Shown here in pieces: positions 1 through 64,000 of a stretch of DNA of 64,000 bases (positions are counted from its first letter, which is position 1; every line of letters starts with the position of its first letter). The stretch comes from Myxococcales bacterium. GTDB taxonomy: Bacteria; Myxococcota_A; Polyangia; Polyangiales; Polyangiaceae. The stretch covers positions 1 to 64,000 of the forward strand of contig CANJCO010000012.1 in assembly GCA_947473045.1 (NCBI GenBank), given 5' to 3'. Position numbers and translations under genes: made by a program. The notes under the pieces were generated by a model. The model did not search any database. It saw only the letters and a program-made list of their open reading frames with translations, and had not been told where the DNA came from.

Positions 1-148
1 TAGCAGGGTGTTGAAAAACACCCTGATAGTAATTGGCGAAGCCAATTGCGTGGGGTGGGGACCCCGAAAAACCGCGTTTTTCGGGGCGGGGAGGTGCATA
101 CCTCCCCGAGATGAAAGGCTAGCAGGCCGTTCTTCAACGGCCTGCTAG
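1..148. repeat. Cluster of five consecutive perfect hairpins
   Basis: Five different perfect inverted repeats lie end to end. Stem/loop positions: 4-12/17-25 with a GAAA loop; 31-37/41-47 with a GAA loop; 62-71/77-86 (10 bp, loop CCGCG); 87-95/100-108 (9 bp, loop GCAT); 119-131/136-148 (13 bp, loop CTTC). The first hairpin on the plus strand and the last on the minus strand both begin TAGCAGG, continue through GTTGAA, and are inverted relative to each other. The block therefore looks like an element with hairpin termini, possibly cut by the left window edge. No open frame is visible in it. It could be a MITE/REP-like element, a structured RNA or a compound terminator; the sequence alone does not decide. 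Confidence 0.8.
119..148 (-). terminator. Hairpin directly after the polysaccharide operon
   Basis: A 13-bp perfect stem with a 4-nt loop begins 5 bases past the stop codon of the last gene of the minus-strand operon. There is no T-tract on the minus strand, so it is not a classical intrinsic terminator. It could still stop RNA polymerase or protect the mRNA 3' end. It is also the last hairpin of the left-edge cluster. Confidence 0.4.
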
Positions 149-152
149 GCGC

Positions 153-1484
153 CTATTCGGCGTCGCGCACGACGTAGCGCTTCCCGCGGCGCACGCGATC
201 GCCCTTGCCGACCGCACGCGCGATGCGAATGAACGTCCAGATCGTGCCCCGCAGCTTGGCGAGCTTCGAGACGCCTACGCGCTCGCTGTATTCGATGGGA
301 AACTCGATGACGTTGTAGTTCGAGCGCGCGGGCAGGATGAGCGTGTCGAGCGGGATGGCGTCGCCCTCGCCGTCGAACGCAAAGCCGCGAATCACGGACG
401 AGCGGTAGCCCCGCAGGCCGCTGTGCACGTCGGTCGTCGGCAGGCCGTGCACCATCGACGCGGTGCCCGCGAAGAGGCGATTGGCCATGAAATTGGGCAC
501 CGGCATCGCCTTCGGATACTTCGACGTGCGGGTGGCATTCACCACGTCGGCGCCAGCCTCGAGCATCTCGCGGATCTGCCCGATCACGTTGGTCGGGTAG
601 GTGAAGTCGCAGTCGATGTAGATGAGCGCGTCGCTCTCGCTGGCCGCCTCGTACATGAGGCGCTCCATCGCCGGACCGTGACCGCGCGGCGGCAGCTGGC
701 GCACCACGCGGGCGCCCTTCGCCTTGGCGAGCTCCGGGGTCTCGTCGCTCGAGCTGTCGATCAGCAGAATCTTCGCGTCGGGCACGATGGCGCGAATGTC
801 GTCGATCATGCGCTCGACGCTCTCTTTTTCGTTGAGCGTGAGCATGCCCACCGTCAGCGAGAGCTTGCGACGTGCGGGGGGCAGGCGGGCCACGAGAACG
901 TAGCCGTCGGCGAGGGCGCGGGGAGCGACGCGCGCAGCGAGCCGCTCCAGAGGCAGGAGCACTTCGCGCGTGTAGCGAAACGAAGTCGTATGCACTTTCT
1001 TCAGCTCGGCGACCGCCTCGGGACCGACGGCTGCGAGCGCGCTGATCACACGGGGATTCACCTCGAGGCGCATGACCTCAAAGCCAGCCGCCTCGACGTC
1101 GCCCGCGACGCGGTCGGGGTCTTCGGACGTGCCAAACGCGATGAGCGCGTGACCGCCGTCGGAGAGCTTGGATTTTGCCGACTCGAGCGCGTCACGCGTG
1201 TGCGCGGCGCCGTCTTCGAGGATGACGAGGTCGAAGAGCTTGCCCTCGATCGCCTTCCACGCTTCTGCCGGGGCGCTGCCGAACGCGTGAGCCTCGTCGG
1301 CGACGTCGCGGGCGCGCGACAACATCGCGGGATCGACCTCGAACGCCACGACGTTGGCTCCGCTCGTCCTGGCGCACTCGGCCGTCTCGGCGACGCCTCG
1401 TCCGATGGCGAGCACTGCCCGGGGTTTGCCGAGATTGTCGCGGATGGCGGGGTTGACGTCCTTGAAGAGTTCGCTGGGGCGCAT
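153..1484 (-). CDS. Methyltransferase-like / family 2 glycosyltransferase fusion
   Basis: A 443-residue protein. Residues 1-180 look like a class I SAM-methyltransferase fold, but motif I is degenerate (AIGRGVAE), so this half may not be catalytic. From about residue 205 there is a dolichyl-phosphate-mannose-synthase-like GT2 domain (start TVGMLTLNE) with the nucleotide-sugar/metal motif IDCDF near residue 288. It probably transfers a sugar from a nucleotide donor to a lipid carrier for the GT39-like protein upstream. The start is placed at MRPSELF, just after the stop of the upstream gene; an in-frame extension would overlap that gene. Last gene of the minus-strand operon. Confidence 0.8.
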   Translation of the reverse strand: MRPSELFKDVNPAIRDNLGKPRAVLAIGRGVAETAECARTSGANVVAFEVDPAMLSRARDVADEAHAFGSAPAEAWKAIEGKLFDLVILEDGAAHTRDALESAKSKLSDGGHALIAFGTSEDPDRVAGDVEAAGFEVMRLEVNPRVISALAAVGPEAVAELKKVHTTSFRYTREVLLPLERLAARVAPRALADGYVLVARLPPARRKLSLTVGMLTLNEKESVERMIDDIRAIVPDAKILLIDSSSDETPELAKAKGARVVRQLPPRGHGPAMERLMYEAASESDALIYIDCDFTYPTNVIGQIREMLEAGADVVNATRTSKYPKAMPVPNFMANRLFAGTASMVHGLPTTDVHSGLRGYRSSVIRGFAFDGEGDAIPLDTLILPARSNYNVIEFPIEYSERVGVSKLAKLRGTIWTFIRIARAVGKGDRVRRGKRYVVRDAE

Positions 1485-1498
1485 GGCGCGCGGGTGTA

Positions 1499-2281
1499 TC
1501 ACCCGGTGGCGCGCGCCGCGAGCACGATCTGGAAACCGAGCAGCCCGGGCGCGAGTGAGCAAATGCGCGTCTCAGCGGGCTCGACCACCGTGCGGTAAAG
1601 CTTGAACGCCGTCGATTCGGTGAGCGCGAGGTGCTCGCCGGCCTCGACCTCTTTGTCGAACAGCTTTCGCAGCACGGGCGCGGCGGACTGGACGAGCGAA
1701 GGCGTGCAGCGCGTCTCGATGGCCTCGAGTCCGCAGTACGACAGAACCTTCGCGATCGAGCGCCGCGTATAAAAACGCAGGTGCGTGCGATCGTACAAAC
1801 CGCTCCACGCGTATTCGAAGCGCCCGAGCAAGGTCGAGATGCGATTGTACCAAACCGCGTAGTTCGGCACCGAAACGATGAACGTAGCGTGCTTCAGCTG
1901 GGGCGCGCGCGCGAGCTCGTTCAGAAACGCGATCGGATCGGCGATGTGCTCGAGCACGTCGCTGAGAACTACGGCGTCGTAACGCGTTCCGGTCGGGCTC
2001 TGCGCGATCCAGTCGGTCGAGATGCCGTGGAACACCGAATCGCAAACTTCGCGGGCCAGCTCGGCGGCGCGCTCGTTGGGCTCGATGCCGTCGATGACGA
2101 CGCTCGGGTAGCGCTCCTTGAGGGCCCGTGCGTTGGCGCCGCAGCCGCACCCGACGTCGAGCACGCGGGCGCGCGAGCTTCCGCTGAGCACCCGGTCTTC
2201 GAGCAGCGACACGAGCACCGTGTTGGGGCGCTCGATGTACGAGTAGCGCGTTCGGGCGAGATCGAGAGGGAAGGCGTCCAT
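1499..2281 (-). CDS. Class I SAM-dependent methyltransferase
   Basis: 260 residues, starting MDAFPLDL. The SAM-binding motif VLDVGCGCGANA is near residue 38, and an acidic post-motif region (VLSDVLEHI) is typical of sugar or lipid methyltransferases (Methyltransf_11/23 group). The C-terminal 60 residues are hydrophobic in patches, perhaps membrane-associating. It lies between another methyltransferase and the GT2 fusion with 14-nt gaps, so it is surely co-transcribed. A likely role is methylating a polysaccharide sugar or lipid-linked intermediate. The substrate cannot be inferred. Confidence 0.82.
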   Translation of the reverse strand: MDAFPLDLARTRYSYIERPNTVLVSLLEDRVLSGSSRARVLDVGCGCGANARALKERYPSVVIDGIEPNERAAELAREVCDSVFHGISTDWIAQSPTGTRYDAVVLSDVLEHIADPIAFLNELARAPQLKHATFIVSVPNYAVWYNRISTLLGRFEYAWSGLYDRTHLRFYTRRSIAKVLSYCGLEAIETRCTPSLVQSAAPVLRKLFDKEVEAGEHLALTESTAFKLYRTVVEPAETRICSLAPGLLGFQIVLAARATG

Positions 2282-2295
2282 TGGGGCTTCGGCTT

Positions 2296-2916
2296 TCAGC
2301 GAACAGGCAGGAGTTTTGCGGTAAACTGGAGCTCGGGCCAGGCGACCGCGCGCCAGGGCATGTCGTGCATTTTCATGGGCCAGTTGAGCTCGACGACGCG
2401 CGCGCCCACCTCCGCGAACATCGAGATCCACTGGGGCGGCGTGAAATACGTGCCCTCTACATGGATCGAGTCCTTCGCGTTGCCGAAGCGATCCATCCAG
2501 AGAAGGGTCTGGTGACTGAGCGCGCCAAACGAGAAGTGATCCTTGATGACGACCACCCGCTGCGCGACGCGCACCACCTCGCGCAGCACGCGCGCCGGCT
2601 CTTTGCAGTGGTGCAGCACGTCAACGATGATCACGGCCTCGAACGCCTGATCGGCGAACGGGAGCGTCTCGCCGTCGTAGAGCTTCACGTCGATGTAGCT
2701 CTCGGGACGTGGCACAACATCGACGCCGGCGACCCGCGTCGCGCCGATCTTGCCCGCCAACTCGCGCGTGAGACCACCGTTGCCGCAGCCCACGTCGAGC
2801 AGCGATTCGGCGCGCCCGATGTGCGCGGCCAGCGCATCGGTGATGCGGGAGTTTCGCGCCGACGGGTTGGTGCGGTGGTAGTGATCGAAGACGGCGGAGA
2901 GGGGATTCAACTTCAT
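2296..2916 (-). CDS. Class I SAM-dependent methyltransferase
   Basis: 206 residues from ATG (MKLNPLSAV); an in-frame GTG nine bases upstream is possible. The SAM motif is [12 protein letters not shown], followed by an acidic loop (VDVLHHC) characteristic of Methyltransf_11 proteins. It is the second methyltransferase in tandem in the surface-polysaccharide operon, 14 nt before the next gene. No strong ribosome-binding site is visible. The substrate is unknown; sugar O- or C-methylation is the likeliest guess. Confidence 0.8.
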
Positions 2917-2971
2917 CGCGCGCACCCGTGTAAAGCGTCACGGCGCAAGGGGCAACCGTCGCGGCCGAGTT

Positions 2972-4927
2972 TCACCATTTCGTCCGCCGCAGCATCGAGC
3001 CCCAGCCTTCGACGTTGTAGGTGCCGACGGAAGTCCAGCCCCTGCGGGCCAGCTCCTCGGCCGCGGGGTCGCCGTAGCGACAGTACACCCAGCTCGCGCC
3101 CGAGGCCTCGACCCGGTCGACGTATCCCGGCCCCATCGGCACGTACTGCACGCGGTTGGAAAACTCGTTGTTCCACAGCAGCGCGATGAACTGTTCGCGA
3201 TCGTTGTAGGCTACAACTGATCCCGGGCCGATCGTGCGCTCCCGCTCGAGCCCCACTTCGCGCGTGATCGCCGATCCGGAGGCGATCGACAGCCCAGGCG
3301 AAATCGCAGAGGCGGGGGTCACCTCGCGCTCGGGGTAGGGGATTCGCGCGAGCTTCGCGAGCTCGGTGGGAAGGTACCACCAGCGGGGCTCGACCCAGAA
3401 AAACGCGATGACGGCGCCGATGCTCGTCGCGATCGCCGCGTCGCGCGACAACGCCGACCAGCCCTTGCGGCCTCCGAGCCACGCCACCATCGCAGCGAGC
3501 GTGGCGACGTGTGCGATTTGGTAGCGCGCCGACCACAACGCGGGCGAAGCGTAAATGCCCGCGACGGTGGGCAGCGCCACGAGGACTGCATTTTCCGCGT
3601 CCGAAGACACCCACGAGGGCCTTCGCACGATGCGCCCGAGGAGGCTCACCCATGTGCGCGCGAAGGCCATCGCCGCGGCCAGGAAACCGATCGGAAAAAC
3701 GACGAACGTAATAGCGAATCCATAGTCGTAGAGCTGCTCGCGCGGACCCAGCGAGCGCCTCAGCGAATAGGGAACTGTGCTGAGCTCGTCGACGAGCTGT
3801 CGCCACGGCACGTTCATGTCGATGAGGTTCGCGGCCGGATCGCCGCCGACGAACCGCAGACCGAGCTTCGCGCTCTCGAAGTTGAGATCAGGCCAGAACG
3901 GGTTTTTGAAGGCGAGCCAGTTGCGCAGGTAAACGAGCGCCGCGGCGCCGCCGATCGCAACGGTTCCCACCGCGGTCATGCCGAGTGATCGCCGGCTCAC
4001 GCCATGCTGATGAAACAGGCGCGCCACGGTGATGAGCGACAGTACGGCGACGTTGGGGACGACGAGGAACTTCGACGAGGTCGCCATCGCGAGGCAGATG
4101 ATCGCGAGCAGCACATCGGCGAGGCGCAGCTCCGGTCGGGTGGCGTAGTACGTCGCGCCGAGCACCAGCATCGCGACGTGCACGTCGATGTAGGTGCTCT
4201 CAAGAAGGTAGGCCGCCGTCGGCATGAGCATCAGCGCGGCCGCGAGCGCCACGGCCGTGGACGTGTCGCGCGAAAACCGCTTCACCAGCAGGTAGCAGGC
4301 GGCCACGAAGCCGGGGGCGAGCAGGCTGGTCGCGACTTCGATGAGCCTGCGATCGGTGAAGATGACGAACCACAGGTGGGTCATCTCGCACAGGCGCGGG
4401 TAGCCGTTGACCTTCTGCAGATCGCCCGGGAGATCGAGCACGCCGAAGCCGTGATTTTGCAGGACGTAGCCGACGATCGTCTCGTGGTACCAGAGCGAGT
4501 CCCACTGCCGCCACGAGGGCGTATAATAAGAGCCGATCGCCGTGTAGACGATGAGCCAGCAGCACATCGCAATCGGCAGCGTCACCAGGCTGCGGGCCCG
4601 CGCCGCCGAGCCCAGCGCCTCGAACGGCAGCACGACGATGTCGATGAGCGCTGCGGCGATGTCGAGCAGGCCGCCACGTCGCCCGCCCGATGGAAGCGCC
4701 GCCACGATGACGCCGTGAAAGAGCACAACACTCACGATCGCGAGGGTGCGGGCGGTGAGCGCGTGCGCGTAAGACAGCGCGTAAATCGGCGCCACGAGCA
4801 GCAGGTTCCACAGCACCGTCGACGCGAGCAACAGCTCGGCGCGCCCCGCGGGCTTGAGCCGCACAGCGAGGGCCACCGCCGCGACGAAGGCCGCGACGGT
4901 GAGCCAGACGAGCAGCACCCACGCCAT
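2972..4927 (-). CDS. Multi-pass membrane protein, GT39/ArnT-like glycosyltransferase candidate
   Basis: 651 residues beginning with a membrane segment (AWVLLVWLTVAAFVAAV) and containing roughly ten hydrophobic helices, then a soluble C-terminal domain of about 130 residues. The layout matches GT-C glycosyltransferases, which use polyprenyl-phosphate sugars on the periplasmic side. I do not see an unambiguous catalytic DE pair in the first loop, so the family assignment is by architecture. Its start codon is 3 bases past the epimerase stop, so it is translationally linked to it. A TTGTA-GGC-TACAA palindrome lies inside it at 3204-3216. Confidence 0.65.
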   Translation of the reverse strand: MAWVLLVWLTVAAFVAAVALAVRLKPAGRAELLLASTVLWNLLLVAPIYALSYAHALTARTLAIVSVVLFHGVIVAALPSGGRRGGLLDIAAALIDIVVLPFEALGSAARARSLVTLPIAMCCWLIVYTAIGSYYTPSWRQWDSLWYHETIVGYVLQNHGFGVLDLPGDLQKVNGYPRLCEMTHLWFVIFTDRRLIEVATSLLAPGFVAACYLLVKRFSRDTSTAVALAAALMLMPTAAYLLESTYIDVHVAMLVLGATYYATRPELRLADVLLAIICLAMATSSKFLVVPNVAVLSLITVARLFHQHGVSRRSLGMTAVGTVAIGGAAALVYLRNWLAFKNPFWPDLNFESAKLGLRFVGGDPAANLIDMNVPWRQLVDELSTVPYSLRRSLGPREQLYDYGFAITFVVFPIGFLAAAMAFARTWVSLLGRIVRRPSWVSSDAENAVLVALPTVAGIYASPALWSARYQIAHVATLAAMVAWLGGRKGWSALSRDAAIATSIGAVIAFFWVEPRWWYLPTELAKLARIPYPEREVTPASAISPGLSIASGSAITREVGLERERTIGPGSVVAYNDREQFIALLWNNEFSNRVQYVPMGPGYVDRVEASGASWVYCRYGDPAAEELARRGWTSVGTYNVEGWGSMLRRTKW

Positions 4928-4930
4928 CGC

Positions 4931-5875
4931 TCAGCCCCCGAACACCTCTCGCGCCACTTCCGACACAGCCTGCGCGACCGCCTGGTCGGAAGCGAATCGC
5001 ACCTTGAAGCCGGCCGCCGCGAGCTTGTCGGGCTTGATGCGCGAGACCGGGACGTCGCCCGGCCAGCCTTGCGTGCCGCCGCCGTATTCGATGCGCGCCG
5101 ACGGGTTGGGGCTCGCGGCGACGCACAACTCGGCGATGCGTCGCACGCTCGTGGTGTCTGGCGGCGCGAGGTTGAAGACGTCGAGCGGCGCCTTGGTGTG
5201 CGCGCGGATGTGCAGCAGGCCCGAGACGCAGTCGCTGACGTGCAGGTAGGGCTTGGCCTGACTGCCGTTGCCGAGCACGTCGAGGTACTCGGGATGGGCC
5301 GCGAGCTTCTTGCAGAAGTCGAGGATGGCGCCGTGCGTTCCGCGCGGGCCGACGACGTTGCCGAAGCGCGCGATGCGACCGTGGAGGCCGAAGCATTCGA
5401 CGTACGAAGCGATGAGCGCTTCGCCGGCGAATTTACTTGCACCATACAATGAAATCGGGAGGTGCCCGAGATCCATCTCGCCGCACGGCTCGGAGAAATT
5501 GCCGTAAACGGTGCCGCTCGACGAGAACACGAACGTCGGCACCTTCGCGAGACGGGCCGCTTCGAGCGAGTTGTAGGTGGCGATCGTGCCCTGCTCGAGA
5601 TCGAGCCGCGTGCGCTCGAGGCCCCATCGCGCCTCGGGGTTCGCCGCGAGGTGGAACACGGTGTCGTGCCCGGGCATCGCGCGCGTGAGGTGCTCGAGAT
5701 CGAGCGCGTCGCCCACTTCGAGCGCGGCCCGACCCGACGCCAGCGCTCCCGCGATGAACTCGCGCTTGCCGACGCTGAGGTTGTCGAAAATGGTGACGGA
5801 GCCACCCTCCGAGATGATTCGGTCGACGAGGTGGCTACCGATGAAGCCGGCGCCCCCGACGACGAAGGCGCGCAT
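4931..5875 (-). CDS. NAD-dependent sugar-nucleotide epimerase/dehydratase
   Basis: 314 residues. The N-terminal Rossmann motif is GGAGFIGSH, and the SDR active-site pair lies in YGASK near residue 141, preceded by the FSSSGTVYG serine loop. This is the extended SDR family of UDP-glucose 4-epimerase and ADP-heptose 6-epimerase. Given gmhA and gmhB in the same operon, an epimerase acting on a heptose nucleotide is attractive, but the sequence looks closer to general UDP-sugar epimerases. The start is at MRAFVVGG, immediately after the aldolase stop; extensions upstream overlap that gene. Confidence 0.85.
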   Translation of the reverse strand: MRAFVVGGAGFIGSHLVDRIISEGGSVTIFDNLSVGKREFIAGALASGRAALEVGDALDLEHLTRAMPGHDTVFHLAANPEARWGLERTRLDLEQGTIATYNSLEAARLAKVPTFVFSSSGTVYGNFSEPCGEMDLGHLPISLYGASKFAGEALIASYVECFGLHGRIARFGNVVGPRGTHGAILDFCKKLAAHPEYLDVLGNGSQAKPYLHVSDCVSGLLHIRAHTKAPLDVFNLAPPDTTSVRRIAELCVAASPNPSARIEYGGGTQGWPGDVPVSRIKPDKLAAAGFKVRFASDQAVAQAVSEVAREVFGG

Positions 5876-5877
5876 CG

Positions 5878-6534
5878 TCACTTCTTCCCGCGGTTGCGCC
5901 AGGCGGTGTTGAATTCGTTGATCGTCTCGATCGTGCGCGGGTGCCACACGAGCTTGCGGAGAATCGGCGGGGTGATCGTCGGCACGTGCGCGCCGCACTC
6001 GAGCGCCTCGTTGACGTCCATCAGGTGGCGCATCGAGCCCACGATGATTTTGGCGTCGAGACCTTCGCGGTCGAGAATGAGGCGCGTGCTCTCGATGACC
6101 GGACGCACGTCGTAGCCCATGTCGCGCACGCGGCCCGAGAAGATGCTCACGTAGGTGGCGCCCGCGAGGGCGGCCAGATACGCCTGATTCATGGCCATCA
6201 GGCAGGTGACGTTGGTCTTGACTCCCTTTTTGGTGAGCTGGTGCACGACCCGCAGACCGTGCTCGCTCATCGGCACTTTGATGGTGATGCGGCTCGGATC
6301 CCAGGCGTGGTAGATGGCCGCCTCTTCGAGCATTTCGTGCTCGGTCTCGGTGGTCAGCTCGACCGACACGTCGCCGTGGCTCACCGCGAGGATCTCTTTG
6401 ATGCGCTCACCAAGATCGGCGTCGGGAGCTTCCTTCGCGATGATCAGCGGATTGGTCGTGACGCCGCTGAGGACGCCCCAGCCGAAGAGGTCCTTGATTT
6501 CTTTGGGATCGGAGCTGTCGATGAAGAACGCCAT
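5878..6534 (-). CDS. Transaldolase-family protein (TalC/FSA-like)
   Basis: 218 residues, the short single-domain size of fructose-6-phosphate aldolase/TalC. The strand TTNPLII near residue 27 and the Schiff-base lysine in ITIKVPMS (about residue 86) are typical. Transaldolase activity makes or consumes sedoheptulose 7-phosphate, which is the substrate of GmhA encoded upstream in the same operon. Supplying heptose precursor is therefore a reasonable inference. Tightly packed before the epimerase (2-nt gap). Confidence 0.85.
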   Translation of the reverse strand: MAFFIDSSDPKEIKDLFGWGVLSGVTTNPLIIAKEAPDADLGERIKEILAVSHGDVSVELTTETEHEMLEEAAIYHAWDPSRITIKVPMSEHGLRVVHQLTKKGVKTNVTCLMAMNQAYLAALAGATYVSIFSGRVRDMGYDVRPVIESTRLILDREGLDAKIIVGSMRHLMDVNEALECGAHVPTITPPILRKLVWHPRTIETINEFNTAWRNRGKK

Positions 6535-6598
6535 GAGTCATCCTCGCGGAAAAAAGTGGGTTCGCCCAATAGCACGAAGTCGCGCACGAAGGGATACC

Positions 6599-6612
6599 TG
6601 ACCGACGGGTCA
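6599..6612. promoter_or_regulatory. TGACC-N4-GGTCA palindrome at a stop codon
   Basis: An exact copy of the dispersed 14-bp palindrome, with core GACG. Read on the minus strand, its first three bases are the TGA stop codon of the acyltransferase gene. It lies between that gene and the transaldolase-family gene. Confidence 0.6.
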
Positions 6613-7788
6613 GAATCCGAAGCGATCGCGCAGCCTCAGGGCGGGCTTCTCGACGCAGAGATGCAGCACGTAGGCCGCCGCGAACGAGGCGACGAGCGCG
6701 GCCGCGAGGCTTGCGCACCACACGACGCCCATGGGCGTTCCCCGCTCGTGCAGGGCGCGGGCAAGACGCGCGACGAGCGTGTGGCACACTGGAACGTGCA
6801 CCAGATAGACCCCGTAGCCGAGCGTGGCCACCCCTCGAAATGCGGGCAGCGACAGCGCCGATCGCAGGAGGCCTTCTCCGCCGTGCAGCAGCAGCGCGAG
6901 CACGCACGCGTACATCACGCTCGTGATCGTGCCCCACGCCAGAACGTGAAACGCAGGCAGCGGCAGCAGGGCATCGGGCTGCAGCAGCGACCACAAACAC
7001 GACAGGCCCGCGACCGCGACGAGGCCGCGATTGCGCGGCACCGAGAGGCTCGCGGTGAGGGTCGCCCCGTGGCGGTGGTGCACCAGCGCGCACAGCACGC
7101 CGGCGACGAGGGTGTCGAACCGCGCGAACGTCGAAAAGTAGAGCGCGCGTTCGAGGGAGTCGTCCGTCCACTGCGCGCGCGACGCGTAGACGCCTGCGCG
7201 CACGACGAGCGCGGCGACGCACAGCGCCGCGAGGGCGATCAGCGCGCGGCGCGGCGCGAGCTTCGTTGCGCCCCAAACCAGCAGCGGCGCCGCGAGGTAG
7301 AACTGCTCTTCGAGCGCGAGCGACCACCCCCATGACATGACCACGTCGGTCCACATCAGGGGCATGAAGTTGGTGAGATAGATGAGCTCGAACGGCAGGT
7401 GCGCGCGCTGCGCCGCCGTGAGCCCGAACAGGGCCACGAGCGCCGCGATCACCACGTAATACGAGGGAAACGTGCGCGCAGCCCTGCGCAGATAAAACCT
7501 CGCGGCCGCCCCCGGCGCCTTCGCGTCCCGCGCCCGTAGCAGCACGAGGCCGATGAGGAATCCGCTCAGCACAAAGAAGAGATCCATCCCGAAAAATACC
7601 GATCTCGAGCGCGCGGCCCACGCGGCATCGACGGGCATCTTCCCGAGGAACTCGAGCGTGTCGGTCACGTGGTGCTGAACCACGCTCACGATCGCGAGGA
7701 CGCGGAGCCCGTGCAGGCTCGGGTGCTGATTGCCGAGGGGGCTGAGCGCGAAGAAGCGCCGGAGCGCGCTCGGGGCAGGCGGGGTCAT
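6610..7788 (-). CDS. Acyltransferase 3 family membrane protein (OafA-like)
   Basis: 392 residues with about ten hydrophobic helices. It opens with a short cytosolic segment and the family motif HGLRVLAIVSVVQHH, containing the conserved arginine and histidine thought to be needed for acyl transfer. The motif FFVLSGFLIG follows. Proteins of this family O-acetylate or O-acylate polysaccharides at the inner membrane. It sits inside the heptose/polysaccharide operon, so decoration of the surface glycan is the likely role. Confidence 0.85.
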   Translation of the reverse strand: MTPPAPSALRRFFALSPLGNQHPSLHGLRVLAIVSVVQHHVTDTLEFLGKMPVDAAWAARSRSVFFGMDLFFVLSGFLIGLVLLRARDAKAPGAAARFYLRRAARTFPSYYVVIAALVALFGLTAAQRAHLPFELIYLTNFMPLMWTDVVMSWGWSLALEEQFYLAAPLLVWGATKLAPRRALIALAALCVAALVVRAGVYASRAQWTDDSLERALYFSTFARFDTLVAGVLCALVHHRHGATLTASLSVPRNRGLVAVAGLSCLWSLLQPDALLPLPAFHVLAWGTITSVMYACVLALLLHGGEGLLRSALSLPAFRGVATLGYGVYLVHVPVCHTLVARLARALHERGTPMGVVWCASLAAALVASFAAAYVLHLCVEKPALRLRDRFGF

Positions 7789-7795
7789 GAATGGT

Positions 7796-7809
7796 TGACC
7801 GGGCAGTCA
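7796..7809. promoter_or_regulatory. Near-palindrome TGACC-N4-AGTCA at a stop codon
   Basis: Matches the dispersed TGACC-N4-GGTCA element at 9 of 10 fixed positions. On the minus strand its first three bases are the TGA stop of gmhB. The same arrangement occurs at 6599-6612 and, on the plus strand, at 55040. Confidence 0.45.
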
Positions 7810-8415
7810 GCCACGCGACAAAATGAGCTCGGCGAGGGCTCCGAAGTTCGCGCCGTGCACGGTGGGCAGCGTCGATGGGCCGCCCCGCAGCGGACACAGC
7901 TCGCAGCGCTTCGGGTCGAACACGAGCGCGGTCTGCATGCCGGCAGCCTGACCGGCCTCGACGTCGCTCGAGGTGTCGCCCACCATCCACGACGCGCCGC
8001 GATCGAGCCCGAGCGAAGTCACGAGGGCGTCGAGCATGCCCGTGCGCGGCTTGCGGCAAAGGCAGGGGCCCACGAGCGCGGGGTCGCCGCCCGGTCCGCC
8101 CTCGGGATGATGCATGCAGACTGCAACCTGTTCGATGACGATCCCGCCCGCCGCGAGCATGGCGACGAGCGCGTCGTTGGTTCGCGCGACCGCGTCCTGC
8201 GAAAAGTGTCCCTTGGCGGGGCCTGGCTGGTTGGTTGCGATCGCGATCGCGTAGCCCGCCTGCGCGAGCTTGCCGAGGCCCGCCACCACGCCCTTCAGGA
8301 GGCGCAGCTGCGAGGGGTGAAACGCGGTGGTGATCGCGCCGGTCTCTTCGTCGCGCACGACGTCGATGAGCGTGCCGTCGCGATCGACGATGAGCCCCCG
8401 CCTGCGGGCCGTCAC
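7807..8415 (-). CDS. gmhB: D-glycero-D-manno-heptose-1,7-bisphosphate 7-phosphatase
   Basis: 202-residue HAD-superfamily phosphatase. It has the nucleophile motif DRDGTLID and a GmhB-type zinc loop with C-x-H, then GPCLCRKP further on. The acidic motif GDTSSDVEAG follows. GmhB removes the C7 phosphate of heptose 1,7-bisphosphate in LPS or S-layer heptose synthesis. The GTG start at 8415 shares one base with the TAG stop of gmhA, so the two are translationally coupled. Upstream in-frame sequence overlaps gmhA and is not used. Confidence 0.9.
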   Translation of the reverse strand: MTARRRGLIVDRDGTLIDVVRDEETGAITTAFHPSQLRLLKGVVAGLGKLAQAGYAIAIATNQPGPAKGHFSQDAVARTNDALVAMLAAGGIVIEQVAVCMHHPEGGPGGDPALVGPCLCRKPRTGMLDALVTSLGLDRGASWMVGDTSSDVEAGQAAGMQTALVFDPKRCELCPLRGGPSTLPTVHGANFGALAELILSRG

Positions 8416-9014
8416 TACTTGACCGACTCCCACTTCGTGACGCTCGCCGCCAGCGCGGGGTGCGAGACGAGCAGGTGCCATACGACGGCGCAGAAGCCCT
8501 CGGTGTGGGGGGTCACGCGCTCGGCGGCAACGGTCGGAATGACGACGCACGCGTCGGCGAGCTGCTTGGTGGTGCCGCCGTCGCGTCCGACGATGCCGAA
8601 CACCTTGGCGCCGCGCTCCTTCGCGAGCTCGATCGAGCGCACGAGGTTGACCGACACGTTCTTCTCGCGATTGCCGCCGCCCACGCTGAAGATCAGCAGG
8701 GCGTCGGCGGCAGCGAGCCGCGAGACCTTCAGCCACTCCGAGAACGTGGTGTCCCAGCCCTCGTCGTTGGTGCGGGCGGTGAGCTCAGACACGTTGTCGG
8801 TGGGCGCGTATGACTCGAGCCCGCAGATCTTGCGGAAGTCGTTGACCGCGTGGCTGGCGTGCCCGGCTGAGCCGCCTACGCCGAGGATGAACAGGCGCCC
8901 GCCGCCGGCGCGCACGCCCGCGATCCCGAGCGCCAGAGCCTCGATGCTCGCGGCGTCGAGCTTGCCGATGATCTCCACGCTCTCTTTGAGAAACAGCTCC
9001 GAAAAGGTAGACAT
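8415..9014 (-). CDS. gmhA: Phosphoheptose isomerase (SIS domain)
   Basis: 199 residues starting MSTFSELF. It has the SIS-domain signature GVGGSAGHASHAVNDF and the second phosphosugar loop FSVGGGNREKNVS, characteristic of GmhA/DiaA proteins. GmhA converts sedoheptulose 7-phosphate to D-glycero-D-manno-heptose 7-phosphate, the first committed heptose step. It is the first gene of the minus-strand operon. The start is set at the ATG at 9012-9014; longer in-frame reading has no support. DiaA-type function is less likely because gmhB follows directly. Confidence 0.88.
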   Translation of the reverse strand: MSTFSELFLKESVEIIGKLDAASIEALALGIAGVRAGGGRLFILGVGGSAGHASHAVNDFRKICGLESYAPTDNVSELTARTNDEGWDTTFSEWLKVSRLAAADALLIFSVGGGNREKNVSVNLVRSIELAKERGAKVFGIVGRDGGTTKQLADACVVIPTVAAERVTPHTEGFCAVVWHLLVSHPALAASVTKWESVK

Positions 9015-9040
9015 GGGGCGCGTACATAGCACCAAATGGT

Positions 9041-9054
9041 CGGGTTTTGACCCG
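9041..9054. promoter_or_regulatory. Inverted repeat in divergent intergenic region
   Basis: CGGGT-TTTG-ACCCG lies between gmhA (minus) and the TatA-like gene (plus), a position where an operator controlling either promoter would be expected. It is only a sequence observation; no -10/-35 pair stands out. Confidence 0.3.
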
Positions 9055-9094
9055 GCGCTGCGAACCCGTACGCGGCGGGCCAACCTTTGCTAAC

Positions 9095-9232
9095 ATGTCT
9101 CTGATGATTGAGCTTTCGGCGGGAGAACTGGCCATCGTCGCCTTTATCTTCGCGCTGGTTTACGGAGGGCTCGTGCTGCCGCGTTTCGGGGCGCGAATCG
9201 CGGAGCGTCTCGCGGGCGAGCGGGAGCGCTAG
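9095..9232 (+). CDS. TatA-like single-helix miniprotein
   Basis: 45 residues: MSLMIELSAGELAIVAF, a membrane helix, then VLPRFGARIAERLAG as a short amphipathic helix with a charged end. The order of transmembrane helix, hinge resembling the TatA FG-x-K-LP-x-x-G motif, and amphipathic helix is that of TatA/TatE, but the charged tail is almost absent. It may be a truncated Tat pore subunit or a TatA-fold protein of other function. A second ATG three codons in is possible. It precedes the receiver/J-domain gene by 23 bases and may be co-transcribed. Confidence 0.6.
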   Translation: MSLMIELSAGELAIVAFIFALVYGGLVLPRFGARIAERLAGERER

Positions 9233-9255
9233 ATGCGCGGTCGTGCGGACACGCC

Positions 9256-11667
9256 ATGACGATCGACAGCGAAGCCGCCCTGCAAGCGAGCCGCGCCGCA
9301 GGCGTCACGGTGTTTGTCAGCGACCCCACCGCTGAGGCGGAGCGCATCTCGGAGGCCCTGCGCGGCGCCGGATTTCAGGTCATCGACGTGCCGCTCTCGA
9401 TGCTCGTCGCCCGCGTCGCGGTTCAGCGTCCCCAGGTCGTCATCGTCGACGCCGACACCGAGGGCGCCATCGACGCGATCGGGCGCATGCGCGAGGTCGC
9501 GGACTGCGAGTCGGTCGACGTGCTCTTCACCGGCCGCGCGGGCAGCCTCCCGTCGCTCGACGGCGGCAAAGACGCCGCCGGGGGCGAGCTGTCAGGCATC
9601 GCTGACTCGCTCGCGTTCGAGGGGAGCGGCTTCTTCTCCCGCCCGGTCGACCCCGACGCCGTCGTCCGAAAGGTGCGCGCCCTCGTGCTGGGGGCGCCTT
9701 CGTCATCGGTGTCGCCGGCGCCGCCGTCGTCTTCGAGCGAGTTGCCGCCCTTCGGCGCTGCGGTCCTTTCGCGCGCCGCCTCGATAGCGCCGCCGCCTTC
9801 GCGCCGTTCGCTGCCGCCGTCGGCCGCGAGCGTACGCCCTGAGTTTTCGCTCAAGTCGCTGTCGCTGCCGCCTTCGCCGCTGTCGGTCGGCCGGGGCGGC
9901 CCGCTGAGTCGCGAGCTGGAGCGCCTGCTTGCCGAGGCGGAGGGCCGGGTCAGTTCGCAACAGCTTCAAGTCGAGTCGCTGGTCCCTACCCCTGAAGAAG
10001 AGCTCGAAGCCGTGCTGCCCGCGGGGGTGCTCGATGCGCTCGACGCGCCCCTCGAAGACGATGACGGCGACGACGACGGGGCGCCTGAAGTCCCCGCGCC
10101 GCGCGTGACGACTTCAGGCGGCAGAAGCGAGACGACGGGCACGCGTGAACCTGCGCGCAGTCGCGAAGCGGCCCCAGCAGCAGCCAAGACCGGCGCCGGG
10201 GCGCTGTCTTCGAGCGCCGAGCGCACCAACGCCGGTCGCGTCTCTTCGACGACCGAGGCACGTCGCTCGACCATCGCCGTCGCTCCGAGTGATCCTTCGG
10301 CTCGCGTGACCCTCGCGCCGAGCGCCGGACAGGCGCGCGGACCCGCCGAGCCGCCCGTCGACATGTATGCAGCGCTGCGTCCTGGCCGGCTGCCGAGCAC
10401 GGAGCCTCCAGAGACCGCGTTTTCGTTGCCGGCGGCCGTCGCGCCGGAGGTCGAGCGTCGCGCGCCGACGCCTGCGGTAAAAGACGGGCCGGCCCCCTAC
10501 GCGAGCAGCGAAGCACCCTCCCAATACGGTCGCGCCGATGCGCGCCCCGAGCTCGCGCTGCCACCGCGCGGCACGCTGCCTCTCATCGCGCCGCTGCCGG
10601 CGTTCGACGGGCCTTCTGTCGGAGCGTTGCAGCCCCTCGGTCCGGGCGTTGCTTTGCGCGTGCTCGCCGACGCGATTTCGGAGCATAAGACGGGGACACT
10701 GACCGTCGAGTCAGAAATGGGAATTCGCCGCGTGGTGCTGCGCGAGGGCGATCTCGTGACCGCCGCCTCGAGCATCGACGCCGAGAGTCTGCTTTCGTTT
10801 CTGGGCTCCCGCGGTGACCTGCCGCGCGAGCGCGTGACGCAGCTTCAGGGAAGGCTCCCGCCGCACGGACGGCACGCGGGCGCCGCGCTCGTCGCGCAGG
10901 GCGCCCTCCGGCAGGATCAGCTCTGGCCCGTGCTCCGCGCGCATGCAGAGTGGCTCGTCGGTCTCGCACTTTCGGTCGACCGCGGCAGCGTCTCGCTCGA
11001 TCCGGAGCCCCCCGGGCGCCTGCGAAGCGAGCCGAGCGTCTTCGGCGGATCGACCGGCGCGGAGGTCTTCGTCGACGTGGTGCGTCGCACGATCGACGTA
11101 ACTGGCGCGCTTCAGGTGATGGGCGGTCGGTCGTCGCGTGTGGCCGAGGGTCGCAACGCGTCGCTGCTGCCCGAGTGCGCGCTCGCCGAGCCCGAGCGGG
11201 CGCTGATCGCGGGTGCCGCCGGCGAGACCGTCGGCGATCTCGCCGCGAACCATCCGGAGATCGACGTGCCGCCGATGCTTCACGCGCTGGCGCTCCTGGG
11301 CGCGATCGAAATCGTGCGAAGCCTGCCTTCGCGCTCTCCGAGTCTGCCGCCAAGCGCGGGGATCGCGCAGCTCGACGTCGACGCGGTTCGTGAGCGCGTT
11401 CGCGCAAGGCGCGACCTGGTCGATGACGGTGACTATTTTTCGCTGCTCGGCGTTCCTCGCAAGGCTACGAGCTACGACATTCGCCGCGCCTTTTCGGCGC
11501 TTCGCCGCGAGTTTGACCCGAGCCGAATGCTCACGCCCGCGATCGCCGATCTGGCCGACGATCTGCGGAAGATCGTCGCCGTCCTCGAGGAGGCCTACGA
11601 GGTGCTCGGCGACAGCGCCCGTCGCGAGCGCTACCGGCGCGCGATCGAAGACGTTCCGCCGCGCTGA
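9256..11667 (+). CDS. Receiver-like / DUF4388 / J-domain fusion protein
   Basis: 803 residues. Residues 12-145 resemble a response-regulator receiver (VVIVDADTEG). Residues 146-465 are Pro/Ser/Ala-rich linker. About 468-620 is a DUF4388 (PATAN) domain, common in delta-proteobacterial two-component proteins. About 720-795 is a J-domain-like helical hairpin (DYFSLLGVPRKAT to EAYEVLGD). The essential HPD tripeptide is replaced by FDP, so stimulation of DnaK is doubtful. Probably a scaffold or signalling protein. It converges on the Clp ATPase gene with a 7-nt gap. Confidence 0.78.
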   Translation: MTIDSEAALQASRAAGVTVFVSDPTAEAERISEALRGAGFQVIDVPLSMLVARVAVQRPQVVIVDADTEGAIDAIGRMREVADCESVDVLFTGRAGSLPSLDGGKDAAGGELSGIADSLAFEGSGFFSRPVDPDAVVRKVRALVLGAPSSSVSPAPPSSSSELPPFGAAVLSRAASIAPPPSRRSLPPSAASVRPEFSLKSLSLPPSPLSVGRGGPLSRELERLLAEAEGRVSSQQLQVESLVPTPEEELEAVLPAGVLDALDAPLEDDDGDDDGAPEVPAPRVTTSGGRSETTGTREPARSREAAPAAAKTGAGALSSSAERTNAGRVSSTTEARRSTIAVAPSDPSARVTLAPSAGQARGPAEPPVDMYAALRPGRLPSTEPPETAFSLPAAVAPEVERRAPTPAVKDGPAPYASSEAPSQYGRADARPELALPPRGTLPLIAPLPAFDGPSVGALQPLGPGVALRVLADAISEHKTGTLTVESEMGIRRVVLREGDLVTAASSIDAESLLSFLGSRGDLPRERVTQLQGRLPPHGRHAGAALVAQGALRQDQLWPVLRAHAEWLVGLALSVDRGSVSLDPEPPGRLRSEPSVFGGSTGAEVFVDVVRRTIDVTGALQVMGGRSSRVAEGRNASLLPECALAEPERALIAGAAGETVGDLAANHPEIDVPPMLHALALLGAIEIVRSLPSRSPSLPPSAGIAQLDVDAVRERVRARRDLVDDGDYFSLLGVPRKATSYDIRRAFSALRREFDPSRMLTPAIADLADDLRKIVAVLEEAYEVLGDSARRERYRRAIEDVPPR

Positions 11668-11674
11668 GCAGCGC

Positions 11675-14113
11675 TCACGCGACGCGCGGAGTCACCGCGT
11701 CAACGACGATGGCGCCCGCCTCGACATCGACGGTCGCGACGTCGCCGCGCTGGATTTCTCCCTTGAGGATCAGCTCGGCGAGCGGCGCCTCAATCATGCG
11801 GGCGATCGCGCGGCGCATCGGTCGCGCGCCGAGCTCCGCGTCGAACCCGCCGAGATCGAGCAGCGCGTCGATGGCGGCGTCGCTCACGTCGAGCTTCACG
11901 CCGCGGGCCTCGGCGAGGTCGCTGGCCATGCTGCCGAGCATGCGCCGCGCGACTTCGCCCACGTCCGTGCGCGTGAGGGGCGCGAACGACAGCACTTCGT
12001 CGAGGCGGTTGTAGAGCTCGGGGGGAAGCGACGCGCGCGCAGAGGCGACGACTGCTTCGTTGTAAGATGCACGCAAATTGTCTTCTTGCCCGCGCGTGCC
12101 GAAGCCGATGCGCTTGCCGTGCCTGGGTAGCGAGACTTCGGAGCCGAGATTCGAGGTGAGGATCAGCACCGTGTTCGTAAAGTCGATCGTTCGGCCGCGC
12201 CCGTCCGTGAGCCGGCCCTCGTCGAATACCTGAAGAAAGCCCTCGAGCACGTCGCGGTGCGCCTTTTCGATCTCATCGAGCAGCACCACCTGGTAGGGGC
12301 GCCTTCGCACGGCTTCGGTCAGCTGGCCGCCTGCGTCGTGACCGACGTAGCCGGGAGGCGCACCGATCAACCGGGCGATGGCGTGCGGCTCGGCGTATTC
12401 GCTCATGTCGAGCCGGGTCATCGCGTCGGCGGAGAAGAACAGACACTCGGCGATCGCTTTGGCGGTCTCGGTCTTGCCGACGCCGGTGGGGCCGAGCAGC
12501 AAAAATGAGCCGATCGGCCTGCGCGAGCGGAAACCGGAGGCGTTGCGTCGCAGCACCGAGGCGATGCGCGTGAGGGGCTCGCTGTGGCCGACGACGCGCT
12601 CGCCCATGAGCGCTTCGAGGCGCAGCATGCGCTCGCCGTCGGACTCGAGGAGGCGCTCGAGCGGGACGTGGGCCATCTCGCTGACGACCTCCGCGATCTG
12701 CTCGGGTGTGACGATCGCGACTTGCCTTCGGCGCGCCCGGGCGCCCGCGAGGTCGAGGATGGAGATGGCCTTTTCAGGCAGCACCCGGCTTGAGATGTAG
12801 CGCACGCTCCAGGTGACGCTCGCGGCGAGCGCCTCCTTTTCGTACGTGGTGCTGTGGTGTCGCTCGAGGTTCGGCAGCAGCCCCTCGATCGCCAGATACG
12901 CCTCCTCCGGCGACGGCTCGACCACCTCGATCGCCGTGAAGCGCCGCGCGAGGGCGGCGTCCGGCTCGATGTGCTTTTTGTACTCTTCGAACGTGGTCGC
13001 GCCGATGCACGGCAGCTCGCCCCGCGCGAGGGCGACCTTCAGCTCGCTCGCCGCTTCGTCGCCGGCGTCGGGACCGAAGAGGGTATGAATCTCGTCGAAG
13101 AAGACGACGACCTTCCCTTCGGCCGCTTTCACTTCGTTTTTGATCGCAGCGATGCGCTCGGCGAGCGAGCCGCGGACGCCCGTGCCCGCGAGCAGCGCGG
13201 CGGGCTCGACTTCAATGACCGTCCGGTCATCGAGGCTGGCGACGTCCTTGCCCTCGGCGATTCGCAAGGCGAGACCGCGCACGATGCTCGTCTTGCCTAC
13301 GCCGGCCGCGCCGATGAGGCAGGGGCACGAGGAGTGACGCTTCGCGAGGACGTCGAGCGTGTGCTCGATCACGTCGTCGCGACCCACGACCGGATCGAGC
13401 TCACCGCGCGCGGCGGCGGCGGTGAGGTTGCGACCGAGCGAAATCAACGTCGGGAAGAGCTTGGGATCCAGATCGAACCGCGACGCGGCCTCGGGCGCCC
13501 GCGACTTTCGCGCAGGCGGCGGCGCGACGCTCACCGGCTTTTTCATCGACGGCAGCGCGGGCGGCAGCGGCAGTCGCGCCGCCGGGGTACGCGCCGCGGG
13601 AGGGGCTTCGGAATGCGGACGCGGAGGCGGGGCGCTCGGGCGCTCCCGGCGGGCCTGATCGAACGCTGCGACGCTCGGGGGCATCAGCTGCGGCGTCGGC
13701 CTCCGGGCCGGAGCGATGCCCATCGCGACCTGCATCGCGCTCGTGCGAAGCCTCACGACATCGGTGCCGCACTGCTCGAGGGCGCGCATCGCCGCGGTGG
13801 CGCGATCCTGACAGAGCGCGAAGAGCAGATGGAGCGCGCCGGGCTCGCGGGTCTGCGACCGCGCCGAAAAATCGCGCGCACGCTGAATGCTGCGCGTGAT
13901 GGCGTCGGGCTGGTCGTCCACGAGCACGCGCGCAGCCCGCAGGAGCAGGTCGTCATCGAGGCGCCGCTCGAGCAGAAGGTCCGCCGCGGTGCCCGGCGTG
14001 GCCGCGATCGCAGCGAGCAGGTGCCCGGTTGTGGTTCGCTCTCCGCGCCTCTGGGCGAGTTGCTCGCCCAACTTGCGCAGTGCCAGCAGCTCGGCCTCGC
14101 TCCTCGTCGTCAT
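11675..14113 (-). CDS. clpA: ClpA/ClpC-type AAA+ unfoldase
   Basis: 812 residues. An N-terminal Clp_N-like region (1-140) is followed by a Pro/Ala-rich linker. AAA1 has Walker A GAAGVGKTS near residue 272 and Walker B VVVFFDEIH near 334. AAA2 has Walker A GPTGVGKTE near 541 and Walker B VVLLDEIEKAH near 608. The loop KRIGFGTRG near 668 contains an IGF tripeptide where ClpA/ClpC/ClpX dock onto ClpP, so a role in ClpP proteolysis is likely; ClpB-type disaggregases lack it and the long coiled-coil middle domain is absent here. Start at MTTRSEAEL. An internal TGACC-N4-GGTCA palindrome is at 13216-13229. Confidence 0.88.
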   Translation of the reverse strand: MTTRSEAELLALRKLGEQLAQRRGERTTTGHLLAAIAATPGTAADLLLERRLDDDLLLRAARVLVDDQPDAITRSIQRARDFSARSQTREPGALHLLFALCQDRATAAMRALEQCGTDVVRLRTSAMQVAMGIAPARRPTPQLMPPSVAAFDQARRERPSAPPPRPHSEAPPAARTPAARLPLPPALPSMKKPVSVAPPPARKSRAPEAASRFDLDPKLFPTLISLGRNLTAAAARGELDPVVGRDDVIEHTLDVLAKRHSSCPCLIGAAGVGKTSIVRGLALRIAEGKDVASLDDRTVIEVEPAALLAGTGVRGSLAERIAAIKNEVKAAEGKVVVFFDEIHTLFGPDAGDEAASELKVALARGELPCIGATTFEEYKKHIEPDAALARRFTAIEVVEPSPEEAYLAIEGLLPNLERHHSTTYEKEALAASVTWSVRYISSRVLPEKAISILDLAGARARRRQVAIVTPEQIAEVVSEMAHVPLERLLESDGERMLRLEALMGERVVGHSEPLTRIASVLRRNASGFRSRRPIGSFLLLGPTGVGKTETAKAIAECLFFSADAMTRLDMSEYAEPHAIARLIGAPPGYVGHDAGGQLTEAVRRRPYQVVLLDEIEKAHRDVLEGFLQVFDEGRLTDGRGRTIDFTNTVLILTSNLGSEVSLPRHGKRIGFGTRGQEDNLRASYNEAVVASARASLPPELYNRLDEVLSFAPLTRTDVGEVARRMLGSMASDLAEARGVKLDVSDAAIDALLDLGGFDAELGARPMRRAIARMIEAPLAELILKGEIQRGDVATVDVEAGAIVVDAVTPRVA
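13216..13229. repeat. TGACC-N4-GGTCA palindrome inside the Clp gene
   Basis: Exact copy of the dispersed element (core GTCC), coding for part of DDRTVIE in the AAA1 region. The coding phase is T|GAC|CNN|NNG|GTC|A, as in the other five intragenic copies. Confidence 0.6.
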
Positions 14114-14175
14114 GCATAAGTGGCTCGCACGCTGGAGGCGAGTGGGCCAACAAAGCGATGTCACATGCGCATGAC

Positions 14176-14535
14176 CTATCGGTAGCAGCACACGTTGCGA
14201 TCGAGCATGGTGCGAATCTGGTGGGTCAGTGTGGGCTCAAAGAAGCTAATTCGCCCGCGTCTACGCTCGCACTCCGGATAGTCTTCATCTTCGTCCGCCG
14301 AGCGCGGAGCGCCGGCTTCGAGCTCGAAGCAACTCGAGGGGAGGGCGGCCTTTACCGGCGGGCGGGGCGACCGCTGCGCGGCGTCCGGCGCGGCAGCTTC
14401 GGGCGGCGCGGCCGCATCGGGCTCGAGATAGGCCGACTCGGGCACGCGCACGATCTCGAACGGGGGCGCCTCCGCCTGCGGGCAGGCGAGGGCGAGGAGC
14501 GCGGCCATCAGCGCGGCGGCCTGGGTGCGCTTCAT
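14176..14535 (-). CDS. Small predicted lipoprotein
   Basis: 119 residues with a lipoprotein signal (MKRTQAAALMAALLALAC). A Pro/Ala/Asp-rich stretch follows, then a C-terminal domain with cysteines at SSCFE, PECER and CCYR, suggesting disulfides outside the cytoplasm. No family is recognised. It precedes the Clp gene by 62 nt on the same strand and could be co-transcribed with it, though a functional link is not obvious. Confidence 0.65.
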   Translation of the reverse strand: MKRTQAAALMAALLALACPQAEAPPFEIVRVPESAYLEPDAAAPPEAAAPDAAQRSPRPPVKAALPSSCFELEAGAPRSADEDEDYPECERRRGRISFFEPTLTHQIRTMLDRNVCCYR

Positions 14536-14589
14536 GCCGCGAGCCTATCAGCGACGCCGCCCCGCGCGCACCTCCGCCGGCCAGGACAC

Positions 14590-14617
14590 TTGCCTGAAGC
14601 GCCGGTAAAGTTATAAG
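14590..14617 (+). promoter_or_regulatory. Candidate sigma-70 promoter of the TetR/RND operon
   Basis: TTGCCT (14590-14595) and TATAAG (14612-14617) are separated by 16 bp. They lie directly upstream of the TGAC-type operator and the TetR-family ATG. Confidence 0.5.
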
Positions 14618-14631
14618 TGACTCACCGGTCA
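14618..14631. promoter_or_regulatory. Probable autoregulatory operator of the TetR gene
   Basis: TGACTCACCGGTCA sits between the candidate -10 element and the ATG at 14638. It matches TGACC-N4-GGTCA at 9 of 10 positions. An exact copy lies before the pump gene at 16488. TetR-family proteins often bind such sites to repress their own operon. Confidence 0.55.
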
Positions 14632-14637
14632 TTCATC

Positions 14638-15336
14638 ATGTCCAGAGCCCCCGATCCCATGGTTAAGGTCGCGCTGCTGCGCGCGGCCGAAGAGGTCTTT
14701 TCAGCCCACGGCCTCGACGACGCGCTGGTCGAGGAGATCGCCCGTCGCGCGGGCGTCTCGAAGGGCTCGTTCTACCTGCACTTCGCGGGCAAGGAAGACG
14801 CGTTCAAAGAGGTCACCGCGGGCTTCCTCGCGCGCCTTGCTCAAATGGTGCCCTCTCCCGAAAACTACTCGCAGGTGCCGGCGGATGCGGCGAGCGTCGG
14901 CGCGTTCATCGAAGACGCAGACGCCAACCTGTTTGATTTTCTTTGGCAAAACCGTGACTTCGTCCGCATCGTCGGGGCCAGTCCCGGTCGCTTCGCCTAT
15001 GTCGTCGAGAGCTTCGAGCAGACGCTCATCGAGGCCTCGCGCGCGTGGCTGGAGCACTGGCAGCGCGGGGGTCTCGTTCGTCCGGACGTAGACGTGCAGA
15101 CGTCGGCGCGGCTCATCGTCGGCGCCTATCAGGGCCTCGCGCGCGCGATGGTCGCCGAGAAGAAGCGTCCGCCCATCGAGGCGTGGATCGCCGACGCAGT
15201 GGGCATGTTTTACTGTGGCATCGGCACGGCGCCGCTCGTCAGGGCGCTGCAAAGTCGCCGCGTGCAACGCGCTTCGCAAGCGGCCGCGGCGCCTGCCCGG
15301 GCTCCTTCGCGCCGGGGCACCAGGCGCGCGAAATGA
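14638..15336 (+). CDS. TetR/AcrR-family transcriptional regulator
   Basis: 232 residues. The N-terminal helix-turn-helix is typical of the family (AAEEVFSAHGLDDALVEEIA, then AGVSKGSFYLHFAGKED). The C-terminal ligand domain is followed by an Ala/Arg-rich tail. A GTG at 14617 would also be in frame but falls within the candidate -10 element and before the operator, so the ATG at 14638 is preferred. The membrane-fusion gene begins within its stop codon (ATGA), making it the local repressor of this efflux operon by position. Confidence 0.88.
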   Translation: MSRAPDPMVKVALLRAAEEVFSAHGLDDALVEEIARRAGVSKGSFYLHFAGKEDAFKEVTAGFLARLAQMVPSPENYSQVPADAASVGAFIEDADANLFDFLWQNRDFVRIVGASPGRFAYVVESFEQTLIEASRAWLEHWQRGGLVRPDVDVQTSARLIVGAYQGLARAMVAEKKRPPIEAWIADAVGMFYCGIGTAPLVRALQSRRVQRASQAAAAPARAPSRRGTRRAK

Positions 15337-16487
15337 GCCGGCCGCACGCCAATGGCGGGTCGACCGGCGGCCCGCGGGCGGTCATCGTGGTCGCCGCCCT
15401 CTGCTCCGTAGCGCTCGTCGGCTTTGTTGGCGTGCGCGTGAAGGCCGCCCTCGGCAAGCGCGCCGAGCTGTCTGCAGCCCGCGTCAGCGCGCAGGCCAGC
15501 GCCGCGACGAAGGCGCCGATCGCCGTCACCCGCGGAGCCCGCGCGACCTTTCGTCCGCAGGTCGAGGTCACCGGAACGCTCGAACCCTGGCGCTCCGCCG
15601 ATATCGGCTTTGAACAACAGGGGCGCCTCGCGAGCCTGCTCGTGTCGACGGGAGACCTCGTCAAACAAGGGCAGCCGCTCGCGTTCCTCGACGCCGCGAT
15701 GGCCGGTGCACAGATCAACCAGGCGGAGGCCCAGACCCGCGCTGCCGGCTCGCAGCTGGCGCTCGCGCAGGACAACCTCCGCCGCACCGAGTCGCTGATC
15801 GCGACCCGATCGATTCCCGAAGCGCAGGCGGTTGCGGCGCGTGAGCAGGTCGAGCTCGCGAGGGCGCAGCTTGAAGGGGCGCGCGCGACCGAGCGGCTGT
15901 CGCGCACGGGCGCGGGCCAGCGATCGATCAACGCCCCGTTCGCCGGCCTCGTGACGAAAGCTCCGACCACCGCGGGAGGCGTAGCGTCGCCGGGCGTTCC
16001 GCTGATTCGCATTGAAGACCACGTGCGCTTTCGGCTCGCCGCGAGCCTCAGCGAAGCCGACGCCGGCCTCGTGAAGGTGGGTTCGGAGGTCTCGGTGAAG
16101 CTGCGCGACCGGTCGGTGCGCGGACGCGTGACCGCGGTCGTGCCGTCGCTCGATCAGGCCACCCGCCGCGCGCCGGTCGAGATCGAAGTGCAGAACGACA
16201 AGGACGCGCCGCTGCTCGCGTGGAGCTTCGTGCGCGCGACCATCGAGGCCGCCGCCGAACAGCAGGGCCTCGCGCTGCCCGCCTCGGTGCGCCGTCCGGG
16301 GGCGCAAAACGAGGTGATCGTCGTCAAGGACGGCAAGCTCCACATCTCCGCGCTCGAGCGCGCCACCTTCGCCGACGGCTCGTGGTTCGTGAGCGAGGGG
16401 CTCAGCCCCACCGACGCTGTCGTGCTCGCCCCGGACGCCGACGCGCGTGAGGGCGATCCGGCGCCGCTTCTCGTTGAAGTGAAATAA
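15333..16487 (+). CDS. RND efflux periplasmic adaptor (membrane fusion protein)
   Basis: 384 residues: an N-terminal signal anchor, a lipoyl-type beta strand pair (VEVTGTLEPWRSADIGFEQQ and GDLVKQGQPLAFLD), an alpha-hairpin of about 70 residues, then a second barrel half (INAPFAGLVTKAP) and a beta-barrel domain. This is the HlyD/AcrA order. It bridges the inner-membrane RND pump encoded next and an outer-membrane channel, for which no gene is visible here. ATGA overlap with the TetR gene. Its TAA stop is immediately followed by a TGACC-N4-GGTCA palindrome. Confidence 0.88.
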   Translation: MSRPHANGGSTGGPRAVIVVAALCSVALVGFVGVRVKAALGKRAELSAARVSAQASAATKAPIAVTRGARATFRPQVEVTGTLEPWRSADIGFEQQGRLASLLVSTGDLVKQGQPLAFLDAAMAGAQINQAEAQTRAAGSQLALAQDNLRRTESLIATRSIPEAQAVAAREQVELARAQLEGARATERLSRTGAGQRSINAPFAGLVTKAPTTAGGVASPGVPLIRIEDHVRFRLAASLSEADAGLVKVGSEVSVKLRDRSVRGRVTAVVPSLDQATRRAPVEIEVQNDKDAPLLAWSFVRATIEAAAEQQGLALPASVRRPGAQNEVIVVKDGKLHISALERATFADGSWFVSEGLSPTDAVVLAPDADAREGDPAPLLVEVK

Positions 16488-16501
16488 TGACCCGCCGGTC
16501 A
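16488..16501. promoter_or_regulatory. TGACC-N4-GGTCA palindrome between adaptor and pump genes
   Basis: Exact copy with core CGCC, starting on the base after the adaptor TAA stop and ending 17 bases before the pump GTG start. It may be a second binding site of the TetR regulator, or just one member of the dispersed family. Confidence 0.6.
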
Positions 16502-16518
16502 GAAAAGGCAGGTGCCGC

Positions 16519-19500
16519 GTGAACCTGGCTGCGATCGCCATCAAACGTCCGGTCTTTACCGTCATGGTCATCGTCGCCTTGATGGTGTTCGGGGCGGTGG
16601 GCTTCAGTCGCCTCGGGACCGACCTGTTCCCCGACGTGAACTTCCCCGTCGTCGCGGTCAACGTCATCTACCCCGGCGCCGCGCCCAGCGAAGTCGAGAC
16701 CCTGGTCTCGAAGCCGATCGAGGACGCGGTGGTGTCCCTCGCCGGCATCGATCGCGTGCAGACCTACTCGCGCGAAGGCATGTCGACGACGATCGTGATG
16801 TTCAAGCTCGGCGCTGACCTGCAGGAGGCGGCGACCAACGTGCGCGAGCGCGTCTCGCAAGCCCGCTACAAGCTGCCGAACGACGTCAAGGAGCCGACGG
16901 TGAGCCGGTTCGACGTGGGCGCCGCGCCGGTGCTGACCTACACCCTCGCAGGCGGCGGGCGGTCGCTCGCCGAGACTGCGAAGTTCGCCAAAGACGTCAT
17001 CAAGCCCGCGCTCGAGCAGGTCGACGGTGTCGCGGCGATCGAGGTGAACGGCGGCGCCGACCGTGAGGTGCACGTCAACCTCGACCTCGCGCGCATCGAC
17101 GCGCTGCACCTGTCGCCGCTGGCCGTGATGAACGCGCTGCGCGCCGAAAACATTACCGTACCCGCCGGTCACTATGACGAGGGCGTGCGCGAAATCTCGG
17201 TGCGCACCGTGGGCGAATTCAAGACCGTGGCCGAGATCGGCGCGCTCATCGTGGCGACCGCCGCCGACGGATCGAGCGTGCGGCTCTCCGACGTCGCCGA
17301 CGTCGAGGACGGCTACGAGGAGCTGCGCACGCGCATCCGCACCAACGGTGAGCCGTCGGTCTCGTTTAACGCGGTCAAGCAGTCGGGGCGCAACACGGTG
17401 GCTGTGGCCGACGCGGTGAAGGAGAAGCTCGCGCAGATCGAGAAGACCTTTCCGGCCGGCGTGGTCCCCTCGCTCATCATCGATCAGTCGCGCTTCATTG
17501 AGGAAAACACGCACGAAGTCGAAGTCGCGATCGTGTTCGGCGGCGCGATGGCGATTGCCATCATCCTGTTTTTTATGCTCGATCTGCGCTCGATGCTCAT
17601 CAGCGCCGTCGCGCTGCCCACGAGCGTCATCTCGACGTTCTTCGTCATGTACGTGATGGGCTTCACGCTCAACATGATGACGCTGCTCGCGCTGTCGCTC
17701 GCCATCGGGCTGCTCATCGACGACGCGGTCGTCGTGCGCGAAAACATTTCGAAGTACCTCGAGCGGGGCTACGACCCGCGCACGGCCGCGCTCAAGGGGA
17801 CGGCGGAGATTTCGCTCTCGGTGCTGGCCACCACGCTCACCGTCGTGGCGGTGTTCGTGCCGGTGGCGTTCATGACCGGAATCGTCGGCCAGTTCTTCCG
17901 GCAGTTCGGGCTGACGATCGTGGGCGCCGTGCTCATGTCGATGTTCGTCGCCTTCACCCTCGATCCGATGCTCTCGAGTCGTTTCTCGAAGGCCCACGTG
18001 GTGGGGCAAGTCGACCGATTCGCGCGCATCAAGGCGCCGTTCGAGCGGTTTTTTGCGGCCATCGACGCGAGCTACCGCAGCGTGCTCGGCTGGGTCGTGG
18101 GCCACAAGCTCGTGGTCTTCGTGGCGACGACGGTCGCGTTCGCGGGCAGCTGCGGAATCGGCGCGCTGACCGGCAACGAGTTCGTCAACGCCGAGGACCG
18201 CGGTCAGTTCGTGGCCGACCTCGAGTTTCCCGCGGGAACGTCCCTCGCCGAGAGCGCGCGGCTCACCGCGCCGATCGAAGCGCGCCTGCTCAAGGACAGC
18301 AATTTCAAGATCGTGCTGTCGACCATCGGGCCCGACGGCGACAGCAACAAAGTCTCGTGGCGCTTCGTCACCACATCCAAGAGCGACCGCAAGGAGTCGC
18401 TCAGCGATTTGAAGGGCGTCGTGCGTGAGACGTGCAAACAGATGCAGCCCGGCATGAAGGTCGCGCTCAGTGACCCGCCGTTCATTGAAGGTGCGGGCAC
18501 GCAGGCGCCCATCATGGTGCAGGTGCGCGCGTCGACCTACGAAGAGCTCGAGCCGCTGGCTCGCGAGTTCGAGCGCGCGCTTCGAGCGATGCCGGGCGTC
18601 GCCGACGTGCAGCTGCACTTCGCCGCAGGCCGGCCCGAGCTGCGCGTCGCCGTCGATCGCGACAAAGCGGCCCGCGCGGGCGTCGCCGTCGCGCAGGTCG
18701 CGATGACCGTGCGCGCGAGCATCGAGGGCGACGAGGCCGGCAAGCTGCGTCAGGGCAAAGACGAAGTGCCCATTCGCGTGCGCCTCGGCAAGACAGATCG
18801 CGCGAGCGTCGACGACGTGCTGCGCATGACCATTCAAACCCCCCGCGGCAACGTGAAGCTTGGCGACCTCGCCAGCGTGGCCCGGGGCGAGGGCCCCAAC
18901 GTCATCGAGCGCGAGGACCGCGAGCGCCAGATCGTCGTTTGGGCGTTTCCGCTAAACCGCCCGCTCGGCGAAATCGTGCCCGAGATGACTGCGGAGTTCG
19001 CGAAGATCAAGCTGCCGCCCGGGGCGAGCTTTCACTACGACGGGCAGGTCAAGCAGATGAGCGAGACCAACTCTTCGATTCTGCTCGCGATGGGCCTCGC
19101 GCTCGTCTTCATTTACATCGTGCTCGCGGCCCAGTTCGAGAGCTTCGTCCACCCGATCACGATCATGACGACGACCATTCCGCTCGCGTGGATCGGCGCG
19201 ATCGTCGCGCTATTTTTGTCGGGCACGCCGCTCGCGATGGGCTCGGCGATCGGCATCATTTTGCTCATCGGGCTGGTCATCAAAAACGCGGTGCTCGTGG
19301 TCGATCGCGCAGTGGTGCGGGTGCGCGACCAGGGCGAGACGCCGCTCGCGGCGATCCTCGAGGCGGGCCCCGAGCGCCTGCGCCCCATCCTGATGACGAG
19401 CGCCGCGATGATCCTCGGCATGCTGCCGACCGCGACCTCGCACGGCGACGGGAGCGAGTTTCGCGCGCCGATGGCGATCGCGGTGATCGGCGGGGTCATC

Positions 19501-19629
19501 GCGTCGACTGCGCTGTCGCTCGTCGTCGTGCCTGCAACCTACCTCACGATTGAAGCCGCCAAGGCGCGCGTGGCCCGGCTGCTGGGGATCCGGCCCGAGC
19601 CCGCGCCGCCCGCCGAGCCGGTCGCGTAG
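16519..19629 (+). CDS. RND-family multidrug efflux pump (AcrB/MexF-like)
   Basis: 1036 residues, the usual RND length. It starts [16 protein letters not shown] and has two sets of transmembrane helices, each followed by a large periplasmic domain. The proton-relay aspartate pair is in [10 protein letters not shown] near residue 403. The second half contains [12 protein letters not shown], typical of the HAE1 group. It exports hydrophobic compounds by proton antiport together with the adaptor encoded upstream. GTG start, with a weak purine-rich sequence before it. The substrate is unknown. Confidence 0.93.
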
Positions 19630-19636
19630 CGCCTCT

Positions 19637-20860
19637 TCAGTCTGCGAGCGCCTCGATGAGCCTGGGAACGTCGCGCGCTGCGACCCCGCAGAGCGCCACG
19701 CGAAGGGCCCCTTTCTGGGGGACGACGAACACGCCGCGCTCGCGCATCTGCGCTGCCTTGCGCTGGGGATCGTCGTGAAACACAGTCACGAAGAAGCCGC
19801 CCTCATAGCGCGGATAGCGCAGCCCCGCGCTCCGCGCGTCGCGGTTGAACGCCTCGACGCGGGTGGTCAGCAGCGCCTTCAAGGTCTCGCGCTCGCGCGT
19901 CACCGAAGCCGACAGTGACTCGTCGGTCAGTAATTGCGTGATGGCGCGCAGACCGCCGCGTGAGCAGTTCGACCAGGTGCCGCGGCACGAGTACGACAGC
20001 GCCGCGTCGGTCATCGCGCGATCGCGGGCGTCGGGTTCGAGGGCGATGAGGGCGCCTACGCGCAGGCCGTAGTGCGTGAACGCCTTCGACGCGCTCCACG
20101 CGACCAGCACGCCGACATGGTCGACGATGGGCTCGAGCACGCCCAGGTGCTCGCGCGGATCGGTCGCGGCGTAGGCCGAGTAGGCGGTGTCGAGCAGCAC
20201 AGTGACCGGGGCCCGCCTGCCGTGCGCCGACAGGCACGCGGCCACGTCGCGCCACTCGCTGGCGCTCATCGAGTAGCCCGTGGGGTTGTGGCACGGATCG
20301 TTGATGAAAATGAGCGCGCGGCCCTGCTCCGCGAGCGTCTCGCCCAGCGCCCGATCGAGCGCGCCGACGTCGAAGCCGCCGACCTCGCCGCCGCTCTTCG
20401 CCTCGAACATCGCGAACGTCTTCACCTTCCGCTCGCACTCGTCGGCGAGGGTCTGGTACGGGCCCCAGAAGAAGCTCGTGGTGAGCAGGGCCTGCCCCGC
20501 TTCGAGGTAGTTCGCGATGGCGTGGCGGAGGGCTCCGGTGCCGCCCGGGGTCGCCGAGGCGACGGCGCAGCCTTGAAGCGCGGCGTGCCCCGCGAACGCG
20601 TCGCCGATCACAGCGCGCAGAAAATCGGGCGTTCCGGCGATGGGCGCGTAGGCCGCCCAGTCGGCCTCGCTGACCTCGCGCACCGCGCGCGCCGCCGAAG
20701 GCAGGATCGCGAGCTTGCCGTCGTCGCCCATGAGCGCGCCGACCGTGGCGTTGATGATGGACTCGCCGTTCTTTTGCCGGGCGGTCGCTTCGCTGTTGAG
20801 CGCGAAGATGGGATCGTCCGAGGGTCGGCCCTGATGCGAGGGAATGAGGTGCGTGGTCAT
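19637..20860 (-). CDS. PLP-dependent aminotransferase (class I/II)
   Basis: 407 residues. PLP-contact elements seen are ATPGGTGAL, NDPCHNPTGYSM and the Schiff-base lysine in WSASKAFTHYGLRVG; a late arginine motif (GALRVALCG) would bind the substrate carboxylate. The pattern is that of aromatic/aspartate aminotransferases of the TyrB family. It is monocistronic, convergent with the pump gene and divergent from the exported protein at 21068. Specificity (aromatic or aspartate) is not determinable by eye. Confidence 0.85.
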   Translation of the reverse strand: MTTHLIPSHQGRPSDDPIFALNSEATARQKNGESIINATVGALMGDDGKLAILPSAARAVREVSEADWAAYAPIAGTPDFLRAVIGDAFAGHAALQGCAVASATPGGTGALRHAIANYLEAGQALLTTSFFWGPYQTLADECERKVKTFAMFEAKSGGEVGGFDVGALDRALGETLAEQGRALIFINDPCHNPTGYSMSASEWRDVAACLSAHGRRAPVTVLLDTAYSAYAATDPREHLGVLEPIVDHVGVLVAWSASKAFTHYGLRVGALIALEPDARDRAMTDAALSYSCRGTWSNCSRGGLRAITQLLTDESLSASVTRERETLKALLTTRVEAFNRDARSAGLRYPRYEGGFFVTVFHDDPQRKAAQMRERGVFVVPQKGALRVALCGVAARDVPRLIEALAD

Positions 20861-21067
20861 GGAGCTTTCGCAACCATAGTGAATTCCTGCCGCGGGACGC
20901 TACTGTGAGCGTGCGCATCGGGCACTGTCACTTTGTCAGCGCTGGCCGCCGTCGGGCGCGGACCTTGCCACGTTGGCCCCGGCGACGACGTGCCCCCGTG
21001 GCGCAGGAGCGCGTTTTATGGGCGATTCGCGCGTGGCACGCGCTGTGCTCTGGGTTATCTCCCCACC

Positions 21068-22180
21068 ATGCGCCCCGCGATTGTCTCCCCATTCCTCGCC
21101 GCGGCTGCGGCCGTCCTGTTGGCCTCGCCCGCTGCTCGCGCGACGGTGACCGTGGTCGTGAACAGCGTGCCCATCCAGCGGCTCAACCAGGACAACTCGA
21201 CCGCGGCCACGCACGGAATGCCGACCGGATCGCAGGGGCTCAATTACGCCGACTGCGCGACCGACGTGAAGGTGCGGTTTACCGTGACCATGGCGGGCCT
21301 TCCCGACCCAGGGAGTTACGTGCAGGCGTGGGCCGGCCCGAGCGACTGCGCCCCGCAGGCGGCGCGTACGGCAGCCACCGCAGCGTGCTGGCCGGTGTAC
21401 TCGGCGAACGTCGCGCAGGCCACGGCCTCGACGATCGACATCAACGTGCAGGACATCGTCGCGCAGGCCGGGCTCACCTCGACTGGCCTCAACCTCACTT
21501 ACGCGCGCGCCACCAAGGCCGACTGCGCGACGGCGGCGACGCGCATTCCCGGGGAAGCAACCCTCGGGATCTACTTCGTGGTCGTCCCCGCCGCCGGCGG
21601 CGACGGCGCCTCGGTGAATCAGCCGTTCAAGGTCAAGCTGGCGGGACCGGCCGCGCCTACGGGTGTGTCGCTCTCAGAAGGCGACGGCTTGCTCAACGTC
21701 AACTGGACCCCCGCGGCTGACTCCACCACGCAGGGCTTCGCGGTCTATACTGACCCGCCGGTCAGCGGCGGCGACGCGGGAGCCTCCGCCGGCGACGCAG
21801 GGCTCTGCAGCAGCGCGGTGCTCAGCTCGGGGACCCCCGCTGCCGACCTCGGCGCGTATCTCGCGACCACGGCGTCGGGAAGCACGAGCGTGTCGGCCAC
21901 GCTCACGGGCCTGAAGAACGGCACGACCTACAACGTCGCGGTCGCGGCGAAGGACAGCTACGACAACACCGGTCCGCTGTCGGCGCTTTCGTCGTCGACT
22001 TGCGGTACCCCCGCTGCCATCGACGACTTCTGGAAGAAGTACCACGAGGCCGGAGGCACCGCCGGCGGCGACTGCGCGGTGGCGGCGCCCGGCGCGTCAC
22101 TCGCTGACCCGTGGGTCAGTTATGGCGCAGCAGGCGCCCTCGTCGTGCTTGGCGCGGCGCTCGCGCGGAGGCGGTCATGA
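21068..22180 (+). CDS. Exported fibronectin-type protein with MYXO-CTERM-like tail
   Basis: 370 residues. It has a cleavable signal peptide (AAAAAVLLASPAARA), an extracellular domain with several cysteines, and a fibronectin type III-like module (from about APTGVSLSEGDGLLNVNW to NGTTYNVAVAAKD). At the C-terminus there is a linker DDFWKKYHEAGG, a lone cysteine (GGDCAV), one membrane helix and RRRS. That tail fits the MYXO-CTERM sorting signal, implying anchoring at the cell surface. Two TGACC-N4-GGTCA palindromes lie in the gene. Its TGA stop overlaps the next ATG. Confidence 0.75.
   Translation: MRPAIVSPFLAAAAAVLLASPAARATVTVVVNSVPIQRLNQDNSTAATHGMPTGSQGLNYADCATDVKVRFTVTMAGLPDPGSYVQAWAGPSDCAPQAARTAATAACWPVYSANVAQATASTIDINVQDIVAQAGLTSTGLNLTYARATKADCATAATRIPGEATLGIYFVVVPAAGGDGASVNQPFKVKLAGPAAPTGVSLSEGDGLLNVNWTPAADSTTQGFAVYTDPPVSGGDAGASAGDAGLCSSAVLSSGTPAADLGAYLATTASGSTSVSATLTGLKNGTTYNVAVAAKDSYDNTGPLSALSSSTCGTPAAIDDFWKKYHEAGGTAGGDCAVAAPGASLADPWVSYGAAGALVVLGAALARRRS
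21751..21764. repeat. TGACC-N4-GGTCA palindrome, intragenic
   Basis: Exact copy with core CGCC, encoding TDPPVS in the fibronectin-like protein, in the common reading phase. Confidence 0.6.
22105..22118. repeat. TGACC-N4-GGTCA palindrome, intragenic
   Basis: Exact copy with core CGTG, encoding ADPWVS just before the C-terminal membrane helix; the second copy in this gene. Confidence 0.6.
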
Positions 22181-22959
22181 TGCGTCGCTCACTCGCTGTC
22201 GCGGTCGCCTCGGCCGTAGCCTTCGCGGCCAGCCCCGCGGCCGCCCAGTACGCAGGCAACGAATTGTCCGGAGCGACGCCGAAACATTTCGAGTCGCCGC
22301 AGCATGTAGCGCTCGAGCTTCGCTTTTCGCCCTACCAACCGAACATCGACTCGGCGCCCGGCGTAAGCGGCGCTCCCTACCAGTCGGTGTTCGGCACGAT
22401 GCCGCGCCTGCTCGGCTCGCTCGAGGTCGACTGGCAGGCGTTGCGCATTCCCTACCTCGGCACCCTCGGCCTCGGCGGCTCGGTGGGCTACACGTCGATG
22501 AGCGCGCTGGCGCCGTTTTCAGCGGGCAGCGGGCGCTCGGGCCTGAGCGGCGAGACGACTTCGCTCGATGTCTTCCCGATGTACGCAGTGGTGGTGCTGC
22601 GCGCCGATGTGCTGCTCAGAAACTGGAAATTTCCGATCGTTCCGTACGGCAAGGCCGGCGTGGGCATGGCGCTGTGGCGCGCCTACAACGACGCCGGTAC
22701 GTCGAGCTATACCGACGCGAGCGGTCACGGGGTGTCGGGCAAGGGCTACACGCTCGGCACCCAGTTTGCGGCCGGGCTGGCGCTGTCGATCAACTGGCTC
22801 GACCCGCGCGCGGCCCGCGCCCTCGACAACGGTACGGGCATCAACAACACCTCGCTGTTCGCCGAATGGATGGTGTCGAAGCTCGACGGATTTGGCTCGA
22901 CCAAGGCGCTGTACGTAGGCTCCAGCACCTGGGTGGCGGGCCTGTCGTTCGAGTTCTGA
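22177..22959 (+). CDS. MXAN_2562-type outer-membrane beta-barrel protein
   Basis: 260 residues with a signal peptide ending AAAQ. The mature protein begins with the family-like FESPQHVALELRFSPYQPNI and continues with alternating hydrophobic/polar strands, ending in phenylalanine (LSFEF) as outer-membrane barrels do. It resembles the myxobacterial MXAN_2562 family of unknown function. The ATG overlaps the stop of the MYXO-CTERM-like gene, so the two surface proteins are made together and may interact. A strong terminator follows. Confidence 0.75.
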   Translation: MMRRSLAVAVASAVAFAASPAAAQYAGNELSGATPKHFESPQHVALELRFSPYQPNIDSAPGVSGAPYQSVFGTMPRLLGSLEVDWQALRIPYLGTLGLGGSVGYTSMSALAPFSAGSGRSGLSGETTSLDVFPMYAVVVLRADVLLRNWKFPIVPYGKAGVGMALWRAYNDAGTSSYTDASGHGVSGKGYTLGTQFAAGLALSINWLDPRAARALDNGTGINNTSLFAEWMVSKLDGFGSTKALYVGSSTWVAGLSFEF

Positions 22960-22990
22960 TCGCGCGGGGCGGCCGGCGACAAAAAAGGAG

Positions 22991-23027
22991 ACGCCCCACG
23001 ATCGACCATCGACCGTGGGGCGTTTTT
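22991..23027 (+). terminator. Intrinsic terminator after the barrel gene
   Basis: A 10-bp GC-rich stem (ACGCCCCACG with CGTGGGGCGT) is followed by TTTTT. An A-run precedes the stem, so it could also act on the minus strand. Confidence 0.85.
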
Positions 23028-23104
23028 CGGTTCGCGAATGAGGGAGATGACTGCTGCGTAACTGTGACTGCAACCCGGCCGGAGGCAGGGCCATTCCCGG
23101 AGGC

Positions 23105-23914
23105 ATGATGAATTTCGAAGCAGACCCGGGGCGACCCCGCCTCCACCTCGTCGACGGCACTTTTGAGCTCTACCGGGCGCATTTCTCGCCGAGACCGGGC
23201 GGCGCCGAGCTACGCGCCACCAAGGGGCTGACGGCCGCCATGCGCGCGCTGCTGGCCGATCGCGACGAACGGGTGACCCACCTCGCCGTCGCGTTCGACA
23301 ATCCGATTCGGTCGTTTCGCAACGATTTGTTTGCAGGCTACAAGTCTGACGAGGGCGTGCCTCCGGAGCTCCGCGCGCAGTTCGACGCCGCCGAACAAGC
23401 CGTCCGCGCGCTCGGGGTGGTGGTGTGGTCGATGGGCGCGCTCGAGTGCGACGACGCCATAGCGACTGCCGCGGTTAAATACGCAGGCGACTTCGGGCAA
23501 ATTCGCATTTTGTCACCCGACAAAGATTTCGGTCAGTGCCTGCGCGCCGACCATGTCGTGATGGTCGACCGCATTCGGCGCACCGTGACCGATGAGGCCG
23601 CGATGCGCGCGCGGCGAGGGGTCGGCCCGGGCAGCCTCGCCGATTTGCTCGCGCTCACCGGCGACGCAGCCGACGGCATTCCCGGCGTGGCGGGCTTCGG
23701 AGAAAAGACCGCCGCGACGCTGCTCGGCCACTTTGTTCACGTCGAGGCCATCCCGGACGACCCGGCCTCGTGGCCCCCCGTTCGCGGAGCGGCGCGCCTC
23801 GCGGCCACGTTGAGGGAGAGTCGAAAAGAAGTTGCGCTCTACAAGCTTCTCGCCACCCTTCGCACCGACGCAGACCTGCGCGAGTCTGCCGAAGAGCTGA
23901 AGCCGCGAGGCTGA
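23105..23914 (+). CDS. 5'-3' exonuclease (PolI N-terminal/FEN-like)
   Basis: 269 residues. Metal-binding acidic motifs run in family order: LVDGTFELYRAH, ALECDDAIATA and ILSPDKDFGQC. A helix-hairpin-helix GDAADGIPGVAGFGEKTA then binds duplex DNA. This is the stand-alone form of the DNA polymerase I exonuclease domain, which removes RNA primers and flaps. Either of two adjacent ATGs could start it. It has its own transcription unit, convergent with the NtrC-type gene (1-nt gap). A TTGCA-GGC-TACAA palindrome is at 23331-23343. Confidence 0.88.
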   Translation: MMNFEADPGRPRLHLVDGTFELYRAHFSPRPGGAELRATKGLTAAMRALLADRDERVTHLAVAFDNPIRSFRNDLFAGYKSDEGVPPELRAQFDAAEQAVRALGVVVWSMGALECDDAIATAAVKYAGDFGQIRILSPDKDFGQCLRADHVVMVDRIRRTVTDEAAMRARRGVGPGSLADLLALTGDAADGIPGVAGFGEKTAATLLGHFVHVEAIPDDPASWPPVRGAARLAATLRESRKEVALYKLLATLRTDADLRESAEELKPRG

Positions 23915-23915
23915 A

Positions 23916-25289
23916 TCAGGGCGCTTCGTCGTCTTTTTCGCGCAAGCCTAGCGCCTTGCACTTCTTGTAGAGATGACTGCGTTCGAGGTCGAGCGCGCGC
24001 GCTGTGGCCGTCATTTGTCCGCCGTGATGGGCCACCGCTTCTGACAAGATCGTGCGCTCCGCTTCTTCGGCGAGCACGCGAAACGGCACGCCGGGTCGAA
24101 ACAGTCCGCCCGGCCTCGGCGTCGCGGATTCGGGCAGGCAGTTGCGAACATCGTCGGCGTCGATCCCGTCGTCAGGCGTGAGAATGACGAGCCGCTCGAT
24201 GAGATTGCGCAGCTCGCGTACGTTCCCGGGAAAGCTGTATCCTGCAAGTACTTCGACTGCCTCGGGCGACATCACGACGCCGCGGCGATCGTTGGCGCGC
24301 GCGGCGAGCTCGAGAAAGTGCGCGGCGAGCTGGGGCACGTCCTGTCGGCGTGCGCGCAGCGGCGGTAGCTCGAGCGGAACCACGTTGAGGCGGTCGTAGA
24401 GGTCGGCGCGAAACAGGCCCGCATCGGCCGCGCGCACGAGGTTCTTGTTCGACGCAGCCACGACCCGCGCGTCGACCTTCACGGTCTCGCTGCCGCCGAC
24501 CCGCTCGATCTCGCGCTCCTGCAGCACGCGGAGCAGCTTGGCCTGCGCGGCCATCGGCATGTCGCCGATTTCGTCGAGGAAGATCGTGCCGCCGCTGGCG
24601 CGCTCGAAGCGACCGCGGCGCTGCTTGGTGGCCCCGGTGAACGCGCCAACCTCGTGGCCGAAAAGCTCGCTCTCGATGAGCTCGCTTGGCAGGGCGGCGC
24701 AGTTGAGCTTCTCCATCGGCCCCTTCGCGCGAGGCGACAGCTCGTGAATCGCGCGGGCGACCAGCTCTTTGCCGGTGCCCCGCTCGCCTGTAATCAGCAC
24801 GTTCGCCGAGCTCCTGGCCGCCCGGGTGATCTGCTCCTGCAGCCGCTGCATCGCGGCGCTCGTGCCGACGAGGGCGCCGCTGCCGGCCTGGGCCCGCAGC
24901 GCGGAGGCCTCGGCCAGCGCGCGGTCGAGGCGCAGCGCAGTCTCGACGGCGATGAGCAGGGCGTCGGTGTTGAGCGGCTTTTCGAGGAAATTGAGCGCTC
25001 CGAGGCGCGTGGCCTGCACCGCGACGTCGATGGTCGCGTGGCCGCTCATCATGATGACCGGCACGTCGTTCTTCGACGCGCGCACCGACTGGAGAAGCGA
25101 AAGGCCGTCGCCGTCAGGAAGCGCGACGTCGAAGAGGCACAGGTCGTACTGGTGCTTCTTGAGCTTCTCGCTGGCGATGCGCACGCCGCCGGCCACATCG
25201 ACTGCGTAGCCCTCGAGCGCGAGCGCGCGCTGAAGGGTCGTTAAGATGGCTGGTTCGTCGTCGACGATGAGCAAGTGCGCGCGGAGCAT
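23916..25289 (-). CDS. NtrC-family sigma-54 response regulator
   Basis: 457 residues. The receiver domain (LLIVDDEPAI) has its phospho-acceptor aspartate near residue 53 (FDVALPDGDG). The AAA+ domain has Walker A GERGTGKE near 168 and the sigma-54 contact loop GAFTGA near 213. A Fis-type helix-turn-helix lies at the C-terminus (TARALDLERSHLYKKCKALG). When phosphorylated, such proteins open sigma-54 promoters. No cognate kinase is adjacent; the nearest histidine kinase is 33 kb away. CheX lies just upstream on the same strand. Confidence 0.93.
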   Translation of the reverse strand: MLRAHLLIVDDEPAILTTLQRALALEGYAVDVAGGVRIASEKLKKHQYDLCLFDVALPDGDGLSLLQSVRASKNDVPVIMMSGHATIDVAVQATRLGALNFLEKPLNTDALLIAVETALRLDRALAEASALRAQAGSGALVGTSAAMQRLQEQITRAARSSANVLITGERGTGKELVARAIHELSPRAKGPMEKLNCAALPSELIESELFGHEVGAFTGATKQRRGRFERASGGTIFLDEIGDMPMAAQAKLLRVLQEREIERVGGSETVKVDARVVAASNKNLVRAADAGLFRADLYDRLNVVPLELPPLRARRQDVPQLAAHFLELAARANDRRGVVMSPEAVEVLAGYSFPGNVRELRNLIERLVILTPDDGIDADDVRNCLPESATPRPGGLFRPGVPFRVLAEEAERTILSEAVAHHGGQMTATARALDLERSHLYKKCKALGLREKDDEAP

Positions 25290-25328
25290 GCGGGCAGCGT
25301 AGCCGACCCCAGCGAAAGCGCGGCGTGC

Positions 25329-25847
25329 CTACTTGCCGGAGCCCGACCTGCGCAGCAGCGAGATGCTCGTGGTCATGAAGCGATCGCTCATGTGCAGCAC
25401 GGGCATTTCGGCGATCTCGAATTCAGCCGCTGCGGTCATGATGCCGCGGGCGTAGACCACCGTGTATTCGCGGCCGAATACCAGCGAGGGCAGGGAGATT
25501 TCGGACACGGCGTAGTCGGTGCTCGACAAGCTTTCCTTGATCGAGCCGGCCACCATGTTGCCGATTTCCATGATGGCGTCGAGGTTGTCGTCGCTGACTT
25601 CGCGCTGCTCTTCGCCGAGGAGTCGGGACGACAGCAGCAGCATGAGCGGGCGCGACATGTTGAGCGACACGCTTCCGCTGTTTCGCCCCACGAGGCCGAC
25701 GATGACGCTGATTTCGTGGACCGCCCGCACCAGCCTGCTCACGCCGACGGGTGTGGGCGTAATCTCGGTCATGCGCAGGCCCTTTTCGGTGCCCGACAGC
25801 GCAGCTTCAAGGAGGGTCGAGTCGACCTGGAGCTTCAAGTCTTTCAT
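25329..25847 (-). CDS. CheX/CheC-like chemotaxis phosphatase family protein
   Basis: 172 residues starting MKDLKLQVDS. The motif DAIMEIGNMVAGSIKESLS has the E-x2-N signature of CheX, which dephosphorylates CheY-type response regulators. It lies 39 bp upstream of the NtrC-type regulator on the same strand, so it may damp that regulator or another receiver. Much longer in-frame reading upstream lies over the opposite-strand lipoprotein gene and is not credible. Confidence 0.8.
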   Translation of the reverse strand: MKDLKLQVDSTLLEAALSGTEKGLRMTEITPTPVGVSRLVRAVHEISVIVGLVGRNSGSVSLNMSRPLMLLLSSRLLGEEQREVSDDNLDAIMEIGNMVAGSIKESLSSTDYAVSEISLPSLVFGREYTVVYARGIMTAAAEFEIAEMPVLHMSDRFMTTSISLLRRSGSGK

Positions 25848-25961
25848 GGCTGGTCGTGGGCAATACGGCCGAAGTCGGCCAAAGAGAAGGGGCTTGTGGC
25901 GCGGGCCGATCGGTTCGAAAGGCGGGCGACGGCGCCGCGGCGATGTATGATTGCACTGACC

Positions 25962-28181
25962 ATGCATCGCCCCCGGCTCGCTGCAGCAGCCCTTTTTTCG
26001 CTTGTTTTGGCCGCAGGCTGCGCCCCTCCCGCGCGACCGGCTGCGGTGGCCGCAGCAGAGGTGACGTCGGCGAAGCCCTCGACGCTGGAGGACGACGCGT
26101 TCGCGGACGCCGTGCGCGACCTTCTCGCGAGCGAGCCTTCCAGCGCGGCGCGGCTCAGGCGCCTGGGTCCCGTCGTGTCTGCGCAGCTCGCGCGGGCTGC
26201 CGCGCACTTTGCCGCTCGCGGCGGGGCCGAGCGCGCGCGGGCCGAAGTGGCGGGCGCCATGCTTGTGGTGCGCACGGGCGAGCTTCCGGGTGACCTCGGT
26301 CCGGGCGCGGCGAACGCCTTCGACGCAGCGGCACGCGCCCATGCGGCCGCCGGTGACGATGGCCGTGCGCGCGCGTCCTACGAGCTCTTGGCGCTCGTCG
26401 GAGGCCCCACGGAGCAGGCCGCCGCTCGCGAGCACCTCGCGGCCCTCGCGATGTGGACGCGGTCCCTCGCGGCGGGAGCTTCACCGGTCGAAGCGGCCGC
26501 GCGCCTGCAACAGCACGAGATGACGCGGAGGCTCTATGAGCCGAGCCAGTCGGCGCTCGATGCCGCGGCGAGCGCGACGACCGACTGGGTCACCAAGGCG
26601 ATGGAGCTGCAGTCGGAAGTGCGCGCCGGCCGATCGCAGGCCGCGCGGAGCGAGCGCTACGAGGCGTTTCGGGCGTTGCAGGGCGGGGCGACCGCCCTCG
26701 CGGCGATCTACCTCCGCGATGGCGATGAAGCAGGCGCGCTCGCGGCCCTTCAGCGTGCGCGACTCCGCGAGTGGGTGCGACCGCGCGCGCTCGTCGCGAG
26801 CCTCGAGTCCGTCCGGACGAAGCGGAGCACTGAAGCGTGGCTCGAGGTGATTCGCGCGCTGTCGCCCGCCGCGGGAGCCGACGAAGACAGTGAAGACAAC
26901 CCGGGCCTCGATCGCGATCTGTTGCTCGCCGCGATCTTCGGATCGGCGTCGAAGGCCTACCGTCTCGACCCGACCAATCTCGAGGTGGCGGCCGTGCTCG
27001 CAGACGCGATGCAGCGGGTCGGCCTCGCCGAAGCGAGCCCTGCTGTGCTGGGCGAGGCCGCGAAGGCGCACGCCCAGCCGGAAGGGCTTCGCGCGGCGCT
27101 CGGTCTTTCGATGCGGGCGGTCGCGATGTTGTCGCAGGCCGACGATGACGCGGGCGCGCGCAGAGCGTTTGCAGCCGCGCGTCCGGTGCTCAGCGCTGCC
27201 GACGCCGCGGGCGTCACCGGTGGTGCGGCGAGCTCTGCGGCGCTGCGGGCGATGATGGGGGCGATTGAGCTGCGAGGCGGCCACCTCGACGCGGCTCGGG
27301 CGCTGTTGTCGTCGTCAGCGGCGACGGAGCCTTCCGGCAGGGTGCTGCTCGCCCTCGCACGCATCGATCATCACCGGGGCAGCGAGGCCGCGGCGATGGT
27401 CAGCCTTGGGCGCGCGCGGGTCGCGGGCGACACGGTCGCCGATGTCGCGCTGCGCGGTGACGTGCTCCTCGCCACGAGCGATGTCGCGTTCGCGCAAGGC
27501 GACGCCGCCGCCGGGAAGGCGGCCCTCGACGAAGCGCTGCGGGGGCTGATTTTGGGCCGCGAGCGGCTTTCAGGGAGTGAGCGCGCGGCGACGGAGCGAA
27601 GCCTCGCTCGCGTGCTCGATCGCTTCGGGCTCGATGTCGCGGGTCAGCGCGCGCTCGACCGCGCCTTCGACGCGGCTCCGACCGACAAAGCTCAGCTCGG
27701 ACAGACGGTCAGTCGCCAGGTTTCGCGTTCGCTCTCGCGGCTGGACCTGGCCGGCGCGCGCCTTGGGCTCGCGCGCGCGTCCGCCGCAGAGATGCCGGCG
27801 GAAGACCTTGTCTACAGCGCGCTGTGGGTGCGGCTTTTGGAGCGCAAACTCAAGGTGCCGTTCGACGCGCTCCCCGAGCGAATCCTCTCGCAGTCGCAGG
27901 GCGAAGGCGGCTGGGTCGGTCGCATCGCCGCGTTCGGCGCGGGCAAGCTCGCGGCGGGTGAGCTCGTGAGCGCCGCGAAGACCCCTGCGGAACGCACAGA
28001 AGCGCTGTTTTACGGCGCGTTCGAGCGATTGATCGCGGGCGATTCCAAAGGCGCCGAAGCTGGTTTCAAGCAGACGTTGTCGAGCGACGGCGCGGAGCTG
28101 GTCGAGGTCGACCTCGCCCGCGAGCTGCTCGGCGGAAGACCTTCGCCGGGCCAGCCACCTGCCAACGTCGTCATTCCCTGA
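25962..28181 (+). CDS. Large TPR-like helical lipoprotein
   Basis: 739 residues. The lipoprotein signal ends LVLAAGC. The rest is almost entirely helical and rich in Ala/Arg/Leu, with recurrent pairs such as AFDAAARAHAAAGDDGRARA that look like degenerate tetratricopeptide repeats. An alternative start five codons upstream (25947) exists. It lies 2 nt before the DUF58 gene, so it belongs to the DUF58/VWA operon. Possibly an outer-membrane-anchored scaffold; no specific family recognised. Confidence 0.7.
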   Translation: MHRPRLAAAALFSLVLAAGCAPPARPAAVAAAEVTSAKPSTLEDDAFADAVRDLLASEPSSAARLRRLGPVVSAQLARAAAHFAARGGAERARAEVAGAMLVVRTGELPGDLGPGAANAFDAAARAHAAAGDDGRARASYELLALVGGPTEQAAAREHLAALAMWTRSLAAGASPVEAAARLQQHEMTRRLYEPSQSALDAAASATTDWVTKAMELQSEVRAGRSQAARSERYEAFRALQGGATALAAIYLRDGDEAGALAALQRARLREWVRPRALVASLESVRTKRSTEAWLEVIRALSPAAGADEDSEDNPGLDRDLLLAAIFGSASKAYRLDPTNLEVAAVLADAMQRVGLAEASPAVLGEAAKAHAQPEGLRAALGLSMRAVAMLSQADDDAGARRAFAAARPVLSAADAAGVTGGAASSAALRAMMGAIELRGGHLDAARALLSSSAATEPSGRVLLALARIDHHRGSEAAAMVSLGRARVAGDTVADVALRGDVLLATSDVAFAQGDAAAGKAALDEALRGLILGRERLSGSERAATERSLARVLDRFGLDVAGQRALDRAFDAAPTDKAQLGQTVSRQVSRSLSRLDLAGARLGLARASAAEMPAEDLVYSALWVRLLERKLKVPFDALPERILSQSQGEGGWVGRIAAFGAGKLAAGELVSAAKTPAERTEALFYGAFERLIAGDSKGAEAGFKQTLSSDGAELVEVDLARELLGGRPSPGQPPANVVIP

Positions 28182-28183
28182 AC

Positions 28184-29095
28184 ATGGCATTCGCTTCCCA
28201 GCGGGACATCCGCCACGCGCTCGACTGGGGCAGTCTCGCGCCGCTGCGCTTGCGCTCGCGCCTCGCGGCTCAGGGCGTTTACGCGGGGTCGCATAAGAGC
28301 GCGCGCCGGGGATCCGGCATCGAGTTCGGGGGCCACCGCGAGTACGCACCGGGAGACGATCTGCGGTGGCTCGACCGCCGCTCGCTGCTTCGCCACGATC
28401 GCCTCCTCGTCAGGCAGTTCGAGACCGAGACCGATCGCGCGCTTCGGCTGGTGGTCGACGCCACCGGATCCATGGCCTACCGCGGCGCGAAGGCGCCAGG
28501 CGCCAAACTTGCGTTCGCAGCGCTCGTTGCGGCTGCGCTGGGGCGCGTGTCGCTTGGCAACGGCGACCCGGTCGGGCTCGCGTTCATCGGCGGTCGGTCT
28601 GCGACACCTGTGCCCGTGTCGAGTGGTCGCGAAGCGTTCGAGCGTGTGCTCGGCGCGCTCGAGTCGATCGAGCCCGGCGGCGAGGCGCGCGCGGACGTCG
28701 CGATGCTCGACCGCGCGCTCGGCGCGCTCTCGCGTTCGGCGCGCCGCGGATCGGTCGTCGTCGTGCTGAGCGATCTGCTCGATCTCCCTGAAATCGCGGC
28801 CGATCGCATCTCGGCCATCGCGATGCGCGGCCGGACCGTCATCGTCGTGCGCGTGCTCGACCCGGACGAAGAGACGCTGCCGTTTGACGGCGCGGTTCGC
28901 CTCAAGAGCATGGAGGGCGAATTCGTCGTCGAGACCGATCCGGCGGCGACGCGCGACGGCTACGTAGCAGCGCTCGACGCGCTTCGGGCCCGCTGGGACG
29001 CAGCGCTCGTGCGCCGCGGAGGCAGTCTCGTGCTCGCCAGCACGGCCGACGATCCCGTTCGCGTGGTCCGCGCGATCCTCGCGGCCGCGCGGTAG
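28184..29095 (+). CDS. DUF58 domain protein
   Basis: 303 residues. The family hallmark GIEFGGHREYAPGDDLRWLDRR is followed by VRQFETETDRAL and a von Willebrand-like fold with VVDATGSMAYRG. DUF58 proteins normally pair with a MoxR AAA+ ATPase and BatA/BatB-type VWA membrane proteins. The VWA partner follows at 29136, but no MoxR gene is seen nearby. It sits between the TPR lipoprotein (2-nt gap) and the VWA gene. Confidence 0.85.
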   Translation: MAFASQRDIRHALDWGSLAPLRLRSRLAAQGVYAGSHKSARRGSGIEFGGHREYAPGDDLRWLDRRSLLRHDRLLVRQFETETDRALRLVVDATGSMAYRGAKAPGAKLAFAALVAAALGRVSLGNGDPVGLAFIGGRSATPVPVSSGREAFERVLGALESIEPGGEARADVAMLDRALGALSRSARRGSVVVVLSDLLDLPEIAADRISAIAMRGRTVIVVRVLDPDEETLPFDGAVRLKSMEGEFVVETDPAATRDGYVAALDALRARWDAALVRRGGSLVLASTADDPVRVVRAILAAAR

Positions 29096-29135
29096 CGAAT
29101 CGCTCCCCGAGCGGCCGCGTGCTACCGGTCTGCCC

Positions 29136-31100
29136 GTGACCTTCGTCACCGCTCTCGCGCTCTCCATCGCTGCGCTCGTAGCGTTGCCCATCCTCGCGCA
29201 CAGGTTGCGACGGGTGCGCGCGACGGAGCTGCGCTTTGCGGCGGCGCATCTCGTCGCGTCGGCCAAGCCGAGGGCTCGCCGGCGTTCGCGGCTCGAAGAT
29301 CGCGCGCTCTTTGGCGTTCGCGCACTCGCGATTGTGGCGCTCGCGCTGCTCGGTGCATCTCCGTTCGTTCGCTGCTCGCGGCTGTCGATGCAGCGCAGCT
29401 CGGGCGCGTCGGTGGCGTTGGCGATCGTCATCGACGACTCGATGAGCATGCGCGCGTCCGCGTCGGGAGCCACGCGCTTCGATCGCGCATCGGGCGCCGC
29501 GCGCGAGCTCATGGCCTCGCTTCGGGAGGGTGACGCGGTTGCGATCGTGCAGGCCGGCGCGCCGTGCCGTGTGGCGCTTTCGGCGACCACGGATCTGTCG
29601 GCCGCGCGGGAGGTGCTTTCGCAGCTGCGCGTGAGCGATCGCGCGACCGATATCGACGGCGCGCTCGAGCTGTCGCGAGGACTGCTCGCGCAGCTGCCGC
29701 AAGTCGACAAGCGCGTCGTGCTGCTGAGCGATCTCGCCGACGGCGCGCCGCACTCGGGCCCGGTCGGCGAAGGCTCGGGCCTGCCGCTGTGGGCGCCGCT
29801 CGAAGATATCCGGGGCCGAGTTGATGATTGCGCGCTGCTCTCGGCCGATCGCGCCGGCGATCGCGTTCGCGTCAGCGGCGCCTGCTCCGCGGGCGCGACC
29901 GCGGCCGGGCGAGAAGTCACCGTGGCGCTCGGCGAGCAGGTGCTGGCACGGGGGATCGCGGGCGGATCCGCGGCGTTCGAAGTGTCGCTCACGCTGCCCA
30001 CGGCTGCAGGCAGCGATCTCGTCGCGAGGCTCTCGGGCTCCGATGCGATCGCGGCCGACGACGTGGCCCCGGTGCTCGAGTCGCAGGGGCCCTCTTCGAT
30101 CGCGGTGATCGCCGACTCGAGCGACGAGTCCGTGGCCACCGGAGGCGCGCCGGTGCTCGAACAGGCGCTCGCCGCGCTGCGCGTAGAGTTGCCCGTCCGG
30201 CCGCTGCCCGGGCTGCCCGACCGCGATGAAGACTGGGCGCCGTTCATCGCCGTCGTGCTCGATGATCCCGCGGGCCTGACTCCCGAGCTGCGGCGCGGAC
30301 TGCAGCGATTTTTCGATCGCGGCGGCGTTGCGCTGGTCGCGCTTGGACCCAGATCGGCGAGGGCGCCGCTCGGAGCCACGCTCGAGCCCGTGCTGGCGCG
30401 TGCCGTCACGTGGGAGCGCTCGCCTGTGACCGGCGTCGATGCTGCAAGCGGAAAGGTCGGCCTCGACGAGTCTGCAGCGAGCCTCGTGGATCTCTCCGCG
30501 CCATCACGCGCCGCGCTCGCCGCGGACGATCGCGCGCAGTTCGAGTCGCTGCTCGCGTGGAAGGACGGCGCTCCGCTCTTTGCCCGCCGAAGTCTGGGGC
30601 GCGGCGAGGCGTGGATATCGACCTTGCCCTTCGCGGTCGATGCGAGCGATCTCGTGCTCAGGCCGGCGTTCCTCGCGCTCATCGATGTCTTCGTGGCGCG
30701 CGCGAGGGAGCGCGCGTCCTCGCGGCGAAGCGACGTAGGATCGGTGTGGCGCTTTCAAGGCGCTTCCAGCGTCTCCGCAACCGGTCCCGCGGGCGCGATC
30801 GCAGAAGCCCGCGACCGCGGGGCGCCGGTCGTCAAGCCCGCGCTCATCGGCGCCTACCGGGTGACGGTCGACGGTGCGACCGAGCTTCACGTAGCGGCTC
30901 CAGCGCTCGTCGAACTCGACACGCGGCCCCGCGCGCTGGCGCCGTCGGCCAAAGCTTCGGCAACCGGTGACACCCACGCCGATGTCGATGCCTCGCCCGG
31001 CATCGCTGTAGCGCTCCTCGCGCTGCTGACGATCGAGCTGCTCCTGCGCGTCCTCGGCGCCCAGCGTGAGCCTCGCGCAGGCGCTGCCGCGGCCGGCTGA
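29136..31100 (+). CDS. BatA-like VWA membrane protein
   Basis: 654 residues. N-terminal BatA region with one membrane helix (TALALSIAALVALPILAH), a charged RR stretch and a second helix, then a VWA domain whose MIDAS motif is IDDSMSMRA near residue 100. The middle is a glutamine-amidotransferase-like domain as in other long BatA relatives. A C-terminal membrane helix (AVALLALLTIELLLRVLG) returns to the membrane. GTG start. The DUF58 gene directly upstream supports the assignment. The exact role of the family is unsettled, with links to envelope stress and aerotolerance. Confidence 0.8.
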   Translation: MTFVTALALSIAALVALPILAHRLRRVRATELRFAAAHLVASAKPRARRRSRLEDRALFGVRALAIVALALLGASPFVRCSRLSMQRSSGASVALAIVIDDSMSMRASASGATRFDRASGAARELMASLREGDAVAIVQAGAPCRVALSATTDLSAAREVLSQLRVSDRATDIDGALELSRGLLAQLPQVDKRVVLLSDLADGAPHSGPVGEGSGLPLWAPLEDIRGRVDDCALLSADRAGDRVRVSGACSAGATAAGREVTVALGEQVLARGIAGGSAAFEVSLTLPTAAGSDLVARLSGSDAIAADDVAPVLESQGPSSIAVIADSSDESVATGGAPVLEQALAALRVELPVRPLPGLPDRDEDWAPFIAVVLDDPAGLTPELRRGLQRFFDRGGVALVALGPRSARAPLGATLEPVLARAVTWERSPVTGVDAASGKVGLDESAASLVDLSAPSRAALAADDRAQFESLLAWKDGAPLFARRSLGRGEAWISTLPFAVDASDLVLRPAFLALIDVFVARARERASSRRSDVGSVWRFQGASSVSATGPAGAIAEARDRGAPVVKPALIGAYRVTVDGATELHVAAPALVELDTRPRALAPSAKASATGDTHADVDASPGIAVALLALLTIELLLRVLGAQREPRAGAAAAG

Positions 31101-31145
31101 GCTTCTCGCTTGCGCACGCCTTGCGACCATCGTACCTGCTGGGCG

Positions 31146-31694
31146 ATGCACCCCCTGAAAGCTGCGATCGTCGCTGCGGCGCTCCTTGGCCTCACTTCCT
31201 GTGCCGGTGGCGGGCTCTACGGCCATACGGTGAACTACGCGCCGCTTGGTGATGAGTCGAAGGCCGTCTCGGGCGCGCGCGAGTACGATCCGGTGATGGC
31301 GCAGCGTCAGCCTGAAGAGTGGCGCAAAGGGAGCGTCACCCTGTTTGGTGTCGTCACCAACCGAGGCGGCTCCGGCGCCGCGGCGCGTCTCGCGCTCAGC
31401 GTTCGTCGTCTCGAACCCCGCAACCTGTGCGACAGCGCGCAAGATGAAGACACCTGCCGCGTGACGGTCAGCGACGCAGAGTTTGGCGCCGTGCATGCGC
31501 TGGCGACGCTCAAGACCGATGACGATGTCGGCGAGCACTCGATCAACGTGGGCTCGCTTGTGCGTATCGTGGGCACGCTTGAGGATGATGCCGACGCCGC
31601 GGATGGCGCGCCTGTGATCAAGGTGACCTATCTGCGTCACTGGCCGCGCTACTACTTCGTGACCCGCGCAGCTGCCGCGCAAATGCGGCAGTGA
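31146..31694 (+). CDS. Predicted lipoprotein of unknown function
   Basis: 182 residues. The lipoprotein signal ends LGLTSC. The mature part has beta-rich character (GSVTLFGVVTNRGG, VGSLVRIVGTLEDD), suggesting an OB-like or small beta-barrel fold. A pair of cysteines (LCDSAQDEDTC) could form a disulfide. An earlier in-frame ATG lacks a signal and is less likely. The HutF-like gene begins inside its stop codon (GTGA). Confidence 0.65.
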   Translation: MHPLKAAIVAAALLGLTSCAGGGLYGHTVNYAPLGDESKAVSGAREYDPVMAQRQPEEWRKGSVTLFGVVTNRGGSGAAARLALSVRRLEPRNLCDSAQDEDTCRVTVSDAEFGAVHALATLKTDDDVGEHSINVGSLVRIVGTLEDDADAADGAPVIKVTYLRHWPRYYFVTRAAAAQMRQ

Positions 31695-32839
31695 TCGCCC
31701 TCTCGGCCGACGGTCGCTACGCCCGGCTCCCCGCCCTCGCCAGCGCGCATTCACACGCGTTCCAGCGCGCCATGCGCGGCACGTCGCAGCGCGCTGGGGT
31801 GATTTCCGACAACGACTTCTGGACGTGGCGCGGCCAGATGTATCAGCTCTCTTCTTCCCTGACGCCCGAGCGAATCGCAGCCATCAGCGCGGTCGCGTTC
31901 GAAGAGCTCTTCGCCGCGGGCGTGCGCACGGTCGGCGAGTTTCACTACGTTCACCACCAGCCCGACGGCACGCCCTACGAGCAGCGGACGCTGCTGTCGG
32001 AGCTCGTGATCGAGGCAGCGCTTCACGCCGGACTGCGCATCGCGCTGCTGCGCGTCGCGTATCACCGGGCCGGCCCCGGGCGGGAGGCCGAGCCGGGCCA
32101 GCTTCGCTATTGCGACCCGACCGTCTCCGACGTGCTGCGCGATGTCGACTCGCTGCGGTCGCGCTACGCAGGCGACCCGCGCGTGCGCGTCGGAATCGCT
32201 CCCCACTCGGTGCGCGCCGTGCCGCCGTCGTGGCTCCCGGAGCTGGCCGATTACGCCCGCAGATGCGACTTGCCGCTTCACATGCACGTCGCCGAGCAGC
32301 AGCGCGAAGTGGACGAGTGCCTCGCCGAGACCGGAAAGCGCCCCGTCGAGCTGCTCGCCGAGGCGGGCGCGCTCAGCGGACGCTTCGTCGCCGTGCACGC
32401 GACCAACCTGACGTCGGGCGAGGCCCGGCTCATGGGCGAAGCTCGCGCGTTCGCCTGCGTGTGCGCGACGACCGAGCGCGACCTCGGCGACGGACTGCCT
32501 GATTTGGCGTCACTTCGCGCCGCTGGCGTGCGCCTGTGCACGGGCATCGACAGTCACGTGATCACCGATCCGATCGAGGAGCTTCGCGCCCTCGAGACGC
32601 ATGAGCGGCTGCGCTTGCGCCGGCGGGTCACGTTCGCGCCCGCGTCGCGGACGCCCGCCGAGCAACTCTGGGACGAAGGCTCGCTGCACGGGGCGCTGGC
32701 GAGCGGGTTTGACGATTGCGGGGGCGAAATCGAGATCGATCTCGAGCACCCATCGCTTGCCCTGGTCGAGCCTGACCAGCGCCTCGACGCGATCGTTTTC
32801 AGCGGCAGCTCGGCAATCGTGCGAAAGGCCGCGCGCTGA
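31691..32839 (+). CDS. hutF: Formimidoylglutamate deiminase-like amidohydrolase
   Basis: 382 residues of the metal-dependent amidohydrolase superfamily. Motifs: PALASAHSHAFQRAMRG (metal-binding HxH), LPLHMHVAEQQREVDE, FVAVHATNLT and IDSHVITDP, all as in HutF. HutF deiminates N-formimidoyl-glutamate in histidine degradation. No other hut gene is visible in the window, so the pathway placement rests on sequence resemblance. GTG start overlapping the lipoprotein stop. Confidence 0.8.
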   Translation: MIALSADGRYARLPALASAHSHAFQRAMRGTSQRAGVISDNDFWTWRGQMYQLSSSLTPERIAAISAVAFEELFAAGVRTVGEFHYVHHQPDGTPYEQRTLLSELVIEAALHAGLRIALLRVAYHRAGPGREAEPGQLRYCDPTVSDVLRDVDSLRSRYAGDPRVRVGIAPHSVRAVPPSWLPELADYARRCDLPLHMHVAEQQREVDECLAETGKRPVELLAEAGALSGRFVAVHATNLTSGEARLMGEARAFACVCATTERDLGDGLPDLASLRAAGVRLCTGIDSHVITDPIEELRALETHERLRLRRRVTFAPASRTPAEQLWDEGSLHGALASGFDDCGGEIEIDLEHPSLALVEPDQRLDAIVFSGSSAIVRKAAR

Positions 32840-32906
32840 TTCGCCGCTGAGCTCCGCCGCAAGCGGCGCTTCCGCTCGCGCGCGCTTCGCGATAAAATCC
32901 GACTTC

Positions 32907-33608
32907 ATGTCGCCCCCGCCCGGCCCTGACTCGCCCGCCGTCATGGCGCGCGTCCACGAGGGGCTCGAGGTCGTCGATCACCTCGTCCGCCAGCTGGGCC
33001 GCACCCTCGGACCCAAGGCCGATCGCGACGAGCTCCGCGCCGTCGGGCGCGAGGCCGCGCTCATCTCCGCTCGTTCGTTCGACGAAGCTCGGGGCGTGCC
33101 GTTTCGTCGGTGGGTGAACCTCCGTGCGCGCGGCGCCATGATCGATTCGGTGCGGGCGAGCAGCAACCTTCCGCGCCGCGTGCACGCCCGACTGCGCGCG
33201 CTCGAGGCCTCCGATCGCATGCAGAGTGCATACATCGAGGACGATTGCGCCAAGCCGACGCCGAGCGAGGTCGAAGCCGATGCGCGACTGTCGAGCTACC
33301 TCGCGGGTCTCGCGACAGCGATGGCGGTGGGCCTGATCGCGCCCGTTGCGGCCGGAAGCGGCGACGTGTCCGAGGTGCCCGACGGCGGCGAAAGCGCCGA
33401 TGAGCAGCTCGCGCGCGCGCAGATGATCGCCCTCGTGCGTGCGGCGATGGAGCGGTGCTCAGACGCGGAGCGCACGCTCATCGAGCGCCATTATTTCGAG
33501 GGTGTGACGTTCGAGCAGGCCGCGCGTGAGATCGGCCTGTCGAAGAGCTGGGCGAGCCGGCTCCACGCCCGCGCGATCGAAGGCATCGCCCGTTCGCTCG
33601 GCGCCTAG
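32907..33608 (+). CDS. FliA/WhiG-type sigma-70 family factor
   Basis: 233 residues. Region 2 pattern: VVDHLVRQLGRTLGPKADRD, then ISARSFDEARGVPFRRWVNL and RGAMIDSVR, close to FliA/WhiG. Region 4 ends with a helix-turn-helix (TFEQAAREIGLSKSWASRLH). This sigma class usually drives flagellar or developmental regulons; no flagellar gene is seen here. The next gene, 64 bp downstream, is an orphan type III secretion inner-rod-like gene, hinting at control of a secretion or development programme elsewhere. Confidence 0.85.
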   Translation: MSPPPGPDSPAVMARVHEGLEVVDHLVRQLGRTLGPKADRDELRAVGREAALISARSFDEARGVPFRRWVNLRARGAMIDSVRASSNLPRRVHARLRALEASDRMQSAYIEDDCAKPTPSEVEADARLSSYLAGLATAMAVGLIAPVAAGSGDVSEVPDGGESADEQLARAQMIALVRAAMERCSDAERTLIERHYFEGVTFEQAAREIGLSKSWASRLHARAIEGIARSLGA

Positions 33609-33672
33609 CGAACGCCGCTCCGCAACTTGTGCGGGCGCGCGCCGAGGGGCCCGCGAGCAGGAGACTTTGCAC

Positions 33673-34002
33673 ATGTTGGTTCGCGGTCCTGGCGAGCGCG
33701 CGGCGCCGTCGCCGATCACTTCTTTGGGCAACGCGCGCGTGACGCCCCCTGCATCCCCCGGCGCGGCGGCGGATGCCTCCCCGTTCGCGCAGCTCGTCAA
33801 CAAGCTGGGCGCCGAGCTCGAGCGCGGAGAGCGCACTGTCGCCGTCGCTCTCGCGCCCCGTGGTGGCGGCGCCGACCTCGGACCGGCTGAGTTGCTCGCG
33901 TTGCAGGCCGGCATCTACCGCTACAGCGAAGCGGTCGACCTGGCGGCCAAGCTCGTCGACCGCGTGTCGAGCGGGGTCAAGACCGTCATCCAGGGACAGT
34001 AG
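33673..34002 (+). CDS. SctI/YscI-like type III secretion inner-rod protein (orphan)
   Basis: 109 residues. The C-terminal 45 (ELLALQAGIYRYSEAVDLAA, then KLVDRVSSGVKTVIQGQ) fit the amphipathic helix pattern of YscI/EscI/HrpB inner-rod proteins, ending in the family-like VKTVxQxQ. The N-terminal half is Pro/Ala-rich. A good ribosome-binding site (AGGAG) lies 8 nt before the ATG. No needle, export-gate or ATPase gene is present. It could be a distant subunit of a T3SS locus elsewhere, consistent with the FliA-type sigma gene next to it. Assigned from a short motif only. Confidence 0.55.
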   Translation: MLVRGPGERAAPSPITSLGNARVTPPASPGAAADASPFAQLVNKLGAELERGERTVAVALAPRGGGADLGPAELLALQAGIYRYSEAVDLAAKLVDRVSSGVKTVIQGQ

Positions 34003-34032
34003 CTTTGCTGTCTCCGTGCTAACTTCAGGGAG

Positions 34033-35139
34033 GTGAGCGGCGAGCGCGTGTTGGTTGCGATGAGTGGCGGCGTCGATTCGTCGGTCGCGGCCGCGCGCCT
34101 GCTTCGCGCGGGCTACGACGTCGTCGGGTGCACGCTTCACCTGTGGGACTACCCGGAGGAGACGTCCGACAAGGCCCGCTGCTGCGCGCCTGAAGATCAG
34201 TACGACGCCCGCCGAGTGGCCGATTTTCTAGGCTTCCCGCATTTTTCGTTCGACCGCAGGGCGCTGTTTGCCGAGCGCGTCGTAGCCCCGTTCGTCGAGG
34301 CGTATCTCGCCGGCGAGACGCCCAGCCCGTGCACCGCGTGCAATCGCGGGGTGAAGCTGACCGAGCTGTTCGGCATCGCCGACCGCCTCGGGGCCTCGAA
34401 GGTCGCCACCGGTCACTACGCGCGGCTGGGCGACGACGGGGGCGTTCCCTTTCTCGCCACCGGTCGTGACGACACCAAAGACCAGAGCTACTTTTTGTAC
34501 GCGACGCCGCAGGCGCAGCTCGAGCGGCTCGTGTTCCCGCTCGGAGACAGCACCAAGGCCGAAGTTCGCGCTGAGGCCGTGACCAGCGCGCTGCCCGGGG
34601 CGACCAAAGGCGAGAGTCAGGAGCTCTGCTTCGTCGGCGACGGCGCGGGGGCCTATGCGAGCTTCGTCGAGGCGCGCGCGCAGGGCCGCGTGCGTCCGGG
34701 GCCCATCGTCGATGCCGCCGGCCGCGTCGTGGGGGCTCACGCGGGGGTGCACCGTTTCACCGTCGGCCAGCGAAAAGGTCTGGGCGTTGCGCTCGGCACG
34801 CCGGCCTTCGTGCGCGCGATCGACGTCGACACCGCCACGGTGCACCTTGGCAGCGAGGAAGCCCTCGGCTGCGGCGAGGCCCGCCTCGACGACGTGGTGC
34901 TCGCTCCCGGCGTGAGCCTCCCGCGCCGCGCGCAGGTGCGTGTAAGATACAGGCATCACGGGGCCGACGCGACGGTGTCCGTTTCGGAAGGCGGCGCGCG
35001 CGTCGTATTCGACGAGGCCACGCGCGCGGTCGCACGCGGACAGATCGCGGTATTTTACGATGGCGATCGCGTGCTGGGTGGGGGCCGTATCGCAGCGATT
35101 TCGAGCCGCTCTTCGGCGCCGCTGCGAGCCGCGCCGTGA
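34033..35139 (+). CDS. mnmA: tRNA-specific 2-thiouridylase
   Basis: 368 residues. PP-loop motif AMSGGVDSSVAA near the N-terminus, the catalytic cysteine in PSPCTACNRGVK and the second cysteine in ESQELCFVGD. MnmA thiolates U34 of Lys, Glu and Gln tRNAs in the cytoplasm using sulfur from IscS/Tus carriers. GTG start, because MSGERVLVA aligns with the usual N-terminus. First gene of a coupled plus-strand run. A GTGTA-AGA-TACAG palindrome is at 34940-34952. Confidence 0.95.
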   Translation: MSGERVLVAMSGGVDSSVAAARLLRAGYDVVGCTLHLWDYPEETSDKARCCAPEDQYDARRVADFLGFPHFSFDRRALFAERVVAPFVEAYLAGETPSPCTACNRGVKLTELFGIADRLGASKVATGHYARLGDDGGVPFLATGRDDTKDQSYFLYATPQAQLERLVFPLGDSTKAEVRAEAVTSALPGATKGESQELCFVGDGAGAYASFVEARAQGRVRPGPIVDAAGRVVGAHAGVHRFTVGQRKGLGVALGTPAFVRAIDVDTATVHLGSEEALGCGEARLDDVVLAPGVSLPRRAQVRVRYRHHGADATVSVSEGGARVVFDEATRAVARGQIAVFYDGDRVLGGGRIAAISSRSSAPLRAAP

Positions 35140-35888
35140 ACGCGGGCTGCAGCCTGCTGAGGGTGTGCGCGGCAACGCTCGCGCTCGCGCTCGCGCTGGT
35201 GGTTCCCGCCGCGGCTTGCTCCATCGCGGGCGGCCAGGGATCGGTCACCGGCTCGCTCGACGTGCCGGACTGCTGGAGCGGCGCGTTCAACCTGAGCCCG
35301 GATTTTTTCGCCGCGGTTCCCTATCGCGATCAAATGCTGCTCCGGGTGCAGAGCGGAGGCGACTACCAAACCTTCTCCGACGGCGTGTCGATCCTCGTCG
35401 ACGACGTACCCAGGATTCGCGGGGGACTGCTCGGCCAGGCGCTGCCGGTGGCGCTCGCGCCCGGCGTGACCGCTCCGGGCGTGCCCGTCGAGGCGGTGCC
35501 GGACCCGGCGCTGGTGCACGTTGCACTTTATTTGCAGCGCTCCTGCCGCGTCGAGACGCCGGCCCTGTATGCGACGCGCGCCGTCACGTTGAACGCCGAC
35601 GGCTCGTGCGGAGGGCCCGCGTCGGCGCCCGCGAACTGCTCGGGGAGCGCCGGTTCGTTCCCGCCGGTGGCCGCCAGTACGATCACGTTTACGAACCTGT
35701 TCTCCGGCGATCCCGAAGAAGCCGAAGCCGACCGGCGCCTCACCGACGCGACCTTCGACGTCTACCTCGCCGATCCGCGGGAGGCCTGCCCCGGAGGCCT
35801 CGGGCCGCCGCCGCGCTGTCGCGGTCATCTGACGGGCTCGTTTCGCTTCTATTTTCAGCGTGGCAAGCCGGCGCAGCCGTTTCCGTGA
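35136..35888 (+). CDS. Secreted protein of unknown function
   Basis: 250 residues with a signal peptide (ATLALALALVVPAAA), then a cysteine directly after it, so it may be a lipoprotein or begin with a disulfide. The body is beta-rich, has about six cysteines and ends with FYFQRGKPAQPFP. No recognised domain. Its GTG overlaps the mnmA TGA. Co-transcription with a tRNA-modification gene is probably fortuitous packing. Confidence 0.65.
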   Translation: MNAGCSLLRVCAATLALALALVVPAAACSIAGGQGSVTGSLDVPDCWSGAFNLSPDFFAAVPYRDQMLLRVQSGGDYQTFSDGVSILVDDVPRIRGGLLGQALPVALAPGVTAPGVPVEAVPDPALVHVALYLQRSCRVETPALYATRAVTLNADGSCGGPASAPANCSGSAGSFPPVAASTITFTNLFSGDPEEAEADRRLTDATFDVYLADPREACPGGLGPPPRCRGHLTGSFRFYFQRGKPAQPFP

Positions 35889-35986
35889 CGTTCGCGAAGT
35901 TGGCGGCCGATCGCGACCGGGATTCGCGCGTGGGCGCCGGTCGCCGCCTTGCGCGGGCGCCGCGAGGTCGATACGATCAAGTCGCC

Positions 35987-36862
35987 GTGCCTACCTCTGC
36001 CACTGCTCGGAATCGTCTGCCTGCGCTGGTCGGCGCGGCCGCGTTTTCGCTCGCTCTGAGCGGGCTGGCCGAGGCTCGCCCGACGCTGCTGGTGACGGGA
36101 GGCGGCGCACTCGACAAGGCGCGCGCCGCGTGGGCTCAGGCTGACTTCGAAGTCGCTGAGGCGGCCTACGCCGAGGCGGTCGAGCGCGGCGCGCTGGGCC
36201 GTTCGGACCTCGTCGAGTGCTACGCCCACCTCGGTGCGTCCCGCTTTATCGTCGGAAACAAGGACGGCGCGTTGTCGGCGTTCCGGCTCGCCGCCGCGGT
36301 CGATCCGCAGTTTGAGGTGCCGCCCGAGTCCGGCAAGAAGGCCGCCCAGCTGGCCGACTCCGCCCGCAAGCAGGCGACGCCGATCAAGCTCGACGCCGGC
36401 GCGCCGTCGCACGTCGCATCCGGCGCGCCGTTTGCGGTGAACGTGCTCATCGATCCTGCGCAGGTCGCGTCGATGTCGCGCGTCGGGCTGCTCGTGCGCG
36501 ACCGCTCCGGGGGCGTCATTTACCGCTTCGAGCAGCCGCCGCACGCGCTCGTGAACTTTCGCGTACCGGGCCCCATGGTCAAGCCTGGGGTCGACCTCGC
36601 GGTTCGCGTCGACGCGCTCGACGTTCACGACAACCAGCTCGCCGTGGCCGAAGTGCAAGTTGAAGTGAGCGGTTCTCCCATGACGGGGGGCGTGTCCGAG
36701 CGCCAGTCTGCCGCTGCGTCCGCGAGCGGCAGCTTCTGGACCACCCCATGGCCGTACGTGATCGGCGGGGCGCTCCTCGCAGCGGGCGGCGTCGGCGCCT
36801 ATTTCGTGCTTCGATCTCCCAGCGACGTGAGCCTCGGGGCCGCGCGCGTGCAGCCCAACTAG
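35987..36862 (+). CDS. Membrane-anchored TPR protein
   Basis: 291 residues. It starts from a GTG with a signal-like helix (PALVGAAAFSLALSGLAEA). Two tetratricopeptide-like repeats follow (AWAQADFEVAEAAYAEAVE and LGASRFIVGNKDGALSAFR), then a beta-sandwich-like region and a C-terminal membrane helix (YVIGGALLAAGGVGAYFVL). TPR plus membrane anchor next to a Ser/Thr kinase gene (8-nt gap) suggests a signalling or envelope scaffold; this layout is common in myxobacterial genomes. Confidence 0.7.
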   Translation: MPTSATARNRLPALVGAAAFSLALSGLAEARPTLLVTGGGALDKARAAWAQADFEVAEAAYAEAVERGALGRSDLVECYAHLGASRFIVGNKDGALSAFRLAAAVDPQFEVPPESGKKAAQLADSARKQATPIKLDAGAPSHVASGAPFAVNVLIDPAQVASMSRVGLLVRDRSGGVIYRFEQPPHALVNFRVPGPMVKPGVDLAVRVDALDVHDNQLAVAEVQVEVSGSPMTGGVSERQSAAASASGSFWTTPWPYVIGGALLAAGGVGAYFVLRSPSDVSLGAARVQPN

Positions 36863-36870
36863 GAGCATCG

Positions 36871-39324
36871 GTGGCACAAGTCCCCAGGCAAAATGTGAGC
36901 GATGCGATGAACAACCCGCCGGGCGGCCAGAGCGCGTCGCACGCCGGAACCTATTTTCTGGGCCGATACAGGGTGGTCGACGAGATCGGCGTCGGCGGCA
37001 TGGCCAGCGTGCATCTCGCCCGCATGGACGGACCCGGCGGATTTCAAAAGTGGGTCGCCATCAAGCGCATCCACCCGCACCTCGTCGAGGACGAGAGCTT
37101 CATCCAGATGTTTCTCGATGAGGCGCGCGTAGCGGCCCGCATCTCCCATCCAAACGTCGCCACGGTCTTCGAGCTCGGAAAGCACGAGGAAACGTACTGG
37201 ATCGCGATGGAGTACCTCCACGGCGAGCCGCTTCGCGAGCTGATGCGCCGCACCGAGGAGCTCGGCACCACGGTGCCGCCGGAGATCGCTTGTCGCGTGA
37301 TCGCAGACGCCGCCGAGGGTTTGCACGCAGCGCACGAGCTGCTCGGAAAAAACGGCGAGAAGCTCAACCTCGTGCACCGGGACGTCACCCCGCACAACCT
37401 GTTCGTCTCTTACGACGGCAGCACGAAGGTGGTCGACTTCGGCATCGCGAAGTTCGCGTCGCGCATGTCGTCGACGCGCGCGGGCACGCTGAAGGGCAAG
37501 CTCGCCTACATGTCGCCCGAGCAGGTTGCCGGAGAGCCCATCGACCGTCGCACCGACGTTTTCGCGCTCGGCGTGGTGCTCTGGGAGCTGACGACCGGCC
37601 AGCGTCTTTTTCGCATGGAGAGCGACCTCGACACGCTCGCCAAAGTCCAGGAGTGCAACGTCCCGCGTCCCAGCACGATCGTTCGGGGCTACCCGGTAGA
37701 CCTCGAGAAAATCGTGATGAAGGCGCTCTGCAAAAACCGGAACGAGCGCATCAAAACAGCGCGCGAGTTTTCGCGGTCGCTGCAGGCGCTGCTCATGCAG
37801 CGCGGCTTGTTCGTGGCGAGCGACGAAGTTGCAGGATACACGCGATCGATCTTCAAAGATCGCATCGAAAAGCGCGATGCGCACTTGCGCTGGGCCGCGG
37901 AAGTCACCCAGACGATCAGCCTTGGCGCTTCCGACCGCGCATCGGTGCTCGATCCGGACGACATGTCGATGCGCTCCGACCCTGCCTCTGGCGTGGTTGG
38001 AAACGACAGCATCGAGACGTTCATCGCGCCGATTAAGCGCGACGGCGACGCGCGCGTATCGAGCCGCTCGATCGACGACGAAGACCACGAGCGGGAAGAC
38101 GGCCCTACGATCATGTCGGCTGCGCCCGAGCTCAGCGACGACGACGGCGACGACAACGACTCCACGGTCGTGAACGTTAATGTCGCGCGCGAAGAGCGCG
38201 TCGGCGGCCCTGCGCCAGCCGCCGGGCGTCCCGCGGCCTTGAACCGTACGGTGCCGATGAACGTCGATCAGGCCACATCGGTCGCGCTGCCGCCGAGGGC
38301 CGCTCCCGCGCGCGCGCCGCTCGCCGGTCCCGCCCCGTTGCCTGCGGTGGTGGTCGATGCGCCGCAACCCAACTCGGCCTCGGCCTCGGCCTCGGCGCGC
38401 GCGCGCTTGCCGACGATGCCTCCGTCGGGCCGCGCTTCGCCGCTGCAGGGGCTGTTTCCGATGATGCCGCCATCCGCGGAGGCGCAGGGCAGCGCTCCCG
38501 TGCCGACCGGCGGCTACTTTCAGCCAGCGCCGCCGGCGGGCCAGGCGCCGTTAGCGGCCTCGGCAGCGGCCAGCACCATGCAGCTTCCCGCGGCTCGCTC
38601 CGGGGTGCCCATCTGGGCCGTTGCGGTGCTGTCGGGCGTCTCGGCGCTCGTCCTGCTGATCGCGATCTATTTCTTCGTCGCGTCTCCGAAGCAGGCTCCC
38701 CCGGCCGGGTCGTCGTCGCCGGTGGTTCTGTCGACGAACGGGCCGTTCGGAGCTGCTCGTGCGCGTTTCGGCGAGGCTGCGACCCCTTCGGCTTCGGCGC
38801 CGGCCGCGAGCGGAGCGCCGGCTTTGGCGGCTTCAGCCCCTGCCGCGGTTGCCCTTGGGAGCGCGAGCGCGACCGCGGCCGCGCCCGTCGCAGGCGCTGC
38901 GACTGCGGCCCCGACCCCGGCTCCAACCCCGGCTCCAACCGCGACTCCGACTCCGACTCCGACCGCTTCGCCCACGAAGCCGCCTCCTGTGGCTGCGACC
39001 GCGAATACGGGGCATGCAGTCGCCACCGCTACGGCCGCGCCTCCCGCCACGGCGACGGCGCCCAAGCCGTTCGCGCTGCCGCTGCCGGCGTCGCCTTACG
39101 GCAGCGACGACGCGACCGGGCAGCTCACGGTGGTGTGCAGTCCGAAGTGCGACGCGGTGTTTGACGGCCTTACGCCGTTGTCGCTGCCGGTCGTCAAGCA
39201 GCGCCTGACGGTAGGAAGTCACCGCATCAAGGCCGTGTGGACCAACCCTTCAGCCTCCCAGACGATCAGCGTGATGATCATTGCGGGCAAGGTCGACGTC
39301 GAGCGCGCGACCCGACCGCAATGA
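36871..39324 (+). CDS. Transmembrane Ser/Thr protein kinase with PEGA-like C-terminus
   Basis: 817 residues. Hanks-type kinase domain at about 30-290: glycine loop GVGGMASVHL, lysine in VAIKRIH near 62, catalytic HRDVTPHN near 170, DFGIAKF near 190, and YMSPEQ. A long Ala/Pro/Ser linker follows, then a membrane helix near 580-603, an APTPAPTP repeat and a beta-rich PEGA-like domain (QLTVVCSPKCDAVFDG) facing the periplasm. GTG start with GGAG upstream; an ATG 12 codons on is possible. Overlaps the lipoprotein gene (ATGA). Confidence 0.9.
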   Translation: MAQVPRQNVSDAMNNPPGGQSASHAGTYFLGRYRVVDEIGVGGMASVHLARMDGPGGFQKWVAIKRIHPHLVEDESFIQMFLDEARVAARISHPNVATVFELGKHEETYWIAMEYLHGEPLRELMRRTEELGTTVPPEIACRVIADAAEGLHAAHELLGKNGEKLNLVHRDVTPHNLFVSYDGSTKVVDFGIAKFASRMSSTRAGTLKGKLAYMSPEQVAGEPIDRRTDVFALGVVLWELTTGQRLFRMESDLDTLAKVQECNVPRPSTIVRGYPVDLEKIVMKALCKNRNERIKTAREFSRSLQALLMQRGLFVASDEVAGYTRSIFKDRIEKRDAHLRWAAEVTQTISLGASDRASVLDPDDMSMRSDPASGVVGNDSIETFIAPIKRDGDARVSSRSIDDEDHEREDGPTIMSAAPELSDDDGDDNDSTVVNVNVAREERVGGPAPAAGRPAALNRTVPMNVDQATSVALPPRAAPARAPLAGPAPLPAVVVDAPQPNSASASASARARLPTMPPSGRASPLQGLFPMMPPSAEAQGSAPVPTGGYFQPAPPAGQAPLAASAAASTMQLPAARSGVPIWAVAVLSGVSALVLLIAIYFFVASPKQAPPAGSSSPVVLSTNGPFGAARARFGEAATPSASAPAASGAPALAASAPAAVALGSASATAAAPVAGAATAAPTPAPTPAPTATPTPTPTASPTKPPPVAATANTGHAVATATAAPPATATAPKPFALPLPASPYGSDDATGQLTVVCSPKCDAVFDGLTPLSLPVVKQRLTVGSHRIKAVWTNPSASQTISVMIIAGKVDVERATRPQ
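38893..38990 (+). repeat. Low-complexity Pro/Thr codon repeat
   Basis: Tandem hexanucleotide-like CCG-ACT and CCA-ACC units encode APTPAPTPAPTATPTPTPT in the kinase linker. It is a simple repeat prone to length variation, not a mobile element. Confidence 0.7.
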
Positions 39325-40943
39325 GGCTCGTTTTGGCGGCCGCGGCGAGCCATTTGCTCCTCGGCGCCTGCGCGACGCCCAACGTCAGCTTCGAAGTCGA
39401 CGTGCCGCGCGCGCTCGTCGCCGATGCCGCGTGGATCGAGGTCGGCGCGTTCGCCGGTGGATGCCCCGCCGCGATCGAGCTCGCGGGTGGTCTCCCCAAC
39501 TCGGGCTATGCCGCCCGCGTCGCGTTCGCTCCCGATGCGCCTCGAGCGATGGGCAGGCTGTCGTCAGGTACCTACGGCTTCGCGGCCGTCGTGCGGGCCT
39601 CCGACTGTCATGTGCTCGCAGCCGGCTGTGCGGCCGTCGACGTTACGCGGGCCCGCGACGTGCACGTCGTCACCCGGGCGGCGAGCTCTGCCGCATCGAC
39701 AGCGTGCGGTGCGGGCTCGGTGTGCAGCGCCGCACGGTGCGTTCCGCCAGCGGGCGCGGATGATCCGTCCTTCGGCGCGGATTGCTCGATGCAGCTGGTC
39801 GGCGCCGGTCCCCTTCCGTCGCGCTCCACGTTCGACGCCACGCAGGTAAGCCAGCCGTCGGTCGTCGCGCTCGGGGACGGGTTTCTTGTATCTTACACGG
39901 AATTTGTTGCGTCAGACGGGAGCGCTCAGCTGACGCTCGTGCCTCTGGGCAGCGAAGGCGGCGCCGCAGGCGAGCCGGCGACGGTCGCGCTCGAAGGCTA
40001 CTGCGCCGGCACGTTTGGCGGCGACGCCACGGCGCTCGCGGTGCGTTCGTCCGGCGCGGGTCTGCTCGTGAGCGCGCGGCCGCCGTGTCCGTCGAAGAGC
40101 GGCTACGAGCTGTTTGCGATCGGGGCCGACGGCTCTGTCGGATCGCACGCAGTCTCGGTTTCTTCGCAGGCCCCAGGGCCGCGCATCTTGCTGTCGGGCC
40201 GCGCGCTCGCGCTGGGCTCCGCGCCGGGGTCGTTCGTGCTCGCCTCGCGCGTCGACGGCGTGTCGGCGGTCGCGACCAGCGACGGAAAGACGCTCGGCGT
40301 TCCCCGGCTCTTCGGCGATCCGGCAGACTCCGCGGCGAGGGTCGCGCGAGGCTCCGGCGTGCAGATCGTCGCCGCCGAAGGACCGGCGAAGAACGGCGTC
40401 GACGCAGGCGCGCCGGCGAGCCGGGTGGCCCGCGTGCACCTGCTCGCCGCGGGCGCGAGCCCCAGTTCTTTTTCGACCAGCCCCGATGATCAGGTCGCGA
40501 TGAGCCTGTCGACGGTTGCGGCCACGGGCGCGCGCGCGATGCTCGTGACCGACGGCGCGTTTGCGGGAAGCGACCTCAACATCCGCAGCTACGATCTCGC
40601 CCAGCCCGCCGGGCGGGTCGACGCCATGATCGGGGTGCCGGGCGGAACGGGACCGCTCCTCGCGCTCGACGCGGTCGCGCTCGGCGACAGGCTCTTCATC
40701 GTCGCAGCGCGGTCGCGCGCGGTGACCGCGATCGCCGTGGGTGGCGCGCTTTCAACGCTCGACGCGTTTCGCGCTCGAGCGGTGCCCCTGGCCGACGATC
40801 TCCGCGTGCCGGGCACGTACATCGACGGCGCGGTGTCGATCGCGGCCACTTCGGCCCGCGTCGCGGTCGTTTGGTCGAGTCGCAAGGATCCAATGACCCA
40901 AAACGACGTCATAGGCGGCTACGCTGTGTTCGCATGCCGATGA
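39321..40943 (+). CDS. Large predicted lipoprotein, probable beta-propeller
   Basis: 540 residues. The lipoprotein signal ends LLLGAC. A small beta domain with four cysteines (ACGAGSVCSAARC) comes first, a pattern common in myxobacterial surface proteins. The remainder shows repeated strands with V-A/T-V-x-G patterns typical of WD/beta-propeller-like folds. Begins inside the kinase stop codon, so it is probably a partner or co-regulated product of that kinase. A TTGTA-TCT-TACAC palindrome lies at 39886-39898. Confidence 0.65.
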   Translation: MRLVLAAAASHLLLGACATPNVSFEVDVPRALVADAAWIEVGAFAGGCPAAIELAGGLPNSGYAARVAFAPDAPRAMGRLSSGTYGFAAVVRASDCHVLAAGCAAVDVTRARDVHVVTRAASSAASTACGAGSVCSAARCVPPAGADDPSFGADCSMQLVGAGPLPSRSTFDATQVSQPSVVALGDGFLVSYTEFVASDGSAQLTLVPLGSEGGAAGEPATVALEGYCAGTFGGDATALAVRSSGAGLLVSARPPCPSKSGYELFAIGADGSVGSHAVSVSSQAPGPRILLSGRALALGSAPGSFVLASRVDGVSAVATSDGKTLGVPRLFGDPADSAARVARGSGVQIVAAEGPAKNGVDAGAPASRVARVHLLAAGASPSSFSTSPDDQVAMSLSTVAATGARAMLVTDGAFAGSDLNIRSYDLAQPAGRVDAMIGVPGGTGPLLALDAVALGDRLFIVAARSRAVTAIAVGGALSTLDAFRARAVPLADDLRVPGTYIDGAVSIAATSARVAVVWSSRKDPMTQNDVIGGYAVFACR

Positions 40944-42214
40944 AAGCGCCAAAAGAACACCGACTGACTGCCCTCGTTGGCGAAATCGCCCCGACCGGGG
41001 AGGGGGTGGTGCTGGTCGAGCACCGCGGCGAGCGTCGCGCCGTCTTCGTGAGGGGAGCGGCCTTTGGTGACGAGCTCAAGCTCGCGGTCGACTTCGAGCG
41101 ACGGCCTGCGCGCGGCCGCATCCTCGCCGTCGCCCAGCCGAGCCCGTCGCGCGTCCCGGCCGAGTGCCCCGACGCGAGCCGCTGCGGCGGATGCGATTAT
41201 ATGCAGATTGCACGCGATTCCCAAATCGAGCTGCACGCGGCCCACGCTCGCGCCGCGCTCCCCGCCGCCTTTGGTGACCAGCCGGTCAGTATCACCCGCG
41301 CCGCGGTGGCGCTGCGTTACCGCACGCGCGCGCGGCTGCATGTCCGGGTCAGCGGCGGCCGCGCGGTCGTAGGGTTCTTCGCGCCCGAGACGCACCATCC
41401 GGTCGAGACCGGGACTTGTGTCGTGCTGGCGGTGCCGCTCGATCACGCCCGCGCCGCCGTTGGCGCGCTCCTCGAGGGGGCGGTCGGGCAGGGCGAGGCG
41501 AGGCTCGCGCTCGGCGTCGATCGCAAGCCTGTGCTCGACCTCACGTGGGACCACGATCTGCCCGGCTCCGTCTTTTCGCGGGCCGAGCAGGGCGTCGCCA
41601 ATGGCACGTGGGCGGGGCTTCGCTTCATCACGAAGGGATCGTCGCGCCCCGCAGTCGTGGGCGACCCGACTCCCTGGATCGCGGGCGCCGACGGCGAGCC
41701 GCTTGAGCTTGCGCCGGGGGGCTTCGCTCAGGCGAGCGAAGAGATGAACGTCGTGCTCGCGCGCTACGTCGCCGAGCAGGTGCCGGCGGGTCTGCGCGTA
41801 GTCGAGCTCTACGCGGGGGCCGGCAATTTCAGCGTGCTGCTCGCGCGCGCCGCCAGCAAGCTCATCGCGGTGGAGTCCGACGCGCCCTCGTGCGAGGCCG
41901 CCCAGCGCAACCTCGAGCGCCGGGGTCTTCGCGCGACAGTGGTGGCGCAAGACGCGTCGGAGTACGCGGCCTTCGCCGCGGACGTGGTCGTCCTCGATCC
42001 GCCCCGCACGGGAGCCGCGAAGATGGCCGCGGCCCTCGCGAAGACGAACATCAAGCGCATCGTCTACGTCTCGTGCGATACGCGCACCCTCGCCCGCGAC
42101 CTCGCGACGCTCTCGGCGGGCTACGACATCGCCCGCGTGGCCGGCTTCGAGATGTTCCCCCACACCAGCCACGTCGAGACGGTGGTCACGCTCGTCAAGC
42201 GTCGCCCATCGTGA
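40934..42214 (+). CDS. 23S rRNA uracil-5-methyltransferase family (RlmD-like)
   Basis: 426 residues. N-terminal TRAM-like OB fold (residues 10-60), then a 4Fe-4S cluster motif ECPDASRCGGCDYM with a fourth cysteine in TGTCVV. The SAM-binding motif is VVELYAGAGNFSV, and the catalytic region is VLDPPRTG and YVSCDTRTLARDL. RlmD methylates U1939 of 23S rRNA; the specific uridine is not determinable. Overlaps the lipoprotein gene by 10 bp and the next small gene by 4. A TGACC-N4-GGTCA palindrome lies at 41275-41288. Confidence 0.88.
   Translation: MPMKAPKEHRLTALVGEIAPTGEGVVLVEHRGERRAVFVRGAAFGDELKLAVDFERRPARGRILAVAQPSPSRVPAECPDASRCGGCDYMQIARDSQIELHAAHARAALPAAFGDQPVSITRAAVALRYRTRARLHVRVSGGRAVVGFFAPETHHPVETGTCVVLAVPLDHARAAVGALLEGAVGQGEARLALGVDRKPVLDLTWDHDLPGSVFSRAEQGVANGTWAGLRFITKGSSRPAVVGDPTPWIAGADGEPLELAPGGFAQASEEMNVVLARYVAEQVPAGLRVVELYAGAGNFSVLLARAASKLIAVESDAPSCEAAQRNLERRGLRATVVAQDASEYAAFAADVVVLDPPRTGAAKMAAALAKTNIKRIVYVSCDTRTLARDLATLSAGYDIARVAGFEMFPHTSHVETVVTLVKRRPS
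41275..41288. repeat. TGACC-N4-GGTCA palindrome, intragenic
   Basis: Exact copy with core AGCC, encoding GDQPVS in the RlmD-like protein, same phase as the other intragenic copies. Confidence 0.6.
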
Positions 42215-42402
42215 AGACGCCGATCGACGCCCGCCTGCGAGACGAGGCGTCGCGCTTTCAGCTGCGCTACCGGTGCGACGACTGCGTGCACTTCGACGCC
42301 GCGCGCGAGCAGTGCACGCACGGGTATCCGACCGCACCGCACCGCGTCGGCCTCGACGGCGAAGTGCTTGTATTTTGCAAAGAGTTTGACGTCGGCCCAT
42401 GA
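42211..42402 (+). CDS. CxxC zinc-binding miniprotein
   Basis: 63 residues starting from GTG (MKTPIDARLRDEASRF). Four cysteines lie in the order C-x2-C (YRCDDCVHF), then EQCTHG and VFCKEF, suggesting a zinc ribbon or a small iron-sulfur site. Its GTG overlaps the RlmD-like stop and its own stop overlaps the tilS ATG, so translation is coupled on both sides. The position between two RNA-modification genes hints at an RNA- or ribosome-related role. Confidence 0.7.
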   Translation: MKTPIDARLRDEASRFQLRYRCDDCVHFDAAREQCTHGYPTAPHRVGLDGEVLVFCKEFDVGP

Positions 42403-43262
42403 GGTCGCACCCGCCGGCGCTCACGACCCTCGCGCGTCAAGTGCTGGCCCGTGAGGTCGGCCTCGCAAAAGGTGCGCGCGTGCTGGTGGCCGTGAGCGGC
42501 GGTCCCGATTCGATGGCGCTCCTCGACGTGATGGCGCGCTTGCGAAAGCCGCTCGGCGTGCAGGTTTGCGCGCACGGCGTCGATCACGGTCTGCGCGAGG
42601 AGGCCGGCGCCGAGCTCGCCCTCGCCGAGGCTCACGCGCGATCGCTGGGCGTGCCGTTCGCGTTCACGCGGGTGACGCTCGAGTCAGGCGGCAATCTTCA
42701 GGCGCGCGCGCGCACGGCCCGGTACGCCGCGCTGCGAGCCGCAGCGCTCGCGGCGCAGTGCGCGCAGATCGCGACAGGTCACCACGCAGACGACCGCGCC
42801 GAGACGGTGCTGATGCGGCTGCTTCGCGGCTCGGGTCCGTCGGGGCTCGCCGTGCTGCCGCCGGCGGCGGGCGACCTCATCCGCCCGTTCATCCGCGCGC
42901 GCAAGGCCGTGGTGATGGCGCACCTGTCCCGCCACGGCATCGCGTTCGCCAGCGATCCGTCGAACGCCAGCGCGCGGTTTTTGCGCGTGCGGGTGCGCTC
43001 CGAGCTCATGCCGCTGCTCGAGTCGCTCGGACCCGGCGTGATCGAGCACCTTTGCGCCCTCGCCGATCAGCTCTCAAACGCGCCAAAACCTGCGCTCTCT
43101 CTGCCCCGCGCCACGCAGTCCGCGCTCGCGCTGCTCGCCGAGCGTCGCACCGGAGAGGTGCTGCTGCCGGGCGGGCTGGTGGTGCGCGCCGAGGCGAAAA
43201 AGCGCTCGGGCCCGCGCGCCGCGTCCGCGCTGCCGGCGGCGCCCAATTGCGAAGAAGTGTGA
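42399..43262 (+). CDS. tilS: tRNA(Ile)-lysidine synthase (short form)
   Basis: 287 residues. PP-loop motif VAVSGGPDSMALLD, then GVDHGLREEAGAE and the conserved TGHHADDRAETVLMRLLRG, which define TilS. It adds lysine to C34 of the tRNA that reads AUA codons. The protein is shorter than E. coli TilS, with a truncated C-terminal domain as in several other bacteria. ATGA overlap with the CxxC gene; ftsH follows 122 bp later, as in many genomes. Confidence 0.93.
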   Translation: MRSHPPALTTLARQVLAREVGLAKGARVLVAVSGGPDSMALLDVMARLRKPLGVQVCAHGVDHGLREEAGAELALAEAHARSLGVPFAFTRVTLESGGNLQARARTARYAALRAAALAAQCAQIATGHHADDRAETVLMRLLRGSGPSGLAVLPPAAGDLIRPFIRARKAVVMAHLSRHGIAFASDPSNASARFLRVRVRSELMPLLESLGPGVIEHLCALADQLSNAPKPALSLPRATQSALALLAERRTGEVLLPGGLVVRAEAKKRSGPRAASALPAAPNCEEV

Positions 43263-43383
43263 AAATACGGGGCCCCCGCCGGGTGGAAGCCTCGTCTTTT
43301 CGATGGTAAGTGCTTAAACCAAAGCTACGCTCAGATTTTGGCGTTACGCCGCCCGCTCCCGCTCGTTTTCTCCGAGGTCATTC

Positions 43384-45318
<1,935 letters not shown>

Positions 45319-45344
45319 GCGCCCTTTACCGCCCGCTGTGAAAG

Positions 45345-45384
45345 CGGCGCTTCGGCTGACCCCGGAGCGCCGTTTTTCTTTTTG
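45345..45384 (+). terminator. Intrinsic terminator of the ftsH unit
   Basis: The stem CGGCGCT..CGG with CCG..AGCGCCG is followed by TTTTTCTTTTT. It ends 27 bases before the tandem array. Confidence 0.9.
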
Positions 45385-45410
45385 TGCGCCCACGGCGGGA
45401 GCGGCAGACT

Positions 45411-45558
45411 GTTCACACGCCTGAACGTGGGTGTTCACACGCCTGAACGCGGGTGTTCACACGCCTGAACGTGGGTGTTCACACGCCTGAACGTGGGTGT
45501 TCACACGCCTGAACGCGGGTGTTCACACGCCTGAACGCGGGTGTTCACACGCCTGAAC
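45411..45558. repeat. Seven-copy 22-bp tandem palindromic repeat
   Basis: The 16-bp core GTTCACACGCCTGAAC occurs at 45411, 45433, 45455, 45477, 45499, 45521 and 45543, separated by 6-bp spacers GYGGGT; the core is identical in all seven. It is an inverted repeat (GTTCA-N6-TGAAC). It sits between the two opposing terminators of ftsH and the ompA-like gene, in the only 370-bp gap of the window without a gene. I see no start codon or promoter in the gap. A protein-binding array (iteron-like) or recombination/partition site is possible. Confidence 0.9.
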
Positions 45559-45590
45559 GTGTCGCGAGCGGTGCGCGGCCGGACCGCCCC

Positions 45591-45627
45591 CAAAGAAAAA
45601 GCCCCCCGCCTGCGAAGGCGGAGGGCT
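45591..45627 (-). terminator. Intrinsic terminator of the OmpA/TSP3 gene
   Basis: A 12-bp stem (45600-45611 with 45616-45627, one G-T pair) is followed on the minus strand by TTTTTCTTTG, 64 bases past the gene's stop codon. Confidence 0.9.
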
Positions 45628-45690
45628 CGTTCGGTCACGCGAGGAGCTCGCCGTGGGCCTCCCGCGCTTGCGGGCAGGAGGCCTGCGGCT

Positions 45691-47640
<1,950 letters not shown>

Positions 47641-47799
47641 TAGGGACGGTTCCTCGGGTTGGTGGACTGCGGCGCCCTGCGTGCGCCGCGGCCGGCGGTC
47701 GCAGTTCACAGGCGTCATGGGGCGGCGAGCCCCGAAAAGGCCTCAGAAGCTATCACGGGGGGTCACGGCTGACGACAATCTGCTAACGTTTCGTGGCCC

Positions 47800-49428
47800 A
47801 TGTCCGCTCCCCGCGCGCCATGGAGCCACGCTCTGCCGTCGGCGTCGCTCCTCGCTCTTGTGCTCGTCACGGCGCCGACGCTCGCGTCCGCCGATGGCTT
47901 TGGCGGCAAGTGGAAGCAGAGCGCGATGCGCGTCGATTACAAAGTGCAGGCGTGGCCCGTCGACGTCTGCGGCCCGCCGCCCGCGAGCGAATCGATCGGC
48001 GGCGGCGAGTCGATTACGGTCACCGAAGAGGGCGACGAGCTGACGTTCGTCGGCGGCGGGCGCACCTACAACTCGCGCCAGTGTTACGACAACGAAGTGC
48101 CTTCGCTTGCCCGCGAGTCGCACTCCCACGATCCCGCAGCCCGCACCTGGCGCACGCGCTGCACCACGCCTGCCAGCGATCCGCGGCGCGCGACCCTCAA
48201 CACGCTCGTGCAGGCCACGAGCGACAAACGCATTCAGATCACGGAGACAGGGCGCTACGAGCTTACGCTCGACAAGGGCAAGTGCACCGCCGACGTGGTG
48301 CGTACGCGCAGCTTCGATCTCGTCGCAGTGGCCGCGCCCGCGCCCTCGGTGACGGCCGCCCCGCCGCCGAGCGTCGAAGTCGCGCCGACGGTGGCGCCGA
48401 CGCCCACGGTCCCCGCGCGGGACTGCGCGTCGCCAGGGCCACCCGCTGAATTACGAGCGCGCCCGTCGCGCAAAATCCTGCGTCAGGGCGACAGCTTTGC
48501 GTTCGCCGCAGCGGTGCTCGACGCCCGCGGCTGCGCGACGCATACGCCCACGGTGTGGGCCACGACGAACCCGTCGGGCGGCATATCGGTCGACGCGAAC
48601 GGCAAAGTGACCGTCGCGGCCGATGCGCCCGAGGGCTCGACTGAAGTCACCGTGAGCGCGGGCGGAAAAACGGCGCGCGTGAGCGTCGATGTCACGAGCG
48701 CGTCGCACTACGACGCGCTGCTGGCCAGCTCGGGGCTGAACGCATCGGGCGAGAGCGACGCGGCCTCGAGCGTGTCGATCGCGTCCGGCTCCGTGGGCGG
48801 CGGCGAGGGCAGGGCGGACGATGGCGCTCGCAAGCGGAAAGCTCTTTTCGTCGGCCTCGTCGTCGCGCTCGCCGCGGCGCTCGGCGGAGTCGCGTTCGTG
48901 GCGCGGAGAAGAGCCAGGCGGGCCGCGGCGATCGCACGCGACGCCGAAGAGCGTCACGCCGAGCGCGTCCGCGAAATCGAGGAGCGCAAGCGGCGTCGCG
49001 AGTTCGAGCACGCCGAGCGGCTTTCGGCGCACGAAGAGAGTCTTCGCAAGGTCGCCGCGCACGCGGTCAAACATCGCCTGGGCGCCACGCCCGCGCAGCC
49101 GATGCTCTGCGCATCGTGTCGCCGCGAGTATCCTTCGGGCAGCACGTTCTGCCCGGCCGACGGCAGCCGGCTCGCGCCGCTCGGGGCGGACTCGACGATG
49201 CCAGGGCCTGCCGGGGGAGTTTGCCCTACATGTCGACGTGGCTATGATCCGGCTGTGAAAAAGTGTCCGGAGCATGGCGACGAGCTGGTGCCCGCGGCGA
49301 TGCTGGTCACGGCCGCGCCGGCGCTTCCGAAGGCAAAAGGCCGCATTTGTCCGACCTGCGGAGCGCGCTTCGCGGGCGAGTCGACCTTCTGCGGAGCCGA
49401 CGGCACCGCGCTCGTACTGCTGAACTGA
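47800..49428 (+). CDS. Membrane protein with Ig-like domain and three zinc ribbons
   Basis: 542 residues. The signal peptide is followed by a beta domain with cysteines. A bacterial Ig-like (BIG2) fold lies at 215-305 (ARPSRKILRQGDSFAFA to ASGKTARVSVDV-like strands). A single membrane helix (347-368) is followed by a basic coiled coil (EERHAERVREIEERKRRREF) and three zinc ribbons (ASCRREYPSGSTFCPADGS; PTCRRGYDPAVKKCPEHG; PTCGARFAGESTFCGADG). So an extracytoplasmic sensor is joined to a cytoplasmic zinc-ribbon tail. No known family name. Confidence 0.7.
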   Translation: MSAPRAPWSHALPSASLLALVLVTAPTLASADGFGGKWKQSAMRVDYKVQAWPVDVCGPPPASESIGGGESITVTEEGDELTFVGGGRTYNSRQCYDNEVPSLARESHSHDPAARTWRTRCTTPASDPRRATLNTLVQATSDKRIQITETGRYELTLDKGKCTADVVRTRSFDLVAVAAPAPSVTAAPPPSVEVAPTVAPTPTVPARDCASPGPPAELRARPSRKILRQGDSFAFAAAVLDARGCATHTPTVWATTNPSGGISVDANGKVTVAADAPEGSTEVTVSAGGKTARVSVDVTSASHYDALLASSGLNASGESDAASSVSIASGSVGGGEGRADDGARKRKALFVGLVVALAAALGGVAFVARRRARRAAAIARDAEERHAERVREIEERKRRREFEHAERLSAHEESLRKVAAHAVKHRLGATPAQPMLCASCRREYPSGSTFCPADGSRLAPLGADSTMPGPAGGVCPTCRRGYDPAVKKCPEHGDELVPAAMLVTAAPALPKAKGRICPTCGARFAGESTFCGADGTALVLLN

Positions 49429-49509
49429 GCGCGGGCAGATTGGATCGATCGTCAGCCAAGGCCGCGGGGGCGAACGGAGTCCGAAAGATCGTTGGGGCGA
49501 CCGCGCGGC

Positions 49510-49539
49510 TTGATCGGCTTTGCCCTGCGTCGCTATACT
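49510..49539 (+). promoter_or_regulatory. Candidate sigma-70 promoter
   Basis: TTGATC and TATACT are separated by 18 bp, 105 bp before the zinc-ribbon/GYF gene start. Confidence 0.35.
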
Positions 49540-49643
49540 TCGTCGACGCGAGGCGTCAGCGACGTGTGCTCCAGTAGCCACCAAGCACTTCACGCGACCA
49601 TGAAGCGCCCACGTTACCGAGTCTGTCGGAGGACCAGTCTGCG

Positions 49644-51416
49644 ATGAAAATCTCCTGCCAGTCGTGCCAGGCCAAATACACGATCGCGGACGAGAAGGTC
49701 CTCGGAAAAATCGTCAAGATTCGCTGCAAAAAATGCGGCGCTACCATTGTCATCAACGGCAATGAGCCCGACGCCGCCCAGGCTCACGAGGCCCCCCAGC
49801 AACCGGGTCCGGGAGCCTACGAGCAAGCGGCTGCCGGTGAGGGTGAAGCTGGCTGGACGGTCAACGTCGCCGACGGCGATCAGCGAACCATGAGCACGGC
49901 CGAGCTCGTGTCCGCATACCAGTCGGGCGTCGTCGACGCCGAGACGTACTGCTGGAAAGACGGCATGGCCGACTGGCTGCCCATTCGCGAGGTCTCCGAG
50001 CTTTCGGCGGCCATCGGTGGCGGGGGAGCGCCGATCGGCGCCGACGTGCCAGAGCACTTCGATCAGGACTCGACCGCGATCGTGCAGTCGCCGCTCGCAG
50101 CGCAGCAAGAGGCAGAGCAGGCGCCGCGCGCCAACGCGCTCTTCGGCGCGAGCGCACCGGCGGCGGGCAATCGCGGCGGAGCGCTGTTTGGCGCCCCGGC
50201 GCCGGAGGCAGCGCCGGCGCCCGCGGCGCGTCGCGCGGGCGGTCGTGGCGGGGGCGGGCAGGATCTCTTCGGTGCGGCCGCTGCTGCGGGTGGCGAAGAC
50301 GATTTCGCTTCGCGCGCATCGAGCAACGCCTCTTCCAGCGATCGGCGCACCGGCGAGCGAAACGAAAACAGCGTTCTGTTTTCGCTGAACGCGCTGACCG
50401 CGGGCGCGCCCAAAGAGAACGAAAACGCGATGGCGCAGGGCGAAGGCTCGGGCCTCATCGACATCCGCGCGCTGTCGACTTCAATGTCCGCAGACAAGCG
50501 TCCCGCCGGCGGTAACAAGGCCGACGACATCATGAATCTCAGCGGCGGCGGCGCCTTCGCTGCTGCGCTCGCTGCCCCGGTGCTGGCGCCCGCGCCCGCC
50601 GAGATGCAGGTGGGCATGGCGGCGAACTTCTCCGGGCAGCAGTCGCCCCCCGAGAAGAAGGGCAACCTCGGCTTGATTCTCGGCGGCGTTGCCGCTGTCG
50701 GCGTGCTCGCGCTCGCGGGCGTCGCGGCGATCTTCGTGCTCAAAAAGCCCGAAGTGCCCCCTGCTCCGATCGCGGTCGTCGCCACGGCCACCGCCCCCGT
50801 TGCCGCCACGGCGACCGCGCCCACCGTTGCTTCCGCGGTCCCGGCAGCCACCGCCATCGCAGCGGCGACTGCGCAGCCCCCCAGCGTTGGCACGTCGGCG
50901 GGCGCGCCTGCCACGACGGCCAAATCTGCGGCCGGCGTCAAGCCGGGGACTGCCGCGCCTCCGCCGAATCCGTTCGGCGCAGCGACCCCTCCCCCCGTTG
51001 CGCCTCTTCCGCCTCCCCCGGTCACGGGTAGCGGCACCGGCAAGTGCGGCTGCAAAACCGACGATTTCGCCTGCAATATGGCGTGTTCTGCTGGCGCTCC
51101 TGCGGGCGGTGGCGCGAGCGCCGGCGGCGCGGGTAGCGCTGCGTCCGCTCCGTTCGATCGTGGCGCGGCGGCTTCGGCGCTGGGCGGCATCGCCGGCAAT
51201 CTCTCCTCGTGCAAAAAGGGAGACGGCCCGACGGGCGGCGGTCACGTGAAGGTGACCTTCAAGCCGTCCGGCAGCGTCGAGTCGGTCGACGTCGACACGC
51301 CGCCTTTCTCGGGTACGGCGGTCGGCGGATGCGTCGCCGGCAAATTCCGCTCGGCGCGCGTTCCGGCCTTCTCCGGTACGTCGATGACCGTCGGCAAGAG
51401 CTTCTCGCTCAACTGA
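49644..51416 (+). CDS. Zinc-ribbon/GYF membrane protein of the AgmX/GltJ type
   Basis: 590 residues. N-terminal MJ0042-type zinc ribbon (ISCQSCQAKYTI to IRCKKCGATIVI), a GYF_2-like domain near 70-115 (WTVNVADGDQRTMST, SGVVDAETYCWKDGMADWLP), a Pro/Ala-rich linker, one membrane helix (339-364), and a periplasmic C-terminal domain with several cysteines and a TonB-like strand pair (GGHVKVTFKPSGSVESVDV). This order matches the Myxococcus AgmX/GltJ gliding-motor family. No other glt or agl gene is visible here, so the motility role is a family inference. Confidence 0.75.
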   Translation: MKISCQSCQAKYTIADEKVLGKIVKIRCKKCGATIVINGNEPDAAQAHEAPQQPGPGAYEQAAAGEGEAGWTVNVADGDQRTMSTAELVSAYQSGVVDAETYCWKDGMADWLPIREVSELSAAIGGGGAPIGADVPEHFDQDSTAIVQSPLAAQQEAEQAPRANALFGASAPAAGNRGGALFGAPAPEAAPAPAARRAGGRGGGGQDLFGAAAAAGGEDDFASRASSNASSSDRRTGERNENSVLFSLNALTAGAPKENENAMAQGEGSGLIDIRALSTSMSADKRPAGGNKADDIMNLSGGGAFAAALAAPVLAPAPAEMQVGMAANFSGQQSPPEKKGNLGLILGGVAAVGVLALAGVAAIFVLKKPEVPPAPIAVVATATAPVAATATAPTVASAVPAATAIAAATAQPPSVGTSAGAPATTAKSAAGVKPGTAAPPPNPFGAATPPPVAPLPPPPVTGSGTGKCGCKTDDFACNMACSAGAPAGGGASAGGAGSAASAPFDRGAAASALGGIAGNLSSCKKGDGPTGGGHVKVTFKPSGSVESVDVDTPPFSGTAVGGCVAGKFRSARVPAFSGTSMTVGKSFSLN

Positions 51417-51426
51417 GGCGGGCGTG

Positions 51427-51519
51427 ATGAGCGGGCTCGGCGTCGGGCTCGCTCTCTTCGCCGCGTTCCTGCTCGGCGTTCGCGTGGGCTTCGCGCTCGC
51501 GCGTGGGCGCGGCCGATAA
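51427..51519 (+). CDS. Possible 30-residue single-helix protein
   Basis: MSGLGVGLALFAAFLLGVRV is followed by GFALARGRGR, a membrane helix with a basic end, beginning 10 bases past the AgmX-like stop. The hydrophobic/positive layout is what a small membrane protein would have, but the frame is short and no clear ribosome-binding site precedes it. Confidence 0.35.
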   Translation: MSGLGVGLALFAAFLLGVRVGFALARGRGR

Positions 51520-51567
51520 TCGCGGAGCAAAGGTGACCTTGGCGCCGGCGCCAGCTAGGCTTGGGTG

Positions 51568-52770
51568 ATGCGTCTCGCGCTGATTCCGGGCTGCGCGGCG
51601 ATGCTCTCCGCGCCGCTCCTGGCGCGCGCTCAGGTGACCGCTCCGGTCGAGCCGGCGTGGACGTGGGCGTCCTCCACCGAGTCGCCGCTTGCCGTCTCCG
51701 CGTCGGAGCTCAGCGATCAGGAAGCCGACTTGCAGCGGGCGTGCGGCGCGCCGGAGCAGGGGCTGCGCGCGGTCGCGAGGGTGCTGGTTGAGCGCAGGGC
51801 GCGAGGGCTCGGCTACCTCGATTTAGACGGCCTCACGTTCGCACAGCGCGCGAGCGGAGAGCCGCACGTATGGCCCCGCGCGTGGATCGTCTCGGGGCGC
51901 GCGATGGATCATGGCGCGTCGCTCAAGAAGCTCGCGGCGTGGCGTGAGAGTTTTCGCGACGAGGGGGTGCGTCGATGCGGCCTCGCGAGCGGCTATGCGC
52001 CCGACGGCACGCACATCATCGCGGCGATCGCGCTCGATGCGATCGCCGATCTCACCCGGCCGTTGCCGGTTCGTACGCACGCGGGCAGCTGGCTCACCGT
52101 CGAGGCGCGCGTGACGATCCCCGCCACCGGCGCGCGCGTCGTCGTTGTCGGTCCGGGAGGCGAGCCCCGCACGGTGCCGACGTCGTTTGACGGCAGCCGC
52201 GTGCTCGCGCGGTTTGCGCCTGACCGGCCCGGGGCGTTCACTGTGCAGCTCGTCGTGGACGCGGCCACCGGGCCCCGTCCTGCTCTCGAGGCCCAGGTGT
52301 TTGCTGATTCTGACCCGCCGGTCACGATTCCGAATTTGCCTTCGCCGGGTGAGTCCGAAGGCGCGGGCGCTGCCGACGCGTCGACCTCGCTCGCGCGAAT
52401 GCTGGCGTCGTTTCGCAAGCTGCAACGGCTGCCCGCGCTGACGCGTGACGCGCGCCTCGACGCCGTGGCGCTGGGTCACGCGCGGCGCATGATGGAGGCG
52501 CGCACCGTAGGCCATGACGTGGGCGATGGCGACCCGGCGCAGCGACTGCAAAATGCCGGGTTGTCGGCGAGCGAGGCCGGCGAAAACGTCGCGCACGCGC
52601 AGACGGTCACGCTGGCTCACCGGGCCCTGTACCAGAGCCCGTCGCACCGCGCGAACATGCAGCGCGCCGAGTTCGGGCAGCTCGGCCTCGCCGTGATCGA
52701 TGACCCTGACGGCAGCGTGTGGGTCGCCGAGGTCTTCGCGAGACAGCTCGCAGCCGCGGGCCCGAAGTGA
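51568..52770 (+). CDS. Secreted CAP/SCP-domain protein
   Basis: 400 residues with a signal peptide (LIPGCAAMLSAPLLARA). A novel N-terminal half is followed by a CAP domain at about 270-395: LTRDARLDAVALGHARRM, GHDVGDGDPAQRL, SEAGENVAHA and SPSHRANMQR. CAP proteins are extracellular, some with peptidase or lipid-binding roles. GTG at 51565 is an alternative start. A TGACC-N4-GGTCA palindrome is at 52311-52324. Confidence 0.82.
   Translation: MRLALIPGCAAMLSAPLLARAQVTAPVEPAWTWASSTESPLAVSASELSDQEADLQRACGAPEQGLRAVARVLVERRARGLGYLDLDGLTFAQRASGEPHVWPRAWIVSGRAMDHGASLKKLAAWRESFRDEGVRRCGLASGYAPDGTHIIAAIALDAIADLTRPLPVRTHAGSWLTVEARVTIPATGARVVVVGPGGEPRTVPTSFDGSRVLARFAPDRPGAFTVQLVVDAATGPRPALEAQVFADSDPPVTIPNLPSPGESEGAGAADASTSLARMLASFRKLQRLPALTRDARLDAVALGHARRMMEARTVGHDVGDGDPAQRLQNAGLSASEAGENVAHAQTVTLAHRALYQSPSHRANMQRAEFGQLGLAVIDDPDGSVWVAEVFARQLAAAGPK
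52311..52324. repeat. TGACC-N4-GGTCA palindrome, intragenic
   Basis: Exact copy with core CGCC, encoding SDPPVT in the CAP-domain protein, in the common phase. Confidence 0.6.
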
Positions 52771-52785
52771 AGTAGAACTCGGTGC

Positions 52786-53472
52786 ATGCAGCACCATGAG
52801 CGCCACTTCAAGGGCGGTGCCACTGTACGCGACGTCGTGCTCGGGATGTCCGATGGCCTCACCGTGCCGTTCGCGCTCGCGGCGGGGCTCTCGGGCGCCC
52901 TCGCGCAGTCGCACCTCGTCGTGACGGCGGGGCTCGCCGAGGTCGCCGCGGGCTCGATCGCGATGGGGCTTGGCGGCTACCTCGCGGCGCGCGGAGATGC
53001 CGAGCATTACGCCAGCGAGCTCGAACGCGAGCGCCGCGAGATCAGCGATTTGCCCGATCACGAGGAGGACGAGGTCGCCGAGGTGTTCGCGGCGTACGGC
53101 CTGTCGCGCGAGCAGATCATGCCGGTCATCGAGGCGTTTCGCACGCGCCCCGACCAGTGGGCCGAGTTCATGATGCGCTTCGAGCTCGGGCTCGATAAGC
53201 CGGATGGAAGTCGCGCATGGAAGAGCGCGGTCATCATCGCCGGCGCGTATGTCGTCGGGGGCCTGTTCCCGCTCGCTCCCTACATGTTCATGGCCGACGC
53301 CCACCGCGCGCTCGTCGTATCGGCAGGAGCCACGCTCGCCGCGCTCGTGGTCTTCGGGTGGGTGAAGGCATCGTTTTCGGGCGGCTCTCCTCCGCGCAGC
53401 GCGTTGCAGACTGCACTCATCGGCGGGCTCGCCGCGTGCGCCGCGTTCCTGCTTGCGCGCGCGTTCGCGTGA
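52786..53472 (+). CDS. VIT1/CCC1-family Fe2+/Mn2+ transporter
   Basis: 228 residues. N-terminal RDVVLGMSDGLTVPFALAAG, then EVAAGSIAMGLGGYLAARGD, the family signature. A cytosolic helical insert of about 70 residues is followed by three hydrophobic helices. These proteins move iron or manganese out of the cytosol. It starts 15 bp after the CAP gene and may be co-transcribed with it. A TTGCA-GAC-TGCAC palindrome is at 53404-53416. Confidence 0.9.
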   Translation: MQHHERHFKGGATVRDVVLGMSDGLTVPFALAAGLSGALAQSHLVVTAGLAEVAAGSIAMGLGGYLAARGDAEHYASELERERREISDLPDHEEDEVAEVFAAYGLSREQIMPVIEAFRTRPDQWAEFMMRFELGLDKPDGSRAWKSAVIIAGAYVVGGLFPLAPYMFMADAHRALVVSAGATLAALVVFGWVKASFSGGSPPRSALQTALIGGLAACAAFLLARAFA

Positions 53473-53533
53473 GCGCCGCTCGCGCTGCCTGCTTGACGGG
53501 GCGTTCGGTTTTCGGGCAGCCTGAGGAGAGGCC

Positions 53534-55042
53534 GTGAAATCGATCAAGCTTGGGTTCGCGGTGGCGCTCGCAGGTTCCGCGGCTCTCGCGGCCTGTGACG
53601 ACAAGCGCGCAGCGATCGCCGATGCGGCGACGGTTCCCGCACCCGGTCTCGCGTACGTCGCGCCCGAGGTGCCCACGGTCGTGTGGGACAGCGCCGCGCG
53701 ACAGGACGCGCTGCTCAAGGGAAGCGCCGTGATGGTGAAGCACGAGTGCACCCGCTGCCACGCAATCGACGACCTCCCGGCGGCCGCGCGGCCGCTCGCG
53801 TGCACGGGCTGCCATCAATTCATGCAGGGGCTCCGTCCGGGGGACAAGACGTACGACGCGCTCGTCGACAAGTGGGGCAAGGACGTCATCGCGCGCTACC
53901 AGCGCAACATCTTCCATTTGCAGAAGGTGCCGGTGCTCACCGGGCTCGGGCGCCGCGTTCGCGCCGACTATGTGGCTCATTTTCTCGAGGAGCCGTTCGA
54001 CCAGCGGCCGATGCTGGGCGACAGCATGATTCGGCACGCGCTGTCGGCGGTCGAGATCCGAGCGGTGGCGCGCTACTTCGCCGCGAAGGCCGAGGCTGCC
54101 GATCCTTGGGCGAGCGACTACGTTGCGCCGGCGCTACCGCCGAAGCCCGACGACGCCCGACTCGCGCGCGGCGGCGAGCTTTTCAAAACGCGCGCGTGCC
54201 CAACGTGCCACACCTTCGGCAATGTTGACCTTGGGGTCAGCAAAGCTGCGCTGGTCGCCGGTCGCGCGGCCAACCTGCTCGCGCCCAACCTTCGCTTCGT
54301 GCGCGACCGTACGCGCCCCGACGCGATCGTGACGTGGATCATGGCGCCGTCCAGCCTGCTCAAAGACACGCCGATGCCGAGCCTGGGCCTGTCGCGGGAC
54401 GAGGCGGAGGCCGTGCGTGATTACTTGTATTATGCAGATCCGCAGCTGGTGGCGGCGCCGGCGCCCGCTCCGACGCGGCCCGTTGCGATCCTTGCGCGAC
54501 CGGTGCCGTACGCGGAGATGAAAGAGCGCGTGCTCGGCGCGACGTGCGTGCACTGCCACATGAACGACTACGAAAAAGATACGGGGCCCGGCAACAAGGG
54601 CGGCCTCGGGTACGCCGGCGTTGGCTTGCGAATGCGCACCTACGAGACGCTGGTCGAGGGCGCGATCGGCGCCGATGGCAAGCGCTACAGCGTGCTTGCG
54701 CCGCGGCCGGGTGAGACCGTCGCGCCCATCATCGACGTCATGCTTCGGCGGCGCGCGGAAGAGCAGCGCGATCACGTCGAGCCCTTCGCCGACTACGAGA
54801 GGCCGCACTACCCGGGCGACCGGCCCGCGATGCCGATGGGCTTGCCTTCGATGAGCGACGAGCAGATCAGCCTGCTCGCCACGTGGATCGCGCAGGGCTG
54901 CAAGGGGGCCGCCGCAGTGACGGGCAAGCCGGGCACGAGCGACGGCTACCTCGTGCCCGACGGACCCATCGCGCACAACGCGGGATGCGGGCTGCGCGGC
55001 CCCGAGAGCCCGAGGCCGTCGTGGGCCGTCGACAATAAGTGA
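53534..55042 (+). CDS. Tetra-haem c-type cytochrome lipoprotein
   Basis: 502 residues. The lipoprotein signal ends LAAC. Four CxxCH haem sites: CTRCH (about 72) and CTGCH (90) in an N-terminal module, CPTCH (222) in a cytochrome c domain, CVHCH (338) in a third domain. It could carry electrons across the periplasm or to the surface. GTG start. Its TGA stop is the first three bases of a TGACC-N4-GGTCA palindrome, and the next gene converges on it. Another copy is internal (54226-54239), as is TTGTA-TTA-TGCAG (54425-54437). Confidence 0.88.
   Translation: MKSIKLGFAVALAGSAALAACDDKRAAIADAATVPAPGLAYVAPEVPTVVWDSAARQDALLKGSAVMVKHECTRCHAIDDLPAAARPLACTGCHQFMQGLRPGDKTYDALVDKWGKDVIARYQRNIFHLQKVPVLTGLGRRVRADYVAHFLEEPFDQRPMLGDSMIRHALSAVEIRAVARYFAAKAEAADPWASDYVAPALPPKPDDARLARGGELFKTRACPTCHTFGNVDLGVSKAALVAGRAANLLAPNLRFVRDRTRPDAIVTWIMAPSSLLKDTPMPSLGLSRDEAEAVRDYLYYADPQLVAAPAPAPTRPVAILARPVPYAEMKERVLGATCVHCHMNDYEKDTGPGNKGGLGYAGVGLRMRTYETLVEGAIGADGKRYSVLAPRPGETVAPIIDVMLRRRAEEQRDHVEPFADYERPHYPGDRPAMPMGLPSMSDEQISLLATWIAQGCKGAAAVTGKPGTSDGYLVPDGPIAHNAGCGLRGPESPRPSWAVDNK
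54226..54239. repeat. TGACC-N4-GGTCA palindrome, intragenic
   Basis: Exact copy with core TTGG, encoding VDLGVS in the tetra-haem protein, in the common phase. Confidence 0.6.
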
Positions 55043-55068
55043 CCTGCCGGTCAGTCACGCACCGGTCA
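55040..55068. promoter_or_regulatory. Palindrome cluster spanning convergent stop codons
   Basis: An exact TGACC-N4-GGTCA (55040-55053) begins with the cytochrome TGA stop, followed by a third GGTCA half-site whose complement TGA (55066-55068) is the stop of the VWA lipoprotein. Outer arms AGTGACC and GGTCACT also pair across the whole 33-bp region, giving a nested hairpin that might act as a bidirectional terminator. No T-tract. Confidence 0.6.
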
Positions 55069-56478
55069 CTGCAAGAACGTGACGCGCTGATCGCACGGGC
55101 GTGCGTTTTCGTCTGTGATGAGGCCGGGAATGCGCATCGGATCGGCGTCGATCGAGCGTAGCTCGCGCTTGATCTTCGACACGATGAGCGCGTCGAGGTT
55201 GCCGCTGGCATAGTTGGTCTGCGTGCCGCCGCAGCTCGAGGCCGGATCGCCGCCGCCGACCGACTGCGGCCCGGCGCCGCCGCGGAGCACGAACAGATTG
55301 GTGCCTCCGGTGTAGGCGGACATCTGACGCCACACGGCCTGTCCGAGGGCGTCCATGCCGCTCGCGGCGACGGTGAAGAGCTGAATGCCGCGGTGGGCCG
55401 CCTGCTTCATGTCGACCGAGTAGTCGGCCTCGTTCGGGTAGTCGAGGTGCGGGGGGGCGTCGCCGATGATGAACGCGGCGCGGGTGACGGCCTGCGGGCT
55501 CCACTCGAGATCGCGCAGCGCGACGTGCAGCCCGGCGCTCATGTTCTCTGGCAGATCGCCGCCGCCGCTCGCGACGATGCCGCCTACGTCGCGGCTGACG
55601 GCCGCCAGATCGGCCGACATCGGGTAGACCTTCGTCACGAACGCATCGCCGCGATCTTTGTATTCTACAAGTCCGATCCGGACGCGCACTTCACCGACCG
55701 ACAGCGTCGCCGCGACCTTCTGAATCGTCGCCTTCACGCTTGCGATCTCCTCGCTCATCGAACCTGTCGTGTCGAGGACGAAGGCGAGGTCGACCGGGCG
55801 CACGGCGCTGAGCTGCCGGGCGCGGGCTAGCCTCAGGTCGACCGCGGCGTCACCGTCATCGTTCAGCGAAAATCGGGCGGTCACGCGGTCTTCGGCGCAA
55901 TCGGCCCGGGCCACGAAGTCGCGGCCGACCAGTCCTTCGCCGCGCGGAAACAGGATGGCGCGACCCGCCGCCGTCGTGGTGAGGGTCACGCTGTGCTGGG
56001 CCTCATCGGTGACCGTGACGGGGCACCGCGGTACTGATTTTCCTGCAGCGTCGCGCACCACGAGAAAGCGCCGCGAGCGAACGTCGACCGGGCGGATCGG
56101 CTCGCTGACGGTGCCCAGATACTTCTGAAATTCGCGGTAGTTCGCGTTGTCGTCCCACTCTCCGGCGGCGATCGACGCCGCTCCCTGACCGCGCCAGAGC
56201 TCCGGCGAGGGAGAGCTCCCGTTGTCGGCGCGCTCGCGACCGTCGGCCGCTGCGGCGCGCGCCGCTGCCCTGGGGCTGGCGACCGCGGGGGCCGCGGGTG
56301 ACTCCGCTGTCGTGGCGAGATCTCCTGAAGGCTCGCGCTTCGCCTCGTGCGCGCCCGCGCTGCTCGCAGCGGACTCGGTGACCCTGCCCGGCAGCGGCGC
56401 AGGCGAATCGTAGCGTCCGCTCGTGCAGGCGGCGAGGGTGACGGTGGCGGTGAGCGCGGCGAGCGTTTTGGCCTTCAT
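55066..56478 (-). CDS. VWA-domain lipoprotein
   Basis: 470 residues. The lipoprotein signal ends LAAC. An Ala/Ser-rich linker is followed by a beta domain and then a VWA domain with MIDAS motif VLDTTGSMSEEI near 233. It contains IIGDAPPHLDYPNE, typical of the vWF-A type used by secreted regulators such as kielin/PilY-like proteins. Convergent with the cytochrome gene, divergent from the acyltransferase gene. The start is placed at MKAKTL because only that start gives a signal peptide. A TTGTA-TTC-TACAA palindrome is at 55658-55670. Confidence 0.8.
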   Translation of the reverse strand: MKAKTLAALTATVTLAACTSGRYDSPAPLPGRVTESAASSAGAHEAKREPSGDLATTAESPAAPAVASPRAAARAAAADGRERADNGSSPSPELWRGQGAASIAAGEWDDNANYREFQKYLGTVSEPIRPVDVRSRRFLVVRDAAGKSVPRCPVTVTDEAQHSVTLTTTAAGRAILFPRGEGLVGRDFVARADCAEDRVTARFSLNDDGDAAVDLRLARARQLSAVRPVDLAFVLDTTGSMSEEIASVKATIQKVAATLSVGEVRVRIGLVEYKDRGDAFVTKVYPMSADLAAVSRDVGGIVASGGGDLPENMSAGLHVALRDLEWSPQAVTRAAFIIGDAPPHLDYPNEADYSVDMKQAAHRGIQLFTVAASGMDALGQAVWRQMSAYTGGTNLFVLRGGAGPQSVGGGDPASSCGGTQTNYASGNLDALIVSKIKRELRSIDADPMRIPGLITDENARPCDQRVTFLQ

Positions 56479-56573
56479 GCATGCTGTTACGCACCGGGCG
56501 CAAAAAGGATCTCCGCCTTTTTGGCGATCTCGGGCTTGCCCGCCCGCGCGCAGGGGGCGATCATCGGCCGCAC

Positions 56574-57404
56574 ATGTCGCTGCGCGAAGAAATCGACGAT
56601 CGCCTCGCGCGCCTCGAGGTGCCGTTCGGCCGGTACGGCGTCGATTCATTCGGCGTGTCGAAGGCCCACCTCGCGAACTTCTATCGCATTTTAGGTGTAC
56701 TCTACAAAGACTACTTCCGGGTGCGCGCGTACGGCGTGCACAACGTGCCGTCCACGGGGCGCGCGATGCTCGTCGGAAACCACTCCGGCGGCGTGGCGAT
56801 CGACGGCGCCATGGTCATCGCGTCGATGTTCTTTGAAATGGAGCCGCCGAGGCTCGCTCAGGGAATGGTCGAGAAATTCATCGGCAAGGTGCCGTTCGCC
56901 TCGGCGTGGTCGTCGCGCGTCGGGCAGTTTACGGGGCTGCCCGAGCACGCGCAGCGACTGCTCGACGACGACCGCCTCCTGATGGTTTTTCCCGAGGGCT
57001 CGCGCGGGACGGCGAAGCTGTACTGGGAGCGGACGAACCTCGTGAATTTCGGCTCGGGGTTCGTGCGCCTCGCGCTTGCGAGCCGCGCGCCCATAGTGCC
57101 GTTTGCGTTCATCGGCGGCGGAGATGCGGTGCCCACCATTTTCAACGCCTACAAGCTCGGCAAGCTGCTCGGAGCTCCCTATGTGCCTCTCACTCCCTAT
57201 TTGGTGCCCCTTCCGCTGCCTGTTCCGCTCGCGGTGCACTATGGGGAGCCCATGATGTTCGAAGGCACCGGCTCGGAAGACGACGCGACGATCGAGCACA
57301 AGGTCGAGCAGGTGAAGTCGCGCGTTGCCGAGCTGATCGCGCAGGGCGAGCGAGCTCGGCGCACGGGCGATGGGCGCCTGCTGCCGCCGCCGAGGCGCGC
57401 ATGA
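56574..57404 (+). CDS. Lysophospholipid acyltransferase (PlsC-like)
   Basis: 276 residues. Acyltransferase block 1 NHSGGVAID near 69 (an NHx4D variant) and block 3 FPEGSRGT near 139. This is the glycerol-phosphate/dihydroxyacetone-phosphate acyltransferase superfamily. It probably remodels phospholipids or acylates another lipid at the membrane. The downstream epimerase gene starts inside its stop codon (ATGA). A GTGTA-CTC-TACAA palindrome is at 56695-56707. Confidence 0.85.
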   Translation: MSLREEIDDRLARLEVPFGRYGVDSFGVSKAHLANFYRILGVLYKDYFRVRAYGVHNVPSTGRAMLVGNHSGGVAIDGAMVIASMFFEMEPPRLAQGMVEKFIGKVPFASAWSSRVGQFTGLPEHAQRLLDDDRLLMVFPEGSRGTAKLYWERTNLVNFGSGFVRLALASRAPIVPFAFIGGGDAVPTIFNAYKLGKLLGAPYVPLTPYLVPLPLPVPLAVHYGEPMMFEGTGSEDDATIEHKVEQVKSRVAELIAQGERARRTGDGRLLPPPRRA

Positions 57405-58327
57405 AGGTCGTCGTTCCGGGCATCTCGGGCCTGCTTGCGCGGCTTGTGGCCGTCGAGCTCGTGCGGGGCGGGCACGAGGTGATCGGCATCGATGCGCGGC
57501 CGTGGCCGGACGCGCCCGCCGGCGTCACGATGCACCTCTTTGACATCCGAAAGCGCGCGGCCGAAGAGGTGTTTCGCACCGCCCGGCCCGACGCCGTCGT
57601 GCACATGGGAACCGTCACGCACCTGCGTGAGCGAAGCCGCGAGCGTTACCGCATCAACCTCGGCGGAACGCGCGCGGTCTTTGATTACTGCCACGCCTAC
57701 GGCGTTCGCCGGGTGGTCTTTGTGGGGCGTCACACGTACTACGGCGCCGACGCGGACTCCCCACTCTACCACACTGAGTCCGAGCCTCCGACCGGCAACG
57801 CGAGCTTTCCCGAGCTCGCCGATCTCGTCGCCGCCGATCTCTACGCAGGCTCTGCGCTGTGGCGCTACCCCGAGCTCGAGACCCTCGTTTTGCGTGCATG
57901 CTACACGCTCGGATCGTCGCACCACGGCACCCTCGCTGCGTTCCTCTCGGGCAAGCGCGTGCCCATGATCCTCGGCTTCGATCCGCTGTTTCAGTTCATG
58001 CACGAGGTCGACGCGGCCCGCGCCATCGTGGCCGCGCTCGAGAGCAACGTGCGCGGCGTCTACAACGTGGCGGGTCCCGATCCGCTGCCGCTGTCGGTCA
58101 TCGTTCGCGCCGCGGGCCGCCAGCCGCTTCCGGTGCCCGAGCCGGTCTTCAATTTCCTGATGGGTCGATTCGGCCTTCCGCGCCTGTCGCCGGGCGCGAT
58201 CGCCCATATCAAGTATCCGATCGTCATCGACGGAAAGCCGTTTCGGCGCGACACGGGGTTCCAGTTTCAGCACGATGCGCGGGACGCGATCGATGATTTT
58301 GCCGCAGAACGAGCGGGTCGCCGATGA
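57401..58327 (+). CDS. NAD-dependent epimerase/dehydratase family protein
   Basis: 308 residues. The N-terminal glycine motif is degenerate ([11 protein letters not shown]) compared with GxxGxxG, and the usual YxxxK is hard to place (a tyrosine lies in GRHTYYGAD). It may thus be a non-catalytic or unusual extended SDR. It is coupled to the PlsC-like gene upstream and overlaps the histidine kinase downstream. A role in lipid head-group or sterol-like chemistry is possible, not shown. A GTGCA-TGC-TACAC palindrome is at 57894-57906. Confidence 0.7.
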
Positions 58328-60512
58328 GGCCGCGAGCGACGAGTCGTCGTCGCTCGTGCGCGCCGGGGTCACGGTGACCGAAGGCCGGTCGACCGGCGTC
58401 CCTCAGGCGGACGTCGAGCTGCTCGAGCGGTCGCCGCTCGCCATGGGAGTCGCTGAGAATCTCGCGCTCGTTTACGCCAACGTGCGCCTGCTCGAGCTGC
58501 TCGGTATCTCGCGTGAGCGAGCCCAGGGCGCGTCGGTGTTCGACTTCGTCGCCAAGGAAGAGCACGGCCGGGTGCTCGAACGGCATGTGCTCCGCGCGCG
58601 TGGCGAGATCGTGCCGGACTCCTATGATGTCACCATTCTGCGGGCGGACGGCACCCTGCGCTTCGGCGAAATCTTTATCGGCCGAGGCGGCCAGGGAGAG
58701 CGCGTCGTCTTTCAGGTGGTCGATCACACCGAGCGACGCGAGCGCTCAGAGTCGCTGCACGCCCTCGCGCGGCTCGGCGCGTCGCTTCAGGCGAGCCGCG
58801 TTGGGCAGCCGGTAAGCACGGCCCTCGTCGACGGGCTGATCTCCCTTGGCGTCGCCTGGGTGCGCCTTCGCCCTGACGGAGACGGACTCGCGATCGAGGA
58901 AATGTCGCTGCCGGGCGAAGCGATCACTGCCTTCGAGGCGGTGCGCGGCGCGCCGGTTGTTGGCGCGCTGGGACAGTGGCTGCCCGAGCTGCTCGAGGCG
59001 TGGACCGACGGCGTCGCGCACATCGACGACCTCCCGCTGGCCACTGCGCGCTTTTTCGCGGATGCTTCGGCGCGAGAAGCCGCCGACATCATGCGGCGTT
59101 GGGGACTGCTCCGCGCCGTTGCGGTGAGGATCGACCATGCGGGGCAGCCGAGCGCGTTGATGCTCCTTGCGGCGCCATGGATCGCGTCGCAGGATCTGCC
59201 TGCGTATTCGCTGTTCGGAACGCAAGTGTCGGCGGCGCTCGACGCCGAGCGCATCATTTGTGACCTGTCGGATCGCAACGCGGAGCTCGCCGCGCTCAAT
59301 CGCATCGCGTCCGATGCGGGAACCGAGCGCGATCTGGGCTCGCTCTTCGCGTCGGCGGCCGAGGAGGTCACGCGCGTTCTGGGTTGCGCTTCGGTAGCGA
59401 TGTATCTGGTCGAGGATGCGCGCGGCACGCCGAGGCTCGCGTTTCGTCATTTCTCCAGCGACTCGTCGCGCGAGCGGTTTGGCGCGGAGTCAGGCGAAGG
59501 CTCGCTCGAGTTCGCGCGTGAGATGATCGCGCTCGGAGCGCCCAGGCTCGTGTCGCGCGCGGAGCAGCCGGTGGGGGCCGCCGCGGGCGACTTTCTCGCC
59601 GCCGCAGCGTCGCTTGCGGTGGTTCCGCTCGTCGCACGGTCGGCGACCACCGGTTTGCTGGTCGGGCTGTTCATGAGGCCGGCGACCGATCGCGATCTGA
59701 AGCTGCTCGAGGCAACGGCCGCGCACCTCGCAGCGTCCGTGAACGCCAAGCAGCTCTTCGATCACCTGCGCTCGAGCTACGCGACCCTCGCGCGCACGCA
59801 ACGCCAGCTCGTTCATCGCGAGCGTCTCGCGGCCATCGGCGAGCTCGCCGCGACCGTCGCGCACGAGGTACGCAACCCCCTCGGTGTCATCTTCAATTCG
59901 GTCGGCGCGCTTCGCCGCGCTGCCGGCAAAAATGAGCAGCTGGGCACGCTGGTCGCGATCCTCGATGAGGAGGCCCACCGCATCAATCACATCGTAGGCG
60001 ACCTCCTGGATTTCGCGCGCCCCACGCTCCCTGCCCTCGAAACCGAAGCGCTCGCCGCCGTGCTGGACGCGGCGGCCGAGGCAGCGCTCGGCGGAGTGCG
60101 CGACGGAATCGAGGTCGAGCGGCGCTACGATCCGGCGTCGCCGCCTGTGCGCATCGACGTTCGCCTGATGCGTCAGGCGCTCGTCAACGTCGTGTCGAAT
60201 GCGCTGCAGGCGATGCCGCAGGGCGGCCGTCTCGGTCTTTCGATCAGTCCGGACGGGGGCGGCGTGAAAGTGAGCGTCTCGGACACCGGCGTAGGCATCG
60301 CGCCCGACGCCCGCGAGCGCATTTTTGAGCCATTTTACACCACGCGCGCGACGGGGACCGGGCTGGGGCTCGCGGTGGTGAAGCGAATCGTCGATGGACA
60401 CCGCGGCGAGATTTCTTTCGATTCGAGCCAGTGCATCGGCACGACGTTCACGATTCGTTTGCCTCGCGATCCCGACGACGCGCAGAGCGTCGACAGCGCG
60501 CGGCTCGGCTGA
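58293..60512 (+). CDS. PAS-GAF sensor histidine kinase
   Basis: 739 residues. A PAS domain at about 45-150 (NLALVYANVRLLELLGISRE), a weakly defined middle, a GAF domain near 325-460, the HisKA box GELAATVAHEVRNPLGV near 520, and an HATPase_c domain with VSDTGVGIAPDARERIF and GTGLGLAVVKRIV. No membrane helix is apparent, so it is a cytoplasmic sensor. The start (MILPQNERV) overlaps the previous gene by 35 nt; a GTG about 60 nt downstream is an alternative. No response regulator is adjacent. Confidence 0.9.
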   Translation: MILPQNERVADEAASDESSSLVRAGVTVTEGRSTGVPQADVELLERSPLAMGVAENLALVYANVRLLELLGISRERAQGASVFDFVAKEEHGRVLERHVLRARGEIVPDSYDVTILRADGTLRFGEIFIGRGGQGERVVFQVVDHTERRERSESLHALARLGASLQASRVGQPVSTALVDGLISLGVAWVRLRPDGDGLAIEEMSLPGEAITAFEAVRGAPVVGALGQWLPELLEAWTDGVAHIDDLPLATARFFADASAREAADIMRRWGLLRAVAVRIDHAGQPSALMLLAAPWIASQDLPAYSLFGTQVSAALDAERIICDLSDRNAELAALNRIASDAGTERDLGSLFASAAEEVTRVLGCASVAMYLVEDARGTPRLAFRHFSSDSSRERFGAESGEGSLEFAREMIALGAPRLVSRAEQPVGAAAGDFLAAAASLAVVPLVARSATTGLLVGLFMRPATDRDLKLLEATAAHLAASVNAKQLFDHLRSSYATLARTQRQLVHRERLAAIGELAATVAHEVRNPLGVIFNSVGALRRAAGKNEQLGTLVAILDEEAHRINHIVGDLLDFARPTLPALETEALAAVLDAAAEAALGGVRDGIEVERRYDPASPPVRIDVRLMRQALVNVVSNALQAMPQGGRLGLSISPDGGGVKVSVSDTGVGIAPDARERIFEPFYTTRATGTGLGLAVVKRIVDGHRGEISFDSSQCIGTTFTIRLPRDPDDAQSVDSARLG

Positions 60513-60562
60513 CGCGGCCCGATACTGGACTTCGCGCCCTGCTTCATGATAAGGGGCGCGCC

Positions 60563-60721
60563 ATGTTGGAGCTGATCAAAAAGGCGCGTGCGGAGCAGGT
60601 TCGTCGCGCAAAGGCTCGCAAGGATCGCGACGACGACGACAACGGCGGCGGCCCGGGACCGTCGGCGTTCGCCGTCTCGACCTGGTTTTCGTTCGGACCC
60701 AAGGGGCCGGCGCTCGCCTGA
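60563..60721 (+). CDS. Small basic/acidic protein of unknown function
   Basis: 52 residues: MLELIKKARAEQVRRAKARK, then an Asp run, a Gly/Pro stretch and FAVSTWFSFGPKGPALA. A good ribosome-binding site (AAGGGG) is 7 nt before the ATG. The charged N-terminus with a coiled-coil-like pattern suggests a partner-binding protein. No family is recognised. It follows the histidine kinase and ends 10 bp before the convergent channel gene. Confidence 0.5.
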   Translation: MLELIKKARAEQVRRAKARKDRDDDDNGGGPGPSAFAVSTWFSFGPKGPALA

Positions 60722-60730
60722 GGCGCGCCC

Positions 60731-61777
60731 TTAGCCCTGGGCGCTCACGAGGGCGCGCAGCCGCGAAACGCCCCCGGCGTCGCCAAGAACGATGAGCGTC
60801 GCGCCGGCTTGGAGCACGTACTCGGGCTCGGGGTTGTAGACGAACGCGCGCGCTTGATCGCGTACGGCGACGACCAGCAGCTTGGTCTCGCGGCGGATCG
60901 GCGCGTCGCGCAGCGCGCGGCCTACGAAGGCCGAGCCGGCGGGGACCTCCACCTCTTCGAGGCGAAGATTTTTGTCTTTGTCGCGAAGCATCTGGTCCAG
61001 AAAATCGTTTACCTCGGGACGAATCAGGTCGCTGGCCATGCGCCGTCCGCCGATCATCGTCGGGCTCACCACGCTCGTCGCCCCGGCTTTGAGCATCTTC
61101 GGAGCCGCCTCGTCTTCGGTGACCTTCGAGACGATGCGCGCCCCGGCGTTGAGGCTCCGCGCGCTCAGCGTGACGTAGAGGTTGTCTTTGTCGTGCGTGA
61201 GCGCCGCGACCACGCCGCGCGCGCGATCGACGCCGGCTTCGAGCAGCACGTGGTCGAGCGTCGCGTCCCCGTGCACGTAGAGCATCTCGCCGTTTTGCAG
61301 CTGCTGCGAGATGTGTTCGAGGTGCTCGCGGTTTTTGTCGATCACCACGAACGGCGTGCGCGTGGCCACCAGCTCCTCGATGACGTGCTTGCCGGTCGAC
61401 CCTGAGCCTGCAACCACGATGTGACCCTTCAGGGCCGCGACCATCTTCCGCATGCGGTTCCTCCGTAGCGCGTTGCCAATGACGCCTTCGACGAGCAGCG
61501 CGGTGACGTTCGCCTGCAGGTAGGCGATCGCACCGACGCCGGTGATGATCAACGCGACGGTGAGCCCGCGCGCGTAGGGCACGTCGCGCATGTCGGCGAG
61601 CTCGCCGAAGCCGACCGTCGAGATGGTGATGACGGTCATGTACAGCGACTCGGTGAGCGACCAGCGGCCGTGGCCGAGCACGTAGAATCCCTCGCCGCCG
61701 GCGGCTACGACGACGAGCATCGCGGCAGACGCGACGCCGAGGCGTCGGAGCGAGTCGGAGGCCGCGGAGAGCTTCAT
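60731..61777 (-). CDS. Two-helix potassium channel with RCK/TrkA domain
   Basis: 348 residues. The first membrane helix, pore loop with selectivity filter TVGFGE near residue 54, and second helix are followed by a TrkA-N/RCK Rossmann domain (VVAGSGSTGKHVIEEL) at about 110-230 and a TrkA-C domain near 260-340. This is the MthK/GsuK layout, gated by ligand or NAD. 7 nt downstream of the EVE gene on the same strand. Confidence 0.9.
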   Translation of the reverse strand: MKLSAASDSLRRLGVASAAMLVVVAAGGEGFYVLGHGRWSLTESLYMTVITISTVGFGELADMRDVPYARGLTVALIITGVGAIAYLQANVTALLVEGVIGNALRRNRMRKMVAALKGHIVVAGSGSTGKHVIEELVATRTPFVVIDKNREHLEHISQQLQNGEMLYVHGDATLDHVLLEAGVDRARGVVAALTHDKDNLYVTLSARSLNAGARIVSKVTEDEAAPKMLKAGATSVVSPTMIGGRRMASDLIRPEVNDFLDQMLRDKDKNLRLEEVEVPAGSAFVGRALRDAPIRRETKLLVVAVRDQARAFVYNPEPEYVLQAGATLIVLGDAGGVSRLRALVSAQG

Positions 61778-61783
61778 CGCGCG

Positions 61784-62197
61784 TCAGAGCTTCGTGCGAG
61801 CGGCGGCGAGGATGACCTTCCACTCGCTGGCGGTCACGGGCGCGACCGACAGGCGGGAGCGCTTGAGCAGCGCCATTTCGGCCAGCGCCGGCATCGCGCG
61901 TACCTGCGCGAGGGTCACGGGGGCGGTGAGCGCCTGGACGGGCGCGAAGTCGACCACGCTCCAGTCCTCGCCGGGCGCGGACGGATCCGGCCGGGCCTCG
62001 CCAGTCACGCGCGCGACGCCGACGAACTCCTTGCCGATGTTCGAGTGGTAAAACAGTGCCAAATCGCCGCGTTTCATGCTGCGCAGATTGTTTCGCGCCT
62101 CGAAGTTGCGCACGCCGTCCCAGCTCGTGTTCTTGTCTGTTACCAGCGCCGAAAACGGGTACTTGTTCGGCTCGCTTTTGATCAACCAGTAAGCCAT
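61784..62197 (-). CDS. EVE-domain protein (THYN1-like)
   Basis: 137 residues, nearly the complete EVE domain: AYWLIKSEPNKYPFSAL, WDGVRNFEARNNLRSMKRGD, FYHSNIGKEFVGVARV. EVE domains bind modified bases in DNA or RNA through a PUA-like pocket. Some bacterial members work in restriction of modified phage DNA, others in RNA metabolism. Upstream of the potassium channel gene on the same strand, with 6 nt between. Confidence 0.93.
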   Translation of the reverse strand: MAYWLIKSEPNKYPFSALVTDKNTSWDGVRNFEARNNLRSMKRGDLALFYHSNIGKEFVGVARVTGEARPDPSAPGEDWSVVDFAPVQALTAPVTLAQVRAMPALAEMALLKRSRLSVAPVTASEWKVILAAARTKL

Positions 62198-62217
62198 CGG
62201 CGAAAAGGATACACGCG

Positions 62218-63093
62218 TTGACTACCTCCGAAGAGCGCAAGATCAATGGCGTTGCCGGCTCCGCGCCGCGCGAGGCTTCCCGCGCCGACCAGCTGCTGTC
62301 GAGCGAGCTCCCCGCGGTTGCGCGCGCTCACATTCGCCTCGCGCGAAAGACCTTCGAGCCGGGCATGGTTGATCGCGGCCTGCGGATCGCGCAGAAGTGG
62401 GTGGGCGCGTCCTGGATTGACGCCTGTACGCGCAACCTGAGGCGCATTCACGGCTTCGATCGCGTAGGCGCGTTCGACCCGGCGAAGAGCTACGTCTGCG
62501 TCGCCAACCACCGAAGCTTCTTCGATCTCTACGTGGTGACCGCCTACCTCGTGAAGCACGGCCTGCTCCCGCACCGGCTGCTGTTTCCGGTGCGCTCGAC
62601 CTTCTTTTACGAGAGCGCAGCGGGCATGGTGGTCAACGGAGCGATGAGCTTCTTCGCGATGTATCCCCCCTTGTTTCGGGAGCGAAGGCTCGCGCACCTC
62701 AACGTGGCGAGCCTCGACGAAATCGGTCGGCTGCTCTCCGGGCCGGGCGTGTTCGTGGGGCTGCATCCCGAAGGAACGCGCGGCAAGGACGACGATCCGT
62801 ACGCGCTGCTCCCGGCCCGCAGCGGCGTTGGACGCATCATTCACCAGTCGGGCGCGACCGTCATTCCGGTGTTCATCAACGGGCTCGGAAACGGCCTCGC
62901 GAAGCAGGTCGCAGGTAACTTTACGGGCAAGGGAGAGCCGATCAACGTGGTCTTCGGCGCGCCGGTCGACTTTGGCGATCTCCGCGATCGGCCCGCGAGC
63001 CCGCGCGTGTTCAAGCAGGTCAGCGAGAGCTCGCTCGAGGCCGTCCGCAGGCTCGGTGAAGAAGAGCGGGCGCTTCGCGCAAACGCGACCTGA
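62218..63093 (+). CDS. 1-acyl-sn-glycerol-3-phosphate acyltransferase-like protein
   Basis: 291 residues from a TTG start (TTSEERKING). Acyltransferase motif NHRSFFDLY near 95 and block 3 HPEGTRGKDD near 183, typical of PlsC-type enzymes. A second lysophospholipid acyltransferase within 6 kb. Divergent from the EVE gene with about 20 bp between starts. The stop TGA abuts the minus-strand stop of the last gene. Confidence 0.83.
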   Translation: MTTSEERKINGVAGSAPREASRADQLLSSELPAVARAHIRLARKTFEPGMVDRGLRIAQKWVGASWIDACTRNLRRIHGFDRVGAFDPAKSYVCVANHRSFFDLYVVTAYLVKHGLLPHRLLFPVRSTFFYESAAGMVVNGAMSFFAMYPPLFRERRLAHLNVASLDEIGRLLSGPGVFVGLHPEGTRGKDDDPYALLPARSGVGRIIHQSGATVIPVFINGLGNGLAKQVAGNFTGKGEPINVVFGAPVDFGDLRDRPASPRVFKQVSESSLEAVRRLGEEERALRANAT

Positions 63094-64000
63094 TCAGGGC
63101 GTGGGCGCTCCGGCGTCGGCGGGCGCGGAGACGTGCGGACGCGTCATGTCTTCGAACGCGCCGGTTTCGAGATCGAGCGCGCCCGGAGCCCATACGCTCG
63201 CCGGCGCGCGCACGGTGTCGTCGCACGTCTCGACCACCTTCGCGCCGGGCACGAAGTTGCGGAAGCACAGCACCGGCGCCCCCTGGAAGCGGTCGTCCAC
63301 GTAGGTGACGGCGACGGCGTAGCGGGATTTGGGGGCCGGCCGCAGGGTCACCTGCTCGAGCGATCCGACGGACTTGATGTCGCACCACGGCTTCGGGGCG
63401 GCCAGCGTGCAGTCCGCCCGGCGCGACAGGTCGGTGACGTGCAGCTCGTATCGAGGAAACGTTGACGGGTCGTCCTTCGGGTCGAACTTCGTCCAACCCA
63501 GTTGCAATACCGTTGCACCTGGCGGTGGGGCCACTTCGATCGTGGCCTGCGCCCGGCCCTGCTTGTCCTGACTGTCCGAAACTTCGAGGCCGATCGCGTA
63601 GGATCCGAACGCGTCGAGCGTGAGCTTTGCGCGAAGGGCGCCGGGCTCGATCGCCAGCTGGGTGAATGAGCTCGTCGGCAGGGCGCGCAGCCCCCAGTTG
63701 CGGCCCGTGACCACGCCGCTGTCGACCGACACCTTCGTGCCATCGCACTCGACCGCGGCGCCCGGTGCCGCTTGAAGCTTTCCGGTGCCCACCGTCTGAC
63801 CTTCGACCTTGCACGTCACGACCACGTCAGGGGCGCGTCCGCAGCTGTCTTCGAGCTCCCGGCTCACGTGCACCATCACGTCGAGGTCGGTCGCGGGGAG
63901 GGTCACGATGTCGCTTCGCGGCGCGCTCCGCGGCGGAGGGGCCTTGCACTTGCGCCCGGGGAGGGTCTCGTCGACGTAGACGTGAAGCGTGCGTCCCGTC
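63094..64000 (-). CDS. Exported or lipoprotein-like protein, 5' end beyond the window
   Basis: At least 302 residues visible. The frame stays open through the right edge, where TGRTLHVYVDETLPGRKCKA continues upstream of an internal GTG, so the N-terminus is missing. The visible part is beta-rich with paired cysteines (RAPDVVVTCKVEG, DCTLAAPKPWCD, VLCFRNF) and PKD/Ig-like strand repeats, ending Ala/Pro-rich. Likely secreted or surface; no family is assigned. Confidence 0.7.
   Translation of the reverse strand, partial: TGRTLHVYVDETLPGRKCKAPPPRSAPRSDIVTLPATDLDVMVHVSRELEDSCGRAPDVVVTCKVEGQTVGTGKLQAAPGAAVECDGTKVSVDSGVVTGRNWGLRALPTSSFTQLAIEPGALRAKLTLDAFGSYAIGLEVSDSQDKQGRAQATIEVAPPPGATVLQLGWTKFDPKDDPSTFPRYELHVTDLSRRADCTLAAPKPWCDIKSVGSLEQVTLRPAPKSRYAVAVTYVDDRFQGAPVLCFRNFVPGAKVVETCDDTVRAPASVWAPGALDLETGAFEDMTRPHVSAPADAGAPTP

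Follow-up and report, generated by a model that had tools for sequence, protein, structure and literature searches.

A short dispersed element of a Polyangiaceae genome, probably mobilised by an IS5-family transposase, with frequent insertion at stop codons and a core conserved across Polyangiales

The window, by which we mean the whole stretch of 64,000 nucleotides analysed here, opens with one complete 141-bp copy of a dispersed non-coding element (positions 4-144; Table 1). Positions 1-148 contain no ORF of 60 aa or more. The neighbouring glycosyltransferase gene has its TAG stop (153-155) 4 bp past the right target copy, that is, the element misses this stop by 4 bp. The sequence-only reading of the locus had described five consecutive stems (9, 7, 10, 9 and 13 bp), which are present exactly as claimed, as are the inverted ends TAGCAGG..GTTGAA common to both terminal hairpins. 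Its loops GAAA, GAA, GCAT and CTTC are also there, and CCGCG, the loop of H3, has to be added to its list. It had further supposed that the left part may continue outside the window. This is not the case: contig C12 itself starts at window base 1, which cuts off a single base of the left target copy and nothing of the element. On the other strand the right end reads CAGGCCGTTGAA (144-133, - strand), the counterpart of CAGGGTGTTGAA at the left (4-15), and each end is a 22-nt hairpin by itself. Positions 1-160 fold at -95 kcal/mol, compared with -55.9 +/- 4.3 for shuffled sequences (z -9.0; 0/200 shuffles as good). No Rfam family reaches its gathering score in window 1-400, the best being RF02798 at 19.1 bits against the 93 needed.

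Table 1. Features at the left end of the window and the adjoining gene
Feature	Position	Strand	Remarks
Left target copy, remainder TAG (YTAG)	1-3		other copies have CTAG/TTAG here
Left end, terminal inverted repeat CAGGGTGTTGAA (4-15)	4-25	+	forms 22-nt hairpin HL
HL stem	4-12/17-25		9 bp, loop GAAA
Conserved core	28-118	+	covariance model R1, 111.3 bits
Hairpin H2	31-47	+	stem 31-37/41-47, 7 bp, triloop GAA
Conserved G-rich box GCGTGGGGTGGGGA	48-61	+	core alignment
Hairpin H3, CCCCG...CGGGG	62-86	+	stem 62-71/77-86, 10 bp, loop CCGCG
Hairpin H4, CGGGGAGGYGCRYRCCTCCCCG	87-108	+	stem 87-95/100-108, 9 bp, loop GCAT
Right-end hairpin HR	119-148	+	stem 119-131/136-148, 13 bp, loop CTTC
Right terminal inverted repeat CAGGCCGTTGAAG	123-144		read on - strand
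Right target copy CTAG	145-148		
Glycosyltransferase family 2 gene with methyltransferase-like domain	153-1562	-	flanking gene

Searching the genome for the whole block returned at least 41 matches, at ~98-100% identity except for one older copy at 80%. The element is present as dispersed near-identical copies and is not a single-copy sequence, in keeping with the transposable element that the sequence-only reading had considered. The left-end hairpin has 86 matches (at most one mismatch) and the right-end hairpin 99 (up to three mismatches). Eleven of the left-end matches are certainly inside contigs and many others are at contig ends, so the assembly breaks in the element. Distinct copies number between ~48 and 86, the lower figure applying if all other copies were counted twice at contig ends. 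All 36 listed copies measure 141 bp, in a search that missed older, more diverged copies. Similar end hairpins also occur in tandem beside a copy (L048) or alone (L058, L061), which gives the ends a modular look.

The first target base, which is C or T, agrees in 20 of the 23 distinct copies with both sides visible, where ~12 agreements are expected from base frequencies alone and the far target base of copies at contig ends depends on the assembler. Among the nine copies clearly inside contigs it matches in six. One of the three mismatching copies (L022) is explained by a tandem hairpin, and the flank outside that hairpin agrees. One copy is flanked by CTGG at either side. In this genome the ends of the element are thus inverted repeats bounded by a duplicated YTAR target. 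Related sequences were seen in other genera. A copy 99% identical to the element stands at the start of a 4965-bp contig of Polyangiaceae bacterium isolate RH-23may17-336 (contig C52 of G006; L009/L197), and may reflect either a transfer in recent times or an error of binning. G007 (L013, L087) and G011 (L014) have solo hairpins of this end type that stand without the core, for example TTAG-CAGGCCGTTGAAAAACGGCCTG-CTA in L013.

BLASTN in 39 genomes revealed relatives that carry the middle part of the element with other ends. In an alignment of 21 such cores, with the pairing structure specified by hand, the covariation score is 0.244 compared with 0.134 in shuffled alignments (0/500 shuffles reach it), and slid controls give 0.018-0.079. 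Paired cells amount to 90.5%, against 42-59% in the slid controls. Two-sided change is seen in 11/26 pairs, which 18/500 shuffles also reach, and further pair types are unexceptional (193/500 shuffles). The core thus covaries between genera, and the earlier suggestion of a folded RNA, against which an absence of covariation would have told, gains support. A covariance model of the core (91 nt, hairpins 2-4) finds it in 32/183 genomes of the order, representing 19/83 genera. When 377 genomes sampled evenly over the phylum were searched, all ten matches at E 1e-5 belonged to this order, and none was found beyond it among the sampled genomes of the phylum. Named records confirmed by the model include Myxococcales bacterium 68-20 (L186) and the Polyangiaceae MAG (L197). 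An exact-pattern contig scan also matched records of Streptomyces, Halorussus, Stenotrophomonas, Sphingomonas, Nocardioides, Pseudarthrobacter and Phycisphaerae. The model scored 10 of the 23 exact-pattern loci, namely these seven, L185, L186 and L197; none of the seven exceeds 19 bits, and they were therefore treated as chance.

In 73 non-redundant rows there are 49 G-T and 40 A-C pairs, with 24 of the A-C cells coming from the poorly set outermost pair of H2; without that pair the figures are 47 vs 16. In an alignment fitted to an RNA model, this is no more than suggestive that the + strand of the core may be the one that folds, as RNA or as single-stranded DNA. H2 (window 36-42 and counterparts) is closed by GCGRAGC, conserved in most rows of the core alignment. 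As DNA, d(GCGNAGC) folds into a mini-hairpin of exceptional stability, and a role of H2 as single-stranded DNA would agree with this. Separately, four G-runs in window 52-91 (GGGGTGGGG ... GGGGCGGGG), split by H3 and mostly conserved in the core alignment, could form a G-quadruplex.

The core is more conserved than the ends, which show no relationship from one genus to another. The latter read CAGGCTGCTGAA in G005, T(G/C)AAGRGCTGTC in G022, ATGRSCGAGCRTGA in G128, and AACGCCGA in G023 and G146, and there are others too. The right-end hairpin is kept as a structure while its sequence differs between genera: 52/104 copies have a hairpin with a stem of 9 or more after the core, compared with 2/104 control stretches downstream. 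Core copies without this hairpin occur in G129, G120, G062 and G095, and in several genomes core-only copies, with no end hairpin, directly adjoin stop codons (e.g., L103, L112, L113, L175 and L177). In these five examples the right end of the core (GATGA or its counterpart) is followed by the stop triplet of a gene on the opposite strand.

Conservation of this kind would be expected if the core were the primary unit: a module of the Polyangiales that functions as a 3'-end RNA or in the manner of a terminator and spreads with the ends of whichever transposase it picks up, the IS5 ends being recent here. The core-only copies beside stops and the right-end hairpin persisting through sequence change point the same way, as does the gene context. 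The latter comes from a crude reading-frame caller, by which 42 of 156 entries, among them a few duplicates (L001 and L029 are one site), are callable on both flanks. Of these sites 23 are convergent, 9 + 9 tandem in the two orientations, and 1 divergent. The element is often found between convergent genes and hardly ever between divergent ones. However, the equal division of the tandem sites reveals no orientation bias, which a strand-specific RNA might show, and no T-run stands behind H3 or H4 on the + strand. The right hairpin on the - strand, with its tail CCTTTCATCT, scores terminator-like, and nothing on the + strand does. On balance we lean against the core as the primary unit, while regarding it as a possibility to be taken seriously. 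The sequence-only reading had also offered a compound terminator of the surface-polysaccharide operon. This can be at most incidental: although the window copy follows a glycosyltransferase gene, the genes that precede other copies are many and unrelated.

In 50/69 callable flanks (left 35/45, right 15/24) the boundary triplet is the stop codon of the flanking gene itself; in the other 19 the stop is off the boundary. Duplicates were removed by flank and genomes without a clear boundary were excluded before counting; since the boundary motifs were written after viewing the flanks, the count is descriptive. In the genome of the window the stop is on the boundary in 6/10 left and 7/10 right flanks; in one of the right cases it lies at the far side of a hairpin that adjoins the copy. 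For G022, with its TGA target, the count is 9/9 callable left flanks. This coincidence could be a by-product of target rarity, if YTAR were so rare in a GC-rich genome that surviving insertions hit stops. Window 151-64000 has indeed only 25 YTAR sites, 15 of them coding, 8 other non-coding and 2 at predicted stops. However, the 13/20 flanks on the boundary in this genome compare with 2/10 non-coding YTAR sites at predicted stops, and the 9/9 of G022 with 16/85 non-coding CTGA sites (counted in the window, not in G022), both on crude gene calls. We consider target rarity a rather unlikely explanation.

Comparison with homologues indicates that the genes beside the element are not truncated by it and that their stops are authentic. 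The preA-like gene beside L020 has the same last residue as its two closest homologues (81% and 75%), and seven more distant ones (43-48%) end differently. For the gene at L062, 10/14 homologues can be aligned as far as its last two residues and extend 1 to 11 residues past the alignment; with the other four the alignment stops earlier. The gene beside L183 in G022 and its G100 orthologue end at the same residue, the stop being TAA in G100. The sister genome G100 also provides an empty site. One of three joined G022 sites matches it uninterrupted over the full length (74%): G100 has two convergent orthologues there, with stop TGA, and G022 has the element between two copies of TGA. The other two joined sites match G100 in part. 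The flanks overlap by 3 bp (TGA) at two of the three G022 sites and by 6 bp at the third.

As for the mobilising enzyme, DDE_Tnp_1 has two matches only in the genome, one IS5-family and one IS701. The IS5-family transposase (contig C83; NF033581, 273.3 bits vs a cut-off of 140) is carried by a 1339-bp IS, CTAA-CAGGACGTTGAGAAA...TTTCAACACCCTG-CTAA, the single IS5-family element of this genome. The ends of the IS are CAGGACGTTGAGAAA and CAGGGTGTTGAAATT, and its right end has 13 contiguous bases, CAGGGTGTTGAAA, in common with the left end of our element; several positions differ between the ends of the two. A homologue in G145 (64%) is arranged as CTAG-CAGGCTGTTGAAGATC...-CTAG, with ends CAGGCTGTTGAA. 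YTAR is the target motif reported for IS5 (PMC10359306). From these likenesses the element is probably moved in trans by the resident IS5-family transposase. In G022, whose end pattern has 66 matches, no inward-facing pair 1-2 kb apart and no IS with matching ends was found. The IS701-family IS (L068; contig C54, 1-1640) looks intact and lies at a CTAG adjoining a copy of the element. It was rejected as the driver, as its ends read GCACTACTTTGACA and it has simply used that CTAG as an insertion site; CTAG thus seems to serve both IS families. Perfect hairpins with very small loops, and ends that are inverted repeats, were the grounds for setting aside an IS110 bridge-RNA element.

A REPIN or REP element moved by a Y1 (RAYT) transposase is very improbable. 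The two inverted hairpins with ..TAG before each might suggest one, and so might the reported overlap of GTAG REPs with stop codons and their place at 3' ends (PMC3733652). However, Y1_Tnp (PF01797) has no match in this genome (an assembly incomplete at these repeats; the control was positive in 5/14 named genomes), and the tag, present in duplicate at either side, differs from site to site (CTAG, TTAG, CTGG), like a target duplication. Thus, of the two possibilities named in the sequence-only reading, MITE or REPIN-like, the first agrees with the inverted ends, duplication, copies and lack of an ORF, and the second is disfavoured by the failure to find Y1/RAYT and by a target that is YTAR and not GTAG.

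The inverted ends, the duplicated YTAR, the ends resembling those of the single IS5-family IS and the lack of a Y1 match together make MITE the best description. We hold with fair confidence that window 4-144 is a non-autonomous MITE, probably IS5-mobilised in trans, with ends CAGG(N)(C/T)GTTGA, a duplicated YTAR target and a core presumably kept by selection. The IS5-family DDE transposase would recognise these ends and duplicate the target. Insertion at a stop triplet would duplicate the stop and leave the flanking reading frames intact, and such insertions may survive for that reason. The simplest reason for the retention of the structured core (H2, G-box, H3 and H4) would be that, whether as RNA or as an extruded single strand, it benefits gene 3' ends (mRNA 3' end or termination) or does them no harm; alternatively, it may be required for the element's own spread. 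From genus to genus, elements with the same core would have taken up terminal repeats of different kinds. Conservation of the core across genera goes beyond the needs of an ordinary MITE. A broader picture, which we put forward with considerable doubt, is an order-wide family of stop-sited mobile elements whose core is selected as a 3'-end RNA or termination module and whose ends are repeatedly exchanged. The cargo, and not the ends, would then define the lineage.

If the MITE reading is true, the element exemplifies a natural way of inserting DNA harmlessly into dense bacterial genomes, namely, to target a stop codon and duplicate it. The order-wide core is a defined RNA or DNA structure, and its function at gene 3' ends is testable. 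Exchange of ends over a constant core raises the question of how non-autonomous elements outlive their transposases. On the practical side, the repeat accounts for much of the fragmentation of this assembly.

The open-licence literature yielded no earlier description of the element in Polyangiales. For the supply of TAG stops and for location at 3' ends, the nearest precedent is offered by GTAG REPs (PMC3733652). They and REPINs with RAYT (PMC3733652; PMC3116915) are reported to have, as here, paired inverted hairpins at 3' ends and between convergent genes, with ends that supply TAG stops. Unlike them, our element is accompanied by no Y1 that we could find, its flanks are duplicated targets of varying sequence, and its spacer is complex and conserved, with three further hairpins. 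The invariant GTAG (or CGTC) tag is absent at its ends, where YTAG/CTGG varies by site. With the IS5 family it has the type of end sequence and the YTAR target in common, but it is without a transposase gene and its core is unlike those parts of the IS that were compared. MITEs mobilised by a resident IS, such as MITEAba12 by ISAba12 (PMC6382973; reviewed in PMC10969869), are described as likewise short and ORF-less, with IS-like inverted ends, target duplication, many copies and stable hairpins. The element is GC-rich, whereas MITEs are typically AT-rich according to the review, in whose main text the terms 'stop codon' and 'Myxo' are both absent (PMC10969869). In contrast to the IS-mobilised MITEs, its core outlasts the change of ends across genera and it prefers stop codons. 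What is unusual compared with known MITEs is this preference for stops, with the stop duplicated, combined with an order-wide covarying core under changing ends.

Follow-up and report, generated by a model that had tools for sequence, protein, structure and literature searches.

Dispersed arrays of a 22-bp near-palindromic unit at gene ends in one Myxococcales genome: possible binding sites for a dimeric protein

Seven copies of one short palindromic sequence lie in a row in the gene-free gap between ftsH and a gene of the OmpA family, which raises the question of what such a row does there and whether it is alone in its genome. The window (i.e., the whole 64,000-nucleotide stretch analysed here) covers the opening 64 kb of the 92,559-base contig C12 from a Myxococcales bacterium (G000), whose 5.15-Mb draft genome comprises 138 contigs, is reported to be 99.98% complete and has a GC content of about 69%.

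The array and its gap

The locus consists of the following features:

43384 to 45318, + strand: ftsH-like gene, 644 aa, convergent left neighbour of the array (ORF, translation)
45340 to 45377, + strand: intrinsic-terminator-like hairpin with T tract, 3' of ftsH (terminator scan)
45411 to 45558, + strand: array of seven 16-bp cores, GTTCACACGCCTGAAC, period 22 bp, spacers GYGGGT (repeat analysis)
45599 to 45628, - strand: intrinsic-terminator-like hairpin with T tract, 3' of the OmpA-family gene (terminator scan)
45691 to 47640, - strand: OmpA-family gene, 649 aa, convergent right neighbour (ORF; C-terminal OmpA domain by inspection)

The name ftsH comes from a first, sequence-only reading of the window and from AAA/HEAGH motifs recognisable in the translation; an ORF in a genome of the same genus (G001) is 82% identical to this FtsH, and the G001 homologue of the OmpA-family gene is split. 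Between the ftsH stop at 45318 and the OmpA-family stop at 45691 (- strand) no gene is present, and the array begins 92 bp past the former.

The sequence-only reading had described seven identical tandem copies with 6-bp spacers that vary only T/C at one site, and both descriptions are correct. Specifically, GTTCACACGCCTGAAC occurs in seven exact copies (starts at 45411, 45433, 45455, 45477, 45499, 45521 and 45543) at a strict 22-bp period, the six spacers read GTGGGT or GCGGGT, and TRF reports a period of 22 bp with 6.9 copies. Dinucleotide shuffles of the window yielded at most four core matches even with three mismatches allowed, against the seven exact ones observed, and this result, together with a reversed-pattern control that is absent from the genome, rules out a chance origin.

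Three further descriptions held in part. The copies are exact, but the 16-bp inverted repeat is an imperfect palindrome, with 5-bp arms (GTTCA/TGAAC) around an asymmetric centre (CACGCC). The proposal that 22 bp, as about two helical turns, would place bound proteins on one face holds locally; two turns of B-DNA span 21 bp and, because the period exceeds this by one, each unit is rotated about 34 degrees from the last unless slight unwinding of the DNA makes up for it. Finally, a gene-free gap between two terminators is a true description of the window copy, but the terminators are peculiar to it, as the same simple scan found no intrinsic terminator within 250 bp of the other arrays described below.

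The window also opens (positions 1–148) with a 148-bp dispersed element bounded by TAGCAGG...CCTGCTA and containing several hairpins. Among the retrieved stretches of this genome are at least 14 more copies, 81–100% identical and in several cases at contig ends, and the element appears to be a MITE that interrupts the assembly.

A lineage-restricted family at gene ends

Genome-wide there are 65 exact copies of the core, which answers the sequence-only reading's call for a search for further copies. These cores and their variants form 16 dispersed arrays on 12 contigs, of 3–8 units each and 73 units in total, in which every within-array spacing is exactly 22 bp (16/16 arrays). The whole-genome core search placed them as follows:

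C1: four arrays
C19: two arrays
C12, C15, C31, C47, C51, C75, C80, C82, C102 and C121: one array each

The C102 array extends to the contig end, and the four on C1 lie within 48 kb; a clustering of the latter around origin or terminus was considered and set aside, GC skew being too weak to position the arrays. Copy number that varies widely among close strains without a conserved core had been named as the mark of a plain slippage repeat: the number does differ between arrays (3–8), but the core is strictly conserved.

Outside this genome the family is not seen. Two neighbouring units with up to three mismatches are absent from all other genomes among 184 of the same order, and 58 close relatives hold only isolated one-mismatch matches at chance level. 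A general two-unit pattern, searched in about 85,000 species genomes, returned no copy with the window's core, and plasmid and phage collections gave no match to the array.

These distributions bear directly on whether the arrays are replication iterons or a partition site, as had been suggested. Their form is similar to that of iterons, and some viral matches of equal spacing sit within replication-initiator-like genes. On the contrary, there are sixteen dispersed chromosomal arrays and no plasmid or phage match, dnaA lies on contig C17, which carries no array, and no rep or par gene flanks the arrays examined. The proposed check for a nearby replication or partition feature thus returned only unrelated neighbours, and we regard this reading as extremely improbable.

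The arrays lie almost exclusively at the 3' ends of genes, most starting 4–14 bp from a stop codon. Of the 14 arrays that could be classified, 7 lie in convergent gaps, which make up 12.5% of intergenic bases (p 7e-4), and 1 lies in a divergent gap, where the share of intergenic bases is 37% (p 0.015), the background being 430 kb of fetched stretches with codon-based gene calls made in this analysis. In one case (L010), a decayed first unit even provides the stop codon of a Mur-ligase-type gene. The flanking genes are functionally unrelated and, lacking a common function, do not form a regulon; of the serine/threonine-kinase/TPR paralogues, just two have an array at the 3' end.

Comparison with G001 suggests turnover. 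Two orthologous gaps are readable there, and neither has an array: a peptidase/VWA pair converges with about 19 bp between stops, and an acyltransferase pair with about 2 bp. Arrays were thus gained or lost at these two gaps since the lineages split and, as G001 leaves so few bases, are dispensable for those gene pairs. In the acyltransferase neighbourhood, two same-orientation arrays (a and b; L009 5043–9302, C1:106542–110801) bracket a 4-kb DUF1275 plus VIT/VWA segment, which G001 lacks between the corresponding genes. The C121 array (L026) shows 72–75% flank homology, on one side to the C1:133 kb array and on the other to the C47 array (L019, L010), and it has a similar variant unit in common with the C47 array. 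From sequence comparison, arrays may either have moved together with their flanks or recombine with one another.

In G001, other dispersed repeats, GTCATCCTGAGGCGGAGCCGAAGGACC and TTTCACCTCTCGCC, lie 3' of ftsH and of the OmpA-family gene (L061, L062), as if gene-end gaps accepted whatever repeat family a lineage carries.

The main rival to the explanation that we favour below is quite possible: the arrays could be a selfish or neutral dispersed repeat (a REP/MIRU-like minisatellite) with no cellular function, propagated through slippage, through recombination or by a trans-acting enzyme, with insertions other than those at 3' ends purged by selection. Lineage-specific presence, with absence from the readable G001 gaps, fits such a repeat, and placement after stops and in convergent gaps would be the residue of purifying selection on insertions. 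The decayed edge units of some arrays, the bracketed DUF1275/VIT segment, the flank homology of the L026 array with L019 and L010, and the other repeats behind the G001 ftsH and OmpA genes are all consistent with it. However, no transposase flanked by arrays was seen, the genome has no Y1_Tnp gene, and simple copying has difficulty with the anatomy of the unit (see below).

Short arrays built on the same half-sites do occur elsewhere. A species-genome scan for GTTCA/TGAAC arrays found 27 stretches against about 0.2 expected by chance, and viral contigs gave 5 matches against 1, 3 and 0 for control half-sites of the same design and 3 for a longer spacing. The viral controls imply that short palindromic arrays are generally commoner than chance; given those counts, we do not claim a pan-bacterial GTTCA/TGAAC array family. 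Arrays of 22-bp period with GTTCA/TGAAC arms and different centres were observed in Ktedonobacteria (L044, L037), Desulfobacterales (L039) and Bacteroidales (L032), some of them several per 8 kb. Six Amycolatopsis genomes (L030, L046, L051, L052, L053 and L054) have a pair of GTTCAGCSSGCTGAAC palindromes 22 bp apart, which in L051 lies directly past a predicted stop codon. Phage replication-initiator-like genes (L056, L057, L059, L033 and L055) contain 22-bp-period GTTCA/TGAAC repeats that recall lambdoid origin iterons.

Among family members, a few 22-bp arrays with other cores occur in G003, G007, G015 and G032. We rejected these as the same system with other cores, the G015 case being a single locus and the G007 case lying next to an apparent transposase start. 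In G007, a 22-bp-period AAATCGGGCATCGTGAAC repeat occurs at three places (L107 14356–14464, L175 and L176) with shared flanks, near an apparent IS21-type transposase start, and these are probably multiple terminal repeats of an insertion sequence. Across 574 intergenic regions, 22 bp is the commonest period, solely owing to the window's own genome.

Unit anatomy and candidate binding sites

The unit has a fixed part and a changing one. Over all units, departures from the core number 0/730 in the arms and 11/438 in the centre. Because the arrays had been recognised by their arms, we recounted on interior units (arms 0/410, centre 5/246, p 0.007) and again with three decayed edge units included (arms 5/760, centre 13/456, p 0.005); the contrast is weaker after the recount, yet it stays. 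No array consensus differs from the core in its arms, in a listing that allowed up to two mismatches and with arrays found through core similarity, which biases against diverged cores. The perfect-palindrome variant GTTCAGACGTCTGAAC occurs within two arrays plus one lone copy genome-wide, and GTTCAGACGCCTGAAC occurs as three lone copies. Single copies of GTTCAGACGYCTGAAC (C4:22391, C14:72523, C45:19542 and C67:9143; three inside predicted genes) are commoner than base composition predicts.

The 6-bp spacer, by comparison, is near-uniform within an array, with 16/342 changes from each array's own consensus, and mostly array-specific, with 12 distinct consensuses among 16 arrays that always read R-Y-S-N-R-T. 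At the array edges, RT precedes the first core in most cases and RY follows the last core in all. Since these bases are kept at the outer cores, the arrays consist of whole RT-core-RY sites with two free bases between them, i.e., the true unit is a roughly 20-bp near-palindromic site plus two free bases.

An unchanging core between spacers that diverge, spared arms, constrained flanks, whole sites at the ends and a fixed period are together the pattern expected of a row of sites for a cooperative dimer. A selfish repeat propagated by simple copying, in contrast, leaves unexplained both the constant core beside array-specific spacers and the sparing of arms relative to centre. Our leading explanation, held tentatively and with a little less than even confidence, is that the arrays are cooperative binding sites for a putative dimeric DNA-binding protein, tolerated at gene ends and with some cellular role. 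The earlier idea of an array of protein-binding palindromes is thereby supported indirectly, through its constant arms, constrained outer bases, 22-bp period and whole end units. Several points count against binding sites: the neighbouring genes have no function in common, G001 lacks the arrays, recent slippage alone could conserve the units within one array, recognition of arrays by their core disfavours diverged cores, and the asymmetric CACGCC is mostly conserved, although two-fold symmetry alone would not call for this. Both a tolerated repeat and a patch between transcription units would fit the gene-end placement and the lineage restriction.

In the model that we infer, each array would offer 3–8 contiguous sites of about 20 bp (RT-GTTCA-CACGCC-TGAAC-RY) to one dimeric, sequence-specific protein of this species, the two free bases between sites allowing one dimer per 22 bp and possibly cooperative contact. 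A single site in a gene-end gap may have been tandemly amplified, or an array copied along with its flank, and arrays would persist mainly where harmless, immediately 3' of stop codons and between convergent genes. Once bound, the row would most likely form a local protein patch, serving as a nucleoid anchor, as a roadblock or insulator between transcription units, or as a protein reservoir. A more specific version, in which a private, fast-turnover protein and its arrays patch the ends of transcription units while the core stays fixed and spacers and positions turn over, strikes us as rather doubtful.

An alternative that acts on RNA, namely that tandem hairpins in the transcript terminate transcription or shield mRNA 3' ends, in both directions between convergent genes, is distinctly unlikely in our view. 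The closeness of arrays to stop codons suits it, as does the scarcity of nearby terminators (only the window array has any within 250 bp), and the array transcripts of L009, L015 and L020 fold far better than shuffles (z -5.7 to -11.8). Strong folding of several arrays follows, however, from the self-complementarity of tandem palindromes, and one strand of the window array folds no better than shuffles (z -0.9). The outer bases of interior cores show no RNA-stem co-variation (A opposite C is the commonest pair, 19/41), so that, with folding also strand-dependent, we rejected an RNA hairpin with an extended stem. The arrays face either way with respect to the upstream gene, which is the expectation for a symmetric DNA site. 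Terminator scans found no GC-rich hairpin with a direct U tract within any array and no T tract after the arrays, and Rfam 15 at gathering score returned only an unrelated tRNA from six array loci. Detected intrinsic terminators are in any case rare across this genome (2/40 convergent gap ends of at least 60 nt); their lack beside arrays is therefore uninformative, and we dropped the notion of arrays as substitutes for missing terminators. The window array, moreover, already lies between two good terminators, and the same-genus G001 manages without arrays.

The 73 clustered sites, mostly away from promoters, would also suit a titration or storage array, i.e., multi-copy decoy sites for a transcription regulator. 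Yet none of the arrays has a recognisable regulator gene next to it, promoters yielded no operator built on this core, and LexA, the obvious GTTCAG binder, has a box of 4-bp spacing in its own promoter here, so that this reading appears very improbable.

If the arrays are occupied, they would provide identical multi-site binding platforms throughout the genome, which arose within one genus and lie nearly only at gene ends, and would offer a natural test of whether rows of protein act as roadblocks or insulators where genes converge. If unoccupied, they are a clear palindromic repeat family with no recognised transposase, in which spacers diverge around a fixed core. In both cases, the 16 loci can serve as strain-typing markers for this organism.

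Comparison with known systems

LexA boxes of myxobacteria (M. xanthus consensus) have the half-site GTTCA(G)/CTGAAC, which the arrays share, and nothing more. LexA boxes have the spacing CTGAAC-N4-GTTCAG and lie in promoters. We rejected a LexA array, given the N6 spacing and gene-end position of the arrays against the CTAAGC-N4-GTTCAG box of the lexA promoter in this genome.

In form and size, a single array resembles the lambdoid phage origin, where imperfect inverted repeats of ~19 bp stand in a row and are bound by the O protein initiator (PMC7466680). The lambdoid case, however, is one origin inside the initiator gene, whereas here 16 dispersed arrays occur with no initiator gene.

REP/BIME elements are dispersed, regularly spaced extragenic palindromes; the known examples bind proteins and have been connected with the organisation of the chromosome and with termination (PMC2817692). 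They come nearest in placement and palindromic nature, the arrays too being extragenic and at gene 3' ends. They differ in their GTAG/GTGG or CGTC-type end tag (the arrays lack it, their units being RTGTTCACACGCCTGAACRY in 16/16), in hairpin length (20–40 bp, against a 16–20 bp core), in alternating rather than direct unit orientation, and in number (more than 100 dispersed copies, against 73 units in 16 arrays). A search for the REP-associated tyrosine transposase (RAYT; Y1_Tnp, PF01797) gave 0 matches in G000 and G001 and was positive in 5 of 14 control genomes; with neither this gene nor the tag, REP/RAYT membership is rejected.

MIRU/VNTR loci repeat one kind of tandem unit across many intergenic sites, each site with a copy number of its own. 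The arrays resemble these minisatellites of mycobacteria (term as in PMC3635867) in that they too are a dispersed tandem unit in intergenic DNA (16 arrays, 12 contigs), but their unit is only 22 bp long and near-palindromic, and combines a constant core with a locus-specific spacer.
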